NCBI GenBank assembly: GCA_005889075.1
Contig: VBDQ01000047.1
Coordinates: 1-38,237, forward strand
Source of the DNA: Chloroflexota bacterium
GTDB taxonomy: Bacteria > Chloroflexota > Limnocylindria > P2-11E
DNA: 38,237 nt
Reading direction: 5' to 3'
Shown: positions 1 to 38,237 of the stretch, piece by piece
How positions within the stretch are numbered: position 1 is the stretch's first letter
Layout: the number at the start of each line of letters is the position of its first letter
Notes under the pieces: generated by a model
Told to the model about the DNA's origin: nothing
What the model saw: only the letters and a program-made list of their open reading frames with translations
The model's database searches: none
Position numbers and translations under genes: made by a program

Positions 1-1
1 T

Positions 2-910
2 TGGCAACTTCTGATCTTCTTGATGCCTTTGATTGCGGTTACTCCCGGTGACTCCCTCGCACGAAGCGCGCGGCTGGCGGAGAGAATTGCGGCTCGTTTG
101 GGCTCGCCACGTGCGCAATTACTCGGCCAATCATGGCGCGTCACGTCGGAGGTCTTGGAGGGTGACCTTGAGAGACATCGCGAACTCCCAGGACTGCGGA
201 CTCAAGGAGATCGGGCCGGAGAAGGGCTTCGGGTTTTGCCTTTGCTGTTGTCAGCGGTCGCGACGCAGCGGCCTGACGATTTCGACCTAGTCGAGACATG
301 CGCCCGTAGGGTCGGCAATGTCTGGGCGCAAGTAAGCGCACTCGCGTGGATCGCAGCGCTCAACCCCAACCCGCGTGCTGCGCGCTGGCTCGCGATGCTC
401 CTCGAGGCGACAGGTTGGCGCCGCCTGGTGCTGGTGCCGCCTGAGGTCGCCGCCGACGCGGCTCTTGGCCTCGCGTCGCTCGGTCTGAGAGGACAGGCGA
501 TCGTCGAGCTCGCATCCACCGCCGGGCGCCCCAACGTCCTGCTCGACGTCTCGATGCGGCACATCGACGACACCGCGGCCCCGTTGGCGTCGCGACTCGC
601 GGCCGTCGAGGCGCTCGGCACACTCGGCACGACGCGCGCCGCCGATGTCCTCGCTCGGCTCGGCCGTCGAAACGACGAGCTCGGCCGTCGAGCGCGCATA
701 GTCTCGGACCGCAAACGCCGGACCGGCTTGACCGAGCGCGAGATCGAGGTGCTCCAGCTCGCGCGGGTGGGCGGCACGAATCGCGAGATCGCCGAACAGC
801 TGAGTCTCAGCCAGCACACGATCGCGCGCCATCTCGCGAACGCGAGAGCGAAGCTCGGAGCCGCGAATCGAACCGAAGCCGCGATGAAGCTCGACGAGCT
901 AGAGGTCTAA
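2..910 (+). CDS. LuxR-family transcriptional regulator, C-terminal part (5' end may lie outside the window)
   Basis: The last ~60 residues form a LuxR/GerE helix-turn-helix: TGLTEREIEVLQLA, then GTNREIAEQLSLSQHTIARH and a terminal helix, the usual DNA-binding domain at the end of such regulators. The preceding ~230 residues are Ala/Leu/Arg-rich and probably helical (TPR or HEAT-like), with no receiver domain or Walker motif visible. The frame is open to base 2, so the true start may be upstream; internal starts at TTG 20 or ATG 23 would give 296 residues. LuxR proteins with a helical region before the HTH are often large ATPase-TPR regulators of ~900 residues, so this could be a tail of one. 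The first ~60 bases look less GC-rich than the rest. The HTH is certain; the start and the signal it responds to are not. Confidence 0.75.
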   Translation, partial: WQLLIFLMPLIAVTPGDSLARSARLAERIAARLGSPRAQLLGQSWRVTSEVLEGDLERHRELPGLRTQGDRAGEGLRVLPLLLSAVATQRPDDFDLVETCARRVGNVWAQVSALAWIAALNPNPRAARWLAMLLEATGWRRLVLVPPEVAADAALGLASLGLRGQAIVELASTAGRPNVLLDVSMRHIDDTAAPLASRLAAVEALGTLGTTRAADVLARLGRRNDELGRRARIVSDRKRRTGLTEREIEVLQLARVGGTNREIAEQLSLSQHTIARHLANARAKLGAANRTEAAMKLDELEV

Positions 911-981
911 CCCGAGACCGACCCGATCACTCCGGCGAGCGCATCGACGACCGATAAGAGCCACAGGATTGCGATGACCAC
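907..981 (-). CDS. possible 24-residue single-helix membrane micropeptide
   Basis: On the minus strand a GTG at 981 opens a 24-codon frame ending in TAG at 907. It encodes a hydrophobic segment (VVIAILWLLSVVDALAGVIG) long enough for one membrane span. It ends convergently inside the last codons of the LuxR gene. No convincing ribosome-binding site was seen and the frame stays open further upstream without hydrophobic character, so this may be a decayed membrane-protein tail or a chance frame. Confidence 0.2.
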   Translation of the reverse strand: MVIAILWLLSVVDALAGVIGSVSG

Positions 982-1082
982 GAAGCCGCAGCCTCGCGAC
1001 GTCCGCGGGCCGGTACATCGCCGAAATCGACCAAAGTCGCGATCAAACGTGCGCCGCCGTTATCCACCGCGGCGATGGTCAG

Positions 1083-1412
1083 CTAAATACGCTCGTACCT
1101 CGCGACATCGAGCACAAACACGGTGGCCCCGCCGAACGTGACCTCGACTGGGTAGGGCATGTAGAACTCGCCCGGTTCCATGATCGGAGGCATCGGATTG
1201 ATGAACTGGCTCCGTGCGTGGCACGTTTCGCGAATGGTCGCGAGCACGTCGTCGACTTGTGGCTCCTCGACGCCGGCGATGATCGTCGCGTGCGACTGTT
1301 TTAAGAAGCCGCCCTGCGAGTGCAGCCGAGTGACGCGGTAGTCCTTGTCCGTGAGCGCGTCCACCAACGCGCCTGCATCTTCGGGATGGACGATCGCGAG
1401 GACCAGCTTCAT
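1083..1412 (-). CDS. darA: cyclic-di-AMP receptor of the YaaQ/DarA (PstA) PII-like family
   Basis: The 109-residue product has the length and layout of the PII-like c-di-AMP receptors YaaQ/DarA/PstA: an opening strand MKLVLAIVHPEDAGALVDAL, a glycine-containing T-loop region (RLHSQGGFLKQSHATIIAGVE) and a C-terminal hydrophobic strand (GGATVFVLDVARYERI). These trimeric cytosolic proteins bind c-di-AMP and transmit the signal to partners that are mostly unknown. The gene follows tmk on the same strand, as in Firmicutes where tmk and yaaQ are neighbours ahead of holB and yaaT; here holB and a YaaT homologue lie 10 kb away. A -10-like TATAGT lies nine bases before the ATG, so it may be transcribed separately from tmk. 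The family assignment is firm; the downstream target is unknown. Confidence 0.9.
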   Translation of the reverse strand: MKLVLAIVHPEDAGALVDALTDKDYRVTRLHSQGGFLKQSHATIIAGVEEPQVDDVLATIRETCHARSQFINPMPPIMEPGEFYMPYPVEVTFGGATVFVLDVARYERI

Positions 1413-1476
1413 CGGGCGGCGACTATACGCCGCGCTTTGCGGACGGCTTCGACGTGGTCAATCAAGAATGGTCAAT
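1413..1476 (-). promoter_or_regulatory. darA upstream region: -10-like TATAGT and direct repeat ATTGACCA
   Basis: Reading on the minus strand, TATAGT (1427-1422) sits nine bases before the darA ATG. Further upstream, ATTGACCA occurs twice (1476-1469 and 1462-1455) with a 14-bp period. The inner TTGACC is 28 bp from TATAGT, too far for a normal -35, so the repeats are more likely a regulator site than a promoter box. Confidence 0.4.
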
Positions 1477-1547
1477 TCTCGCGATGCGCCGATCCGGCGC
1501 TTCGGCGAACGTAGCCGCACCCTTCGCCCAACCGCGGCATCCGTCCG

Positions 1548-2183
1548 CTAGGCCGGGGCGCCGAGCAGCGCGTCGACCTCGCGGCGGATGTCCGCGGCGA
1601 TCCGATCCTCAGGCCGGTCACCGTCGATCACGACGAACCGGTGGGGTTCGGCCGCCGCGAGCCGTAAATAGCCGTCTCGTACGCGCTCGTAGAAATCGCG
1701 GTCAGTCCCGTGGAAGCGATCCCAGCGTGCACCCTCGCGTTGCGCGAGCCGCGCGAGCACGACTTCAACCGGCGCGTCGATGAGAAAGGTGCGCTGCGGC
1801 ACGAGGTCGCCGACGGCGAAGTGCGTCACCGCGCGCAGACCCTCGAGATCGGCCCCGTGCCCATAGCCCTGGTAGGCGAGTGTGGAGTCGAAATACCGAT
1901 CGGCCACGACGATGCGGCCGGCAGCGAGCGCGGGACGGATGACCTCTCGGACCAGTTGCGCCCGCGCCGCGGAGAAAAGGAGCGCCTGAGCCTCAGGCGA
2001 GAGCGGCGCTTCGCGCGCGTGCAACACGATCTCGCGGATCCGCTCGCCGGCGGCCGTGCCTCCGGGCTCGCGCGTCTGTACGACGGCGCGTCCGCGCTGC
2101 GTGAGTGTTTCGGCCAGACGCGCGGCCTGAAGCGACTTGCCCAGACCCTCGCCGCCCTCGAACGAAAGGAAGACGCCTGTCAC
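1548..2183 (-). CDS. tmk: thymidylate kinase
   Basis: This cytosolic enzyme phosphorylates dTMP to dTDP with ATP for DNA synthesis. The 211-residue product opens with the P-loop [10 protein letters not shown] (residues ~8-17), followed by the substrate-binding TREPGGT segment (~38-43) and the [12 protein letters not shown] motif (~95-106), all typical of bacterial Tmk of ~210 residues. Its ATG overlaps the end of the upstream R3H ATPase gene by four bases (2180-2183), so it is translationally coupled in the pdxS-pdxT-GNAT-methyltransferase-ATPase-tmk operon. The residue after GKS is Leu rather than the usual Thr or Ser, a minor deviation. Identity is secure. Confidence 0.96.
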
Positions 2184-3700
2184 TTGAAGATCTGGACGCG
2201 GCGGAAGGGTTCGTGCCCGCTGCTGCGCGAGCTCAGGTTCGCGCGCTCGACGAGCTCGTGCTGAAGCTTGCGAACGTAGGCGTTCTGCGGCGAAAGCTCG
2301 ATCTCGCGCTCGGCGCCGTTGCTGACCTGCTCGATCGCGTCGCGCGCCTCGTCCAGCGCTTGATCCTCGGGACCGCGCCGCAATTCAACGACGGACGCGA
2401 GCGCGCTCGCTATCTGGGTCGACGAATTGGAACGCGCGATGTAAATCGGCACGCCCTGCGACTCAGCGTTGCGGATGCGGGTCGTCTTCCGCCGGTAGTA
2501 GTTCTTCAGCGTCACGACGATGTCGGCCTCCTCGGGCTCGCGGACGATCGCGATCGGAACTCCGAGGCCGCGCGCGGCGTCCTCCACTCGCGTCCAGGAA
2601 AGGCCGAACGGATAGACCTTCAGGATCTCGCGTCCGCCGTTCGCCGGGAGGCGCGGCGTGCTCCGTCGTTCGACCGCCTCGGAGGCTGCCTTGCTCGGGG
2701 CTTGCGTACTGACCTGCAGGTCGCCGGTCGCGTCGCGCTCGCGGAGCTCTGGCGCGATCGGCATGCCCAGGAGCACGGCGTCCACGGTCTGCGCCACGTC
2801 GTGATAGATCGCGACTCGCTGGTACGCCTGGATCTCGACGAGCACCTGGAACGTCGGTGGGGCTTTGCGCTCGAGCACGCTCTTCTGCGTGCCTCGGCGG
2901 CGGGCCTCCTCGTCGCTCAGCGTGACCGTCTGGATGCCGCCGACGAGGTCCGAGAGCGTCGGATTCAGCATGAGGTTCTCGAGCGTGTTGCCGTGCGCGG
3001 TCGCGATGAGCTGCACGCCTCGCTCGGCGATGGTGCGCGCGGCGGCCGCTTCCTGCTCCGTACCGATCTCGTCGATGACGACGACCTCTGGCATATGGTT
3101 CTCGACCGCCTCGATCATCACCGCGTGCTGCAGCGACGGTGTGGCGACCTGCATCCGGCGCGCGCGGCCGATCCCGGGATGCGGGATATCGCCGTCGCCG
3201 GCGATCTCGTTCGAGGTGTCGACGATCACCACTCGCTTTCCCATCTCGTCGGCGAGGACTCGCGCGACCTCGCGCAGAAGCGTCGTCTTACCGACACCCG
3301 GACGGCCGAGGAGCAGGATGCTTCGGCCGGACTCGACGACGTCGCGGATGATCTCCATCGTTCCGTACACCGCGCGGCCGACGCGAAGCGTCAGGCCCAC
3401 GACTTTGCCCGCGCGGTTCCGCAGTGCCGAGATGCGATGCAGAGTGCGCTCGATCCCGGCGCGATTGTCGCCACCGAACTGTCCGATATGGCTGATCACG
3501 TACGCGAGGTCCTCCGCCGAGACCTCGCGCTGGGCGAGCGTGTCCTCACGCCCGGTGAAGCGCGCCTCCGGCAGACGCCCGAGGTCCATGACGATCTCGA
3601 GCAAGCCGGTGAGGCCATCGAGCGCCCGAACGCGCTGTCCGATGTCCGGGGGAAGCCCGCGAAGAAGTGCCTCGAGCTCGTCGCTCTGCTGCACGGTCAT
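2180..3700 (-). CDS. Ycf45/SpoIIIAA-like AAA ATPase with C-terminal R3H-type region
   Basis: This 506-residue protein carries Walker [10 protein letters not shown] (~132-140) and Walker B VVVIDEIG (~206-213), then [11 protein letters not shown], as in the SpoIIIAA/Ycf45 branch of secretion-like ATPases. The C-terminal half includes a conserved segment with a [17 protein letters not shown] stretch and a region matching R3H-type nucleic-acid-binding extensions ([17 protein letters not shown]). Relatives occur in cyanobacteria, plastids and many GC-rich non-sporulating bacteria, where they are annotated as R3H domain nucleic-acid-binding proteins of unknown role. No other sporulation genes are visible here, so a role in spore formation is not implied. 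It overlaps the methyltransferase upstream and tmk downstream by four bases each. The family is confident; the substrate, probably RNA or DNA, is inferred. Confidence 0.88.
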
Positions 3701-4422
3701 GTCACACCGCCGCCGTGAACATTCGTACGGTTCCCAGCAGGATAGTTGGGCCTCAGCTCCATCACGAAGAGCGCCGGCCAGCCGAGGAGCTTGCGGGCGC
3801 GCTCGAACCGCTCCGCCAAGCGCTCGTCGACGCGATGCTCGGAGAGCCGCCCGAGCCCAAGCCCCGCGCCGAGGGCGGCGTTGACGTAGTCCGAGATCGA
3901 CGCCTCGTACGAGCGGGGCCGGACCTGGCCGGTCTCGTCGCGGAAATTGGCGGAGATCCCCTTCAGGAACATAGCCGGATGCATCGCGGTCACGACGACG
4001 CGACCGTCCGCACGACAGACGCGACGAAGCTCCGCGAAGAATGGCCGCAGCCGCGGCAAGTCGATGTGCTCGAGGACGAGCCCGGAGAGCACGCGGTCGA
4101 ATGAGCCGGATCGGAACGGCAAGGGCGTGTTCGCATCGTGCAGGATCCAGTTCACATACTCGGCGCCACCCTTCGCGCGCGCCTGCGCGAGCATCTCCTC
4201 GGAGAAGTCGATCGCCGTGACGCGCGCGCCGCCCGACGCGATGCGGATCGCGTGGCGACCGGTACCGGCGCCGACGTCGAGCACGTCGAGACCCGAGACG
4301 GGACCGAGCGCACGATCGACCTCCGGCTCTTCGAACGCCAGGAGCCAGTTGCCCATCGTGTCGTACGTCGCTGCCCAGCGGTCGTAGCCCTCGCGCGTCG
4401 AAAGCACTCGCGGCTCGCTCAT
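3697..4422 (-). CDS. class I SAM-dependent methyltransferase
   Basis: The 241-residue product has the class I Rossmann methyltransferase signature: motif [17 protein letters not shown] (~48-63) binding S-adenosylmethionine, the acidic strand end [11 protein letters not shown], and motif IV-like [13 protein letters not shown] followed by [18 protein letters not shown]. This resembles the UbiE/SmtA-like small-molecule methyltransferases, but the substrate cannot be read from sequence. The ATG overlaps the GNAT gene end by four bases, and its own end overlaps the R3H ATPase start, so it is co-translated in this operon. Confidence 0.85.
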
Positions 4423-5405
4423 CGCACCACCGCCGGCGCGAACGCGCGCTCCTCGACGCGCGTGGCGAGCTCCTTCGTGAAGAGCATCGACGTCGCCGTC
4501 TCCCGAAAGCCTTCCGAGAGCAGCGCGCGGCCGACGTGCTCCTCGTACGACCGGACCGGCGAGGTCACGATGCGCCCGGCCGAGAGCGAACGCGTCGTCT
4601 CTTGCAGTAGATCGCGCGCGAGGTCGACGTCGCCGTCCTGCGTCCGCACTTTGCAGACGTGCGGGTGGCGGTCCATCCCAGCGAAGGCGAGCGCGAACGC
4701 GCGCGGGCGCGACTCCTCACCATCGATCAAGGCATGCTCCCGTCGCATCGAGAGCGGGTTCCCGCCGATAAGATGCGGCGGGTCGTACGCGCCACCGCGA
4801 CGGCTCACATCGAAGTCCGAGAAGCTGAGCTGCTCGGCGCGCTGCACCGCGTGGGGCGTCGTCATCGCGTAGAAGCGGAAGAGGTCGTGGGCGTCCTTTC
4901 CGGTCGCCTCGCGCGCAGACGACGCATGTGAAGAGGCGGCCTGCGACATGCGCGTCGCGACGAACCAGGTCTCACGCGTATACGAGTAGAAGCCGGCCTG
5001 GAAGAAGGTCTCGCGCGCGCGGGCCTCATCGGGCACGGCGGCGAAGATCCGGTGCATGCCGGTGCGTGCGGCCGCGCCGCTTATCCCGGACAGCAGACGG
5101 AAGGCGCTGTCCGCGCCGCCAGGTTCGGCGAGAGCGGCAAGGATCAGGACGACCCACTCCGGTCGCCGTCCGTCGTACACGAGCGCGGTCGAGCGCAGCT
5201 GTCCGCGCTGCTCCTCCAAGAAGATGCGGAGCCTGCCCTGGACGCCGATGAGGCCGGGCAGGAGCCGCGTCCAGCTCGCGACCGCACCCGCTGCCAGCTG
5301 CGTCGGAAGCGCCGAGGCCATGATCGCAGCGGGCTCGTGCAGCGCGACGGCGAGAAGTGCCGAGACACGGCGAAGATCGAGCGGGGTGGCGGCCCGCGCC
5401 GCCAC
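4419..5405 (-). CDS. GNAT-like acetyltransferase-domain protein of unknown function
   Basis: The likely start is GTG 5405, 13 bases after the pdxT stop; the frame stays open into pdxT, but that extension is low-complexity and overlaps a firm gene. The product is ~328 residues. The middle part has a GNAT-like end: [35 protein letters not shown] resembles the acetyl-CoA fold strand pair with the FxxxGF element. The C-terminal ~130 residues may form a second degenerate GNAT lobe ([23 protein letters not shown]). Substrate unknown. It overlaps the downstream methyltransferase by four bases. Confidence is good for a real gene, moderate for the fold. Confidence 0.65.
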
Positions 5406-5418
5406 TAGTGACGCGCCA

Positions 5419-6045
5419 CTAGGGCTTCCCGAGCGAGAGGAAGTAGCGGTGGAAGCGCTCATCGCGAGTGAGCTCGGGATGGAAGCTCGTCGCGAGCAGC
5501 CGTCCCTGGCGCGCAGCGACAACCGTACCGTCGTGGAGAGTCGCGAGGACGTCGACCCCGCGACCAACGTGCGTTATCAGCGGTGCGCGGATGAAGACCG
5601 CGTGGAAGGGACTCGGCCCCAGCTCCGCAACATCGAGATCGGCCTCGAAGCTGTCGACCTGTCGCCCGAACGCGTTTCGTTCGACGGTCATATCCATGAG
5701 GCCCGCGAGTGGATGCGGATGACCGGGGACGTCTTTGGCAATGAAGATCGCACCGGCACAGGTTCCCCAGACGGGCATGCCTTCGGCCGTACGGTCGCGC
5801 AACTTCTCGATGAAGCCGTACTGGCTCGCGAGCTTACCGATCGTCGTGCTCTCACCGCCCGGAATGATGAGCGCGTCGATCGTATCGAGCTGCTCAGGCC
5901 GGCGGACGTCGACGGGTTCGACGCCGATGCGCTCGAGCGTCGCCAGGTGCTCCGCGAAGTCGCCCTGGAGACCGAGGACGCCGGCGCGTGCGGTCAGCGG
6001 GCGGGCGTCACGGGCTAGCGAGGACGAGGCCGGGAGCTTGCTCAC
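5419..6045 (-). CDS. pdxT: pyridoxal 5'-phosphate synthase glutaminase subunit PdxT
   Basis: PdxT hydrolyses glutamine and channels ammonia to PdxS for de novo pyridoxal 5'-phosphate synthesis. Class I glutamine amidotransferase features are all present: GVLGLQGDFAEH (~22-33), PGGESTTIGKL (~62-72), the nucleophile Cys96 in GTCAGAI, and the His189/Glu191 pair in SFHPEL. The length (~208) slightly exceeds the usual ~190, owing to ~20 extra N-terminal residues that could reflect a later true start. It lies 36 bases downstream of pdxS on the same strand, the usual pdxST arrangement. Confidence 0.96.
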   Translation of the reverse strand: MSKLPASSSLARDARPLTARAGVLGLQGDFAEHLATLERIGVEPVDVRRPEQLDTIDALIIPGGESTTIGKLASQYGFIEKLRDRTAEGMPVWGTCAGAIFIAKDVPGHPHPLAGLMDMTVERNAFGRQVDSFEADLDVAELGPSPFHAVFIRAPLITHVGRGVDVLATLHDGTVVAARQGRLLATSFHPELTRDERFHRYFLSLGKP

Positions 6046-6081
6046 GGATGAGGACGAGCGACGTCCGTATGAGCGAAACGA

Positions 6082-7002
6082 TTACCAACCGCGGCCGGCA
6101 AGGCGTTCGGCCGCGGGGATCGACTCGAGCGTGAGCCCGCGCATCGCTTCGCCGAGCCCGCGGGAGACCTCAGCAATGAGCTTGGGGTCGCGGAAGTGCG
6201 TGGTCGCTTCGACGATCGCCTTTGCGCGGCGCGCGGGATCGGCGGACTTGAAGATCCCTGATCCGACGAAGTTGCCTTCCGCGCCGAGCTGCATCATCAG
6301 AGCGGCATCGGCGGGGGTCGCGATACCGCCGGCGCAGAAGAGGACAACGGGCAGCTTGCCATCCTTCGCGACCTGACGCACGAGCTCGATCGGCACGCGG
6401 TACTCCTGCGCCTTCGTCTCGAGGCCGCGCTCGTCCAGATCGGCAAGCGCACGGATCGATTCCGTGATCGCGCGGATGTGGCGCACCGCCTCGACGATGT
6501 TCCCGGTGCCCGCCTCACCCTTGCTTCGGATCATCGCTGCTCCCTCGTGGATGCGCCGCAGCGCCTCGCCGAGCTCGCGCGCGCCGCAGACGAAGGGCAC
6601 CTTGAAGTCGTGCTTGTACACGTGGTACTTCTCGTCGGCAGGGGTGAGCACCTCGCTCTCGTCGATGTAATCGACGCCGAGGGACTCGAGGACCTGCGCC
6701 TCGACGAAATGCCCGATACGGCACTTCGCCATCACCGGGATCGTGACAGCGTCCATGATCCGTTGAACGATCTCGGGATCACTCATCCGCGCGACGCCGC
6801 CCGCCGCGCGGATGTCCGCGGGAACGCGTTCGAGCGCCATCACCGCGCACGCCCCCGCGTCCTCTGCGATCTTGGCGTGCTCGGGCGTGACGACGTCCAT
6901 GATCACGCCACCCTTGAGCATCTGCGCAAGGCCGGTCTTCAGGGTCCATGTGCCCGTAGAACCGTTGTTTTCGTGCGTCTGCTGAGAGCCCATCGGAACC
7001 AC
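6082..7002 (-). CDS. pdxS: pyridoxal 5'-phosphate synthase lyase subunit PdxS
   Basis: PdxS condenses ribose 5-phosphate, glyceraldehyde 3-phosphate and ammonia to pyridoxal 5'-phosphate in a dodecamer decorated with PdxT. The key catalytic positions are visible: Asp in [13 protein letters not shown] (~36), the first lysine in [11 protein letters not shown] (~93) and the second in [12 protein letters not shown] (~161), followed by [23 protein letters not shown]. The frame starts at GTG 7002, but ATG 6993 is the more natural start (303 residues, normal length). A -10-like TACGAT at 7009-7004 lies ten bases before that ATG. It heads the minus-strand operon through tmk and is divergent from the HNH gene, only 31 bases apart. 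Confidence 0.97.
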
Positions 7003-7021
7003 AATCGTACCGCGCTGACCC

Positions 7022-7033
7022 TAGAATCACGAT
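7022..7033 (+). promoter_or_regulatory. -10-like TAGAAT six bases before the HNH start (leaderless type)
   Basis: TAGAAT at 7022-7027 is followed by exactly six bases and then ATG 7034. Transcription would begin at or next to the start codon, so no ribosome-binding site would be present, and none is seen. No good -35 is visible. The 31-bp gap also holds the opposite-strand TACGAT (7009-7004) for pdxS. Confidence 0.55.
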
Positions 7034-7567
7034 ATGGGCGTCGTCGACGCGAATGTGCTCGTACTAAACCTTGACTTTCAGCCGCTCAACGTCTGCAACG
7101 TGCGCCGAGCGGTGGTCCTCCTTGCCAAGGAAAAGGCGAGCGTCATCGAGCAGAACGGACACCTTGTGACGAGCGAGCGGCTCAGCTTCCCCTCCCCCTC
7201 CGTGATCCGGCTCGCCTACCACGTGAAGCGCCCGCGTCCGGTCGTGAAGATGACACGGAAAGAAGTCCTCGTGCGTGACGACCACACCTGCCAGTACTGC
7301 GGGCGGCGCGGCCACGACCTCACACTCGACCATGTGATCCCTCGTCATCGTGGGGGCCAGCACATCTGGGAGAACGTCGTCGCGGCATGCAAGTCGTGCA
7401 ATCACCGGAAGGGCGGACGTACGCTCGCCGAGTCGCGCATGACGCTGCTCCGCCAGCCGGTCCGTCCACCGGCGACCCCCCAGTACCTCTACTCGTCCTA
7501 CGTTCGTGCCGGCGAACGCATGTGGTCGAAGTTCATCGGCTTGGACGAGACCGCCGCCGCTTCATAG
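7034..7567 (+). CDS. HNH endonuclease
   Basis: The 177-residue protein has a central HNH module: paired cysteines TCQYCG (~85-90), the LDHVIPRHRGG core with catalytic Asp-His (~99-100), an Asn in WENVVAACKSCN, and the second cysteine pair with Asn (~119-123), which together bind a structural zinc and one catalytic metal. The N-terminal ~75 residues (VLVLNLDFQPLNVCNVRRAVVLL) match a conserved lineage of stand-alone HNH proteins widespread in actinobacteria, cyanobacteria and Chloroflexota. Their role is unknown and possibly housekeeping DNA metabolism. It is not in a homing or restriction context here. Confidence 0.9.
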   Translation: MGVVDANVLVLNLDFQPLNVCNVRRAVVLLAKEKASVIEQNGHLVTSERLSFPSPSVIRLAYHVKRPRPVVKMTRKEVLVRDDHTCQYCGRRGHDLTLDHVIPRHRGGQHIWENVVAACKSCNHRKGGRTLAESRMTLLRQPVRPPATPQYLYSSYVRAGERMWSKFIGLDETAAAS

Positions 7568-7598
7568 CGGCACACGGCTTGCCGCGCGTGCGACTCGC

Positions 7599-8744
7599 AT
7601 GAAGCTCCTCTTCACCAAACGCGCGTACGCGCGCGTCGGCGGATCCGAGAGTCTTGCGTACCAATTCGCGACACGTCTCGCAGCGCGCGGCCACGACGTG
7701 CGTGTCATCTGCGCCCAAGCCTTCGACGACCGCCGCGTATTCCTCGATCGCGGCGTCGAGGTCGTGCAGGTGCGGCCGCGAGGGGGCTTCCTCGGTCAGG
7801 TCGCCGACGCGTCGACCCTCGTCGATCTCATGCGCACCGATGTTCTCGAGTGGTATGCCGAGGACCGCGATCTCATTCACAACATCGGACGCGAATATCT
7901 CGATAGCTCGCTCCACGTGGCGGAGTCGCTGGAGATCCCGGTCGTGCTGACACCGCTCGCGCATCCCGGTCAGTTCCATGGCGGCGATACCCCGAGCGAC
8001 TTCGCCCGCTATCGCCGCGCCGACGCGGTGACGACGATGACCGACTGGGAGCGAAGCTGGTTCGCGCAGGGCGGGATCGATCCCGAGCGAATCGTCACGA
8101 CGGGCATGGGTCCCAACGCCGTCCGCTCGCGAGGCGGCTCGCGCTTCCGCGCCGAGCACGGCATCCCCGAGGGCGCGCCCCTCGTTCTCTATATCGGTCG
8201 CAAGGAGCGCTACAAGGGGTACATCCACCTCCTCGATGCCGCGGAATTCGTCTGGCGGCGTCATCCGGAGACGCGCTTCGTGTTCATCGGCATCCCCGGG
8301 TTCTATTCGAGCGTCGTCGACGAGTTCGCGCGTTACGACGACGAGCGCATCGTCGACATCGAGCGCGCAAGCGGGAGCGAGAAGTCCGCCGCGCTCGATG
8401 CGTGCGACGTCTTCGCGATGCCGTCGCTGCATGAAACCTTCGGGATTGGATATCTCGAGGCCTGGCTCCATGAACGACCGGTCGTCGGAGGCGATATCCC
8501 GCCGCTCCGCGAGGTGATCAGCGACGGCATCGACGGCCTTTGCGTGCGGCAGCGGACGGACGACGTCGCGCGCGCGATCCAGGAGCTCCTCGACGATCCG
8601 GCCCGTCGCGCGGCGATGGGGAGCGCCGGCGCAACGAAGCTTCGCGAGCGTTGGGATTGGGAACGAGTGATGGACCGGGTCGAGGACGCATACAGCCGAG
8701 CGCTCGGCCACGCGCACTCGGATATCGACGAAGCGCTCGCGTAG
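7599..8744 (+). CDS. GT4-family glycosyltransferase (first of a tandem pair)
   Basis: The chosen ATG 7599 gives 381 residues beginning MKLLFTKRAYARVGGSESLA, the usual GT-B N-terminus with the glycine-rich acceptor loop. The C-terminal nucleotide-sugar domain shows LYIGRKERYKGY and the GT4 EX7E signature in HETFGIGYLEAW, followed by PVVGGDIPPLREVI. It transfers a sugar from an activated donor to an unknown acceptor, typically in capsule, glycolipid or cell-wall glycan synthesis. The next gene is a clear paralogue sharing RKERYKGY, the HETFG motif and GDIPP. A longer upstream extension in the same frame overlaps the HNH gene and is not credible. Confidence 0.9.
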   Translation: MKLLFTKRAYARVGGSESLAYQFATRLAARGHDVRVICAQAFDDRRVFLDRGVEVVQVRPRGGFLGQVADASTLVDLMRTDVLEWYAEDRDLIHNIGREYLDSSLHVAESLEIPVVLTPLAHPGQFHGGDTPSDFARYRRADAVTTMTDWERSWFAQGGIDPERIVTTGMGPNAVRSRGGSRFRAEHGIPEGAPLVLYIGRKERYKGYIHLLDAAEFVWRRHPETRFVFIGIPGFYSSVVDEFARYDDERIVDIERASGSEKSAALDACDVFAMPSLHETFGIGYLEAWLHERPVVGGDIPPLREVISDGIDGLCVRQRTDDVARAIQELLDDPARRAAMGSAGATKLRERWDWERVMDRVEDAYSRALGHAHSDIDEALA

Positions 8745-8756
8745 GCTCGCAGCGCC

Positions 8757-9781
8757 ATGCGCGTCGTCTCCGTCCGGCGTGGCGACGGCCGGGAATCGGG
8801 AAGGACGTGGTCAACGGTCCTTCGGGACCGGTCGAGAGGCACGAGGATGGCGTCCGCTACCTGTTCATACCGGTGCGCGGAGGGCGGCTCGGCGCGGCGG
8901 TCGACGGCATCCTGCCAACATCGCTTGCCGCGTACGACGATCTCGCGCATGCGCTGAGCGGCGCGGACGTCGTCCACTCCATCGCGCGCGAGTGGGTCGG
9001 CTCACTCGAGCGCGCCGCGCGCGAGGCCGGGGCCGCATTCGTCGAAACGCCACTTGTGCATCCTGGCCAGCGACTCTCGGGCAGCGCCACCGCCGACATC
9101 GCGCGATATCGCCGCGACGACGCGGTCATCGCGCTCACGAACTGGGAGAAGGAGTGGTACGAGGCTCGGCGTGTTCGGACCGTGCACGTGACCGGCATCG
9201 GGCCGAACCTGCGGTGGCTCCCGGAGGTCCCGATGGATATGGCGACCGTGCTCTTCGTCGGGCGAAAGGAGCGCTACAAGGGTTATCACGCACTTCGCGA
9301 CGCGGCTCGGATCGTCTGGCGCTCCCGTCCCGAGGCGCGCTTCGTGGCCATCGGTCAGGACTCGTGGACCGCGCGTTTCGAGCGACGCTGGCGTGACGAG
9401 CGCTGGATCGACCGCGGTGTGGTGAGCGAAGAGGAGAAGGCGGAAGCGTTCGCGCGCGCAACTGTGTTTGCGATGCCGTCGGTCCATGAGACCTTTGGAC
9501 ACACCTATCTCGAAGCGTGGTACGCATGGCGACCGGTCATCGCCGGGGACATCCCGCCCGTCCGCGAGATCGTCCGCGACGGCATCGACGGGCTCATCGT
9601 GGCCCAGGAGCCGGGCGCGATCGCGCGCGCGATCGTGACACTGCTCGGCGACCCCTTGCGGGCGAGGCGGATGGGCGAATCTGGGCGCTTCCGCCTCCAA
9701 CAGAAGTGGACCTGGGAGCTCGTCGCCGAGCGGACCGAGCGCGCCTACGAAGATGCGATTGGACGCGCGAAGGCGGGTTAG
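8757..9781 (+). CDS. GT4-family glycosyltransferase with damaged or shortened N-terminus (second of the pair)
   Basis: The C-terminal part is intact: LFVGRKERYKGY, the EX7E motif in HETFGHTYLEAW and AGDIPPVREIV closely match the upstream paralogue. The N-terminus is not. ATG 8757 opens MRVVSVRRGD, a normal GT-B start, but in a different frame from the body, which becomes recognisable at 8804-8820 (DVVNGPSGPVERH). Compared with the first copy, about 16 codons with the acceptor-binding glycine loop are missing and the frame changes. As sequenced, translation of the body could start only at GTG 8807, giving ~324 residues without the first strand and helix. Either a real lesion or an assembly/sequencing deletion; see findings. 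Ends three bases before the convergent arsR stop. Confidence 0.75.
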
Positions 9782-10122
9782 CCGATCGCGTTCAGGATGC
9801 GGCGCGCCGCGACCGGAAGGTCCGGTGCCAGGCGATAGAACGACCAGATCCCACGCTTCGTGACCTCGACGAGACCGGCGTCGCGCAGCTTTGCCATGTG
9901 GTGCGAGACCGTCGGCTGCGATAGATCGAACGTCCCGACGAAATCGCAGATGCAGACCGGCTCCTTCGCGTCGCGCAGGGCGATCGCCATCTGGAGCCGC
10001 GTCGGATCAGCAAGCGCCTTGAGGACGTCGCTGACGCCGGCAGCGCGCTCTGGCCGCAGCGTGAGGGTTGGGGGGCAGCAGACGCCGCGCTCCCGCTCGG
10101 GAAGGGTCGCGATCTTCAACAC
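9778..10122 (-). CDS. arsR: ArsR/SmtB-family arsenic-responsive repressor
   Basis: This 114-residue winged-helix repressor has the recognition region DLSQPTVSHHMAKLRDAGLV (~66-85). Cysteines lie at 15 and 16 (GVCCPP) and at 57 and 59 (EPVCICDF). This matches the arrangement known from Corynebacterium glutamicum ArsR, where Cys15, Cys16 and a cysteine near 55 bind As(III), rather than the E. coli type. Arsenite binding should release the repressor from DNA. It starts at GTG 10122, six bases after a -10-like GAAACT. It is divergent from arsM with a shared operator between them. Family and metalloid response are well supported by motif and context. Confidence 0.92.
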   Translation of the reverse strand: MLKIATLPERERGVCCPPTLTLRPERAAGVSDVLKALADPTRLQMAIALRDAKEPVCICDFVGTFDLSQPTVSHHMAKLRDAGLVEVTKRGIWSFYRLAPDLPVAARRILNAIG

Positions 10123-10128
10123 GCGGCC

Positions 10129-10157
10129 AGTTTCCCATACCCATTGACAAACGTCAA
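10129..10157 (-). promoter_or_regulatory. arsR promoter
   Basis: On the minus strand TTGACG (10157-10152) is followed by 17 bases and GAAACT (10134-10129), then six bases and the arsR GTG. The -35 lies inside the inverted-repeat operator, so ArsR should repress itself. The mRNA would be leaderless. Confidence 0.5.
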
Positions 10158-10159
10158 TG
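10142..10159. promoter_or_regulatory. ArsR operator: perfect inverted repeat in the arsR/arsM gap
   Basis: CATTGAC (10142-10148) and GTCAATG (10153-10159) form a perfect 7-bp inverted repeat around AAAC, the form expected of an ArsR-family dimer site. It covers the -35 boxes of both divergent promoters. Confidence 0.75.
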
Positions 10160-10172
10160 CGTTGTCTAGCGT
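10144..10172 (+). promoter_or_regulatory. arsM promoter
   Basis: A consensus -35 TTGACA (10144-10149), a 17-base spacer and TAGCGT (10167-10172) form the best promoter in the window. Transcription from about 10179 gives a ~30-base leader carrying the Shine-Dalgarno AGGAGG (10198-10203) of arsM. The -35 overlaps the operator. Confidence 0.75.
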
Positions 10173-10210
10173 CGCATCGACGTCTATCTATGGATTCCAG
10201 GAGGTCTGTG

Positions 10211-10957
10211 ATGAGCGACGTGATCGAGGCGGTTCGCCAGCGGTATGCGGAGAAGGCGGTTCAAATGGCGCGGGGAGCGGCGTGCTGCGACTCGTCGTGC
10301 TGCTCCGACATGGAATGCAGCGACGGCTACTCCAGCGAGGAGCTCACCGCAATTGGTATCGATCCGTCGTCGAGTCTTGGCTGCGGCAATCCAACCCTCC
10401 TTGCCGACCTGAAGCGCGGCGAGCACGTGCTTGACCTGGGGAGTGGCGCGGGGCTGGACGTGCTCCTTTCCGCGCGCCGTGTCGGACCCGACGGTCACGC
10501 ATACGGCGTCGACATGACCGACGAGATGCTCGCGGTCGCCCGCGAGAACCAGGCCAAGGCGCGGGTCGCCAACGCGACCTTCCTGAAGGGAACGATCGAG
10601 GCCATCCCGTTGCCCGACGCGAGCGTCGACGTCGTCATCTCGAACTGCGTGATCAACCTCGCCGCCGACAAAGCGGTCGTGCTGCGCGAGGCGTATCGGG
10701 TCCTGCGACCGGGCGGCCGTTTCGCGGTCGCAGACATGGTCGCCCTCGCGGAGCTGCCCGCCGAGGTCAAGCGATCGCTTGACGAGTGGGCCGGATGCGT
10801 CGCCGGGACGATCCCCATCGACGAGTACGCCCGCGAGCTCCGAAATGCCGGGTTCGCCGGCATCGACATCGAGGTCACGCGAGAGGTTCGGCTCGACGGC
10901 GCCGACGGGGCGGTCGCCAGCGCATACATCCGCGCGCGAAAGGAGTTGAGTCTGTGA
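10211..10957 (+). CDS. arsM: arsenite S-adenosylmethionine methyltransferase
   Basis: ArsM methylates As(III) with S-adenosylmethionine to methylated arsenicals, a cytosolic detoxification step. The start at ATG 10211 is set by AGGAGG seven bases upstream and gives 248 residues. The SAM motif is VLDLGSGAGLDVLLSA (~73-88). The three conserved arsenic-site cysteines are visible: Cys58 in SLGCGNP, Cys146 in ISNCVINL and Cys196 in EWAGCVAGT. There is also a cysteine cluster near the N-terminus (25, 26, 30, 31, 36) as in many actinobacterial-type ArsM. Its stop overlaps the GTG of a cysteine-rich micropeptide. Induction by arsenite through the divergent ArsR is expected. Confidence 0.95.
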   Translation: MSDVIEAVRQRYAEKAVQMARGAACCDSSCCSDMECSDGYSSEELTAIGIDPSSSLGCGNPTLLADLKRGEHVLDLGSGAGLDVLLSARRVGPDGHAYGVDMTDEMLAVARENQAKARVANATFLKGTIEAIPLPDASVDVVISNCVINLAADKAVVLREAYRVLRPGGRFAVADMVALAELPAEVKRSLDEWAGCVAGTIPIDEYARELRNAGFAGIDIEVTREVRLDGADGAVASAYIRARKELSL

Positions 10958-11028
10958 TCGGACCATGCTGCCCACCGCAGCCAGCCTGCCCAGAGGATTG
11001 CTGCCCGCCCGAGGAACCCTGCTGCTAG
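10954..11028 (+). CDS. 24-residue cysteine-rich micropeptide coupled to arsM
   Basis: GTG 10954 overlaps the arsM stop (GTGA) and is preceded by AAAGGAG with eight bases between the AGGAG core and the start, so it has its own well-placed ribosome-binding site inside the arsM 3' end. The peptide has 24 residues with seven cysteines at 5, 6, 12, 16, 17, 23 and 24, and eight prolines and four or five acidic residues; it contains two CCPP units (GPCCPPQPAC and EDCCPPEEPCC) and no hydrophobic core. The same CCPP string is in the arsenic site of the adjacent ArsR. I do not recognise a family. A thiolate-rich arsenite or metal-binding peptide (metallothionein or chaperone-like) in the ars operon is the natural inference. 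Confidence 0.7.
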   Translation: MIGPCCPPQPACPEDCCPPEEPCC

Positions 11029-11036
11029 GGCGCACC

Positions 11037-11042
11037 TAGAAT
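11037..11042 (+). promoter_or_regulatory. -10-like TAGAAT upstream of holB
   Basis: TAGAAT lies 14 bases before the holB ATG, so the leader would be about eight bases. It follows directly after the micropeptide stop, allowing holB to be transcribed independently of arsenic induction. Confidence 0.45.
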
Positions 11043-11056
11043 CTCGCTAACACCCG

Positions 11057-12091
11057 ATGCGAGACTTCATCGGGCAGCGTCGCCTCCTCGCCAGGCTGAG
11101 CGAGCGTGCACTCCGGGGTGACGTCGCCCACGCGTACGAGCTCAGCGGCCCGCGGTCGATCGGCAAGCGAACAGTGGCGATCCGTCTCGCGCAGACGCTG
11201 CTCTGCACGAGTGAGCCACATCCGGCCGGCGGCTGCGGGACATGTCTCGCATGCCGCAAGATCGACCACCAGACGCACCCGGACGTCCGCATGGTCGGCC
11301 GCCTCGTCGACCTCGAAAAGGAGAACGACCGCAAGCAGATCGCGATCGAGCAGATCCGCGAGATGCAGCAGGACCTCGCGCTGCGGCCGCTCGAGGGACG
11401 GTGGCGCGTGGTCGTGATCGATGACGCCGCTGACCTTTCGGAGCACGCCGAGGTCGCGCTACTCAAGACGCTCGAGGAGCCGCCCCCGCATGCGGTCCTC
11501 CTGCTTCTCACGACGACCCCGGCTGCGCTGCTCGAGACGATCCGCTCGCGGCTGGTACCGCTCTCGCTGCGGCTTGTATCCACGACCGAGATCGCCGAGG
11601 GGCTCGCGGACCGGTTCGGCGCCGACGCGCCGCGGCACGCGGCGGCCGCGGCCGGACGCCCGGGTCTCGCGATCGCGCTGGCCTCCGACGAAGGCGCTCG
11701 CAAGTCGCGCCGCGCGGCGGAAGCCGAGTTCTATCGGCTCGTTTCGAGCGGTCTCACCGAGCGCTTCGCGTGGGCGGCCGACGTCGCGGAGTCGGACCGA
11801 GACCCGCAGAAGAGGAACGAAGCGATCGAGACTCGCCTGGCTGAGTGGTGTGAGCTTGCCCGGGATGCGGCGGTCGCCCCACACCAAGTGGGGCGCGCGC
11901 TCCGGCCTGAGCGCGTCAGCGAAAGCGACCGACTGGCCAAGGCCGTCTCGCAACGCGAGCTCGTCGACTTTGCGCTCGCGTTGGAGCGCTGGCGCCGCGA
12001 CATGGTCGAGAGCAACGTCAACGCGCGGATGCTCCTCGAGCTCCTCGTGTTGAAGCTTCCGTACGCGGCCACGCTTCGCGAGGCCGCATGA
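11057..12091 (+). CDS. holB: DNA polymerase III delta' subunit
   Basis: The delta' subunit is part of the clamp loader that places the beta clamp on DNA. The 344-residue product opens IGQRRLLARLSERALRGDVAHAYELSGP, as in DnaX/HolB proteins, with a P-loop-like GPRSIGKRT (~36-44), the four-cysteine zinc module with CGTCLAC spaced as in the family, VVVIDDAADLSEHAEVALLKTLEEPPPH and the SRL-type arginine motif (TIRSRLVPL). The next gene is a PSP1/YaaT homologue with overlapping ATGA, the same holB-yaaT order as in Bacillus. It is likely that tmk-darA and holB-psp1 are two halves of that conserved cluster. Confidence 0.92.
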   Translation: MRDFIGQRRLLARLSERALRGDVAHAYELSGPRSIGKRTVAIRLAQTLLCTSEPHPAGGCGTCLACRKIDHQTHPDVRMVGRLVDLEKENDRKQIAIEQIREMQQDLALRPLEGRWRVVVIDDAADLSEHAEVALLKTLEEPPPHAVLLLLTTTPAALLETIRSRLVPLSLRLVSTTEIAEGLADRFGADAPRHAAAAAGRPGLAIALASDEGARKSRRAAEAEFYRLVSSGLTERFAWAADVAESDRDPQKRNEAIETRLAEWCELARDAAVAPHQVGRALRPERVSESDRLAKAVSQRELVDFALALERWRRDMVESNVNARMLLELLVLKLPYAATLREAA

Positions 12092-13080
12092 TCACGCCTC
12101 GACCGGTCATCGGTGCGCGCTTCATGAAGGCCGGCCGCATGTATTTCTTCGATACCGGCGGGGTCGACGACGTCTCCGTCGGCGACTTTGTCATCGTCAA
12201 GACGGACCTCGGAGAGGATGCCGCGCGGGTCGCGATCCTGCCCACCGACTCCCCGCTCGCGCAGGTCGATCTCCCGCTCGGCACCGTGGTCCGCAAGGCC
12301 ACTGGGGCGGACCTCTTCTCGATGAACAAGCACAAGCGCATGGAAGAAGACGCCACGAGCGCGGCGGCCGAGATGGTCCGCACGCGTCGCCTTCCCCTCA
12401 AGATCCTGGGAGCGGACTGGCAGTTCGATGGCTCGAGCCTCGTCTTTTTCTATGCGAGCGACGAGAGGGTGGACCTCGCCGAGCTCAATGCCGCACTGGC
12501 GTCGCACTTCGGCACGCGGATCGAGATGCGCAAGATGGGCGCGCGCGACGAGACGAAGGTCATGACGGGCGTCGGCACGTGCGGCCGCGAACTCTGCTGT
12601 TCGTCGTGGCTGGACAAGTTCTCGAACATCTCGATCCGTATGGCGAAGGAGCAGGACCTTCCCCTGAACCAGGCCAAGCTCACAGGGGTCTGCGGTCGGC
12701 TGAAGTGCTGCCTCATCTACGAGCTCGAGATGTACCAAGAAGTGAAGGGCCGCTTGCCGAAGGTCGGCGAGAGCTTCCACATCCCGTCGTGCGAGGGAGG
12801 CAAGTGCGGCACGTCAGGATGCGCGATGACCCAGAGCGTGAACGTGCCGAAGGAGCGCATCACCGTGACGCTCGCCGACGGGGCGCGCACGCAGTTCACC
12901 GCTGCCGAGCTGGGCGTGTCGTTCCAAGCGATACCGGCGCACACCAAAGGCGTCGGCACGTACGGGAGCGACGAGGTGCCGAAGCAGGAGCGGCCAACAC
13001 CGGTGAGTGCCGAAGGAGAGCCACGCCGACGCCGACGCCGGCGAGGCCGCCGGCGCGGTGGCCGCGGCCAATCGCCTTAG
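12088..13080 (+). CDS. PSP1 domain protein, YaaT/RicT-like
   Basis: This 330-residue protein has the PSP1 fold typical of YaaT/RicT: GDFVIVKTDLGEDAARV near the N-terminus and the conserved cysteine-rich region GTCGRELCCSSWL, GVCGRLKCCLIYE and EGGKCGTSGCA. In Bacillus subtilis RicT, part of the Y-complex, controls RNA processing and phosphorelay, and the complex carries iron-sulfur clusters ligated by such cysteines. The last ~20 residues are an unusual arginine-rich tail (RRRRRRRGRRRGGRGQSP), which suggests nucleic-acid contact. The ATG overlaps the holB stop. The gene converges on the polyprenyl synthase with interlocked stop codons. Confidence 0.9.
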   Translation: MITPRPVIGARFMKAGRMYFFDTGGVDDVSVGDFVIVKTDLGEDAARVAILPTDSPLAQVDLPLGTVVRKATGADLFSMNKHKRMEEDATSAAAEMVRTRRLPLKILGADWQFDGSSLVFFYASDERVDLAELNAALASHFGTRIEMRKMGARDETKVMTGVGTCGRELCCSSWLDKFSNISIRMAKEQDLPLNQAKLTGVCGRLKCCLIYELEMYQEVKGRLPKVGESFHIPSCEGGKCGTSGCAMTQSVNVPKERITVTLADGARTQFTAAELGVSFQAIPAHTKGVGTYGSDEVPKQERPTPVSAEGEPRRRRRRRGRRRGGRGQSP

Positions 13081-14069
13081 CGGACGCGGCTCACGACGAA
13101 GTCGGCCACCTCCCGCAGGGCGGCGCGCTCCACCCGATCCGGCAGCCCATCAAGCGCCCGCAACGAGGCGTCGTGGAACGCGAACGCTCGTTGTCGCGCG
13201 CGCTCGGGACCGCTCGAGCGGCGAATGTCATCGAGGAGCGCGCCGATGTCCGCAGCGCTCTTGGCCGGCGCGAGGATCCGCGCTGCGAGATCAGCGCCTT
13301 TGCCGTCCTGATCGGCGACGGCATAGATCATCGGGAGGGTCGGCATGCCCTCGAGCAGGTCGCGGCCGACCGTCTTGCCGAAGTCGGTCTCGTCGCCGAC
13401 GAGATCGAGCACGTCGTCGGTGATCTGGAAGGCCATCCCGAGGTTCGTGCCAAACGCTCCGAGCGCGGCTACGTGCTCGGGATCCGCTTCGGTGAGGAGC
13501 GCCGCGCCCTGGCAGCAGGCCGCGTAGAGGGACGCCGTCTTGAGCTCGATCCGGTCGAGGTACGTCTGCTCGCTCGGCAGGCCGCGGCCCGCGGTGATCT
13601 CGCCGAGCTCGCCGTCGCAGAGCGCGAAGACGGTCTGCGCCACGATCGCGATGACCTCGGGATCCGGAAGCACCGCAGCCAGCGCGTAGGCCTTTGCGAA
13701 CAGGTAGTCCCCGACGATCAAGGCGATGTCGTCGTTCCACCTCGCGTTGACGGTCTGGACGTTCCGCCGTACCGCGGCTCGATCGACGACGTCGTCGTGC
13801 ACGAGCGACGCGGTATGCACGAGCTCGAGCGACTCGGCGAGGTTGATGACCACCTCGCGGTCGGACTTCTGACCGAAGCGCGCGGCGAGGAAGACGAGTG
13901 TGGGGCGCAGCAGCTTGCCGGGGGTCTGGAAAAGGTGCGCGACCGCATCCCGGAAGACCGGATGCGCGCCACGACCGACGTCGAGTAGGCGACGCTCCAG
14001 GTCGCGGAGCTCGGCATCGACAAGCGAATAGAAGGTGTCGCCTCGCGACACCTTTCCCACCATCCGCAC
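13077..14069 (-). CDS. trans-polyprenyl diphosphate synthase
   Basis: This cytosolic enzyme elongates allylic diphosphates with isopentenyl diphosphate, supplying quinone side chains or other isoprenoids. The 330-residue product has GKLLRP, the first aspartate-rich motif DDVVD (~92-96) and the second DDVLD (~218-222), plus GDYLFAKAYAL between them, so it is catalytically complete. Chain length is not obvious; the family includes heptaprenyl, octaprenyl and solanesyl synthases. The start is GTG 14069, seven bases after a -10-like TAAACT (14082-14077). Its stop shares bases with the convergent psp1 stop. Confidence 0.92.
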   Translation of the reverse strand: MRMVGKVSRGDTFYSLVDAELRDLERRLLDVGRGAHPVFRDAVAHLFQTPGKLLRPTLVFLAARFGQKSDREVVINLAESLELVHTASLVHDDVVDRAAVRRNVQTVNARWNDDIALIVGDYLFAKAYALAAVLPDPEVIAIVAQTVFALCDGELGEITAGRGLPSEQTYLDRIELKTASLYAACCQGAALLTEADPEHVAALGAFGTNLGMAFQITDDVLDLVGDETDFGKTVGRDLLEGMPTLPMIYAVADQDGKGADLAARILAPAKSAADIGALLDDIRRSSGPERARQRAFAFHDASLRALDGLPDRVERAALREVADFVVSRVR

Positions 14070-14082
14070 GACGCCGAGTTTA
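14070..14082 (-). promoter_or_regulatory. -10-like TAAACT seven bases before the polyprenyl synthase start
   Basis: TAAACT (14082-14077, minus strand) is followed by seven bases and GTG 14069, another leaderless-type spacing. No clear -35 lies upstream. Confidence 0.45.
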
Positions 14083-14105
14083 GGTGCGAATCGCGCGTTT
14101 GCTCG

Positions 14106-16460
14106 CTAGGGCCTGCGCGTCGGTTTCGGCGGCTCGGTCGGCCGTGGCGGCGCACCCGACGGTCCGGGGGACGGTCCGCCGCTCGCGCCCGGCAAGGCTG
14201 ACGGCGCCACGGGTCTCGGCGCGAAGCCGCAAATGCTCCAGTAGAAGCGGCCGTAGCTGTACGCACCAGAGACAGCGCCCGAGGCCCACGCGTTGTAGGA
14301 GCTCTGCCAGTCCGCGAACGGGGCGATGAGCCGGATGCCGCACGAGGTGTAGAAGTCGCTGTCGTTCGTCGTCGGCTCGGTACCGGCGACGTAGTGCTCG
14401 GTGAAGCGGAAGCTCGCCGGGCAGTTGGGACCGGGCAGCGCGCCCGAGCCGTTGCCGCCCATGAGCGCTGGGTTCACGCACACGGTCTTGTCGACGATGC
14501 CCTCAGGCCGGTCGTACCAGACCACCGGAAGACCGCCGACGACCGTCTTCATGTAGTCCCGCCAGAGCACGCCCGGGCCGAGCGCCGAGCTGATCCCGAC
14601 CATCTCCGAGTTGTCCGAGTTGCCCATCCAGATCGCGGTGAGCCGCTGCGGGGTGAAGCCGATCGCGAGCACGTCTTGCAGGTTGTCGGTCGTGCCGGTC
14701 TTCAGCGCGGCGGGCCTGCCGATGTTCGTCCAGGGGCCGAAGACGAACGACCCCTGCGGGTTGGTGTTGTCCTTGAGGATGTCGTCGAAGACCCAGGCGG
14801 TCCGCTGATCGAGCACTCGGCGGCCATCCGGCTTCGAGTAATCCTTCACGACCTTGCCGGTCGGATCGACGACCTTGTAGATGAACGTCGGATCGACGCG
14901 GACGCCGAGATTCGCGATCACCTGGTACGCGCTCGCCATGTCGATGAGCCGCATCTCGCCGGCCCCGATGCCGAACGAGAGTCCGAGCTGTGTGCGGTCC
15001 CAGTCGCGGTTGATGCCGAGCTGGTGCACGGTGTCGATGATCGAGTCGACGCCGACGAGGCGCGTCACCTCGAGCGCGGGCAGGTTGAGCGACTCGCGAA
15101 GCGCCTGACGGAGGGTGAGCGGTCCGTGCTGCTCCTTCGTCGCGTCCTTGGGCGAATAGGGCTTGCCGCTCCCGTCCTGCATCGTGAACTGGATGTCGTA
15201 GAGCCGGCTGGATGCAGTGAGGCCGAGCTTCTGCATGCCGGTGAGGTACGTGAAGAGCTTGAACGTCGAGCCCGGCTGGCGAAGCGCGATCCCGGCGTGG
15301 TCATAGTCGCCCTGCACCTTCGGCGTGTGGACGTAGTAGTCGTAGCTCCCGACGTAGGCGAGGATCTCGCCGGTCGATGGATCCATCGTGATGAGCGCCG
15401 CGTTGTTCACGTTATTGCCGTGGAGCGCGTTGACGTGGTCCTTGACCTCTTTCTCGGCCAGCTGCTGCATGTTCCAGTCGAGCGTCGTGTAGACGTCATA
15501 GCCGCCGCGGTAGGCGGCCTTCTCGCCGAGAACGTTGATGAGCTGCTCGCGCACGCGGAAGGTGAAATGCGGCGCGTACAGCGACGTCGTGGCCGGCGTC
15601 ACCTTGATCGGCTCGCTCTTGGCCGCGTCTGCCTCCGCCTGCGTGGCGTAGCCGTTGTCGACCATGGCGTCCAGCACCTGGGCGCGCCGGGCCATCGCCG
15701 CGGGCATGTTCTGGATTGGGTCGTAGTCCGACGGCGCCTGCGGGAGGCCCGCGAGAAGCGCCATCTGCGCGAGGGTGAGCTTGTTCAGGTCGGCAATCCC
15801 GAAGTAGGTGGCCGCCGCCGCCTTGAGACCGTAGGCCTGGTTCCCGTAGTAGATCTGGTTGAAGTACATCTCGAGGATCTGCTTCTTGCTGAAGGTCCTC
15901 GTCGCCTCGATCGCGAGGATCGCCTCTTTGATCTTTCGCGTGAAGGTCGGGTCGTCGCCGAGAAGGCGGGTCTTGATGAGCTGCTGGGTGATCGTGGATC
16001 CGCCCTGCGTGATCCGACCACTCGAGGCGTTCGCCTGGAACGCGCGGATGATGCCGCCGACGTCGACACCCGGGTTCGACCAGAAGGTCTTGTCCTCGAT
16101 CGCGATCGTGGCGTCCTGCATCCGCTCGGGAACCGCATCGAGAGAGATCAGCTCGCGCTGCTCGTCGGCGAGGGTGTAAAGCAGATGCTGTCCGGTCCGG
16201 TCGTAGATGTGGGTAGCCAGGGGGATGGGCACGGTCGCGAGGTCGTGCGCTGCGGGCAGATCAGCCGCGAAGTAGCCGATCACGGCGGCGATGCAGACCC
16301 CGACGAAGGCGGTTCCGGCGAAGAGGGCCGCGCTCAGGATCCCCGCGAAGGTGCCGACCGGTCGCACCGCGCTGACGCGGCGGGACATGCGCCCACCGCT
16401 GCGCTGCGGGAAGCGGTAGGCACGGTACGCCCGCCCGGGCGTGATTCCCTTGATGGACAT
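14106..16460 (-). CDS. class A penicillin-binding protein (PBP1A-type glycosyltransferase/transpeptidase)
   Basis: This bifunctional enzyme polymerises lipid II and cross-links peptidoglycan at the outer face of the membrane. The 784-residue product has a cytoplasmic basic N-terminus, one transmembrane helix (~40-64), the GT51 domain with IEDKTFWSNPG (catalytic Glu122) and QGGSTITQQL (~152-161), and the transpeptidase with GSTFK (Ser398, Lys401), ESLN (~456-459) and KTGTTDN (~587-593). The C-terminus is a Pro/Ser/Gly-rich tail of ~40 residues, perhaps crossing the wall. The usual EDxxF(x)2H motif has Asn in place of His. The start at ATG 16460 follows TACATA by six bases. Confidence 0.95.
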   Translation of the reverse strand: MSIKGITPGRAYRAYRFPQRSGGRMSRRVSAVRPVGTFAGILSAALFAGTAFVGVCIAAVIGYFAADLPAAHDLATVPIPLATHIYDRTGQHLLYTLADEQRELISLDAVPERMQDATIAIEDKTFWSNPGVDVGGIIRAFQANASSGRITQGGSTITQQLIKTRLLGDDPTFTRKIKEAILAIEATRTFSKKQILEMYFNQIYYGNQAYGLKAAAATYFGIADLNKLTLAQMALLAGLPQAPSDYDPIQNMPAAMARRAQVLDAMVDNGYATQAEADAAKSEPIKVTPATTSLYAPHFTFRVREQLINVLGEKAAYRGGYDVYTTLDWNMQQLAEKEVKDHVNALHGNNVNNAALITMDPSTGEILAYVGSYDYYVHTPKVQGDYDHAGIALRQPGSTFKLFTYLTGMQKLGLTASSRLYDIQFTMQDGSGKPYSPKDATKEQHGPLTLRQALRESLNLPALEVTRLVGVDSIIDTVHQLGINRDWDRTQLGLSFGIGAGEMRLIDMASAYQVIANLGVRVDPTFIYKVVDPTGKVVKDYSKPDGRRVLDQRTAWVFDDILKDNTNPQGSFVFGPWTNIGRPAALKTGTTDNLQDVLAIGFTPQRLTAIWMGNSDNSEMVGISSALGPGVLWRDYMKTVVGGLPVVWYDRPEGIVDKTVCVNPALMGGNGSGALPGPNCPASFRFTEHYVAGTEPTTNDSDFYTSCGIRLIAPFADWQSSYNAWASGAVSGAYSYGRFYWSICGFAPRPVAPSALPGASGGPSPGPSGAPPRPTEPPKPTRRP

Positions 16461-16472
16461 CTTCCCTATGTA
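16461..16472 (-). promoter_or_regulatory. -10-like TACATA six bases before the PBP1A start
   Basis: TACATA (16472-16467, minus strand) is followed by GGGAAG and ATG 16460. The six bases also resemble a weak Shine-Dalgarno, so a leaderless reading is less certain here. Confidence 0.35.
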
Positions 16473-16516
16473 ACGTCCGGTTGCACGGTTCGTGCCATTG
16501 CCGAGACAGGGGTCGT

Positions 16517-16990
16517 CTAGCGCGACGCCAGGCTTGCACGCAAGCGAGCCATCGCCGCTTTCCAGCCGGCGAGGGGTCTCGCGTGGAGGACTTCGCGCAG
16601 CGAGCGCCGCGCGGCACGCGCGTCCCCTTCCCAGCCCTCGATCAGTCGCCGGTCATCGTCTTTGATGCTGTTCGCGGGTCCGCGCCGCTCCATCGCGCTC
16701 TCGGTCTCTGGGATGCGGGAATAGAGATCCGCGAGCGCCGGGAATGTCGCTGCGGCCTCGTGTTCGATCGTCGCCCGGTGGCGCGCGAACTCGCCGTTCT
16801 CGAGCACGACGGCCTGCTTTGTCTGGTCGAACATCGACGTGAGCTCGAGATTGCCCGCGAGCTCGCGGTCGAGCGCGGCCGTCGCCTCGGCCAAGGCGGC
16901 ACGCCTCGCCGGGTCTGTCCGCAGCGGTCGTGCGAGCCACGCCGCCGCCGCGCCGACCGCCACGATGACGCCGGCGATCACGTAGGGCAC
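16517..16990 (-). CDS. membrane-anchored hypothetical protein
   Basis: The 157-residue product starts with a hydrophobic helix (IAGVIVAVGAAAAWLA, ~5-20) and continues with a charged, probably helical region rich in Ala, Glu and Arg (LAEATAALDREL, RRLIEGWEGDARAARRSLREVL). This is consistent with a single-pass or signal-anchored protein with a helical soluble domain. No family was recognised. The GTG start 16990 is only 19 bases from the divergent metF start. It precedes PBP1A on the same strand, so a role at the envelope is possible but not shown. Confidence 0.65.
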   Translation of the reverse strand: MPYVIAGVIVAVGAAAAWLARPLRTDPARRAALAEATAALDRELAGNLELTSMFDQTKQAVVLENGEFARHRATIEHEAAATFPALADLYSRIPETESAMERRGPANSIKDDDRRLIEGWEGDARAARRSLREVLHARPLAGWKAAMARLRASLASR

Positions 16991-16997
16991 GGCCGTT

Positions 16998-17004
16998 TAG
17001 CGTA
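16998..17004. promoter_or_regulatory. shared bidirectional -10 for metF and the membrane protein
   Basis: On the plus strand TAGCGT (16998-17003) ends six bases before the metF GTG. On the minus strand TACGCT (17004-16999) ends eight bases before GTG 16990. The same heptamer supplies both -10-like elements inside a 19-bp gap, so the two transcripts would start on opposite sides of one melted region. Confidence 0.5.
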
Positions 17005-17009
17005 AAGCG

Positions 17010-17894
17010 GTGCGGATCTCCGAGGCGTTCAAGCTCGGCCGACCGGTGTACTCGTTCGAGTTCTTTCCGCCGAAGACCGACCAGGCCGCGCGCGATCTCT
17101 TTCGGACGATCGACGAGCTCCAGGTGCTGCGCCCGACCTTCGTGACCGTGACCTACGGCGCAGGAGGCAGCACGCGCGAGCGCACCATCGAGCTTGCCAC
17201 CGAGCTCAAGCATCGGATCCGCATCGAGGTCGCGGCGCACCTCACCTGCGTCGGCCACACCGCTCCGGACATCGCGCGCATCTGCGAGCGTCTCCGCGCG
17301 AACGGCATCGAGAACGTGATGGCGCTTCGCGGCGACCCGCCGCGCGGAGATCTCGCGTTCAAGCAGGTGGAGGGCGGGTTCGCACACGCGACCGAGCTCA
17401 TCCGCTTCATCAAAGAGCGGTTCGACTTCTGCGTCGGCGCTGCCGCCTACCCTGAAAAGCATCCCGAGTCGATCTCGCTCGAAGACGACCTGCGGTGGGC
17501 GGGCGCGAAGATCGACGCGGGCGCCGCGTTCCTTACCACGCAGCTCTTCTTCGAAGCCGACGCGTACTTTGACCTCGTCCGCAAGGCGCGGGCGGCGGGG
17601 ATCCGCGCGCCGATCCTGCCCGGGATCATGCCCGTCACGAACATCGCGCAGATCGAGCGTTTCACCAAGCTCTGCGGCGCGACCATCCCCGCACGCTTGC
17701 GCGCGCAGCTGGCCGCGGCGGACGGCGACGAGCGCGCGGTCGTCCGCGTAGGCATCGAGTGGGCGACGGCGCAGGCCGAGGCGCTGCTCGCCGGCGGAGC
17801 GCCGGGCGTGCATCTCTACACCCTGAACCGGTCGTTCGCGACCCGCGAGATCTTCGCTCGCCTACGCGCGGAGCGCCCGCCCGCTGTGATTTGA
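17010..17894 (+). CDS. metF: 5,10-methylenetetrahydrofolate reductase
   Basis: This FAD enzyme reduces 5,10-methylenetetrahydrofolate to 5-methyltetrahydrofolate for methionine synthesis. The 294-residue product has the family marks in order: YSFEFFPPKTD (~13-23), the TIM-barrel VTVTYGAGGSTRERT, EVAAHLTCVGHT, NVMALRGDPPRGD, a distal GAAFLTTQLFF and PGIMPVTNIAQIERF. Bacterial MetF of ~290-300 residues lacks the eukaryotic regulatory domain, as here. The GTG start lies directly after a -10-like TAGCGT plus six bases, with no Shine-Dalgarno, so a leaderless mRNA is likely. Confidence 0.96.
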   Translation: MRISEAFKLGRPVYSFEFFPPKTDQAARDLFRTIDELQVLRPTFVTVTYGAGGSTRERTIELATELKHRIRIEVAAHLTCVGHTAPDIARICERLRANGIENVMALRGDPPRGDLAFKQVEGGFAHATELIRFIKERFDFCVGAAAYPEKHPESISLEDDLRWAGAKIDAGAAFLTTQLFFEADAYFDLVRKARAAGIRAPILPGIMPVTNIAQIERFTKLCGATIPARLRAQLAAADGDERAVVRVGIEWATAQAEALLAGGAPGVHLYTLNRSFATREIFARLRAERPPAVI

Positions 17895-17943
17895 CCCGCG
17901 CGGACTTTCGTGCACCCAACGTATCTCCTTGATGCATCGGATG

Positions 17944-17949
17944 TAGCAT
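17944..17949 (+). promoter_or_regulatory. -10-like TAGCAT six bases before the ATPase start
   Basis: TAGCAT (17944-17949) is followed by CGGCTC and GTG 17956. The spacing equals that at metF and the HNH gene. No Shine-Dalgarno is present. Confidence 0.5.
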
Positions 17950-17955
17950 CGGCTC

Positions 17956-19164
17956 GTGCAGCACTTCCAGCGGACGAGCGCAGCGGTCAGTCCGTATTTT
18001 CCCGTCGGCGGTCCGGTGCCAGCGGCGGAGCTCGTCGGCCGGGAGAGCTACCTGCGGCGTCTGGTGGAGCGCCTCGAGGATGGGCAGCACGTTCTTCTTG
18101 CCGGGCCCCGCCGCATCGGCAAGACCTCGATCATCCTCGAGGCGCTGCGACGTCTACGCCGCCGAGGTGCGCACACCGCCTACGTCGACTGCCTCGGGGC
18201 CACCGACGTTCGGGGCCTCGGCGAGCGCCTCGCCGACGCGATCCTCCAGAACCTCTCCGGCGCCGAACGGACCTTCGAGCATGCGAAGGCGATCGCCGGA
18301 GGGATGCGTCCGACGGTAAAGGTGAAATACGAGCACGTCGAGCTCGCGCTCCAGCTCGCTCGCGAGACCAACGCGCAACGTTTCTTCGAGGGTGCGCTCG
18401 ACCTGCCCCAAGCGCTGGCGCGACGCACGGGCAAGCACGTCGTGGTCGTCTTCGACGAGTTCCAGGCCGCGGGAAGGCTCGGGCCACGCGTGTTCGACGT
18501 CATGCGCAGCCGCTTCCAGGCGCAGCGCGGTGTGAGCTACGCGTTCCTCGGTTCGGAGCAGGGAATCCTGGAGGAGCTCTTCAGCAACAAGGGACGCGCG
18601 TTCTATCGCTTCGCGGTCCCACTCGACCTCGCCGATGCCGGCGGCCATCGCTTCGGGATCGATCCCGATGACTGGCTCGAGTACCTGCGCGGCAAATTCG
18701 CCGCGAAGAAGATGACCATCGACGACGCGAGCGTCGACCGCCTCCTCGACGCGACCGGCGGCCATCCACAGGACACGATGCAGGTCTGCGCGGCGCTCTA
18801 CTACCTCATGCGTGAGGCGGGCTCTCGTGTGGTCAGCGGCGAGCTGCTGGAGGTCGCCTACGAGCAGGCGATGCGCGAGCTCGAGCGACCGTTCGCCCTC
18901 CACTGGGCCGAGCTCGGCTCGCACAAGTACCTACAGCAGGTCGCCAAGCGCATCGCCCACCGGGCGGTCCTGTACGCGGCCGACGCCGACGGCGGCGCGG
19001 TCCCCCGCCCCGAGGTGCTGCGGGCACTCGACGGTCTCCGCCTCCGCGGTCTCGTGGTCCGCCTGGGCCGCGGCCGCTACGACTTCGTGGAGCCGATGTT
19101 CGCCGAGTTCGTGCGGCGCATCGATGAGGGGATGCTGACGGCGGGTATCGTTCCTTCGCGATGA
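17956..19164 (+). CDS. archaeal-type (STAND-like) P-loop ATPase with C-terminal winged helix
   Basis: The 402-residue protein belongs to the archaeal ATPase-like branch of STAND/AAA+ NTPases: Walker A GPRRIGKTS (~50-58), Walker B VVVVFDEFQ (~162-170) and a conserved ATGGHPQDTMQ sensor-type segment (~275). The C-terminal ~80 residues (RPEVLRALDGLRLRGLVVRLGRGRYDFVEPMFAEFVRR) look like a winged helix. Such ATPases act as signalling switches, in mobile-element maintenance or in defence, but many are chromosomal and uncharacterised. The GTG start follows TAGCAT by six bases. The stop overlaps the ATG of a small protein, so the two are translated together. Confidence 0.82.
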   Translation: MQHFQRTSAAVSPYFPVGGPVPAAELVGRESYLRRLVERLEDGQHVLLAGPRRIGKTSIILEALRRLRRRGAHTAYVDCLGATDVRGLGERLADAILQNLSGAERTFEHAKAIAGGMRPTVKVKYEHVELALQLARETNAQRFFEGALDLPQALARRTGKHVVVVFDEFQAAGRLGPRVFDVMRSRFQAQRGVSYAFLGSEQGILEELFSNKGRAFYRFAVPLDLADAGGHRFGIDPDDWLEYLRGKFAAKKMTIDDASVDRLLDATGGHPQDTMQVCAALYYLMREAGSRVVSGELLEVAYEQAMRELERPFALHWAELGSHKYLQQVAKRIAHRAVLYAADADGGAVPRPEVLRALDGLRLRGLVVRLGRGRYDFVEPMFAEFVRRIDEGMLTAGIVPSR

Positions 19165-19349
19165 CGCGAAGGCCGCCGTTCGAGCCGCGACCGGGGTCGA
19201 AGGTCCGCTTCGGCCCGGACGGAAGCGTCGGCGAGCTCATCCGCTCGTCACCGAACGGCGAGGAGTGGCTGGTGAAGAATCGCCTCGGCCGGTTCTGGGT
19301 CAGCACCATGCGGCTCAATCCGGCCGACGAGGAGGCCGCGGCGCACTAG
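19161..19349 (+). CDS. small 62-residue protein coupled to the ATPase gene
   Basis: The ATG at 19161 overlaps the ATPase stop (ATGA). The product is basic and aromatic with a probable small beta-barrel pattern: PGSKVRFGPDGSVGELIRSS followed by EEWLVKNRLGRFWVSTMRLNPADEE. The alternating VRFG / GEWLV / FWVS strands suggest an SH3-like or Tudor-like fold, but this is a guess from pattern only. No family was recognised. Coupling suggests that it works with the ATPase. Confidence 0.6.
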   Translation: MTRRPPFEPRPGSKVRFGPDGSVGELIRSSPNGEEWLVKNRLGRFWVSTMRLNPADEEAAAH

Positions 19350-19371
19350 GCCCCGCGGCCCCGTTCACTCG

Positions 19372-19635
19372 CTAGGTGGTGACGCGGCGCTCGCCGCCCA
19401 TTGCGCGCCAGATCAACAGCACGATGATCGCGCCGATGATCGACCCGATCAGGCCGGCCGCGGAGAGCTCGAGCGTCCCACCGAAGATGAGCGCCGCGAG
19501 CGTGCCTCCGACGAAGGACCCGACGATGCCGAGGATCAGCGTCCCGAGCCAGCCCATCGGGTCCGGACCGGGAACGAGCCAGCGTGCGATGAAGCCGGCG
19601 ACGAGTCCGATGAGCAGGAAGGCGATGATGCCCAT
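19372..19635 (-). CDS. GlsB/YeaQ/YmgE-type small membrane protein
   Basis: This 87-residue protein has three hydrophobic helices with the family pattern: IIAFLLIGLVAGFIARWLVPG, MGWLGTLILGIVGSFVGGTLA, GLIGSIIGAIIVLLIWRAMG. GlsB/YeaQ/YmgE (transglycosylase-associated) proteins are stress-induced inner-membrane proteins of unclear function; the historical link to transglycosylases is not mechanistic. ATG 19635 is preceded by a strong GAGGAGGT, so unlike many neighbours this mRNA has a leader. Confidence 0.93.
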   Translation of the reverse strand: MGIIAFLLIGLVAGFIARWLVPGPDPMGWLGTLILGIVGSFVGGTLAALIFGGTLELSAAGLIGSIIGAIIVLLIWRAMGGERRVTT

Positions 19636-19703
19636 GCGGATACCTCCTCGCGTCTTTAGGAGGAAATGTCTGCACCAAGCGTGCCGCGAGGCTCTCCGTC
19701 CGG

Positions 19704-19775
19704 TACCCCCGAGGCGAATCGAACGCCTGTCTCAGGCTCCGGAGGCCTGCGCTCTATCCGCTGAGCTACGGGGGC
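19704..19775 (-). tRNA. tRNA-Arg (anticodon CCG)
   Basis: On the minus strand the 72-nt sequence folds as a cloverleaf: acceptor GCCCCCG paired with CGGGGGT and discriminator A; D-arm with GCTC/GAGC; anticodon stem CAGGC/GCCTG with loop CTCCGGA, anticodon CCG reading CGG; T-arm AGGCG/CGCCT with loop TTCGATT. G1 pairs with U72 as a wobble. CCA is not encoded. A -10-like TAGAAT lies nine bases upstream. Confidence 0.95.
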
Positions 19776-19784
19776 GTGCGACCG

Positions 19785-19790
19785 ATTCTA
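19785..19790 (-). promoter_or_regulatory. -10-like TAGAAT of the tRNA-Arg gene
   Basis: TAGAAT on the minus strand (19790-19785) lies nine bases before the mature tRNA 5' end, placing the transcription start one or two bases upstream of it. It sits inside the palindrome CCGATT-CT-AATCGG (19782-19795). Confidence 0.45.
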
Positions 19791-19804
19791 ATCGGCGCAA
19801 CTGA

Positions 19805-19810
19805 TAGCGT
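19805..19810 (+). promoter_or_regulatory. -10-like TAGCGT upstream of tatC
   Basis: TAGCGT ends nine bases before the tatC ATG 19820. The predicted transcript would have a leader of only about three bases and there is no Shine-Dalgarno. Confidence 0.4.
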
Positions 19811-19819
19811 GACCCGGCG

Positions 19820-20629
19820 ATGACGGCGGATGCGAGGGACAAGGAGCTCTCCCTCATCCAGCACCTCGGTGAGCTGCGCGACCGACTGATCTTCTCGGCG
19901 ATCGCTCTCGTTGCGACGACGGTTATCTCATTCATCGCGGCGACGGACATCATCCGCGCACTGCTCATCCCCGTGGACTGCACCTGGTTCAGGATCGCGA
20001 CGCAGTCGATCTTCCCGCCGAACGTCTCGTTCTCCATAGGCCTGGTGTGCGACCAGACGCCGCAGAAGCTCCTTGCGCTGAGCCCGACCGAGAACTTCGT
20101 CACCTACTTCCGCGTCTCGCTCTTCAGCGGCATCGCTCTCGCGATGCCGGTCATCCTCTACGAGATCTATGCGTACATCGACCCGGCCCTCTACCCGAAC
20201 GAGCGGCGCTTCGTGCGCCTTCTGGGCCTACCGATCCTTCTCCTTTTCGTGCTCGGGATGGCTTTCTGTTACTTCGTCCTCCTCCCGAACGCCATCAGAT
20301 TCCTCGTAAATTTCGGCAGCGAGGTCATCCAGAACCAGCTCCGCGCATCCGAATATCTGTCCTTCGTGACGACCTTCATCCTCGGGGTGGGGATCGTGTT
20401 CGAGGTGCCGGTGATCATCTACGCGCTCGTCCGAGTCCACGTCGTGGATCGCGCGTGGCTCACCAAGCAGCGGCGCTACGTCTTCCTGCTGGTGTTCGTC
20501 CTCGGCGCGATCATCACCCCGACCCCTGATCCGTTCAACCAGACGCTGGTCGCGATCCCGATGTATCTCCTGTGGGAGCTCGGGCTGTTCCTCGCGCGTT
20601 TCGCCGGAGCGCCTCGAGCCGCTTCTTGA
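19820..20629 (+). CDS. tatC: Sec-independent protein translocase subunit TatC
   Basis: TatC is the membrane receptor for twin-arginine signal peptides. The 269-residue product has the hallmark N-terminal [10 protein letters not shown] (~14-23), six predicted helices, the conserved [29 protein letters not shown] region and the terminal [25 protein letters not shown]. The loop between helices 1 and 2 is longer than usual and has two cysteines (VDCTW and LVCDQ), which could form a disulfide outside the cell. No tatA gene lies beside it. Its 3' end overlaps that of the convergent rarA by 95 bases. Confidence 0.95.
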
Positions 20630-21878
20630 GGTCGGCTTCCGCGCCGAGGTCCGTCGGCTCGTAGTAGCGCCGCTCGGCCAGCGAGTCGGGAAGGTACGTC
20701 TCGTCCGGCGCAACGTGTCCTTCGTAGTCGTGCGCGTACTGGTAACCGCGCCCGTATCCGAGCTCGGCCATGAGGCGAGTCGGTGCGTTGCGCAGATGGA
20801 GCGGCACGGGATCGGCGCGCGTCTCGGCGAGATCGTGCTGGAGCTCGCCCAGCCCCCGCTTGAGCGAGTCCGATTTCGGCGCAAGCGCGCAGTAGACGGT
20901 CGCCTCGGCGAGCGGGTAGTACGCCTCCGGCATCCCGATGAGGTGCGTGGCCTGCTGCGCGGCACTCGCGATCACCAGGGCCTGCGGATCGGCGAGGCCA
21001 ACATCCTCCCCGGCGAGGATGACGATGCGCCGGGCGATGAACATCGGGTCCTCGCCGGCGTCGATCATGCGCATGAGCCAGTAGAGCGCCGCGTCGGGGT
21101 CGGAGCCGCGGACGCTCTTGATGAACGCCGAGATCGTGTCGTAGTGCTGATCGCCGGCGCGGTCGTACAGGAGCGACCGTCGCTGCATCGCATCGCGGAT
21201 CTCCTCCAGGCCGACAGGGCGCTTGCCGTCGGCGCCCGGCAGCGCCGCGTCCGTGGCCAGCTCGAGCGCGTTCAACGCTACGCGCGCGTCGCCGTTGCTC
21301 ACCGCGACAAGGCCGTCCTCGGCCTCCTTCGTGAGCGCCACGGTGCCGCCCAGTCCGCGCTCGTCGGCCAGGGCGCGACGCACGATCGTGCGGACCTCGT
21401 CTTCAGTGAGCGGCTTCAGCGTGAACACCCGCGAACGCGACAGCAAAGCTGAGTTGACCTCGAAGGAGGGGTTCTCCGTCGTCGCGCCCAGCAGGATCAC
21501 GTCACCGTTCTCGACATACGGGAGCACGACGTCCTGCTGGGCCTTGTTGAAGCGATGGATCTCGTCGATGAAGAGGACCGTCCGCTGGTTGGTGAGCTGC
21601 CGAAGCTTGCGGGACTCGTCGATGAGCTTGCGTAGCTCCTGGACTCCGGACGACACCGCCGAGATGCCGACGAATCGCGCTCCCGTGCGCTTGGCGCCGA
21701 TCGCCGCGAGCGTGGTCTTCCCGGTCCCGGGTGGTCCCCAGAGGATCATCGAGGGAAGCTGTCCCGCGTCCATCGCCTTGCGCAGGACTCGGCCCTCGCC
21801 GACCAGATGCGGCTGGCCCACGAACTCGTCGAGGTCTTGCGGCCGCATCCGGGCCGCGAGCGGTTGCGAAGCAGGCAC
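20535..21878 (-). CDS. rarA: replication-associated recombination protein A (MgsA/RarA AAA+ ATPase)
   Basis: RarA is a clamp-loader-like AAA+ ATPase that acts at stalled replication forks. Features: [21 protein letters not shown] at the N-terminus, Walker [10 protein letters not shown] (~48-56), Walker [16 protein letters not shown], the Arg-finger region [14 protein letters not shown], and the family-specific C-terminal domain ([34 protein letters not shown]). GTG 21878 is chosen over the open frame to 21944: it gives the usual ~447 residues and lies six bases after a -10-like GACAAT. The last ~30 codons overlap tatC on the other strand. Confidence 0.95.
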
Positions 21879-21884
21879 GACGCG

Positions 21885-21890
21885 ATTGTC
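21885..21890 (-). promoter_or_regulatory. -10-like GACAAT six bases before rarA
   Basis: GACAAT (21890-21885, minus strand) is followed by CGCGTC and GTG 21878. The hexamer is a weak match, but the six-base spacing equals that of other leaderless-type starts in the window and supports the chosen rarA start. Confidence 0.35.
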
Positions 21891-21899
21891 CCACCTCGA

Positions 21900-21922
21900 C
21901 CCCCTCCCCCACGGGGTAGGAT
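21900..21922. promoter_or_regulatory. probable CsoR operator overlapping the csoR -10
   Basis: Upstream of csoR a C-tract and G-tract pair (CCCCCTCCCCC, then ACGGGGTAGGAT) forms the half-symmetric GC-rich site typical of CsoR-family operators. The end of it, TAGGAT (21917-21922), lies six bases before the csoR ATG and is the likely -10, so binding would block the promoter (autorepression). Confidence 0.6.
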
Positions 21923-21928
21923 GCGCAC

Positions 21929-22195
21929 ATGCGCGACGCTGCACGTAACGACGTCATCGCCCGTCTGCGTTCGATCGCCGGCCATCTCAAAGCTGTCGAG
22001 CGGATGATCGAAGAGGACAAGTACTGCGTCGACGTCATGAAGCAGACGATGGCCGTCGAGAAGGCGCTCGAGCGAATCGATGTGCTCATCCTGGAAGAGC
22101 ACCTCGCGACCTGCGTGGCGGATTCGTTCAGACAGGGCAAGTCCGCCCAGACCGTCAAAGAGCTCGCCGAGATCTTTTCGACCGCCCGGAAGTGA
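21929..22195 (+). CDS. csoR: CsoR-family metal-sensing repressor
   Basis: The 88-residue all-helical repressor has the opening [28 protein letters not shown] and the metal ligands Cys33 (KYC), His58 and Cys62 (EEHLATC), the C-H-C pattern of Cu(I)-sensing CsoR. Copper binding should release the operator. No copper ATPase or copper chaperone gene lies in this window, so its targets other than itself are elsewhere. ATG 21929 follows TAGGAT by six bases. Confidence 0.92.
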
Positions 22196-22199
22196 CCGC

Positions 22200-22229
22200 T
22201 TGACACCGTAGACCGCGAATTCGTACGCT
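22200..22229 (+). promoter_or_regulatory. promoter of the inositol-lipid operon
   Basis: TTGACA (22200-22205), an 18-base spacer and TACGCT (22224-22229) begin five bases after the csoR stop. A start near 22236 would give a ~30-base AT-rich leader (ATAAACAAATCTCAATATTT region). CAAAT and ATTTC six bases apart in that leader (22246-22261) form an imperfect inverted repeat that could be the ArsR-type operator. Confidence 0.6.
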
Positions 22230-22265
22230 CGCAGAGACCCATAAACAAATCTCAATATTTCGCCA

Positions 22266-22589
22266 GTGGGTCATTGGGGGAGCGTGCTCAGCCAAGCTTC
22301 GTTACGGGAGCTAAAGAGCTACTACCGCGCGCTGGGGGACGTGAACCGTCTCCGCATCGTGCAGATCCTGGCTACCGAGGGTGAGCAGCCGGTGTCGTTT
22401 CTCGCGCGGCGCCTTCGGATCAGCCAGCCGCTGATGTCGTGGCACCTGCGCCGGCTCCGCCACGCCGGCATCATCCGGATGGAGCGCCTCGGCCGCGAAG
22501 TTCGCTGCTCATTCGCTCGCGAGCGATTCGCCGAGCTCAACGCTCGCGGCTTCCGTCTCCTCCTGAACCGCGTGGAGGTGCACCCATGA
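22266..22589 (+). CDS. ArsR-family winged-helix regulator of the lipid operon
   Basis: The ~107-residue protein has the ArsR-type fold: [24 protein letters not shown], recognition helix [20 protein letters not shown] and a wing [17 protein letters not shown]. It has one cysteine and no CxC metal site, so it is probably not an arsenic sensor; its ligand is unknown. GTG 22266 or GTG 22284 could be the start. Its stop overlaps the ATG of the phosphatidyltransferase gene (ATGA), which ties its synthesis to that enzyme and suggests local autoregulation of inositol lipid synthesis. Confidence 0.85.
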
Positions 22590-23206
22590 GTCACGGAGCG
22601 GTCCCGAATCGTCTCGCCGACGGCGCGCGCGGCGGGCTCGCGCCCATCGCGCGCCGGCTTGCGGCCCTTGGCGTGACCGCGAACGCCGTCACGCTGGTCG
22701 GCGGAGGGCTCACGATCGTCGGCGCGCTCTTCCTCGCGCTCGCGATGCCACAGCTCGCGCTCATCGTCCTGATCCTCGGGACGCTCGCCGACACGCTCGA
22801 CGGGCAGATCGCGAAGGCGTCGGGTGGCGGCACGCCGTTTGGCGCGTTCCTCGACTCGACCGTCGATCGCATCGCCGACGCCTCGCTCTTTGTCGGGACA
22901 GCGCTGCTCGCGGTCGGCAGCGCACAGCCCGCGCTGCTCTGGTGGGCCCTCATCGCGCTCGTCGCGTCCTTCCTCGTGCCGTACGTGAGAGCAAAGGCGG
23001 AGTCGCTCGGCCTCGCCGCGGCGGTGGGGCCGGCGCCGCGCGAGGCCCGCATCGTCATCTTTCTGATCGGCCTCGCAGCCTGGGCGCTCCTCGGCCTCGA
23101 CGGACTCTTCATCGCGGCGGTGCTTGCCGTCGCGCTCCTTGCTTCGATCACCGCCGCGGTTCGGGTCGCCCACGTCGGGCGCCAACTTCAGGCCAAAGGA
23201 AGGTAA
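22586..23206 (+). CDS. pgsA: CDP-alcohol phosphatidyltransferase, probable phosphatidylinositol phosphate synthase
   Basis: The 206-residue membrane enzyme has the CDP-alcohol phosphotransferase signature D-G-x2-A-(R/K)-x8-G-x3-D-x3-[11 protein letters not shown] then [17 protein letters not shown] (~70-98), with Lys where Arg is usual. Several hydrophobic helices surround it ([37 protein letters not shown]). In actinobacteria this family (PgsA1) transfers the phosphatidyl group from CDP-diacylglycerol to inositol 1-phosphate. The next gene makes that inositol phosphate, so the same role is likely here; other head groups cannot be excluded from the motif alone. Start is fixed by overlap with the ArsR-type gene. 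Confidence 0.9.
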
Positions 23207-23217
23207 CAAGCCAGAAC

Positions 23218-24363
23218 ATGCCGGCAAAACCGACGACGAGAAAACGCACGGCGCGACCCCGTCGCACGAAGCGGATCCGCGTCGCCATCGTGGGCGTCGG
23301 CAACTGCGCGAGCTCGCTCGTACAGGGCGTCCACTACTACCGCGATGCCAAGCCCACCGATCGCATCCCGGGGATCATGCACGTCGACCTCGGGGGGTAT
23401 CACCTGGGGGACATCGACTTCGTTGCCGCGTTCGACGTCGACCGGAACAAGGTCGGCAAAGACCTCGCCGACGCCATCTACGCCGCGCCCAACAACACCT
23501 ATCGCTTCGCCGATGTCCCCCACACGGGCGTGCGGGTAAGCCGTGGCATGACCCACGACGGGATCGGCAAGTACCTCTCGGGGGTCGTGCAGAAGGCGCC
23601 GGGCCAGACCGACGACGTGGTCGGCATCCTTCGCGAGCGGCAGGTCGACGTCATCGTGAGCTACCTCCCGGTCGGCAGCGAAGAGGCCACCAAGTGGTAC
23701 GTCGAGCAGGCGCTCGAGGCCGGTTGCGCCTTCATCAACTGCATTCCGGTGTTCATCGCGCGGGAACCCTATTGGCAGCGGCGGTTCGCGCAGAAGGGCC
23801 TGCCCATCATCGGCGATGACATAAAGTCCCAAGTCGGCGCGACGATCACCCATCGGGTCCTCACGCGCCTCTTCATGGACCGCGGCGTGCGCCTCGATCG
23901 GACGTACCAGCTGAACTTCGGTGGGAACACCGACTTCCTCAACATGCTCGAGCGAGAGAGACTCGAATCGAAGAAGATCAGCAAGACGAACGCAGTGACG
24001 AGCATGCTCGACTACCCGCTCGCCGAGAAGGACGTGCACGTCGGTCCGTCCGACTACGTGCCGTGGCTCCTCGATCGGAAGTGGTGCTACATACGAATGG
24101 AAGGCACGACGTTCGGCGACGTCCCGCTGAACGCGGAGGTCAAGCTCGAGGTGTGGGACTCGCCCAACAGCGCGGGCGTGGTCATCGACGCGATCCGCTG
24201 TTGCAAGCTCGCGCTCGACCGCCGCCTCGCCGGCACGATCGTCGCGCCGTCGGCCTACTTCATGAAGTCGCCCCCACGGCAGATCCCTGACGACGCGGCG
24301 CGCGAGGGAGTGGAGGATTTCATCAAGGGCTCGAACACGCAGACGCTCAAAGGCAGCGCGTAG
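23218..24363 (+). CDS. ino1: inositol-3-phosphate (myo-inositol-1-phosphate) synthase
   Basis: This NAD-dependent enzyme isomerises glucose 6-phosphate to inositol 3-phosphate. The 381-residue product has an N-terminal basic stretch, then [17 protein letters not shown] (~22-38, the NAD-binding loop), the conserved [22 protein letters not shown] and [11 protein letters not shown] motifs, and [18 protein letters not shown]. It matches the short prokaryotic form found in actinobacteria. ATG 23218 is preceded by AAGGAAGGT, so it is leadered or coupled to pgsA 11 bases upstream. Together with PgsA it commits the cell to inositol phospholipid synthesis. Confidence 0.95.
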
Positions 24364-24365
24364 CG

Positions 24366-25280
24366 GTGCGCGAGCGCCTGTTCCACGGCGCCGCGCTCTG
24401 GGGATGGCGACTGGGATCGGCGCTCGCCCAGCATTTGCCATCGTGGATCTCGTACCCTGCCGCGGTCGCCGGCGGGGAGCTCGCCTACGTGGTGTGGGTG
24501 AGCCGTCGCCGCATCGCGAAGGACAACTTCGCCGTCGTTCTGGACCGGCCGCCTGGCCACCGCGAGGTCGCACAGGTGGCACGACGCTCCTTCCGGAACT
24601 TCGCCAAGTACCTCGTCGAGATCATGCGGTTCCCCCGGCTCGGCGCGAACGAGCTCGAGCGCCTGGTGACCGTCGATCCGCGCTCGTGGGCACACCTCCG
24701 GTCGGCGCGGGAACACGGGCGCGGCCTCATCTTCGTCTCGATGCATTTCGGAAACTTCGAGATGGGGGGTGCGCGCATCGCCGACGAGATGCCCCTCAAC
24801 GTGATCGCCGATGAGCTCGAGAACGAGCGGCTCATGGACATCCTCGTGACGAACCGCAAGCACAAGAACCTGCACCTGCTGCCTCCGAACGGCGCCGTCC
24901 GGCAGGTCCTGCAGGCGCTCAAGCGGAACGAGATGGTCGGCTTGATGATGGATCTCGGCCCGCGCGCGCAGGAGCTCGCGCACGTCGAGGCGACGTTCTT
25001 CGGCCTGCCGGCGAAGTTCCCAACGATCGCCGCGAACCTCGCCCGGGTCTCGGGTGCACCGATCGTGGTGGCGGCGGTGACGCGGGAGCGCGACAACACG
25101 TTCCGCGGCATCGCGCAGCCGCCGATCTTCGTCGAGCGGACCAAGCAGGCGGCGCACGACATCGAGCGGGCGACCCAGGCGATCGCGCGGGGTCTCGAGC
25201 AGCTCGTCCGGGGCGATCCCGATCAGTGGTACATCTTCCGGCCGATGTGGTCGCGCTCGGAAGGCGCCGCGAGCCGATGA
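24366..25280 (+). CDS. LpxL/PatA-family lysophospholipid acyltransferase 1
   Basis: The 304-residue protein is of the bacterial lipid A/phosphatidylinositol mannoside acyltransferase family. The catalytic H-x4-E is HFGNFE (His127, Glu132), with a hydrophobic N-terminal anchor (~15-45) and the C-terminal DPDQWYIFRPMW typical of the family. In mycobacteria PatA of this family acylates phosphatidylinositol mannosides. In a cluster with ino1, pgsA and a PimA-like gene, that role fits. Start is GTG 24366, three bases after ino1. The acyl donor and exact acceptor are inferred, not shown. Confidence 0.88.
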   Translation: MRERLFHGAALWGWRLGSALAQHLPSWISYPAAVAGGELAYVVWVSRRRIAKDNFAVVLDRPPGHREVAQVARRSFRNFAKYLVEIMRFPRLGANELERLVTVDPRSWAHLRSAREHGRGLIFVSMHFGNFEMGGARIADEMPLNVIADELENERLMDILVTNRKHKNLHLLPPNGAVRQVLQALKRNEMVGLMMDLGPRAQELAHVEATFFGLPAKFPTIAANLARVSGAPIVVAAVTRERDNTFRGIAQPPIFVERTKQAAHDIERATQAIARGLEQLVRGDPDQWYIFRPMWSRSEGAASR

Positions 25281-26113
25281 GCGCGGCGCGCGCGCTCGCC
25301 GACGCGGCGGAGCGGGTCCTCCCCCGAGTCGCGCCGTCGTGGCACACGCCGATCGCCGAGGCCGTGGGCACGATCGCCTACCTGGCAGCGCCGCGCGCGA
25401 GAGCCGCCGTCCGCGCGAACCTGGCCGTCGTCGCACCGGATCGTCCGCGTCTCGCGCGTCGCGTATTCATCAATCAGGTCCGCGGCTACCTCGAGGTCTT
25501 CCAGATCCCGGCGCTCGACGACAAGCGCCTCACCGCGATGGTCGTCGTCGACGGTTGGGACCGCTTCACGCGGGCGCACGCTCAGGGAAAGGGCGTGATC
25601 TTCGCGAGCGCGCACCTGGGTCCGGTGGCGCTCGTCGGGCAAATCCTCATGGCACGCGGATTCGAGCTGACACTGCCGGTCGAGTCGACCGAGTCCGAGC
25701 TCATGCGCGCGGTCAACCGCGCGCGCTCCGCACGGGGCCTGCACCTCGTGCCGCTGGACTCGCCTCTCGGTATCCACCGGGCGTTGCGGCATGGCGGCGT
25801 CCTCGGGTTCCTCGCCGATCGCGCCGTCAGCGGCGTCGGGATCCGCGTGCCGTTCTGCGGACGCGAGGCGCTCGTGCCGTCGGCCCACGTCGCGCTCGCG
25901 CTCCGCACCGGGGCCGCGCTGGTGCCCGCCTTCGCCTGGCGGGAAGGTGGCGCGCTCCATGCCTACATCGAGGATCCACTCGACCTCGTAGACACCGGCG
26001 CCCGGGAAAGCGACATCCGCGAAGGCGTGCGACGCTTCGCCGCGGTGCTCGAGCGCTACGTCCGTCGTTACCCCGATCAGTGGACCGTGTTCGACCGCAT
26101 GTGGAGAGACTGA
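25277..26113 (+). CDS. LpxL/PatA-family acyltransferase 2, acidic catalytic residue missing
   Basis: ATG 25277 overlaps the stop of the first acyltransferase (ATGA). The 278-residue product shares the family layout: hydrophobic start, FASAHLGPVALVG at the catalytic site, FLADRAVSGVGIRVPFCG, GTGAALVPAF-like strand and C-terminal YPDQWTVFDRMW. At the catalytic site His113 is followed by LGPVA, so the Asp/Glu expected five residues after the His is Ala118. The catalytic base partner is therefore absent or supplied otherwise. It may act on a different acceptor, as a partner of acyltransferase 1, or as a non-catalytic protein. Confidence 0.82.
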   Translation: MSAARALADAAERVLPRVAPSWHTPIAEAVGTIAYLAAPRARAAVRANLAVVAPDRPRLARRVFINQVRGYLEVFQIPALDDKRLTAMVVVDGWDRFTRAHAQGKGVIFASAHLGPVALVGQILMARGFELTLPVESTESELMRAVNRARSARGLHLVPLDSPLGIHRALRHGGVLGFLADRAVSGVGIRVPFCGREALVPSAHVALALRTGAALVPAFAWREGGALHAYIEDPLDLVDTGARESDIREGVRRFAAVLERYVRRYPDQWTVFDRMWRD

Positions 26114-26838
26114 TGGGTCGCGCCGACCTCCAGCTGCATAGCGATCTGGGCGACGGACTGTCCTCGATCGAGCAGATCCTCGACAGCGCCGAGCGCATGA
26201 GCCTCGATGTCATCGCGCTCACGGATCACGACGACATCCGCGGGGCGTTCGCGCTCCGCGATCTCGCGGCGCGTCGCGGGAGTCCTGTCGAGATCGTGAC
26301 CGGCATCGAGATCACGACGCGATCGGGTCATCTCCTTGGACTCTGGATCGAGGACGAGATCCCGATCTTCTGCCCGCTCCCCGAAGCCTTGCGGCGGATC
26401 CATGCCGCAGGCGGTCTCGCGATCGTGCCTCACCCGCTCTCGTTCTTGACCTTCTCGGTCGGCGAGCGCGCGTTGCGTGCGCTCCTCGCGCACGCCGATC
26501 CAAAGCGGATGGTGGACGGGATCGAGACCCGGAATCCCTCGTGGGCCGGTCGTGTCCGCGCGTCGCGAACGCTGTGGCTCAACACGAACGTGCTGAAGGC
26601 AGCCGAAACGGGCTCCAGCGACGCACACCACGCCTCGCTCGTCGGCACATGCTGGACCGAGTTCCCGGGCCGAACGGGCGCGGACCTCCGCCAGGCGATC
26701 GCAGATCGATCGACGACCGCGAAAGGCCGTGAGTGGTCAGTGCGGGAGCACCTGGATCGCGCAGCACTCCAGCAGTGGCGCTCGATGGTGCGCGATCCGA
26801 TAAAGCAGGCCCGGCGGCGAATGTCGAGACGATCTTGA
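26113..26838 (+). CDS. PHP-domain metal-dependent phosphoesterase
   Basis: The 241-residue protein has the PHP motifs in order: DLQLHSDLGDG (~5-15, metal ligands His9 and Asp11), ALTDHDD (~35-41), VTGIEITT, the IVPHPLSF segment and the C-terminal GSSDAH. This is a trinuclear-metal phosphoesterase fold of the YciV/RNase AM type (oligonucleotide or 3',5'-bisphosphate hydrolysis), though the substrate here is unknown. The ATG overlaps the acyltransferase 2 stop by one base, so it is coupled in the lipid operon. Confidence 0.88.
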   Translation: MGRADLQLHSDLGDGLSSIEQILDSAERMSLDVIALTDHDDIRGAFALRDLAARRGSPVEIVTGIEITTRSGHLLGLWIEDEIPIFCPLPEALRRIHAAGGLAIVPHPLSFLTFSVGERALRALLAHADPKRMVDGIETRNPSWAGRVRASRTLWLNTNVLKAAETGSSDAHHASLVGTCWTEFPGRTGADLRQAIADRSTTAKGREWSVREHLDRAALQQWRSMVRDPIKQARRRMSRRS

Positions 26839-27013
26839 CGACCCGGACTCGTGTGCCGGCGAGCGCCGGGCACTCCTTCTCCTCGCTGCTGGCTACGCCG
26901 GCCCCTTCATGCTCGGCACGCGAGTCGTTCGGGCCGGCTGGGCGCAGACGCTCGTCGAAGGAGCGCCCAACGCTCGCCGCCACAGGCTTCGGCTTCGTCT
27001 CGCGTCTGCCCGT

Positions 27014-28008
27014 ATGAAGATCGGGATCGTCTCGCCCTACGCGTATCCGCGGCCGGGCGGCGCGAACTCGTACATCCGCGAGAGCTACCAGGAGCTGCGG
27101 CGCATCGGCCACGACGTTCGCATCATCACCGCGCCGTGGGGCGACGACCCGCCGGCGCAGGACGTGATCCAGATCGGACAGGCGATCGCGGTCCCCTACA
27201 ACGGAGCGGTCGGCAGGATCACGCTCTCGCTGCGCCTCGAGTGGCTCGTGTCACGGATGCTCGAGCGTGAGCGGTTCGACATCATCCATCACCACGAGCC
27301 GCTCGTTCCCTTCCTCTCCATGCAGATCCTCGACTCCGCGAGATGCCCGAACGTCGCGACGTTCCACGCGTTCGGCGGCTTCTCGTTCTCGTACTGGGCA
27401 GGACGCGTGATCGGCGAGCGCTACATGAAACGGCTCGACGCCCGCATCGCGGTCTCGAGCGCGGCGCGGCATTTCATCTCGACCTATTTTCCGGGCGACT
27501 ACCGGATCATTCCGAACGGGGTGGACGTCCGGTTCTACGCGAACGCGAAGCCGTTCCCCGAGTACGAGGACGGGAAGACGAACATCCTCTTCGTCGGCCG
27601 CGTCGAGCCGCGGAAGGGCGCGATGTACCTCCTGCGTGCCTACGCGAAGCTGAAGCCCAGGTTTCCCCAGCTGCGTCTCATCTTCTGTAGCGCCGGCCCG
27701 CAGATCGGTCAGATGCGGCGCTTCGTGCGACAGAACGGGCTCGGCGACGTGCTGTTCGCCGGCCGCGTCGACGACGTGGACAAGGCGCGCTTCTACAAGA
27801 CCGCGGACATCTTCTGCGCGCCGTCGACCGGCCAGGAGTCCTTCGGGATCGTGCTGCTCGAGGCCATGGCCGCGGGCCTCCCGGTGGTCGCGAGCGACAT
27901 CCACGGGTACAAGCGTGGCGGCGGGCTCCCGAGTACGACTGGTCCCACGTCGCAGCGCAGCTCGTTGAACTCTACGAAGAGGTCATCCGTAGGAAGGGCG
28001 TGCGCTAG
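27014..28008 (+). pseudogene. pimA: PimA-like GT4 mannosyltransferase, interrupted by an internal deletion and frame change
   Basis: From ATG 27014 the protein resembles PimA, which transfers mannose from GDP-mannose to phosphatidylinositol: MKIGIVSPYAYPRPGGANSY, TFHAFGG, RIIPNGVDVRFY, LFVGRVEPRKGAMYLL, the EX7E motif QESFGIVLLE and VVASDIHGYKR. The frame then departs from homology at ~27917. The C-terminal signature EYDWSHVAAQLVELYEE and the stop at 28006-28008 are found in another frame from 27931. Relative to PimA about 45 residues (roughly 120 bases after the 14 bases present) are missing between these parts. Without a frameshift the open frame runs on into the ABC binding-protein gene as an artefactual 925-codon fusion. 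The lesion may be real or an assembly error. Confidence 0.8.
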
Positions 28009-28033
28009 AGTCCGCGCCGAGGGGGTGGTCCTC

Positions 28034-29686
28034 GTGGTCACATACCGTCGCGTCGCCGCACTCTCGCTGACCTTCGCGCTCGCGCTCGCCGCATGCTCGC
28101 CGAAGGCCACCGGGGGCGGCTCGCAGACACCGGCGCCCGCCGGCGAGCAGCCCAGACCGGGTGGCACGCTCACCTTCATCGTCAACGCCGAGCCGCCGTC
28201 GTACGACGGCCACCGTGAGACGACCTTCGCGCTCCTCCACCCGATCGCGCCGCACTACAGCACGCTCTACAAGTTCGACCCGAGCGACCTCACCAAAGTC
28301 ATCCCGGACGTCGCGGCGGCGATGCCTGACGTCTCGTCCGACAAGCTCACCTACACCATCAAGCTCCGCACCGACGTCAAGTTCCACGATGGCCAGAAGA
28401 TGACGAGCGACGACGTCGTCGCCACCTATCAAAAGATCATCTTCCCGCCGACCGGCGTCCTCTCGCCGCGCGCCGGCGCGTACGCCGCGGTGGACACGAT
28501 CACCAATCCCGCGCCGGACCAGCTCGTGTTCAAGCTCAAGTACCCATCGGCCTCGTTCGCGACGAACCTTGCCTCGCCATGGAACTTCATCTACAGCGCC
28601 GCGAAGCTCAAGACGGACATCCACTGGTACGAGAAGAACATCGACGGCACCGGCCCGTTCATCTACGTCTCGAACACCAAAGGGGCGGACTGGGTCGGCA
28701 AGAAGAACCCCGACTACTTCGGCAAGGACAAGAGCGGGACTCAGCTTCCGTACCTCGACGGCTACAAGGCGCTCGTCATCACCGACGCGAACGCCGAGGT
28801 GAACGCGATCCGCAGCAAGCAGGCCATGATCGAGTTCCGCGGCTTCACCCCGCAGCAGCGCGACGATCTCTCGCGAGCGCTGCCGAACGACCTCGCGATC
28901 CAGGAAGCGCCGTGGATCTGCGTCAACTACATCGTTCCGAACACGAAGGTCAAGCCGTTCGACGACGTGCGCGTCCGCCAGGCCCTCACGCTCGCGATCG
29001 ACCGCTACGCGGGGAGCGCCTCGCTCCAGAAGATCACGATCGTGAAGGACGTCGGCGGGCTCATGCGGCCGGGCGGACCCTTCGCGCAGGCTGACGCGGA
29101 CCTTCAGAAGATCGCGGGCTACAGCACCGACGCCGCGGCCGCGAAAACGAAGGCCAAGCAGCTCCTCGCCGACGCGGGCGTGCCAAACCTCAGCTTCAAG
29201 TTCCTGAACCGCAACATCACCACGCCGTACGAGCCGGTGGCGCTGTTCGTCATCGATCAGTGGAAGCAGGTCGGCATCACCGCGACGCACGACGTGAAGG
29301 AGACGTCCGCCTACCAGGCAGACCTGCGCGCCGGCAATTTCCAGGTGGCGCTCGACTTCAACTGCGACTTCCTCGACGAGCCCGACCTCCAGCTCGCCAA
29401 GTTCTGGTCGGCGTCGGGGCTCGGCAAGGGCCTCAACTTCGCGTATTACGACGACGCCGATCTCGACAAGATGATCGACGCGCAGAGCCGCGAGACCGAC
29501 CCGGCGAAGCGCAAGACGCTCGTCGCGGGCATCGAGAAATACGCGATGGACACGAAGGCCTACCAGTACCCAGTCCTGTGGTGGTACCGGATCATTCCGT
29601 ACCTCAACGTCGTGCGCGGCTGGCGCATCGGCTCGAACCACTACACGAATCAGGACCTCGAAACGGTCTGGCTCGCGCAGAAGTGA
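28034..29686 (+). CDS. ABC transporter substrate-binding lipoprotein, family 5 (peptide/nickel type)
   Basis: GTG 28034 is chosen because GAGGGGG lies eight bases upstream and the next residues form a lipoprotein signal: RRVAALSLTFALALAAC with lipobox LAAC. The mature ~530-residue domain has the family 5 marks FHDGQKMTSDDVVATYQK (~115-132), DGTGPFIYVSNTKG and the C-terminal LNVVRGWRIGS. It would be tethered outside the membrane and deliver oligopeptides, or a related ligand, to the two permeases encoded next. Ligand identity is unknown. The open reading frame continues upstream only because of the pimA lesion. Confidence 0.92.
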   Translation: MVTYRRVAALSLTFALALAACSPKATGGGSQTPAPAGEQPRPGGTLTFIVNAEPPSYDGHRETTFALLHPIAPHYSTLYKFDPSDLTKVIPDVAAAMPDVSSDKLTYTIKLRTDVKFHDGQKMTSDDVVATYQKIIFPPTGVLSPRAGAYAAVDTITNPAPDQLVFKLKYPSASFATNLASPWNFIYSAAKLKTDIHWYEKNIDGTGPFIYVSNTKGADWVGKKNPDYFGKDKSGTQLPYLDGYKALVITDANAEVNAIRSKQAMIEFRGFTPQQRDDLSRALPNDLAIQEAPWICVNYIVPNTKVKPFDDVRVRQALTLAIDRYAGSASLQKITIVKDVGGLMRPGGPFAQADADLQKIAGYSTDAAAAKTKAKQLLADAGVPNLSFKFLNRNITTPYEPVALFVIDQWKQVGITATHDVKETSAYQADLRAGNFQVALDFNCDFLDEPDLQLAKFWSASGLGKGLNFAYYDDADLDKMIDAQSRETDPAKRKTLVAGIEKYAMDTKAYQYPVLWWYRIIPYLNVVRGWRIGSNHYTNQDLETVWLAQK

Positions 29687-29726
29687 CGAACTAGCGGCCT
29701 AGCGGGAGCCGTTCGAGACTAGCCGG

Positions 29727-30674
29727 ATGCGCCGGTATGTCGTCGGGCGGCTCCTGCTCATGATCCCGACCCTCGTCGGAGTCGCGATCCTCACCTTCGT
29801 CATCATGCGCGCGGTCCCCGGCGACATCGTCGCGCTCCAGTACGCAGGCTCGACCGTCCCGCAGTCGGTCATCGACGAGCAGCGCCACATCCTCGGATTG
29901 GACAAGCCGATGTGGAACCAGTTCACCGATTGGATGGGGCAGATCGCGCACGGCGACCTCGGCCAATCGCTCTGGACGGGACACCCCGTGGTCGAGGAGA
30001 TCCAGATCCGCCTGCCGCTCTCGATCGAGCTTGCGATACTCGCGACGCTCTTCGCCGTCGCGATCGCGGTTCCCCTTGGGGTGGTCGCCGCGGTCCGCCA
30101 GGACAGCTGGGTCGACTACGTGATCCGGGTCTTCTCGATCGGCGGGCTCTCCATGCCGAGCTTCTGGATCGGGCTGCTCATGGTGCTGTTCACGATCACG
30201 GTCTTCAACTGGGCCCCGCCGCTCATCTTCACGCCGATCACCGAGGATCCGGCGGCGAATCTCGCCGGCCTCATCCTCCCCGCGATCGCCGTCGGCTACC
30301 GCTACTCGGCGGTGTCGATGCGGATGACTCGGTCGACGGTTCTCGAGGTGCTCCGCGAGGACTACGTCCGCACGGCGCGCGCGAAGGGCGTCCGCGAGAG
30401 CGTCGTCGTCATGCGCCACGCCTTACGCAACGCGCTGCTGCCGGTCGTCACGGTCATCAGCCTGGAATTTGCGTTCCTCATCGGCGGTCTCGTGGTGACC
30501 GAGCAGGTCTTCAACTTGAACGGCATCGGCAAGCTGCTCGTCGACGCGGTCGCGCATCGCGATTACACGATGATCCAGTCGCTTGTCCTGCTCCTCGCGG
30601 CGGTATTCGTGCTCGTGAATTTCGCCGTCGACATGGTCTACATGTTCCTCGACCCGCGGATCAGGTACGCGTAG
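29727..30674 (+). CDS. ABC transporter permease, DppB-like
   Basis: The 315-residue protein opens MRRYVVGRLLLMIPTLVGVAILTFVIMRAVPGD, the typical DppB/OppB first helix, followed by LGLDKPMWNQF and the periplasmic loop; five further helices and the EAA-type cytoplasmic loop RTARAKGVRESVVVMRHALRNAL (~210-232) that contacts the ATPase. It forms the channel with the DppC-like partner. It follows the binding protein by 40 bases. The stop TAG shares a base with the GTG of the next gene. Confidence 0.94.
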   Translation: MRRYVVGRLLLMIPTLVGVAILTFVIMRAVPGDIVALQYAGSTVPQSVIDEQRHILGLDKPMWNQFTDWMGQIAHGDLGQSLWTGHPVVEEIQIRLPLSIELAILATLFAVAIAVPLGVVAAVRQDSWVDYVIRVFSIGGLSMPSFWIGLLMVLFTITVFNWAPPLIFTPITEDPAANLAGLILPAIAVGYRYSAVSMRMTRSTVLEVLREDYVRTARAKGVRESVVVMRHALRNALLPVVTVISLEFAFLIGGLVVTEQVFNLNGIGKLLVDAVAHRDYTMIQSLVLLLAAVFVLVNFAVDMVYMFLDPRIRYA

Positions 30675-31585
30675 TGGCTGCGAGCGCCGACGTCATCGCT
30701 CGTAAGCGCTATCTCGAATCGACCGGCTCGCGCAGGTTCGTTCGGTTCTGGGGCGATTTCGTGCGCCGCCGCCCGCTCGGGACCGCAGGCGCTGCGCTCA
30801 TCCTCGTCATGATCGCCGCCGCGGCACTCGCCGACGTCATCGCGCCGTACGATCCGGTGAAGATCAACTTCGCCGACCTTCTCCAGGGACCCTCGTCGCG
30901 CCACCTCCTTGGCACCGACCCGTTCGGACGAGACGTGTTCTCGCGTCTGGTCTTCGGCGCTCGGACCGCGCTCCTGGTGGGCTTTGTGTCCTCGCTGGTC
31001 GGCTGCACCGTCGGGCTCGTGCTGGGCGTGATCAGCGCGTACTTCGGCGGCCGTGTGGACACGCTCATCCAGCGGCTCATGGACGTGCTGCTCAGCTTTC
31101 CGCTCATCGTCATCGCGATCGCCGTCGTCGCCGCGCTCGGCACAGGTCAGGGGCTGATCGGGAACGTGATCGCCGCGATCACCGTGCCGATCATCCCGCG
31201 CGTCGCGCGGGTGGTCCGCTCGAGCGCGCTCTCGGTCGTGCGGATGCCGTACATCGAGGCGACGCGGTCGGTCGGCGCCGGCGCGGTGCGGATCATGTTC
31301 CGGCATGTCGCGCCGAACGTGTTCGCGCCGTACCTGATCATGATGACCGCGTTCCTCGGGCAGGCGATCCTGCTCGAAGCATCGCTTTCCTTTCTCGGCC
31401 TGGGCGTGTTCGAGCCGACGCCGTCGTGGGGCTTGATGCTGCGCGGTGCGGGGATGCAGTTCCTCGAACAGGCCCCGTGGCTCGCGGTCGCGCCAGGTGT
31501 CGCGATCAGCATGGCGGTGTTCGGCTTCAACCTCTTCGGCGATTCGCTCCGCGACGCGCTCGACCCGCGGCTGCGTACCGGCTAG
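30674..31585 (+). CDS. ABC transporter permease, DppC-like
   Basis: GTG 30674 overlaps the last base of dppB and gives ~303 residues; the frame is open further upstream but overlaps dppB. Features of DppC/OppC: N-terminal helix LGTAGAALILVMIAAAALADVIAPYDPV, then HLLGTDPFGRDVFSRLVFGARTALLVG (the conserved LGTDxxGRD motif) and the ATPase-contact loop EATRSVGAGAVRIMFRHVAPNV. No DppD/DppF ATPase follows: the next gene is convergent. The ATPases must be supplied from elsewhere. Confidence 0.94.
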   Translation: MAASADVIARKRYLESTGSRRFVRFWGDFVRRRPLGTAGAALILVMIAAAALADVIAPYDPVKINFADLLQGPSSRHLLGTDPFGRDVFSRLVFGARTALLVGFVSSLVGCTVGLVLGVISAYFGGRVDTLIQRLMDVLLSFPLIVIAIAVVAALGTGQGLIGNVIAAITVPIIPRVARVVRSSALSVVRMPYIEATRSVGAGAVRIMFRHVAPNVFAPYLIMMTAFLGQAILLEASLSFLGLGVFEPTPSWGLMLRGAGMQFLEQAPWLAVAPGVAISMAVFGFNLFGDSLRDALDPRLRTG

Positions 31586-32079
31586 GTCGCCTGACGTCCC
31601 ATGTCCGCCGATCGCTCCATCCCCGCCCGGATCGCGGCCTCGAGCTCGCGCGGACGACCCGTTCCGATGAGCACTGGCGTGCCCCTTCGCAAGCGCAGCT
31701 TCACGCCCACATTGCCGCCGGTCGTGTAGGCCCATCCCGCCAGACCAAAGCGCACGCCCCAGCCTCCGTAGTCCAGTAGGGGCCGGTAACGCCTCATCTC
31801 GACGGCGACGATATCGGCGAACGAGATGTGCCTCGCCGGCCAGAGATAGCGGAACGCGATCGTCACTCCTTCGCCGTTTACGTCCACGTCGAGGTGGGCC
31901 CGCGAATAGAGCAACGCGACCAGCACGACCACCAGCGGCGTGATCGTCACGATGATCAGTTCGTCCGGCCGCGAGATCGTCTGCGCAGCGACCGTGACGA
32001 AGACCACAAAGGCGATCACGCCGAGGAGCAGAGCGATCGTCGCTTTCCGGAAGCGCTGCTCCTCGTGGAACCGGATCAT
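31582..32079 (-). CDS. PH-like domain membrane protein
   Basis: The 165-residue protein starts with a short cytosolic stretch and two transmembrane helices (ATIALLLGVIAFVVFVTVAA and IIVTITPLVVVLVALLYSRA), followed by a small beta-rich domain (VDVNGEGVTIAFRYLWPARHISFADIVAVEMRRYRPL and VGVKLRLRRGTPVLIGTGRPRELEAAI), the pattern of bacterial PH-like (bPH) domains. Such proteins are common at the end of operons with unknown role. It is convergent with dppC by a four-base overlap and overlaps the cupin gene start by four bases. Confidence 0.75.
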   Translation of the reverse strand: MIRFHEEQRFRKATIALLLGVIAFVVFVTVAAQTISRPDELIIVTITPLVVVLVALLYSRAHLDVDVNGEGVTIAFRYLWPARHISFADIVAVEMRRYRPLLDYGGWGVRFGLAGWAYTTGGNVGVKLRLRRGTPVLIGTGRPRELEAAIRAGMERSADMGRQAT

Positions 32080-32429
32080 CCCGACCAGGGTCCGAGCCGC
32101 TCCAGCATGAGGGTCGTCATGGTCGAGCCGTCGGTCCAGAGTCGATGCCGGTGCTTACGTGGCCAGCGCACCACCTGACCGGCGTTCAGCGCCGACCGCT
32201 CCTCATCGACGCTGGTGAAGCCGCTGCCTTCCAGGCAAACGACGTCGATGTCGTGCGTAGCGTCGTGCTCGTCGATCGTCGCCCGAGGAGCGAAGCGCAG
32301 CATCGCAACGCCGAGGGTCTCATCGACGAGGACGACCCGTCCCTCGACCCCGACGCACCCCGCGCGAGGCAGCGGCGTCCACTCCGGCCGTTGGAAAGCG
32401 CGCGGCCCCTCGGTCACTCGCCTTTCCAC
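32076..32429 (-). CDS. cupin-domain protein
   Basis: The 117-residue product has the cupin beta-barrel pattern: LRFAPRATIDEHDATHDIDVVCLEGSGF (motif 1-like, with His/Asp/His potential ligands) and LNAGQVVRWPRKHRHRLWTDGS (motif 2-like, with HRHR). It could bind a metal and a small carboxylate or sugar. It overlaps the enoyl-CoA hydratase stop by 16 bases, so it is coupled to it. Specific function unknown. Confidence 0.72.
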   Translation of the reverse strand: MERRVTEGPRAFQRPEWTPLPRAGCVGVEGRVVLVDETLGVAMLRFAPRATIDEHDATHDIDVVCLEGSGFTSVDEERSALNAGQVVRWPRKHRHRLWTDGSTMTTLMLERLGPWSG

Positions 32430-33193
32430 ACCGGCGGGCGGCGTTCGAGGAATGCGCGTACGCCCTCGCGGAAGTCGGCGCTCGTGTAGCAGAGGGCCAC
32501 CAGGTCGGCCGACTCGTCGGGCAGCATCCGCGCACGGATCCGCCGGAGCATCTCTTTTGTCGCCCGCAGCGTGAGGGGGGCGTACGAGCCAAGCTCTCCC
32601 ACGAGCTCGTCGACGCGCGGGACGAGCTTCTCATCGGTCGCGACGACCTCGCTGACCAGGCCGATGGCGAGCGCCTCGCGCACGTCTATGAGCCGCGCGG
32701 TGAAGACGAGCTCCTTCACGCGGCCGAGGCCGACGAGCGCCGCGAGCCGCACGAGATTCGCCGCGGAGAAGCAGTTGCCAAGCGTCCGCGCGACCGGGAC
32801 GCCGAACCGGGCGGACGGCGCGGCGACGCGAAGGTCGCACGCGGCGGCGATCGCCAGGCCGCCCCCGACGACCGGACCCCGGAGCGCGGCGACGGTCGGT
32901 ACGCTCACGTCCTCGATCGCTCCGAGCCATGCGTCCATTCGGCGTTCGTACGCGACCGCCTGTTCGGCGGTGTTGAAATCCGCGAACTGCGCGATGTCGG
33001 TGCCGGCGACGAATGCCTCGTTCGCGCCGGTGAGCACGACCGCACGGACCGTGCGGTCGGCGTTCGCATCCCGGCAGATCGCGGCGATCCGGTCGTACAT
33101 CGCGAACGTCATCGCATTCCGCGCCGAGCGGCGGTCCACGGTAATCCAGAGCGCGCCGCCGCGCCGCTCGGTGCGGATCTCGCCGCTCACCAT
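32414..33193 (-). CDS. enoyl-CoA hydratase/isomerase family protein
   Basis: ATG 33193 gives 259 residues, the normal crotonase length; the frame is open upstream into the CoA-transferase but the extension is not homologous. Crotonase features: ALWITVDRRSARNAMTFAMYDRI near the N-terminus, VVLTGANEAFVAGTDIAQF and the oxyanion-loop VVGGGLAIAAACDLRVAAPSARFGVP. It would hydrate or isomerise an enoyl-CoA; the position of the general acid/base glutamates is not clear by eye, so a variant reaction is possible. It starts two bases after the CoA-transferase ends, suggesting they share a pathway. Confidence 0.85.
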   Translation of the reverse strand: MVSGEIRTERRGGALWITVDRRSARNAMTFAMYDRIAAICRDANADRTVRAVVLTGANEAFVAGTDIAQFADFNTAEQAVAYERRMDAWLGAIEDVSVPTVAALRGPVVGGGLAIAAACDLRVAAPSARFGVPVARTLGNCFSAANLVRLAALVGLGRVKELVFTARLIDVREALAIGLVSEVVATDEKLVPRVDELVGELGSYAPLTLRATKEMLRRIRARMLPDESADLVALCYTSADFREGVRAFLERRPPVWKGE

Positions 33194-33195
33194 CG

Positions 33196-34404
33196 TCAAC
33201 CCAGCGACACCACGCCCTCGCGCTCGAGCCGCGCGATGTCGTCGTCGGTGCAGCCGGCCTCGCGGAGGACCTCCGCCGTGTGCTCGCCGAGGAGCGGCCC
33301 GCTGCGCCGATGCCGGACCGGGGTGCGTTCGAGGCGCAGCGGCGAGCCGAGCCCGCGGATGGCGCCGAGGCGCGGGTGCGGCAGATCCATGAAGAACTGG
33401 CGGGCGACGAGATGCGGGTCGCTGAACACGTCGCCGTAATCGGCGATCTCGCCGCACGGCACCCCCGCCGCTCGCAGGGCGGCGAGCCAGTGCGCAGCAG
33501 GTTTTGTAGCGGTGATCGCCTCGATCGCGGCGATGAGCGAATCGCGGTTGTGCCGGCGCAGCGTCGCGTCCGCGTAGCGCGGATCGCGCTCGAGACCCTC
33601 GAGGCCAAGCACGCGGCAGAAGGCGGTCCAGGTCGGCGGCGTCGTCGCGCCGACGATGAAGTGCCGGTCGGCGGCGGCGATCGCTTGGTATGGTGCGACG
33701 AGCTTGTGCGCCGATCCCGCGGCGCGCGGGACCTCGCCGGTGGTGAAGTGCACACCCGCCTCCCAAACCGCGAGCGAAACCGCCGACTCGAGCATCGAGA
33801 TGTCAACGAGCTGGCCCTTTCCGTCGCGGTCCCGTGCGCGCAGGGCACCGAGGGTGGCGATCGTCGCGTAGAGCGCGGCGGCAAGATCGGCGATCGACAC
33901 GCCGACTTTCACGGGCGGCCCGCCCTCCTCGCCGGTCACGCTCATGAGCCCACTCTGCGCCTGGACGATGATGTCGAGCGCCGGCCGATCGGCGTTCGGT
34001 CCGTCCAGGCCCCATCCGGTCACGGCCACGTACACCAGACGCGGATCGCTGTTCAAAAGATCTCGCGGGGCGAGACCCAGGTCGTTCATCGTGCCCGGGC
34101 GCAGGTTCTCGACGACCACGTCGGCGGACCGGACGAGGAGCGAGAACAGCTTTCGTCCGGCCTCGCGCTTGAGATCGATCGCGACCGAGCGCTTGTCGCG
34201 GTTGAGCCGAGCGAAGTTCGCGCTCTCGCCGTTCGCGATGGGCTCGAGCATTCGGGCGAGATCTCCGCCGCGCGGGCTCTCCACCTTGATCACATCGGCC
34301 CCGAGATCGGCGAGCTGCATTCCGCAGAACGGCCCGGCCATGTAGTTGCCGACCTCGACGACGCGTATCCCGCGGAGGGGCGGGTCCGCTAGCACGTTCC
34401 CCAC
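33196..34404 (-). CDS. CaiB/BaiF-type (family III) CoA-transferase
   Basis: Family III CoA-transferases move CoA between a donor thioester and an organic acid. From GTG 34404 the ~402-residue product has the family motifs LRGIRVVEVGNYMAGPFCGMQLADLGADVIKVE at the N-terminus, FARLNRDKRSVAIDLK, RPGTMNDLGLAPRDL, DGPNADRPALDIIVQAQSGLMSVTG, and the catalytic-aspartate region GQLVDISMLESAVSLAV. GTG 34395 is an alternative start. Either overlaps the end of the beta-propeller gene by a few bases. With the adjacent enoyl-CoA hydratase it probably acts in activation and degradation of an unidentified carboxylic acid. Confidence 0.92.
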   Translation of the reverse strand: MGNVLADPPLRGIRVVEVGNYMAGPFCGMQLADLGADVIKVESPRGGDLARMLEPIANGESANFARLNRDKRSVAIDLKREAGRKLFSLLVRSADVVVENLRPGTMNDLGLAPRDLLNSDPRLVYVAVTGWGLDGPNADRPALDIIVQAQSGLMSVTGEEGGPPVKVGVSIADLAAALYATIATLGALRARDRDGKGQLVDISMLESAVSLAVWEAGVHFTTGEVPRAAGSAHKLVAPYQAIAAADRHFIVGATTPPTWTAFCRVLGLEGLERDPRYADATLRRHNRDSLIAAIEAITATKPAAHWLAALRAAGVPCGEIADYGDVFSDPHLVARQFFMDLPHPRLGAIRGLGSPLRLERTPVRHRRSGPLLGEHTAEVLREAGCTDDDIARLEREGVVSLG

Positions 34405-35378
34405 CGGTCGACGCGCTCGCTCACGCGACGCCAGACCCCCGCGTGCGTGCCCTCGGAGCCGACGAACCAGACCTCGTTCCCGTGTACGAAGGCGCCGCGG
34501 ATCGCGCAGGTCGTGCCGAGATCGATCCGCTTCACCTGCGAGCCTTCGATCGAGAGCGCGACGCCCCCTTCGCCCGCGACATAGGTCGTCGTGCCCGCAC
34601 GGACCGCGGCGAGCAGCGTGGTGTCGACGCCGCTGACGAGCGTCTGCCAGCGCCCATCGAAGCGAATGATGGTGCCGCCATCGCCGACCGCGAGAACGTC
34701 GGTCGCCGAAGGGCCGGTCAGCGCCCGCAGGGGTGTGGTGACGCCGGTGGGGAACGGCCGCCATTCCGCCGCCTCGAGGCGATACGAGGCGCCGCCCGAG
34801 CCGACGGTCCAGGCCGAGCTTCCCGAGAAGCCGACCACAGCGAAGAGGTCGTCCTCTAGACCCTGCGCGTATGGCTGCCAGCCGGCGGACGTCTGACGCT
34901 GCACGGTCCCCCGCGAGCCGACCGCGAGAGCGCCGTCGGGCAGGAGCGAGACGCCATAGAAATCGTTGAAGCCGACGTCGTCGGCACGGATCGTCTTCGC
35001 CCGGTCGTCGATCGTGAGGATCCGGCCTGCCGGACCGACCGCGATCACCGTGTCGCTCGCACAAACGGCGGCGACGAGCGAACGGAGCGTGCTGTCGATG
35101 AGCTGCCAACGTTGACCGTCGAACCGACCGATGCCTCCGCCGTTCGACACGACGTAGACCGCCTCGTCCGTCGCGCAGCCCGCAGAGAGCGGCTGCTGGA
35201 AGACGAGCGGGCCGGTGTCCGGCTCGGGGCTCGCCGTCGGAAGCAGGCTCGGCGGGGGCGTGGGCGATGGCGTCGGCCGCGCGATGACCCCGACGGCCGC
35301 GCCCGCACCGATCGCGACCACGAGCATCACCGCCGCCGCGATCAGCGCGGTGGTCGTGCTGAAGGGGATCCGGCCCAT
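34389..35378 (-). CDS. membrane-anchored beta-propeller-like protein
   Basis: ATG 35378 overlaps the htpX stop by one base (TGATG). The 329-residue product has an N-terminal transmembrane helix (TALIAAAVMLVVAIGAGAAVGVIA), a Pro/Thr/Ser-rich linker, and about six repeats of the form AVGxxGxIxxxDG followed by a hydrophobic strand (for example IGRFDGQRWQLIDS, TIIRFDGRWQTLVS), the pattern of a photosystem-assembly Ycf48-like or Kelch-like propeller displayed outside the cell. Cysteines occur in SAGCATDEA, VCASDT, TTCAIRG and at the C-terminus. Function unknown; an interaction platform is plausible. Confidence 0.72.
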   Translation of the reverse strand: MGRIPFSTTTALIAAAVMLVVAIGAGAAVGVIARPTPSPTPPPSLLPTASPEPDTGPLVFQQPLSAGCATDEAVYVVSNGGGIGRFDGQRWQLIDSTLRSLVAAVCASDTVIAVGPAGRILTIDDRAKTIRADDVGFNDFYGVSLLPDGALAVGSRGTVQRQTSAGWQPYAQGLEDDLFAVVGFSGSSAWTVGSGGASYRLEAAEWRPFPTGVTTPLRALTGPSATDVLAVGDGGTIIRFDGRWQTLVSGVDTTLLAAVRAGTTTYVAGEGGVALSIEGSQVKRIDLGTTCAIRGAFVHGNEVWFVGSEGTHAGVWRRVSERVDRWGTC

Positions 35379-36301
35379 CACATCGCCTCGAGCCTGCGGA
35401 TGCGCTCCTCGATCGGCGGATGCGTGTCGAAAAGGTGGTCGAAGAAGGCGGGCGCGTCCTTCAGGGGATTGGCGATGTACAGCGACGCGGTCGCCTTGTT
35501 CGCGACTTCGAGCGGCTCGGGGTCCGCGGCGATCTTGCGCAACGCCGACGCGAGGCCAGACGGGTAGCGTGTGAGGAGCGCACCCGAGGCGTCGGCGAGG
35601 TACTCGCGCTGGCGCGAGACCGCAAGCTGAATGAGCGTGGCGATGATCGGGGTGAGCAGCGCGAGGGCGATCGCGATCACGGCGATGATCGCGTTGCCGC
35701 CACCGTCGCGCTCGCGGCGCCCGCCGCGCGTCCAGAAGAAAGACCGCCACATCCAGTCGGCGAGGAGCGCGACCGTGCCGACAAGGATCGTGACGAGGAG
35801 CATCACGCGGATGTCGCGGTTTCCCACGTGCGAGAGCTCGTGTGCGATCACGCCCTCGAGCTCGGTGCGATCCATCTTGTCCAGGAGGCCGCGCGTGACG
35901 GCGACCGACGCGTGACGCGGGTCGCGCCCGGTGGCGAACGCGTTCGGCGCCGAATCCTCGATGACGTAGAGCTTCGGCGTCGGGATACCGAGTCCGAGGG
36001 CGAGGGCCTCGACGACGTCGTGCAGGACCTTCTCTTGGTCGGGACCGATCTCGCGGGCCCTGCTTTGCGCGAGGATGATCTGGTCGCCGGCGAAGTACGA
36101 CGCGAGGCCCGAGCCGACCGCGAGCGCGAAGGCGAACGGAAGTGCGGCGAGGCCGCCGCCCGGGGCGAAGTACTCGCCCACGAAATATCCGAGCAGCGCG
36201 ATGATCGCGGTGAACACAGCGATCAGGACGACGGTACGCCAGCGGTTGGCCGCGGCGGCGTCGTAGATCGATAGGCGGGCAGGCGATTCGGCCGAAGACA
36301 C
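35378..36301 (-). CDS. htpX: zinc metalloprotease HtpX (M48)
   Basis: HtpX is an integral-membrane protease that degrades misfolded membrane proteins. The 307-residue product has four hydrophobic helices and the active-site HELSH (~154-158) in LEGVIAHELSHVGNRDIRV, with the third zinc ligand region REYLADASGALLT further on. The GTG start 36301 follows AGAGG by four bases and lies 12 bases after the lemA stop. The lemA-htpX pair recurs in many bacteria. The downstream beta-propeller gene is translationally coupled. Confidence 0.95.
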   Translation of the reverse strand: MSSAESPARLSIYDAAAANRWRTVVLIAVFTAIIALLGYFVGEYFAPGGGLAALPFAFALAVGSGLASYFAGDQIILAQSRAREIGPDQEKVLHDVVEALALGLGIPTPKLYVIEDSAPNAFATGRDPRHASVAVTRGLLDKMDRTELEGVIAHELSHVGNRDIRVMLLVTILVGTVALLADWMWRSFFWTRGGRRERDGGGNAIIAVIAIALALLTPIIATLIQLAVSRQREYLADASGALLTRYPSGLASALRKIAADPEPLEVANKATASLYIANPLKDAPAFFDHLFDTHPPIEERIRRLEAM

Positions 36302-36313
36302 TCGACCTCTAGG

Positions 36314-36874
36314 CTAGAACTTCACCTGCGGCACTTCGCGCGCCGCCGTATCGGCGAGCTCGAAGTATTCCTCCGCTTTGAAACCGAACATGCTGGCGAA
36401 GACGTTCGTCGGGAACGTCTGCAGCGCGGTGTTGAAGTCACGCACATTCCCGTTGTAGAAGCGGCGCGCGAACGCGATCTTGTCCTCGGTCGCGGTCAAG
36501 TTCTCCGAGAGGTCCTTGAACTCCTGGACCGCCTGCAGCTGTGGATAGTTCTCGGCCACGGCGAAGACCGAGCGCAGCGCGGTGGTGAGCATGTTCTCGG
36601 CTTGGGCACGCTCCTGCGGCGACGCGGACGCGCCGGCCGCGACGGCGGCCGCGCGCGCCTGCGTGACGTTCTGGAAGACGGTGGACTCGTGCGTCGCGTA
36701 GCCCTTCACGGTCTCGACGAGGTTGGGGATGAGGTCGTGTCGCCGCTTCAGCTGGACGTCGATGTCCGCCCACGCCTCCTTCACTCGCTGGCGGAGGGTG
36801 ATGAGGCGGTTGTAGGTGGCAATGAAGAACAGTGCGAGCGCGGCGATGATGACGATGAGGACGACGAGCTCCAC
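36314..36874 (-). CDS. LemA family protein
   Basis: The 186-residue protein has the LemA layout: one N-terminal transmembrane helix (VVLIVIIAALALFFIATYN), then a long helical domain with LRQRVKEAWADIDVQLKRRHDLIPNLVETVKGYATHE, TATEDKIAFARRFYNGNVRDFNT and FPTNVFASMFGF. LemA proteins lie at the envelope and often pair with HtpX-like proteases; their role is not settled. The GTG start 36874 has a ribosome-binding site, AGGAGG, just upstream. It heads the seven-gene minus-strand run. Confidence 0.94.
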   Translation of the reverse strand: MELVVLIVIIAALALFFIATYNRLITLRQRVKEAWADIDVQLKRRHDLIPNLVETVKGYATHESTVFQNVTQARAAAVAAGASASPQERAQAENMLTTALRSVFAVAENYPQLQAVQEFKDLSENLTATEDKIAFARRFYNGNVRDFNTALQTFPTNVFASMFGFKAEEYFELADTAAREVPQVKF

Positions 36875-36900
36875 GTTCCCTCCTCGCGCCGAGGCTACCA

Positions 36901-36949
36901 GAAGGCTCGCGCAAGCGAGCCTTCGCGTACAGGCCGAGCGTTAGCTCGG
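36901..36949 (-). terminator. two hairpins between the FGGY kinase and lemA
   Basis: A perfect 10-bp stem GAAGGCTCGC/GCGAGCCTTC with a four-base loop (36901-36924) and a 6-bp stem CCGAGC/GCTCGG with loop GTTA (36934-36949) lie in the 87-bp gap. On the minus strand they follow the kinase stop directly; there is no long U-run, so these are probable but not canonical terminators. Confidence 0.5.
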
Positions 36950-36961
36950 GTCTTTGTAGCC

Positions 36962-38237
36962 TTACGTCATCGAGGCGAGGGCGTCCTCGAGCGCGCTCTG
37001 CCGCGCCAGGCCCTCGGCGAGACGCGCATGCGCAGCGGCGTCCGGGCGGTAGGTGCGCCCGAGCGGGGATCGGACCGCGGCGATGGTCGGCACGATCCCG
37101 ACCCGCTCGAGAGCGGCGATCGCGGCACCGCGTGCCGATCCTTCGCCGGCCCCGCTCATGACCACCGGTCGATCCAAGGCATCCGCGAAGAGCTGCATGA
37201 GCCACGGCAGGCGCAGCAGCGTGCCACCGGTCGCCACGACTGTGGCGATCCCGGGCAGCGCCGCGTCGACGAGGCGCCAGACCCGCGCCGCGCGGAAAGC
37301 GACACCCTCGAGCATCGCTCGCGCGATGTCTTCCGCCGTGGTCGTGAGGCCAATTCCCGCGAGCGCCCCGCGCGCGGCGTCGTTCCAGCTGGGAGTACGG
37401 TCGCCGGCGAGCAGCGGTAGCGCGATAAGCCCGAGGGCTGATGAGGAACGCCAGAGCTTCGCAAGATCGACCTGTGGAAAGGTGCGCGCGAGCCACGCGA
37501 TCACGTTGCCGCCGTTCGAGAGGGCGCCGCCCGCGACCACGCGACGAGCGTCGAGCCGGTACGTCCAACCCCCGGCGACGACCGGTGGGCCATCCGTGGC
37601 GTAGAGCACGCGTATCGCGCCCGACGTTCCGAGGAAGAGCGCCGCGCGATCCCGGGAGATCGCGCCCGCGCCCAGATTCGAGCATGCCCCGTCGCCGATC
37701 GCCGGGACCCACGGGACGCGCGCGAGCACCGGCCAGCGGCGGGCGAAGCTGGGACGCAGTCCCTGCTGCGGCTCGTCGCTGATCTGCGAAAGAGCGCTCT
37801 CGCCCACGCCAAGATGCGCGAGCAGCCGGTCGTCCCAGGCCCGTCGCGCCTGGTCGTAGATCCCGGTCGCGCTCGCCATCCCGTGCGCCGCGCGAGTTCC
37901 GGAGAAGAGACGGAAGTACAGGTACTCGCCGAGCGAGAGCCATTTCGCCGTCCGGACGTACGCTTCTCGATCGGCTTCCTTCAGGTAGCGCAGCTTCGCC
38001 GGCCAGTACGACGCGTGAAAGGTGCATCCGGTGCGCGCGTGCGTCGCGCGCGGGTCGACCTCCGAACGCAGCGCCGCCGCGGCATTTCGCGCGCGCGTGT
38101 CGGCCCAGGTGAGGACGCGGGTCGTTGGCCGACCCCGCGCGTCGACCCCGACGAGGCTGTGCCAGAACGTGCTCGTCGCGACGGCCGCGATCTCCTTCGC
38201 GCGGCGTCCCGCAGCGGCGAGCGTCTCGTCGATCGCG
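36962..38237 (-). CDS. FGGY-family sugar kinase (gluconokinase/xylulokinase type), N-terminus outside the window
   Basis: The frame is open from the right edge, so the gene begins beyond 38237; ~425 codons are visible. The edge portion reads AVATSTFWHSLVGVDARGRP, then TGCTFHASYWPAKLRYL (as in gluconokinases) and KWLSLGEYLYFRLFSG, followed by the FGGY C-terminal domain with GDGACSNLGAG, LFLGTSGAIRV and an ATP-site VVATGGTLLRLPWLMQLFADAL. The N-terminal phosphate-binding loop lies outside. The substrate is a sugar or sugar acid, most likely gluconate by the visible middle region, but xylulose or another polyol cannot be excluded. Confidence 0.88.
   Translation of the reverse strand, partial: AIDETLAAAGRRAKEIAAVATSTFWHSLVGVDARGRPTTRVLTWADTRARNAAAALRSEVDPRATHARTGCTFHASYWPAKLRYLKEADREAYVRTAKWLSLGEYLYFRLFSGTRAAHGMASATGIYDQARRAWDDRLLAHLGVGESALSQISDEPQQGLRPSFARRWPVLARVPWVPAIGDGACSNLGAGAISRDRAALFLGTSGAIRVLYATDGPPVVAGGWTYRLDARRVVAGGALSNGGNVIAWLARTFPQVDLAKLWRSSSALGLIALPLLAGDRTPSWNDAARGALAGIGLTTTAEDIARAMLEGVAFRAARVWRLVDAALPGIATVVATGGTLLRLPWLMQLFADALDRPVVMSGAGEGSARGAAIAALERVGIVPTIAAVRSPLGRTYRPDAAAHARLAEGLARQSALEDALASMT

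Follow-up and report, generated by a model that had tools for sequence, protein, structure and literature searches.

An apparent break in a PimA-like gene of a Chloroflexota metagenome-assembled genome is most likely an artefact of assembly

In the assembled genome of an uncultured Chloroflexota bacterium a PimA-like glycosyltransferase gene appears to be broken, and its reading frame continues into the lipoprotein gene that follows. Has the organism lost a functional copy of this gene, or has the assembly lost part of its sequence? We examined the locus in the window (the whole stretch of DNA that was analysed, 38,237 nt), which comes from a metagenome-assembled genome (MAG) that is 87% complete, here called G000, and we conclude that the break is very probably an artefact of metagenome assembly and not a lesion of the organism. 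The features discussed are collected in Table 1.

Table 1. Features of the PimA-like locus (positions are those of the window)
Feature	Position	Strand	Basis
Interspersed imperfect-palindromic repeat copy, between the PHP gene and the PimA-like gene	26839..27013	.	Repeat matches
925-codon open reading frame, an artefact of the seam	26909..29686	+	Open reading frame
PimA-like GT4 gene, 5′ part, codons 1-111, native to G000	27014..27346	+	Identity to genus members, pN/pS
Foreign patch, 571 nt, 100% identical to G001:C201 (other species, same genus)	27347..27917	+	Mismatches at 27346 and 27918, zero between
Seam, 121 nt missing and frame change	27917..27918	+	Aligned to G005 and G001; nine relatives each give a net 121
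C-terminal remnant EYDWSHVAAQLVELYEEVIRRKGVR and stop, other frame	27931..28008	+	Conserved against eight relatives
SBP_bac_5 lipoprotein gene, intact, GTG start	28034..29686	+	Start placed by analogy with relatives

The gene that begins at 27014 is PimA-like and is predicted from its sequence to encode a GDP-mannose-dependent phosphatidylinositol alpha-mannosyltransferase. It carries the Pfam domains Glyco_transf_4 and Glycos_transf_1, and the top solved-structure matches to residues 1-301 are mycobacterial PimA (PDB 4n9w, 2gej; E ~6e-57), in agreement with the original prediction. Upstream lie a CDP-alcohol phosphatidyltransferase (22676-23131), inositol-3-phosphate synthase (INO1), two acyltransferases and a PHP protein. 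The acyltransferases are LpxL/PatA-like, with PIM acyltransferase as their best or second-best NCBIfam match, and together these genes are what one would expect to find beside a gene of a phosphatidylinositol mannoside pathway. The gene resembles PimA in sequence and has upstream neighbours of the phosphatidylinositol-mannoside type. In the assembly, some 40 residues of its C-terminal domain are absent and its last codons stand in another frame; in relatives the gene is complete. The cluster as a whole (22676-28008) is of the phosphatidylinositol-mannoside type in an uncultured Chloroflexota; a search of a limited literature collection turned up nothing on phosphatidylinositol mannosides in Chloroflexi. 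Of 61 genomes searched, nearly all contain a good match to the PimA-like gene. A second close copy was not found in G000 (87% complete), where the next-best match is 36% identical and represents a paralogue that occurs in most genomes of the family.

The anatomy of the break is easily described. The GT4 frame can be followed from 27014 until recognisable homology stops at 27916 with the motif VVASDIHGYKR, and the C-terminal signature and its stop begin 14 nt past YKR in a different frame. As intact relatives have 45 residues, or 135 nt, between YKR and EYDW, 121 nt are missing here; the same net loss is obtained against each of nine relatives, and it is not divisible by three. In these respects the original prediction, which had described a loss of ~40 codons with a change of frame in a place where intact PimA has ~45 residues, was accurate to the base, including its coordinates, the 14-base spacing and the C-terminal signature in another frame. 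A complete C-terminal domain in a single frame, present in most relatives, is absent from the PimA-like gene as assembled. The 925-codon open frame that passes through the SBP_bac_5 lipoprotein gene, covering its 5′ end, is the product of this frame change plus the upstream interspersed repeat: the extra codons before M27014 come from the repeat, and the fused stretch at 27917-28034 is out-of-frame pimA plus intergenic spacer. The repeat itself is present in at least five copies in the genome, with matches of up to ~130 nt, and is frequent also in G020 (11 matches), G022 (14), G024 (8) and G026 (12); the interval between the PHP gene and pimA, where it sits here, is only ~36-40 nt in relatives. 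It was considered as a cause of the gap and rejected, as the missing segment is single-copy coding sequence.

Comparison with G001, another species of the genus, provides the main insight into the origin of the break. The comparison covered 848 kb of G000 and 650 kb of G001, of which 176 kb aligned at a mean identity of ~78%, and along the contig the identity is ~72-89%, as with other genus members. The first part of the gene, 27014-27346, is 86-89% identical at the nucleotide level to nearly all genus members, about evenly, and is followed by the 571 nt that are identical to G001. The longest exact match between the two genomes besides this block is 76 nt over the 176 kb aligned, and among 378 genome pairs at the pimA locus only one other exact run reaches 200 nt. 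Trees of the two segments and the identity table agree that only the patch at 27347-27917 groups with G001. Such a block, identical to another species in the midst of divergent sequence (571 nt at 100% against ~78%), is the pattern looked for in an assembly chimera. We also considered whether G001 had itself received the block from some third donor, and set this aside, as the identity of G001 to the genus does not change abruptly at the block edges. The final base of the block, 27917, is also the final base ahead of the 121-nt gap, so that gap and block are most simply the result of one event.

The gene does not look like one that has been abandoned. The pN/pS of its 5′ part is 0.04-0.10 against close genus members and the C-terminal remnant is conserved against eight relatives, so that the remaining pimA sequence on both sides of the seam is under strong purifying selection, with no sign of decay.

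Losses of a similar kind recur elsewhere in these assemblies. They were found by chaining the G000-G001 alignments such that both flanks still match the protein of the other genome; these chained matches replaced an initial scan for out-of-frame indels, in which paired alignment gaps predominated. A loss was counted as well supported if there was a strong protein match in both flanks and the missing part was single-copy, and weaker cases were excluded. Within the 176 kb there are nine such internal losses in G000, pimA included (70-131 nt), and seven in G001 (71-183 nt), spaced about every 20-25 kb in the one as in the other and carrying little or no replacement sequence. Five of the 16 are multiples of three, which is about the chance expectation without selection on frame. 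Among the genes affected are mltG of G000 (L164:1347, G000:C140), with 87 nt lost internally, the purine nucleoside phosphorylase of G000 (L164:11039, G000:C140), with 131 nt lost internally, and the only uppS of G001 (L201:490-510, G001:C60), in which 131 nt are missing out of frame. As an out-of-frame cut of an essential gene in a living population is not credible, it is the assemblies that are at fault, and faults of this kind elsewhere, essential genes included, are again what an assembly chimera leads one to look for. The pimA locus of other genomes likewise has private gaps, of 97 and 67 nt in G005, 72 and 109 nt in G002, 98 nt in G010 and 235 nt in G013, and in G026 (L018, G026:C54) the orthologous gene has an 86-nt out-of-frame gap close to its 3′ end; the contigs of G010 and G015 and one of G017 terminate within the PimA-like gene. 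The gap in G026 likewise fuses the frame falsely to that of the lipoprotein gene, and the ortholog in G006 (L016, G006:C122) has a TGA stop early in the frame, directly before GDDPP. None of the other gaps found has a foreign block like the one of 571 nt here, and those losses may have arisen by a route that is not exactly the same.

Of the readings in which the break is real, the one that accounts for block and gap together is a very recent recombination scar, in which G001-like DNA entered by homology-facilitated illegitimate recombination (HFIR), with homologous recombination in the 5′ half of the gene and an illegitimate join at the other end that deleted 121 nt and inactivated the gene. 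The anatomy fits, with one in-register edge and one edge of little or no homology at which recipient DNA was lost, and such joins may form without microhomology, as in three of four E. coli clones (PMC3240628). However, HFIR occurs 100 to a million times less often than homologous recombination (PMC3240628), no further recent exchange between G000 and G001 is seen in the 176 kb aligned, and a dominant null strain is unlikely because nearly all relatives searched have the gene. It also leaves unexplained the comparable frame-blind gaps without foreign blocks in essential and other core genes of the same assemblies. We consider this reading unlikely; if true, it would be a case of interspecies recombination in soil, caught just afterwards, and an uncultured Chloroflexota would have lost its phosphatidylinositol mannosyltransferase to a 571-nt import with an illegitimate edge.

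A simple deletion carried by the organism, giving a pseudogene unrelated to the G001-identical block, is more improbable still. It would account for the missing 121 nt, and the independent 86-nt gap in G026, the TGA codon in G006 and the 235-nt gap in G013 could be taken as further losses of the same gene, but these broken copies are likewise in draft MAGs, the relaxed selection to be expected is seen on neither side of the seam, and only chance could have placed the start of the deletion exactly where a unique foreign block ends. A true GT4-lipoprotein fusion, or a programmed frameshift, can claim the existence of the 925-codon open frame and is almost certainly wrong: the 40 missing residues are absent in every frame, and almost all relatives inspected have a separate glycosyltransferase stop codon at the corresponding place. 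This comparison refutes the fusion, as the original prediction had anticipated in calling the join with the ABC binding protein false.

We therefore return to an error of assembly, and propose that the contig follows native sequence to about 27346, then 571 nt of the ortholog of a co-occurring G001-like species, in register, and that this foreign piece was joined to native sequence at 27917/27918 without its 121-nt continuation. The likely origin would be a gap left when short reads were scaffolded across a gene that is conserved in co-occurring relatives, and then closed either by joining contig ends or by a local reassembly that recruited reads of the relative. The blunt seam is unlike a plain de Bruijn walk and needs a scaffolding, local-assembly or chimeric-read step. 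One Californian meadow yielded most of the assemblies of close relatives, which were made from 250-nt paired reads by IDBA-UD with subsequent error correction (PMC6784897), and the correction method deals with erroneous joins and scaffolding in short regions by Velvet reassembly of reads within 1 kb (PMC5079060). Tiny contigs of 221-266 nt are present in the assembly, and these together with the shared 571-nt block suggest that G000 is part of the same curated soil data set as its relatives. Where a gene is conserved, a reassembly or correction step of this type could pull in reads from a related species. The locus resembles chimeric or gapped short-read metagenome contigs in its species-switching block, in the frame-blind short losses and in its position in a gene that co-occurring relatives have conserved; for a pipeline of this type, erroneous scaffolding of short regions is on record (PMC5079060), and the present case is judged from the assembled sequence. 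We infer the particular pipeline step responsible, and the organism itself presumably carries an intact gene.

The original prediction had favoured a lesion of the organism and had named an assembly error as its own alternative. The foreign block at the gap and the recurrent frame-blind losses, essential genes included, in the two MAGs G000 and G001 argue against the lesion and make the alternative much the likelier. As the break is then an error of assembly, nothing can be inferred from it on the lipids of the organism and there is no lipid phenotype to predict. This disposes of a spurious pseudogene and of a spurious fusion of 925 residues, and as the MAGs of this group carry frame-blind losses of 70-183 nt in core genes, the absence or breakage of a single gene in them should not be taken as biology without reads.
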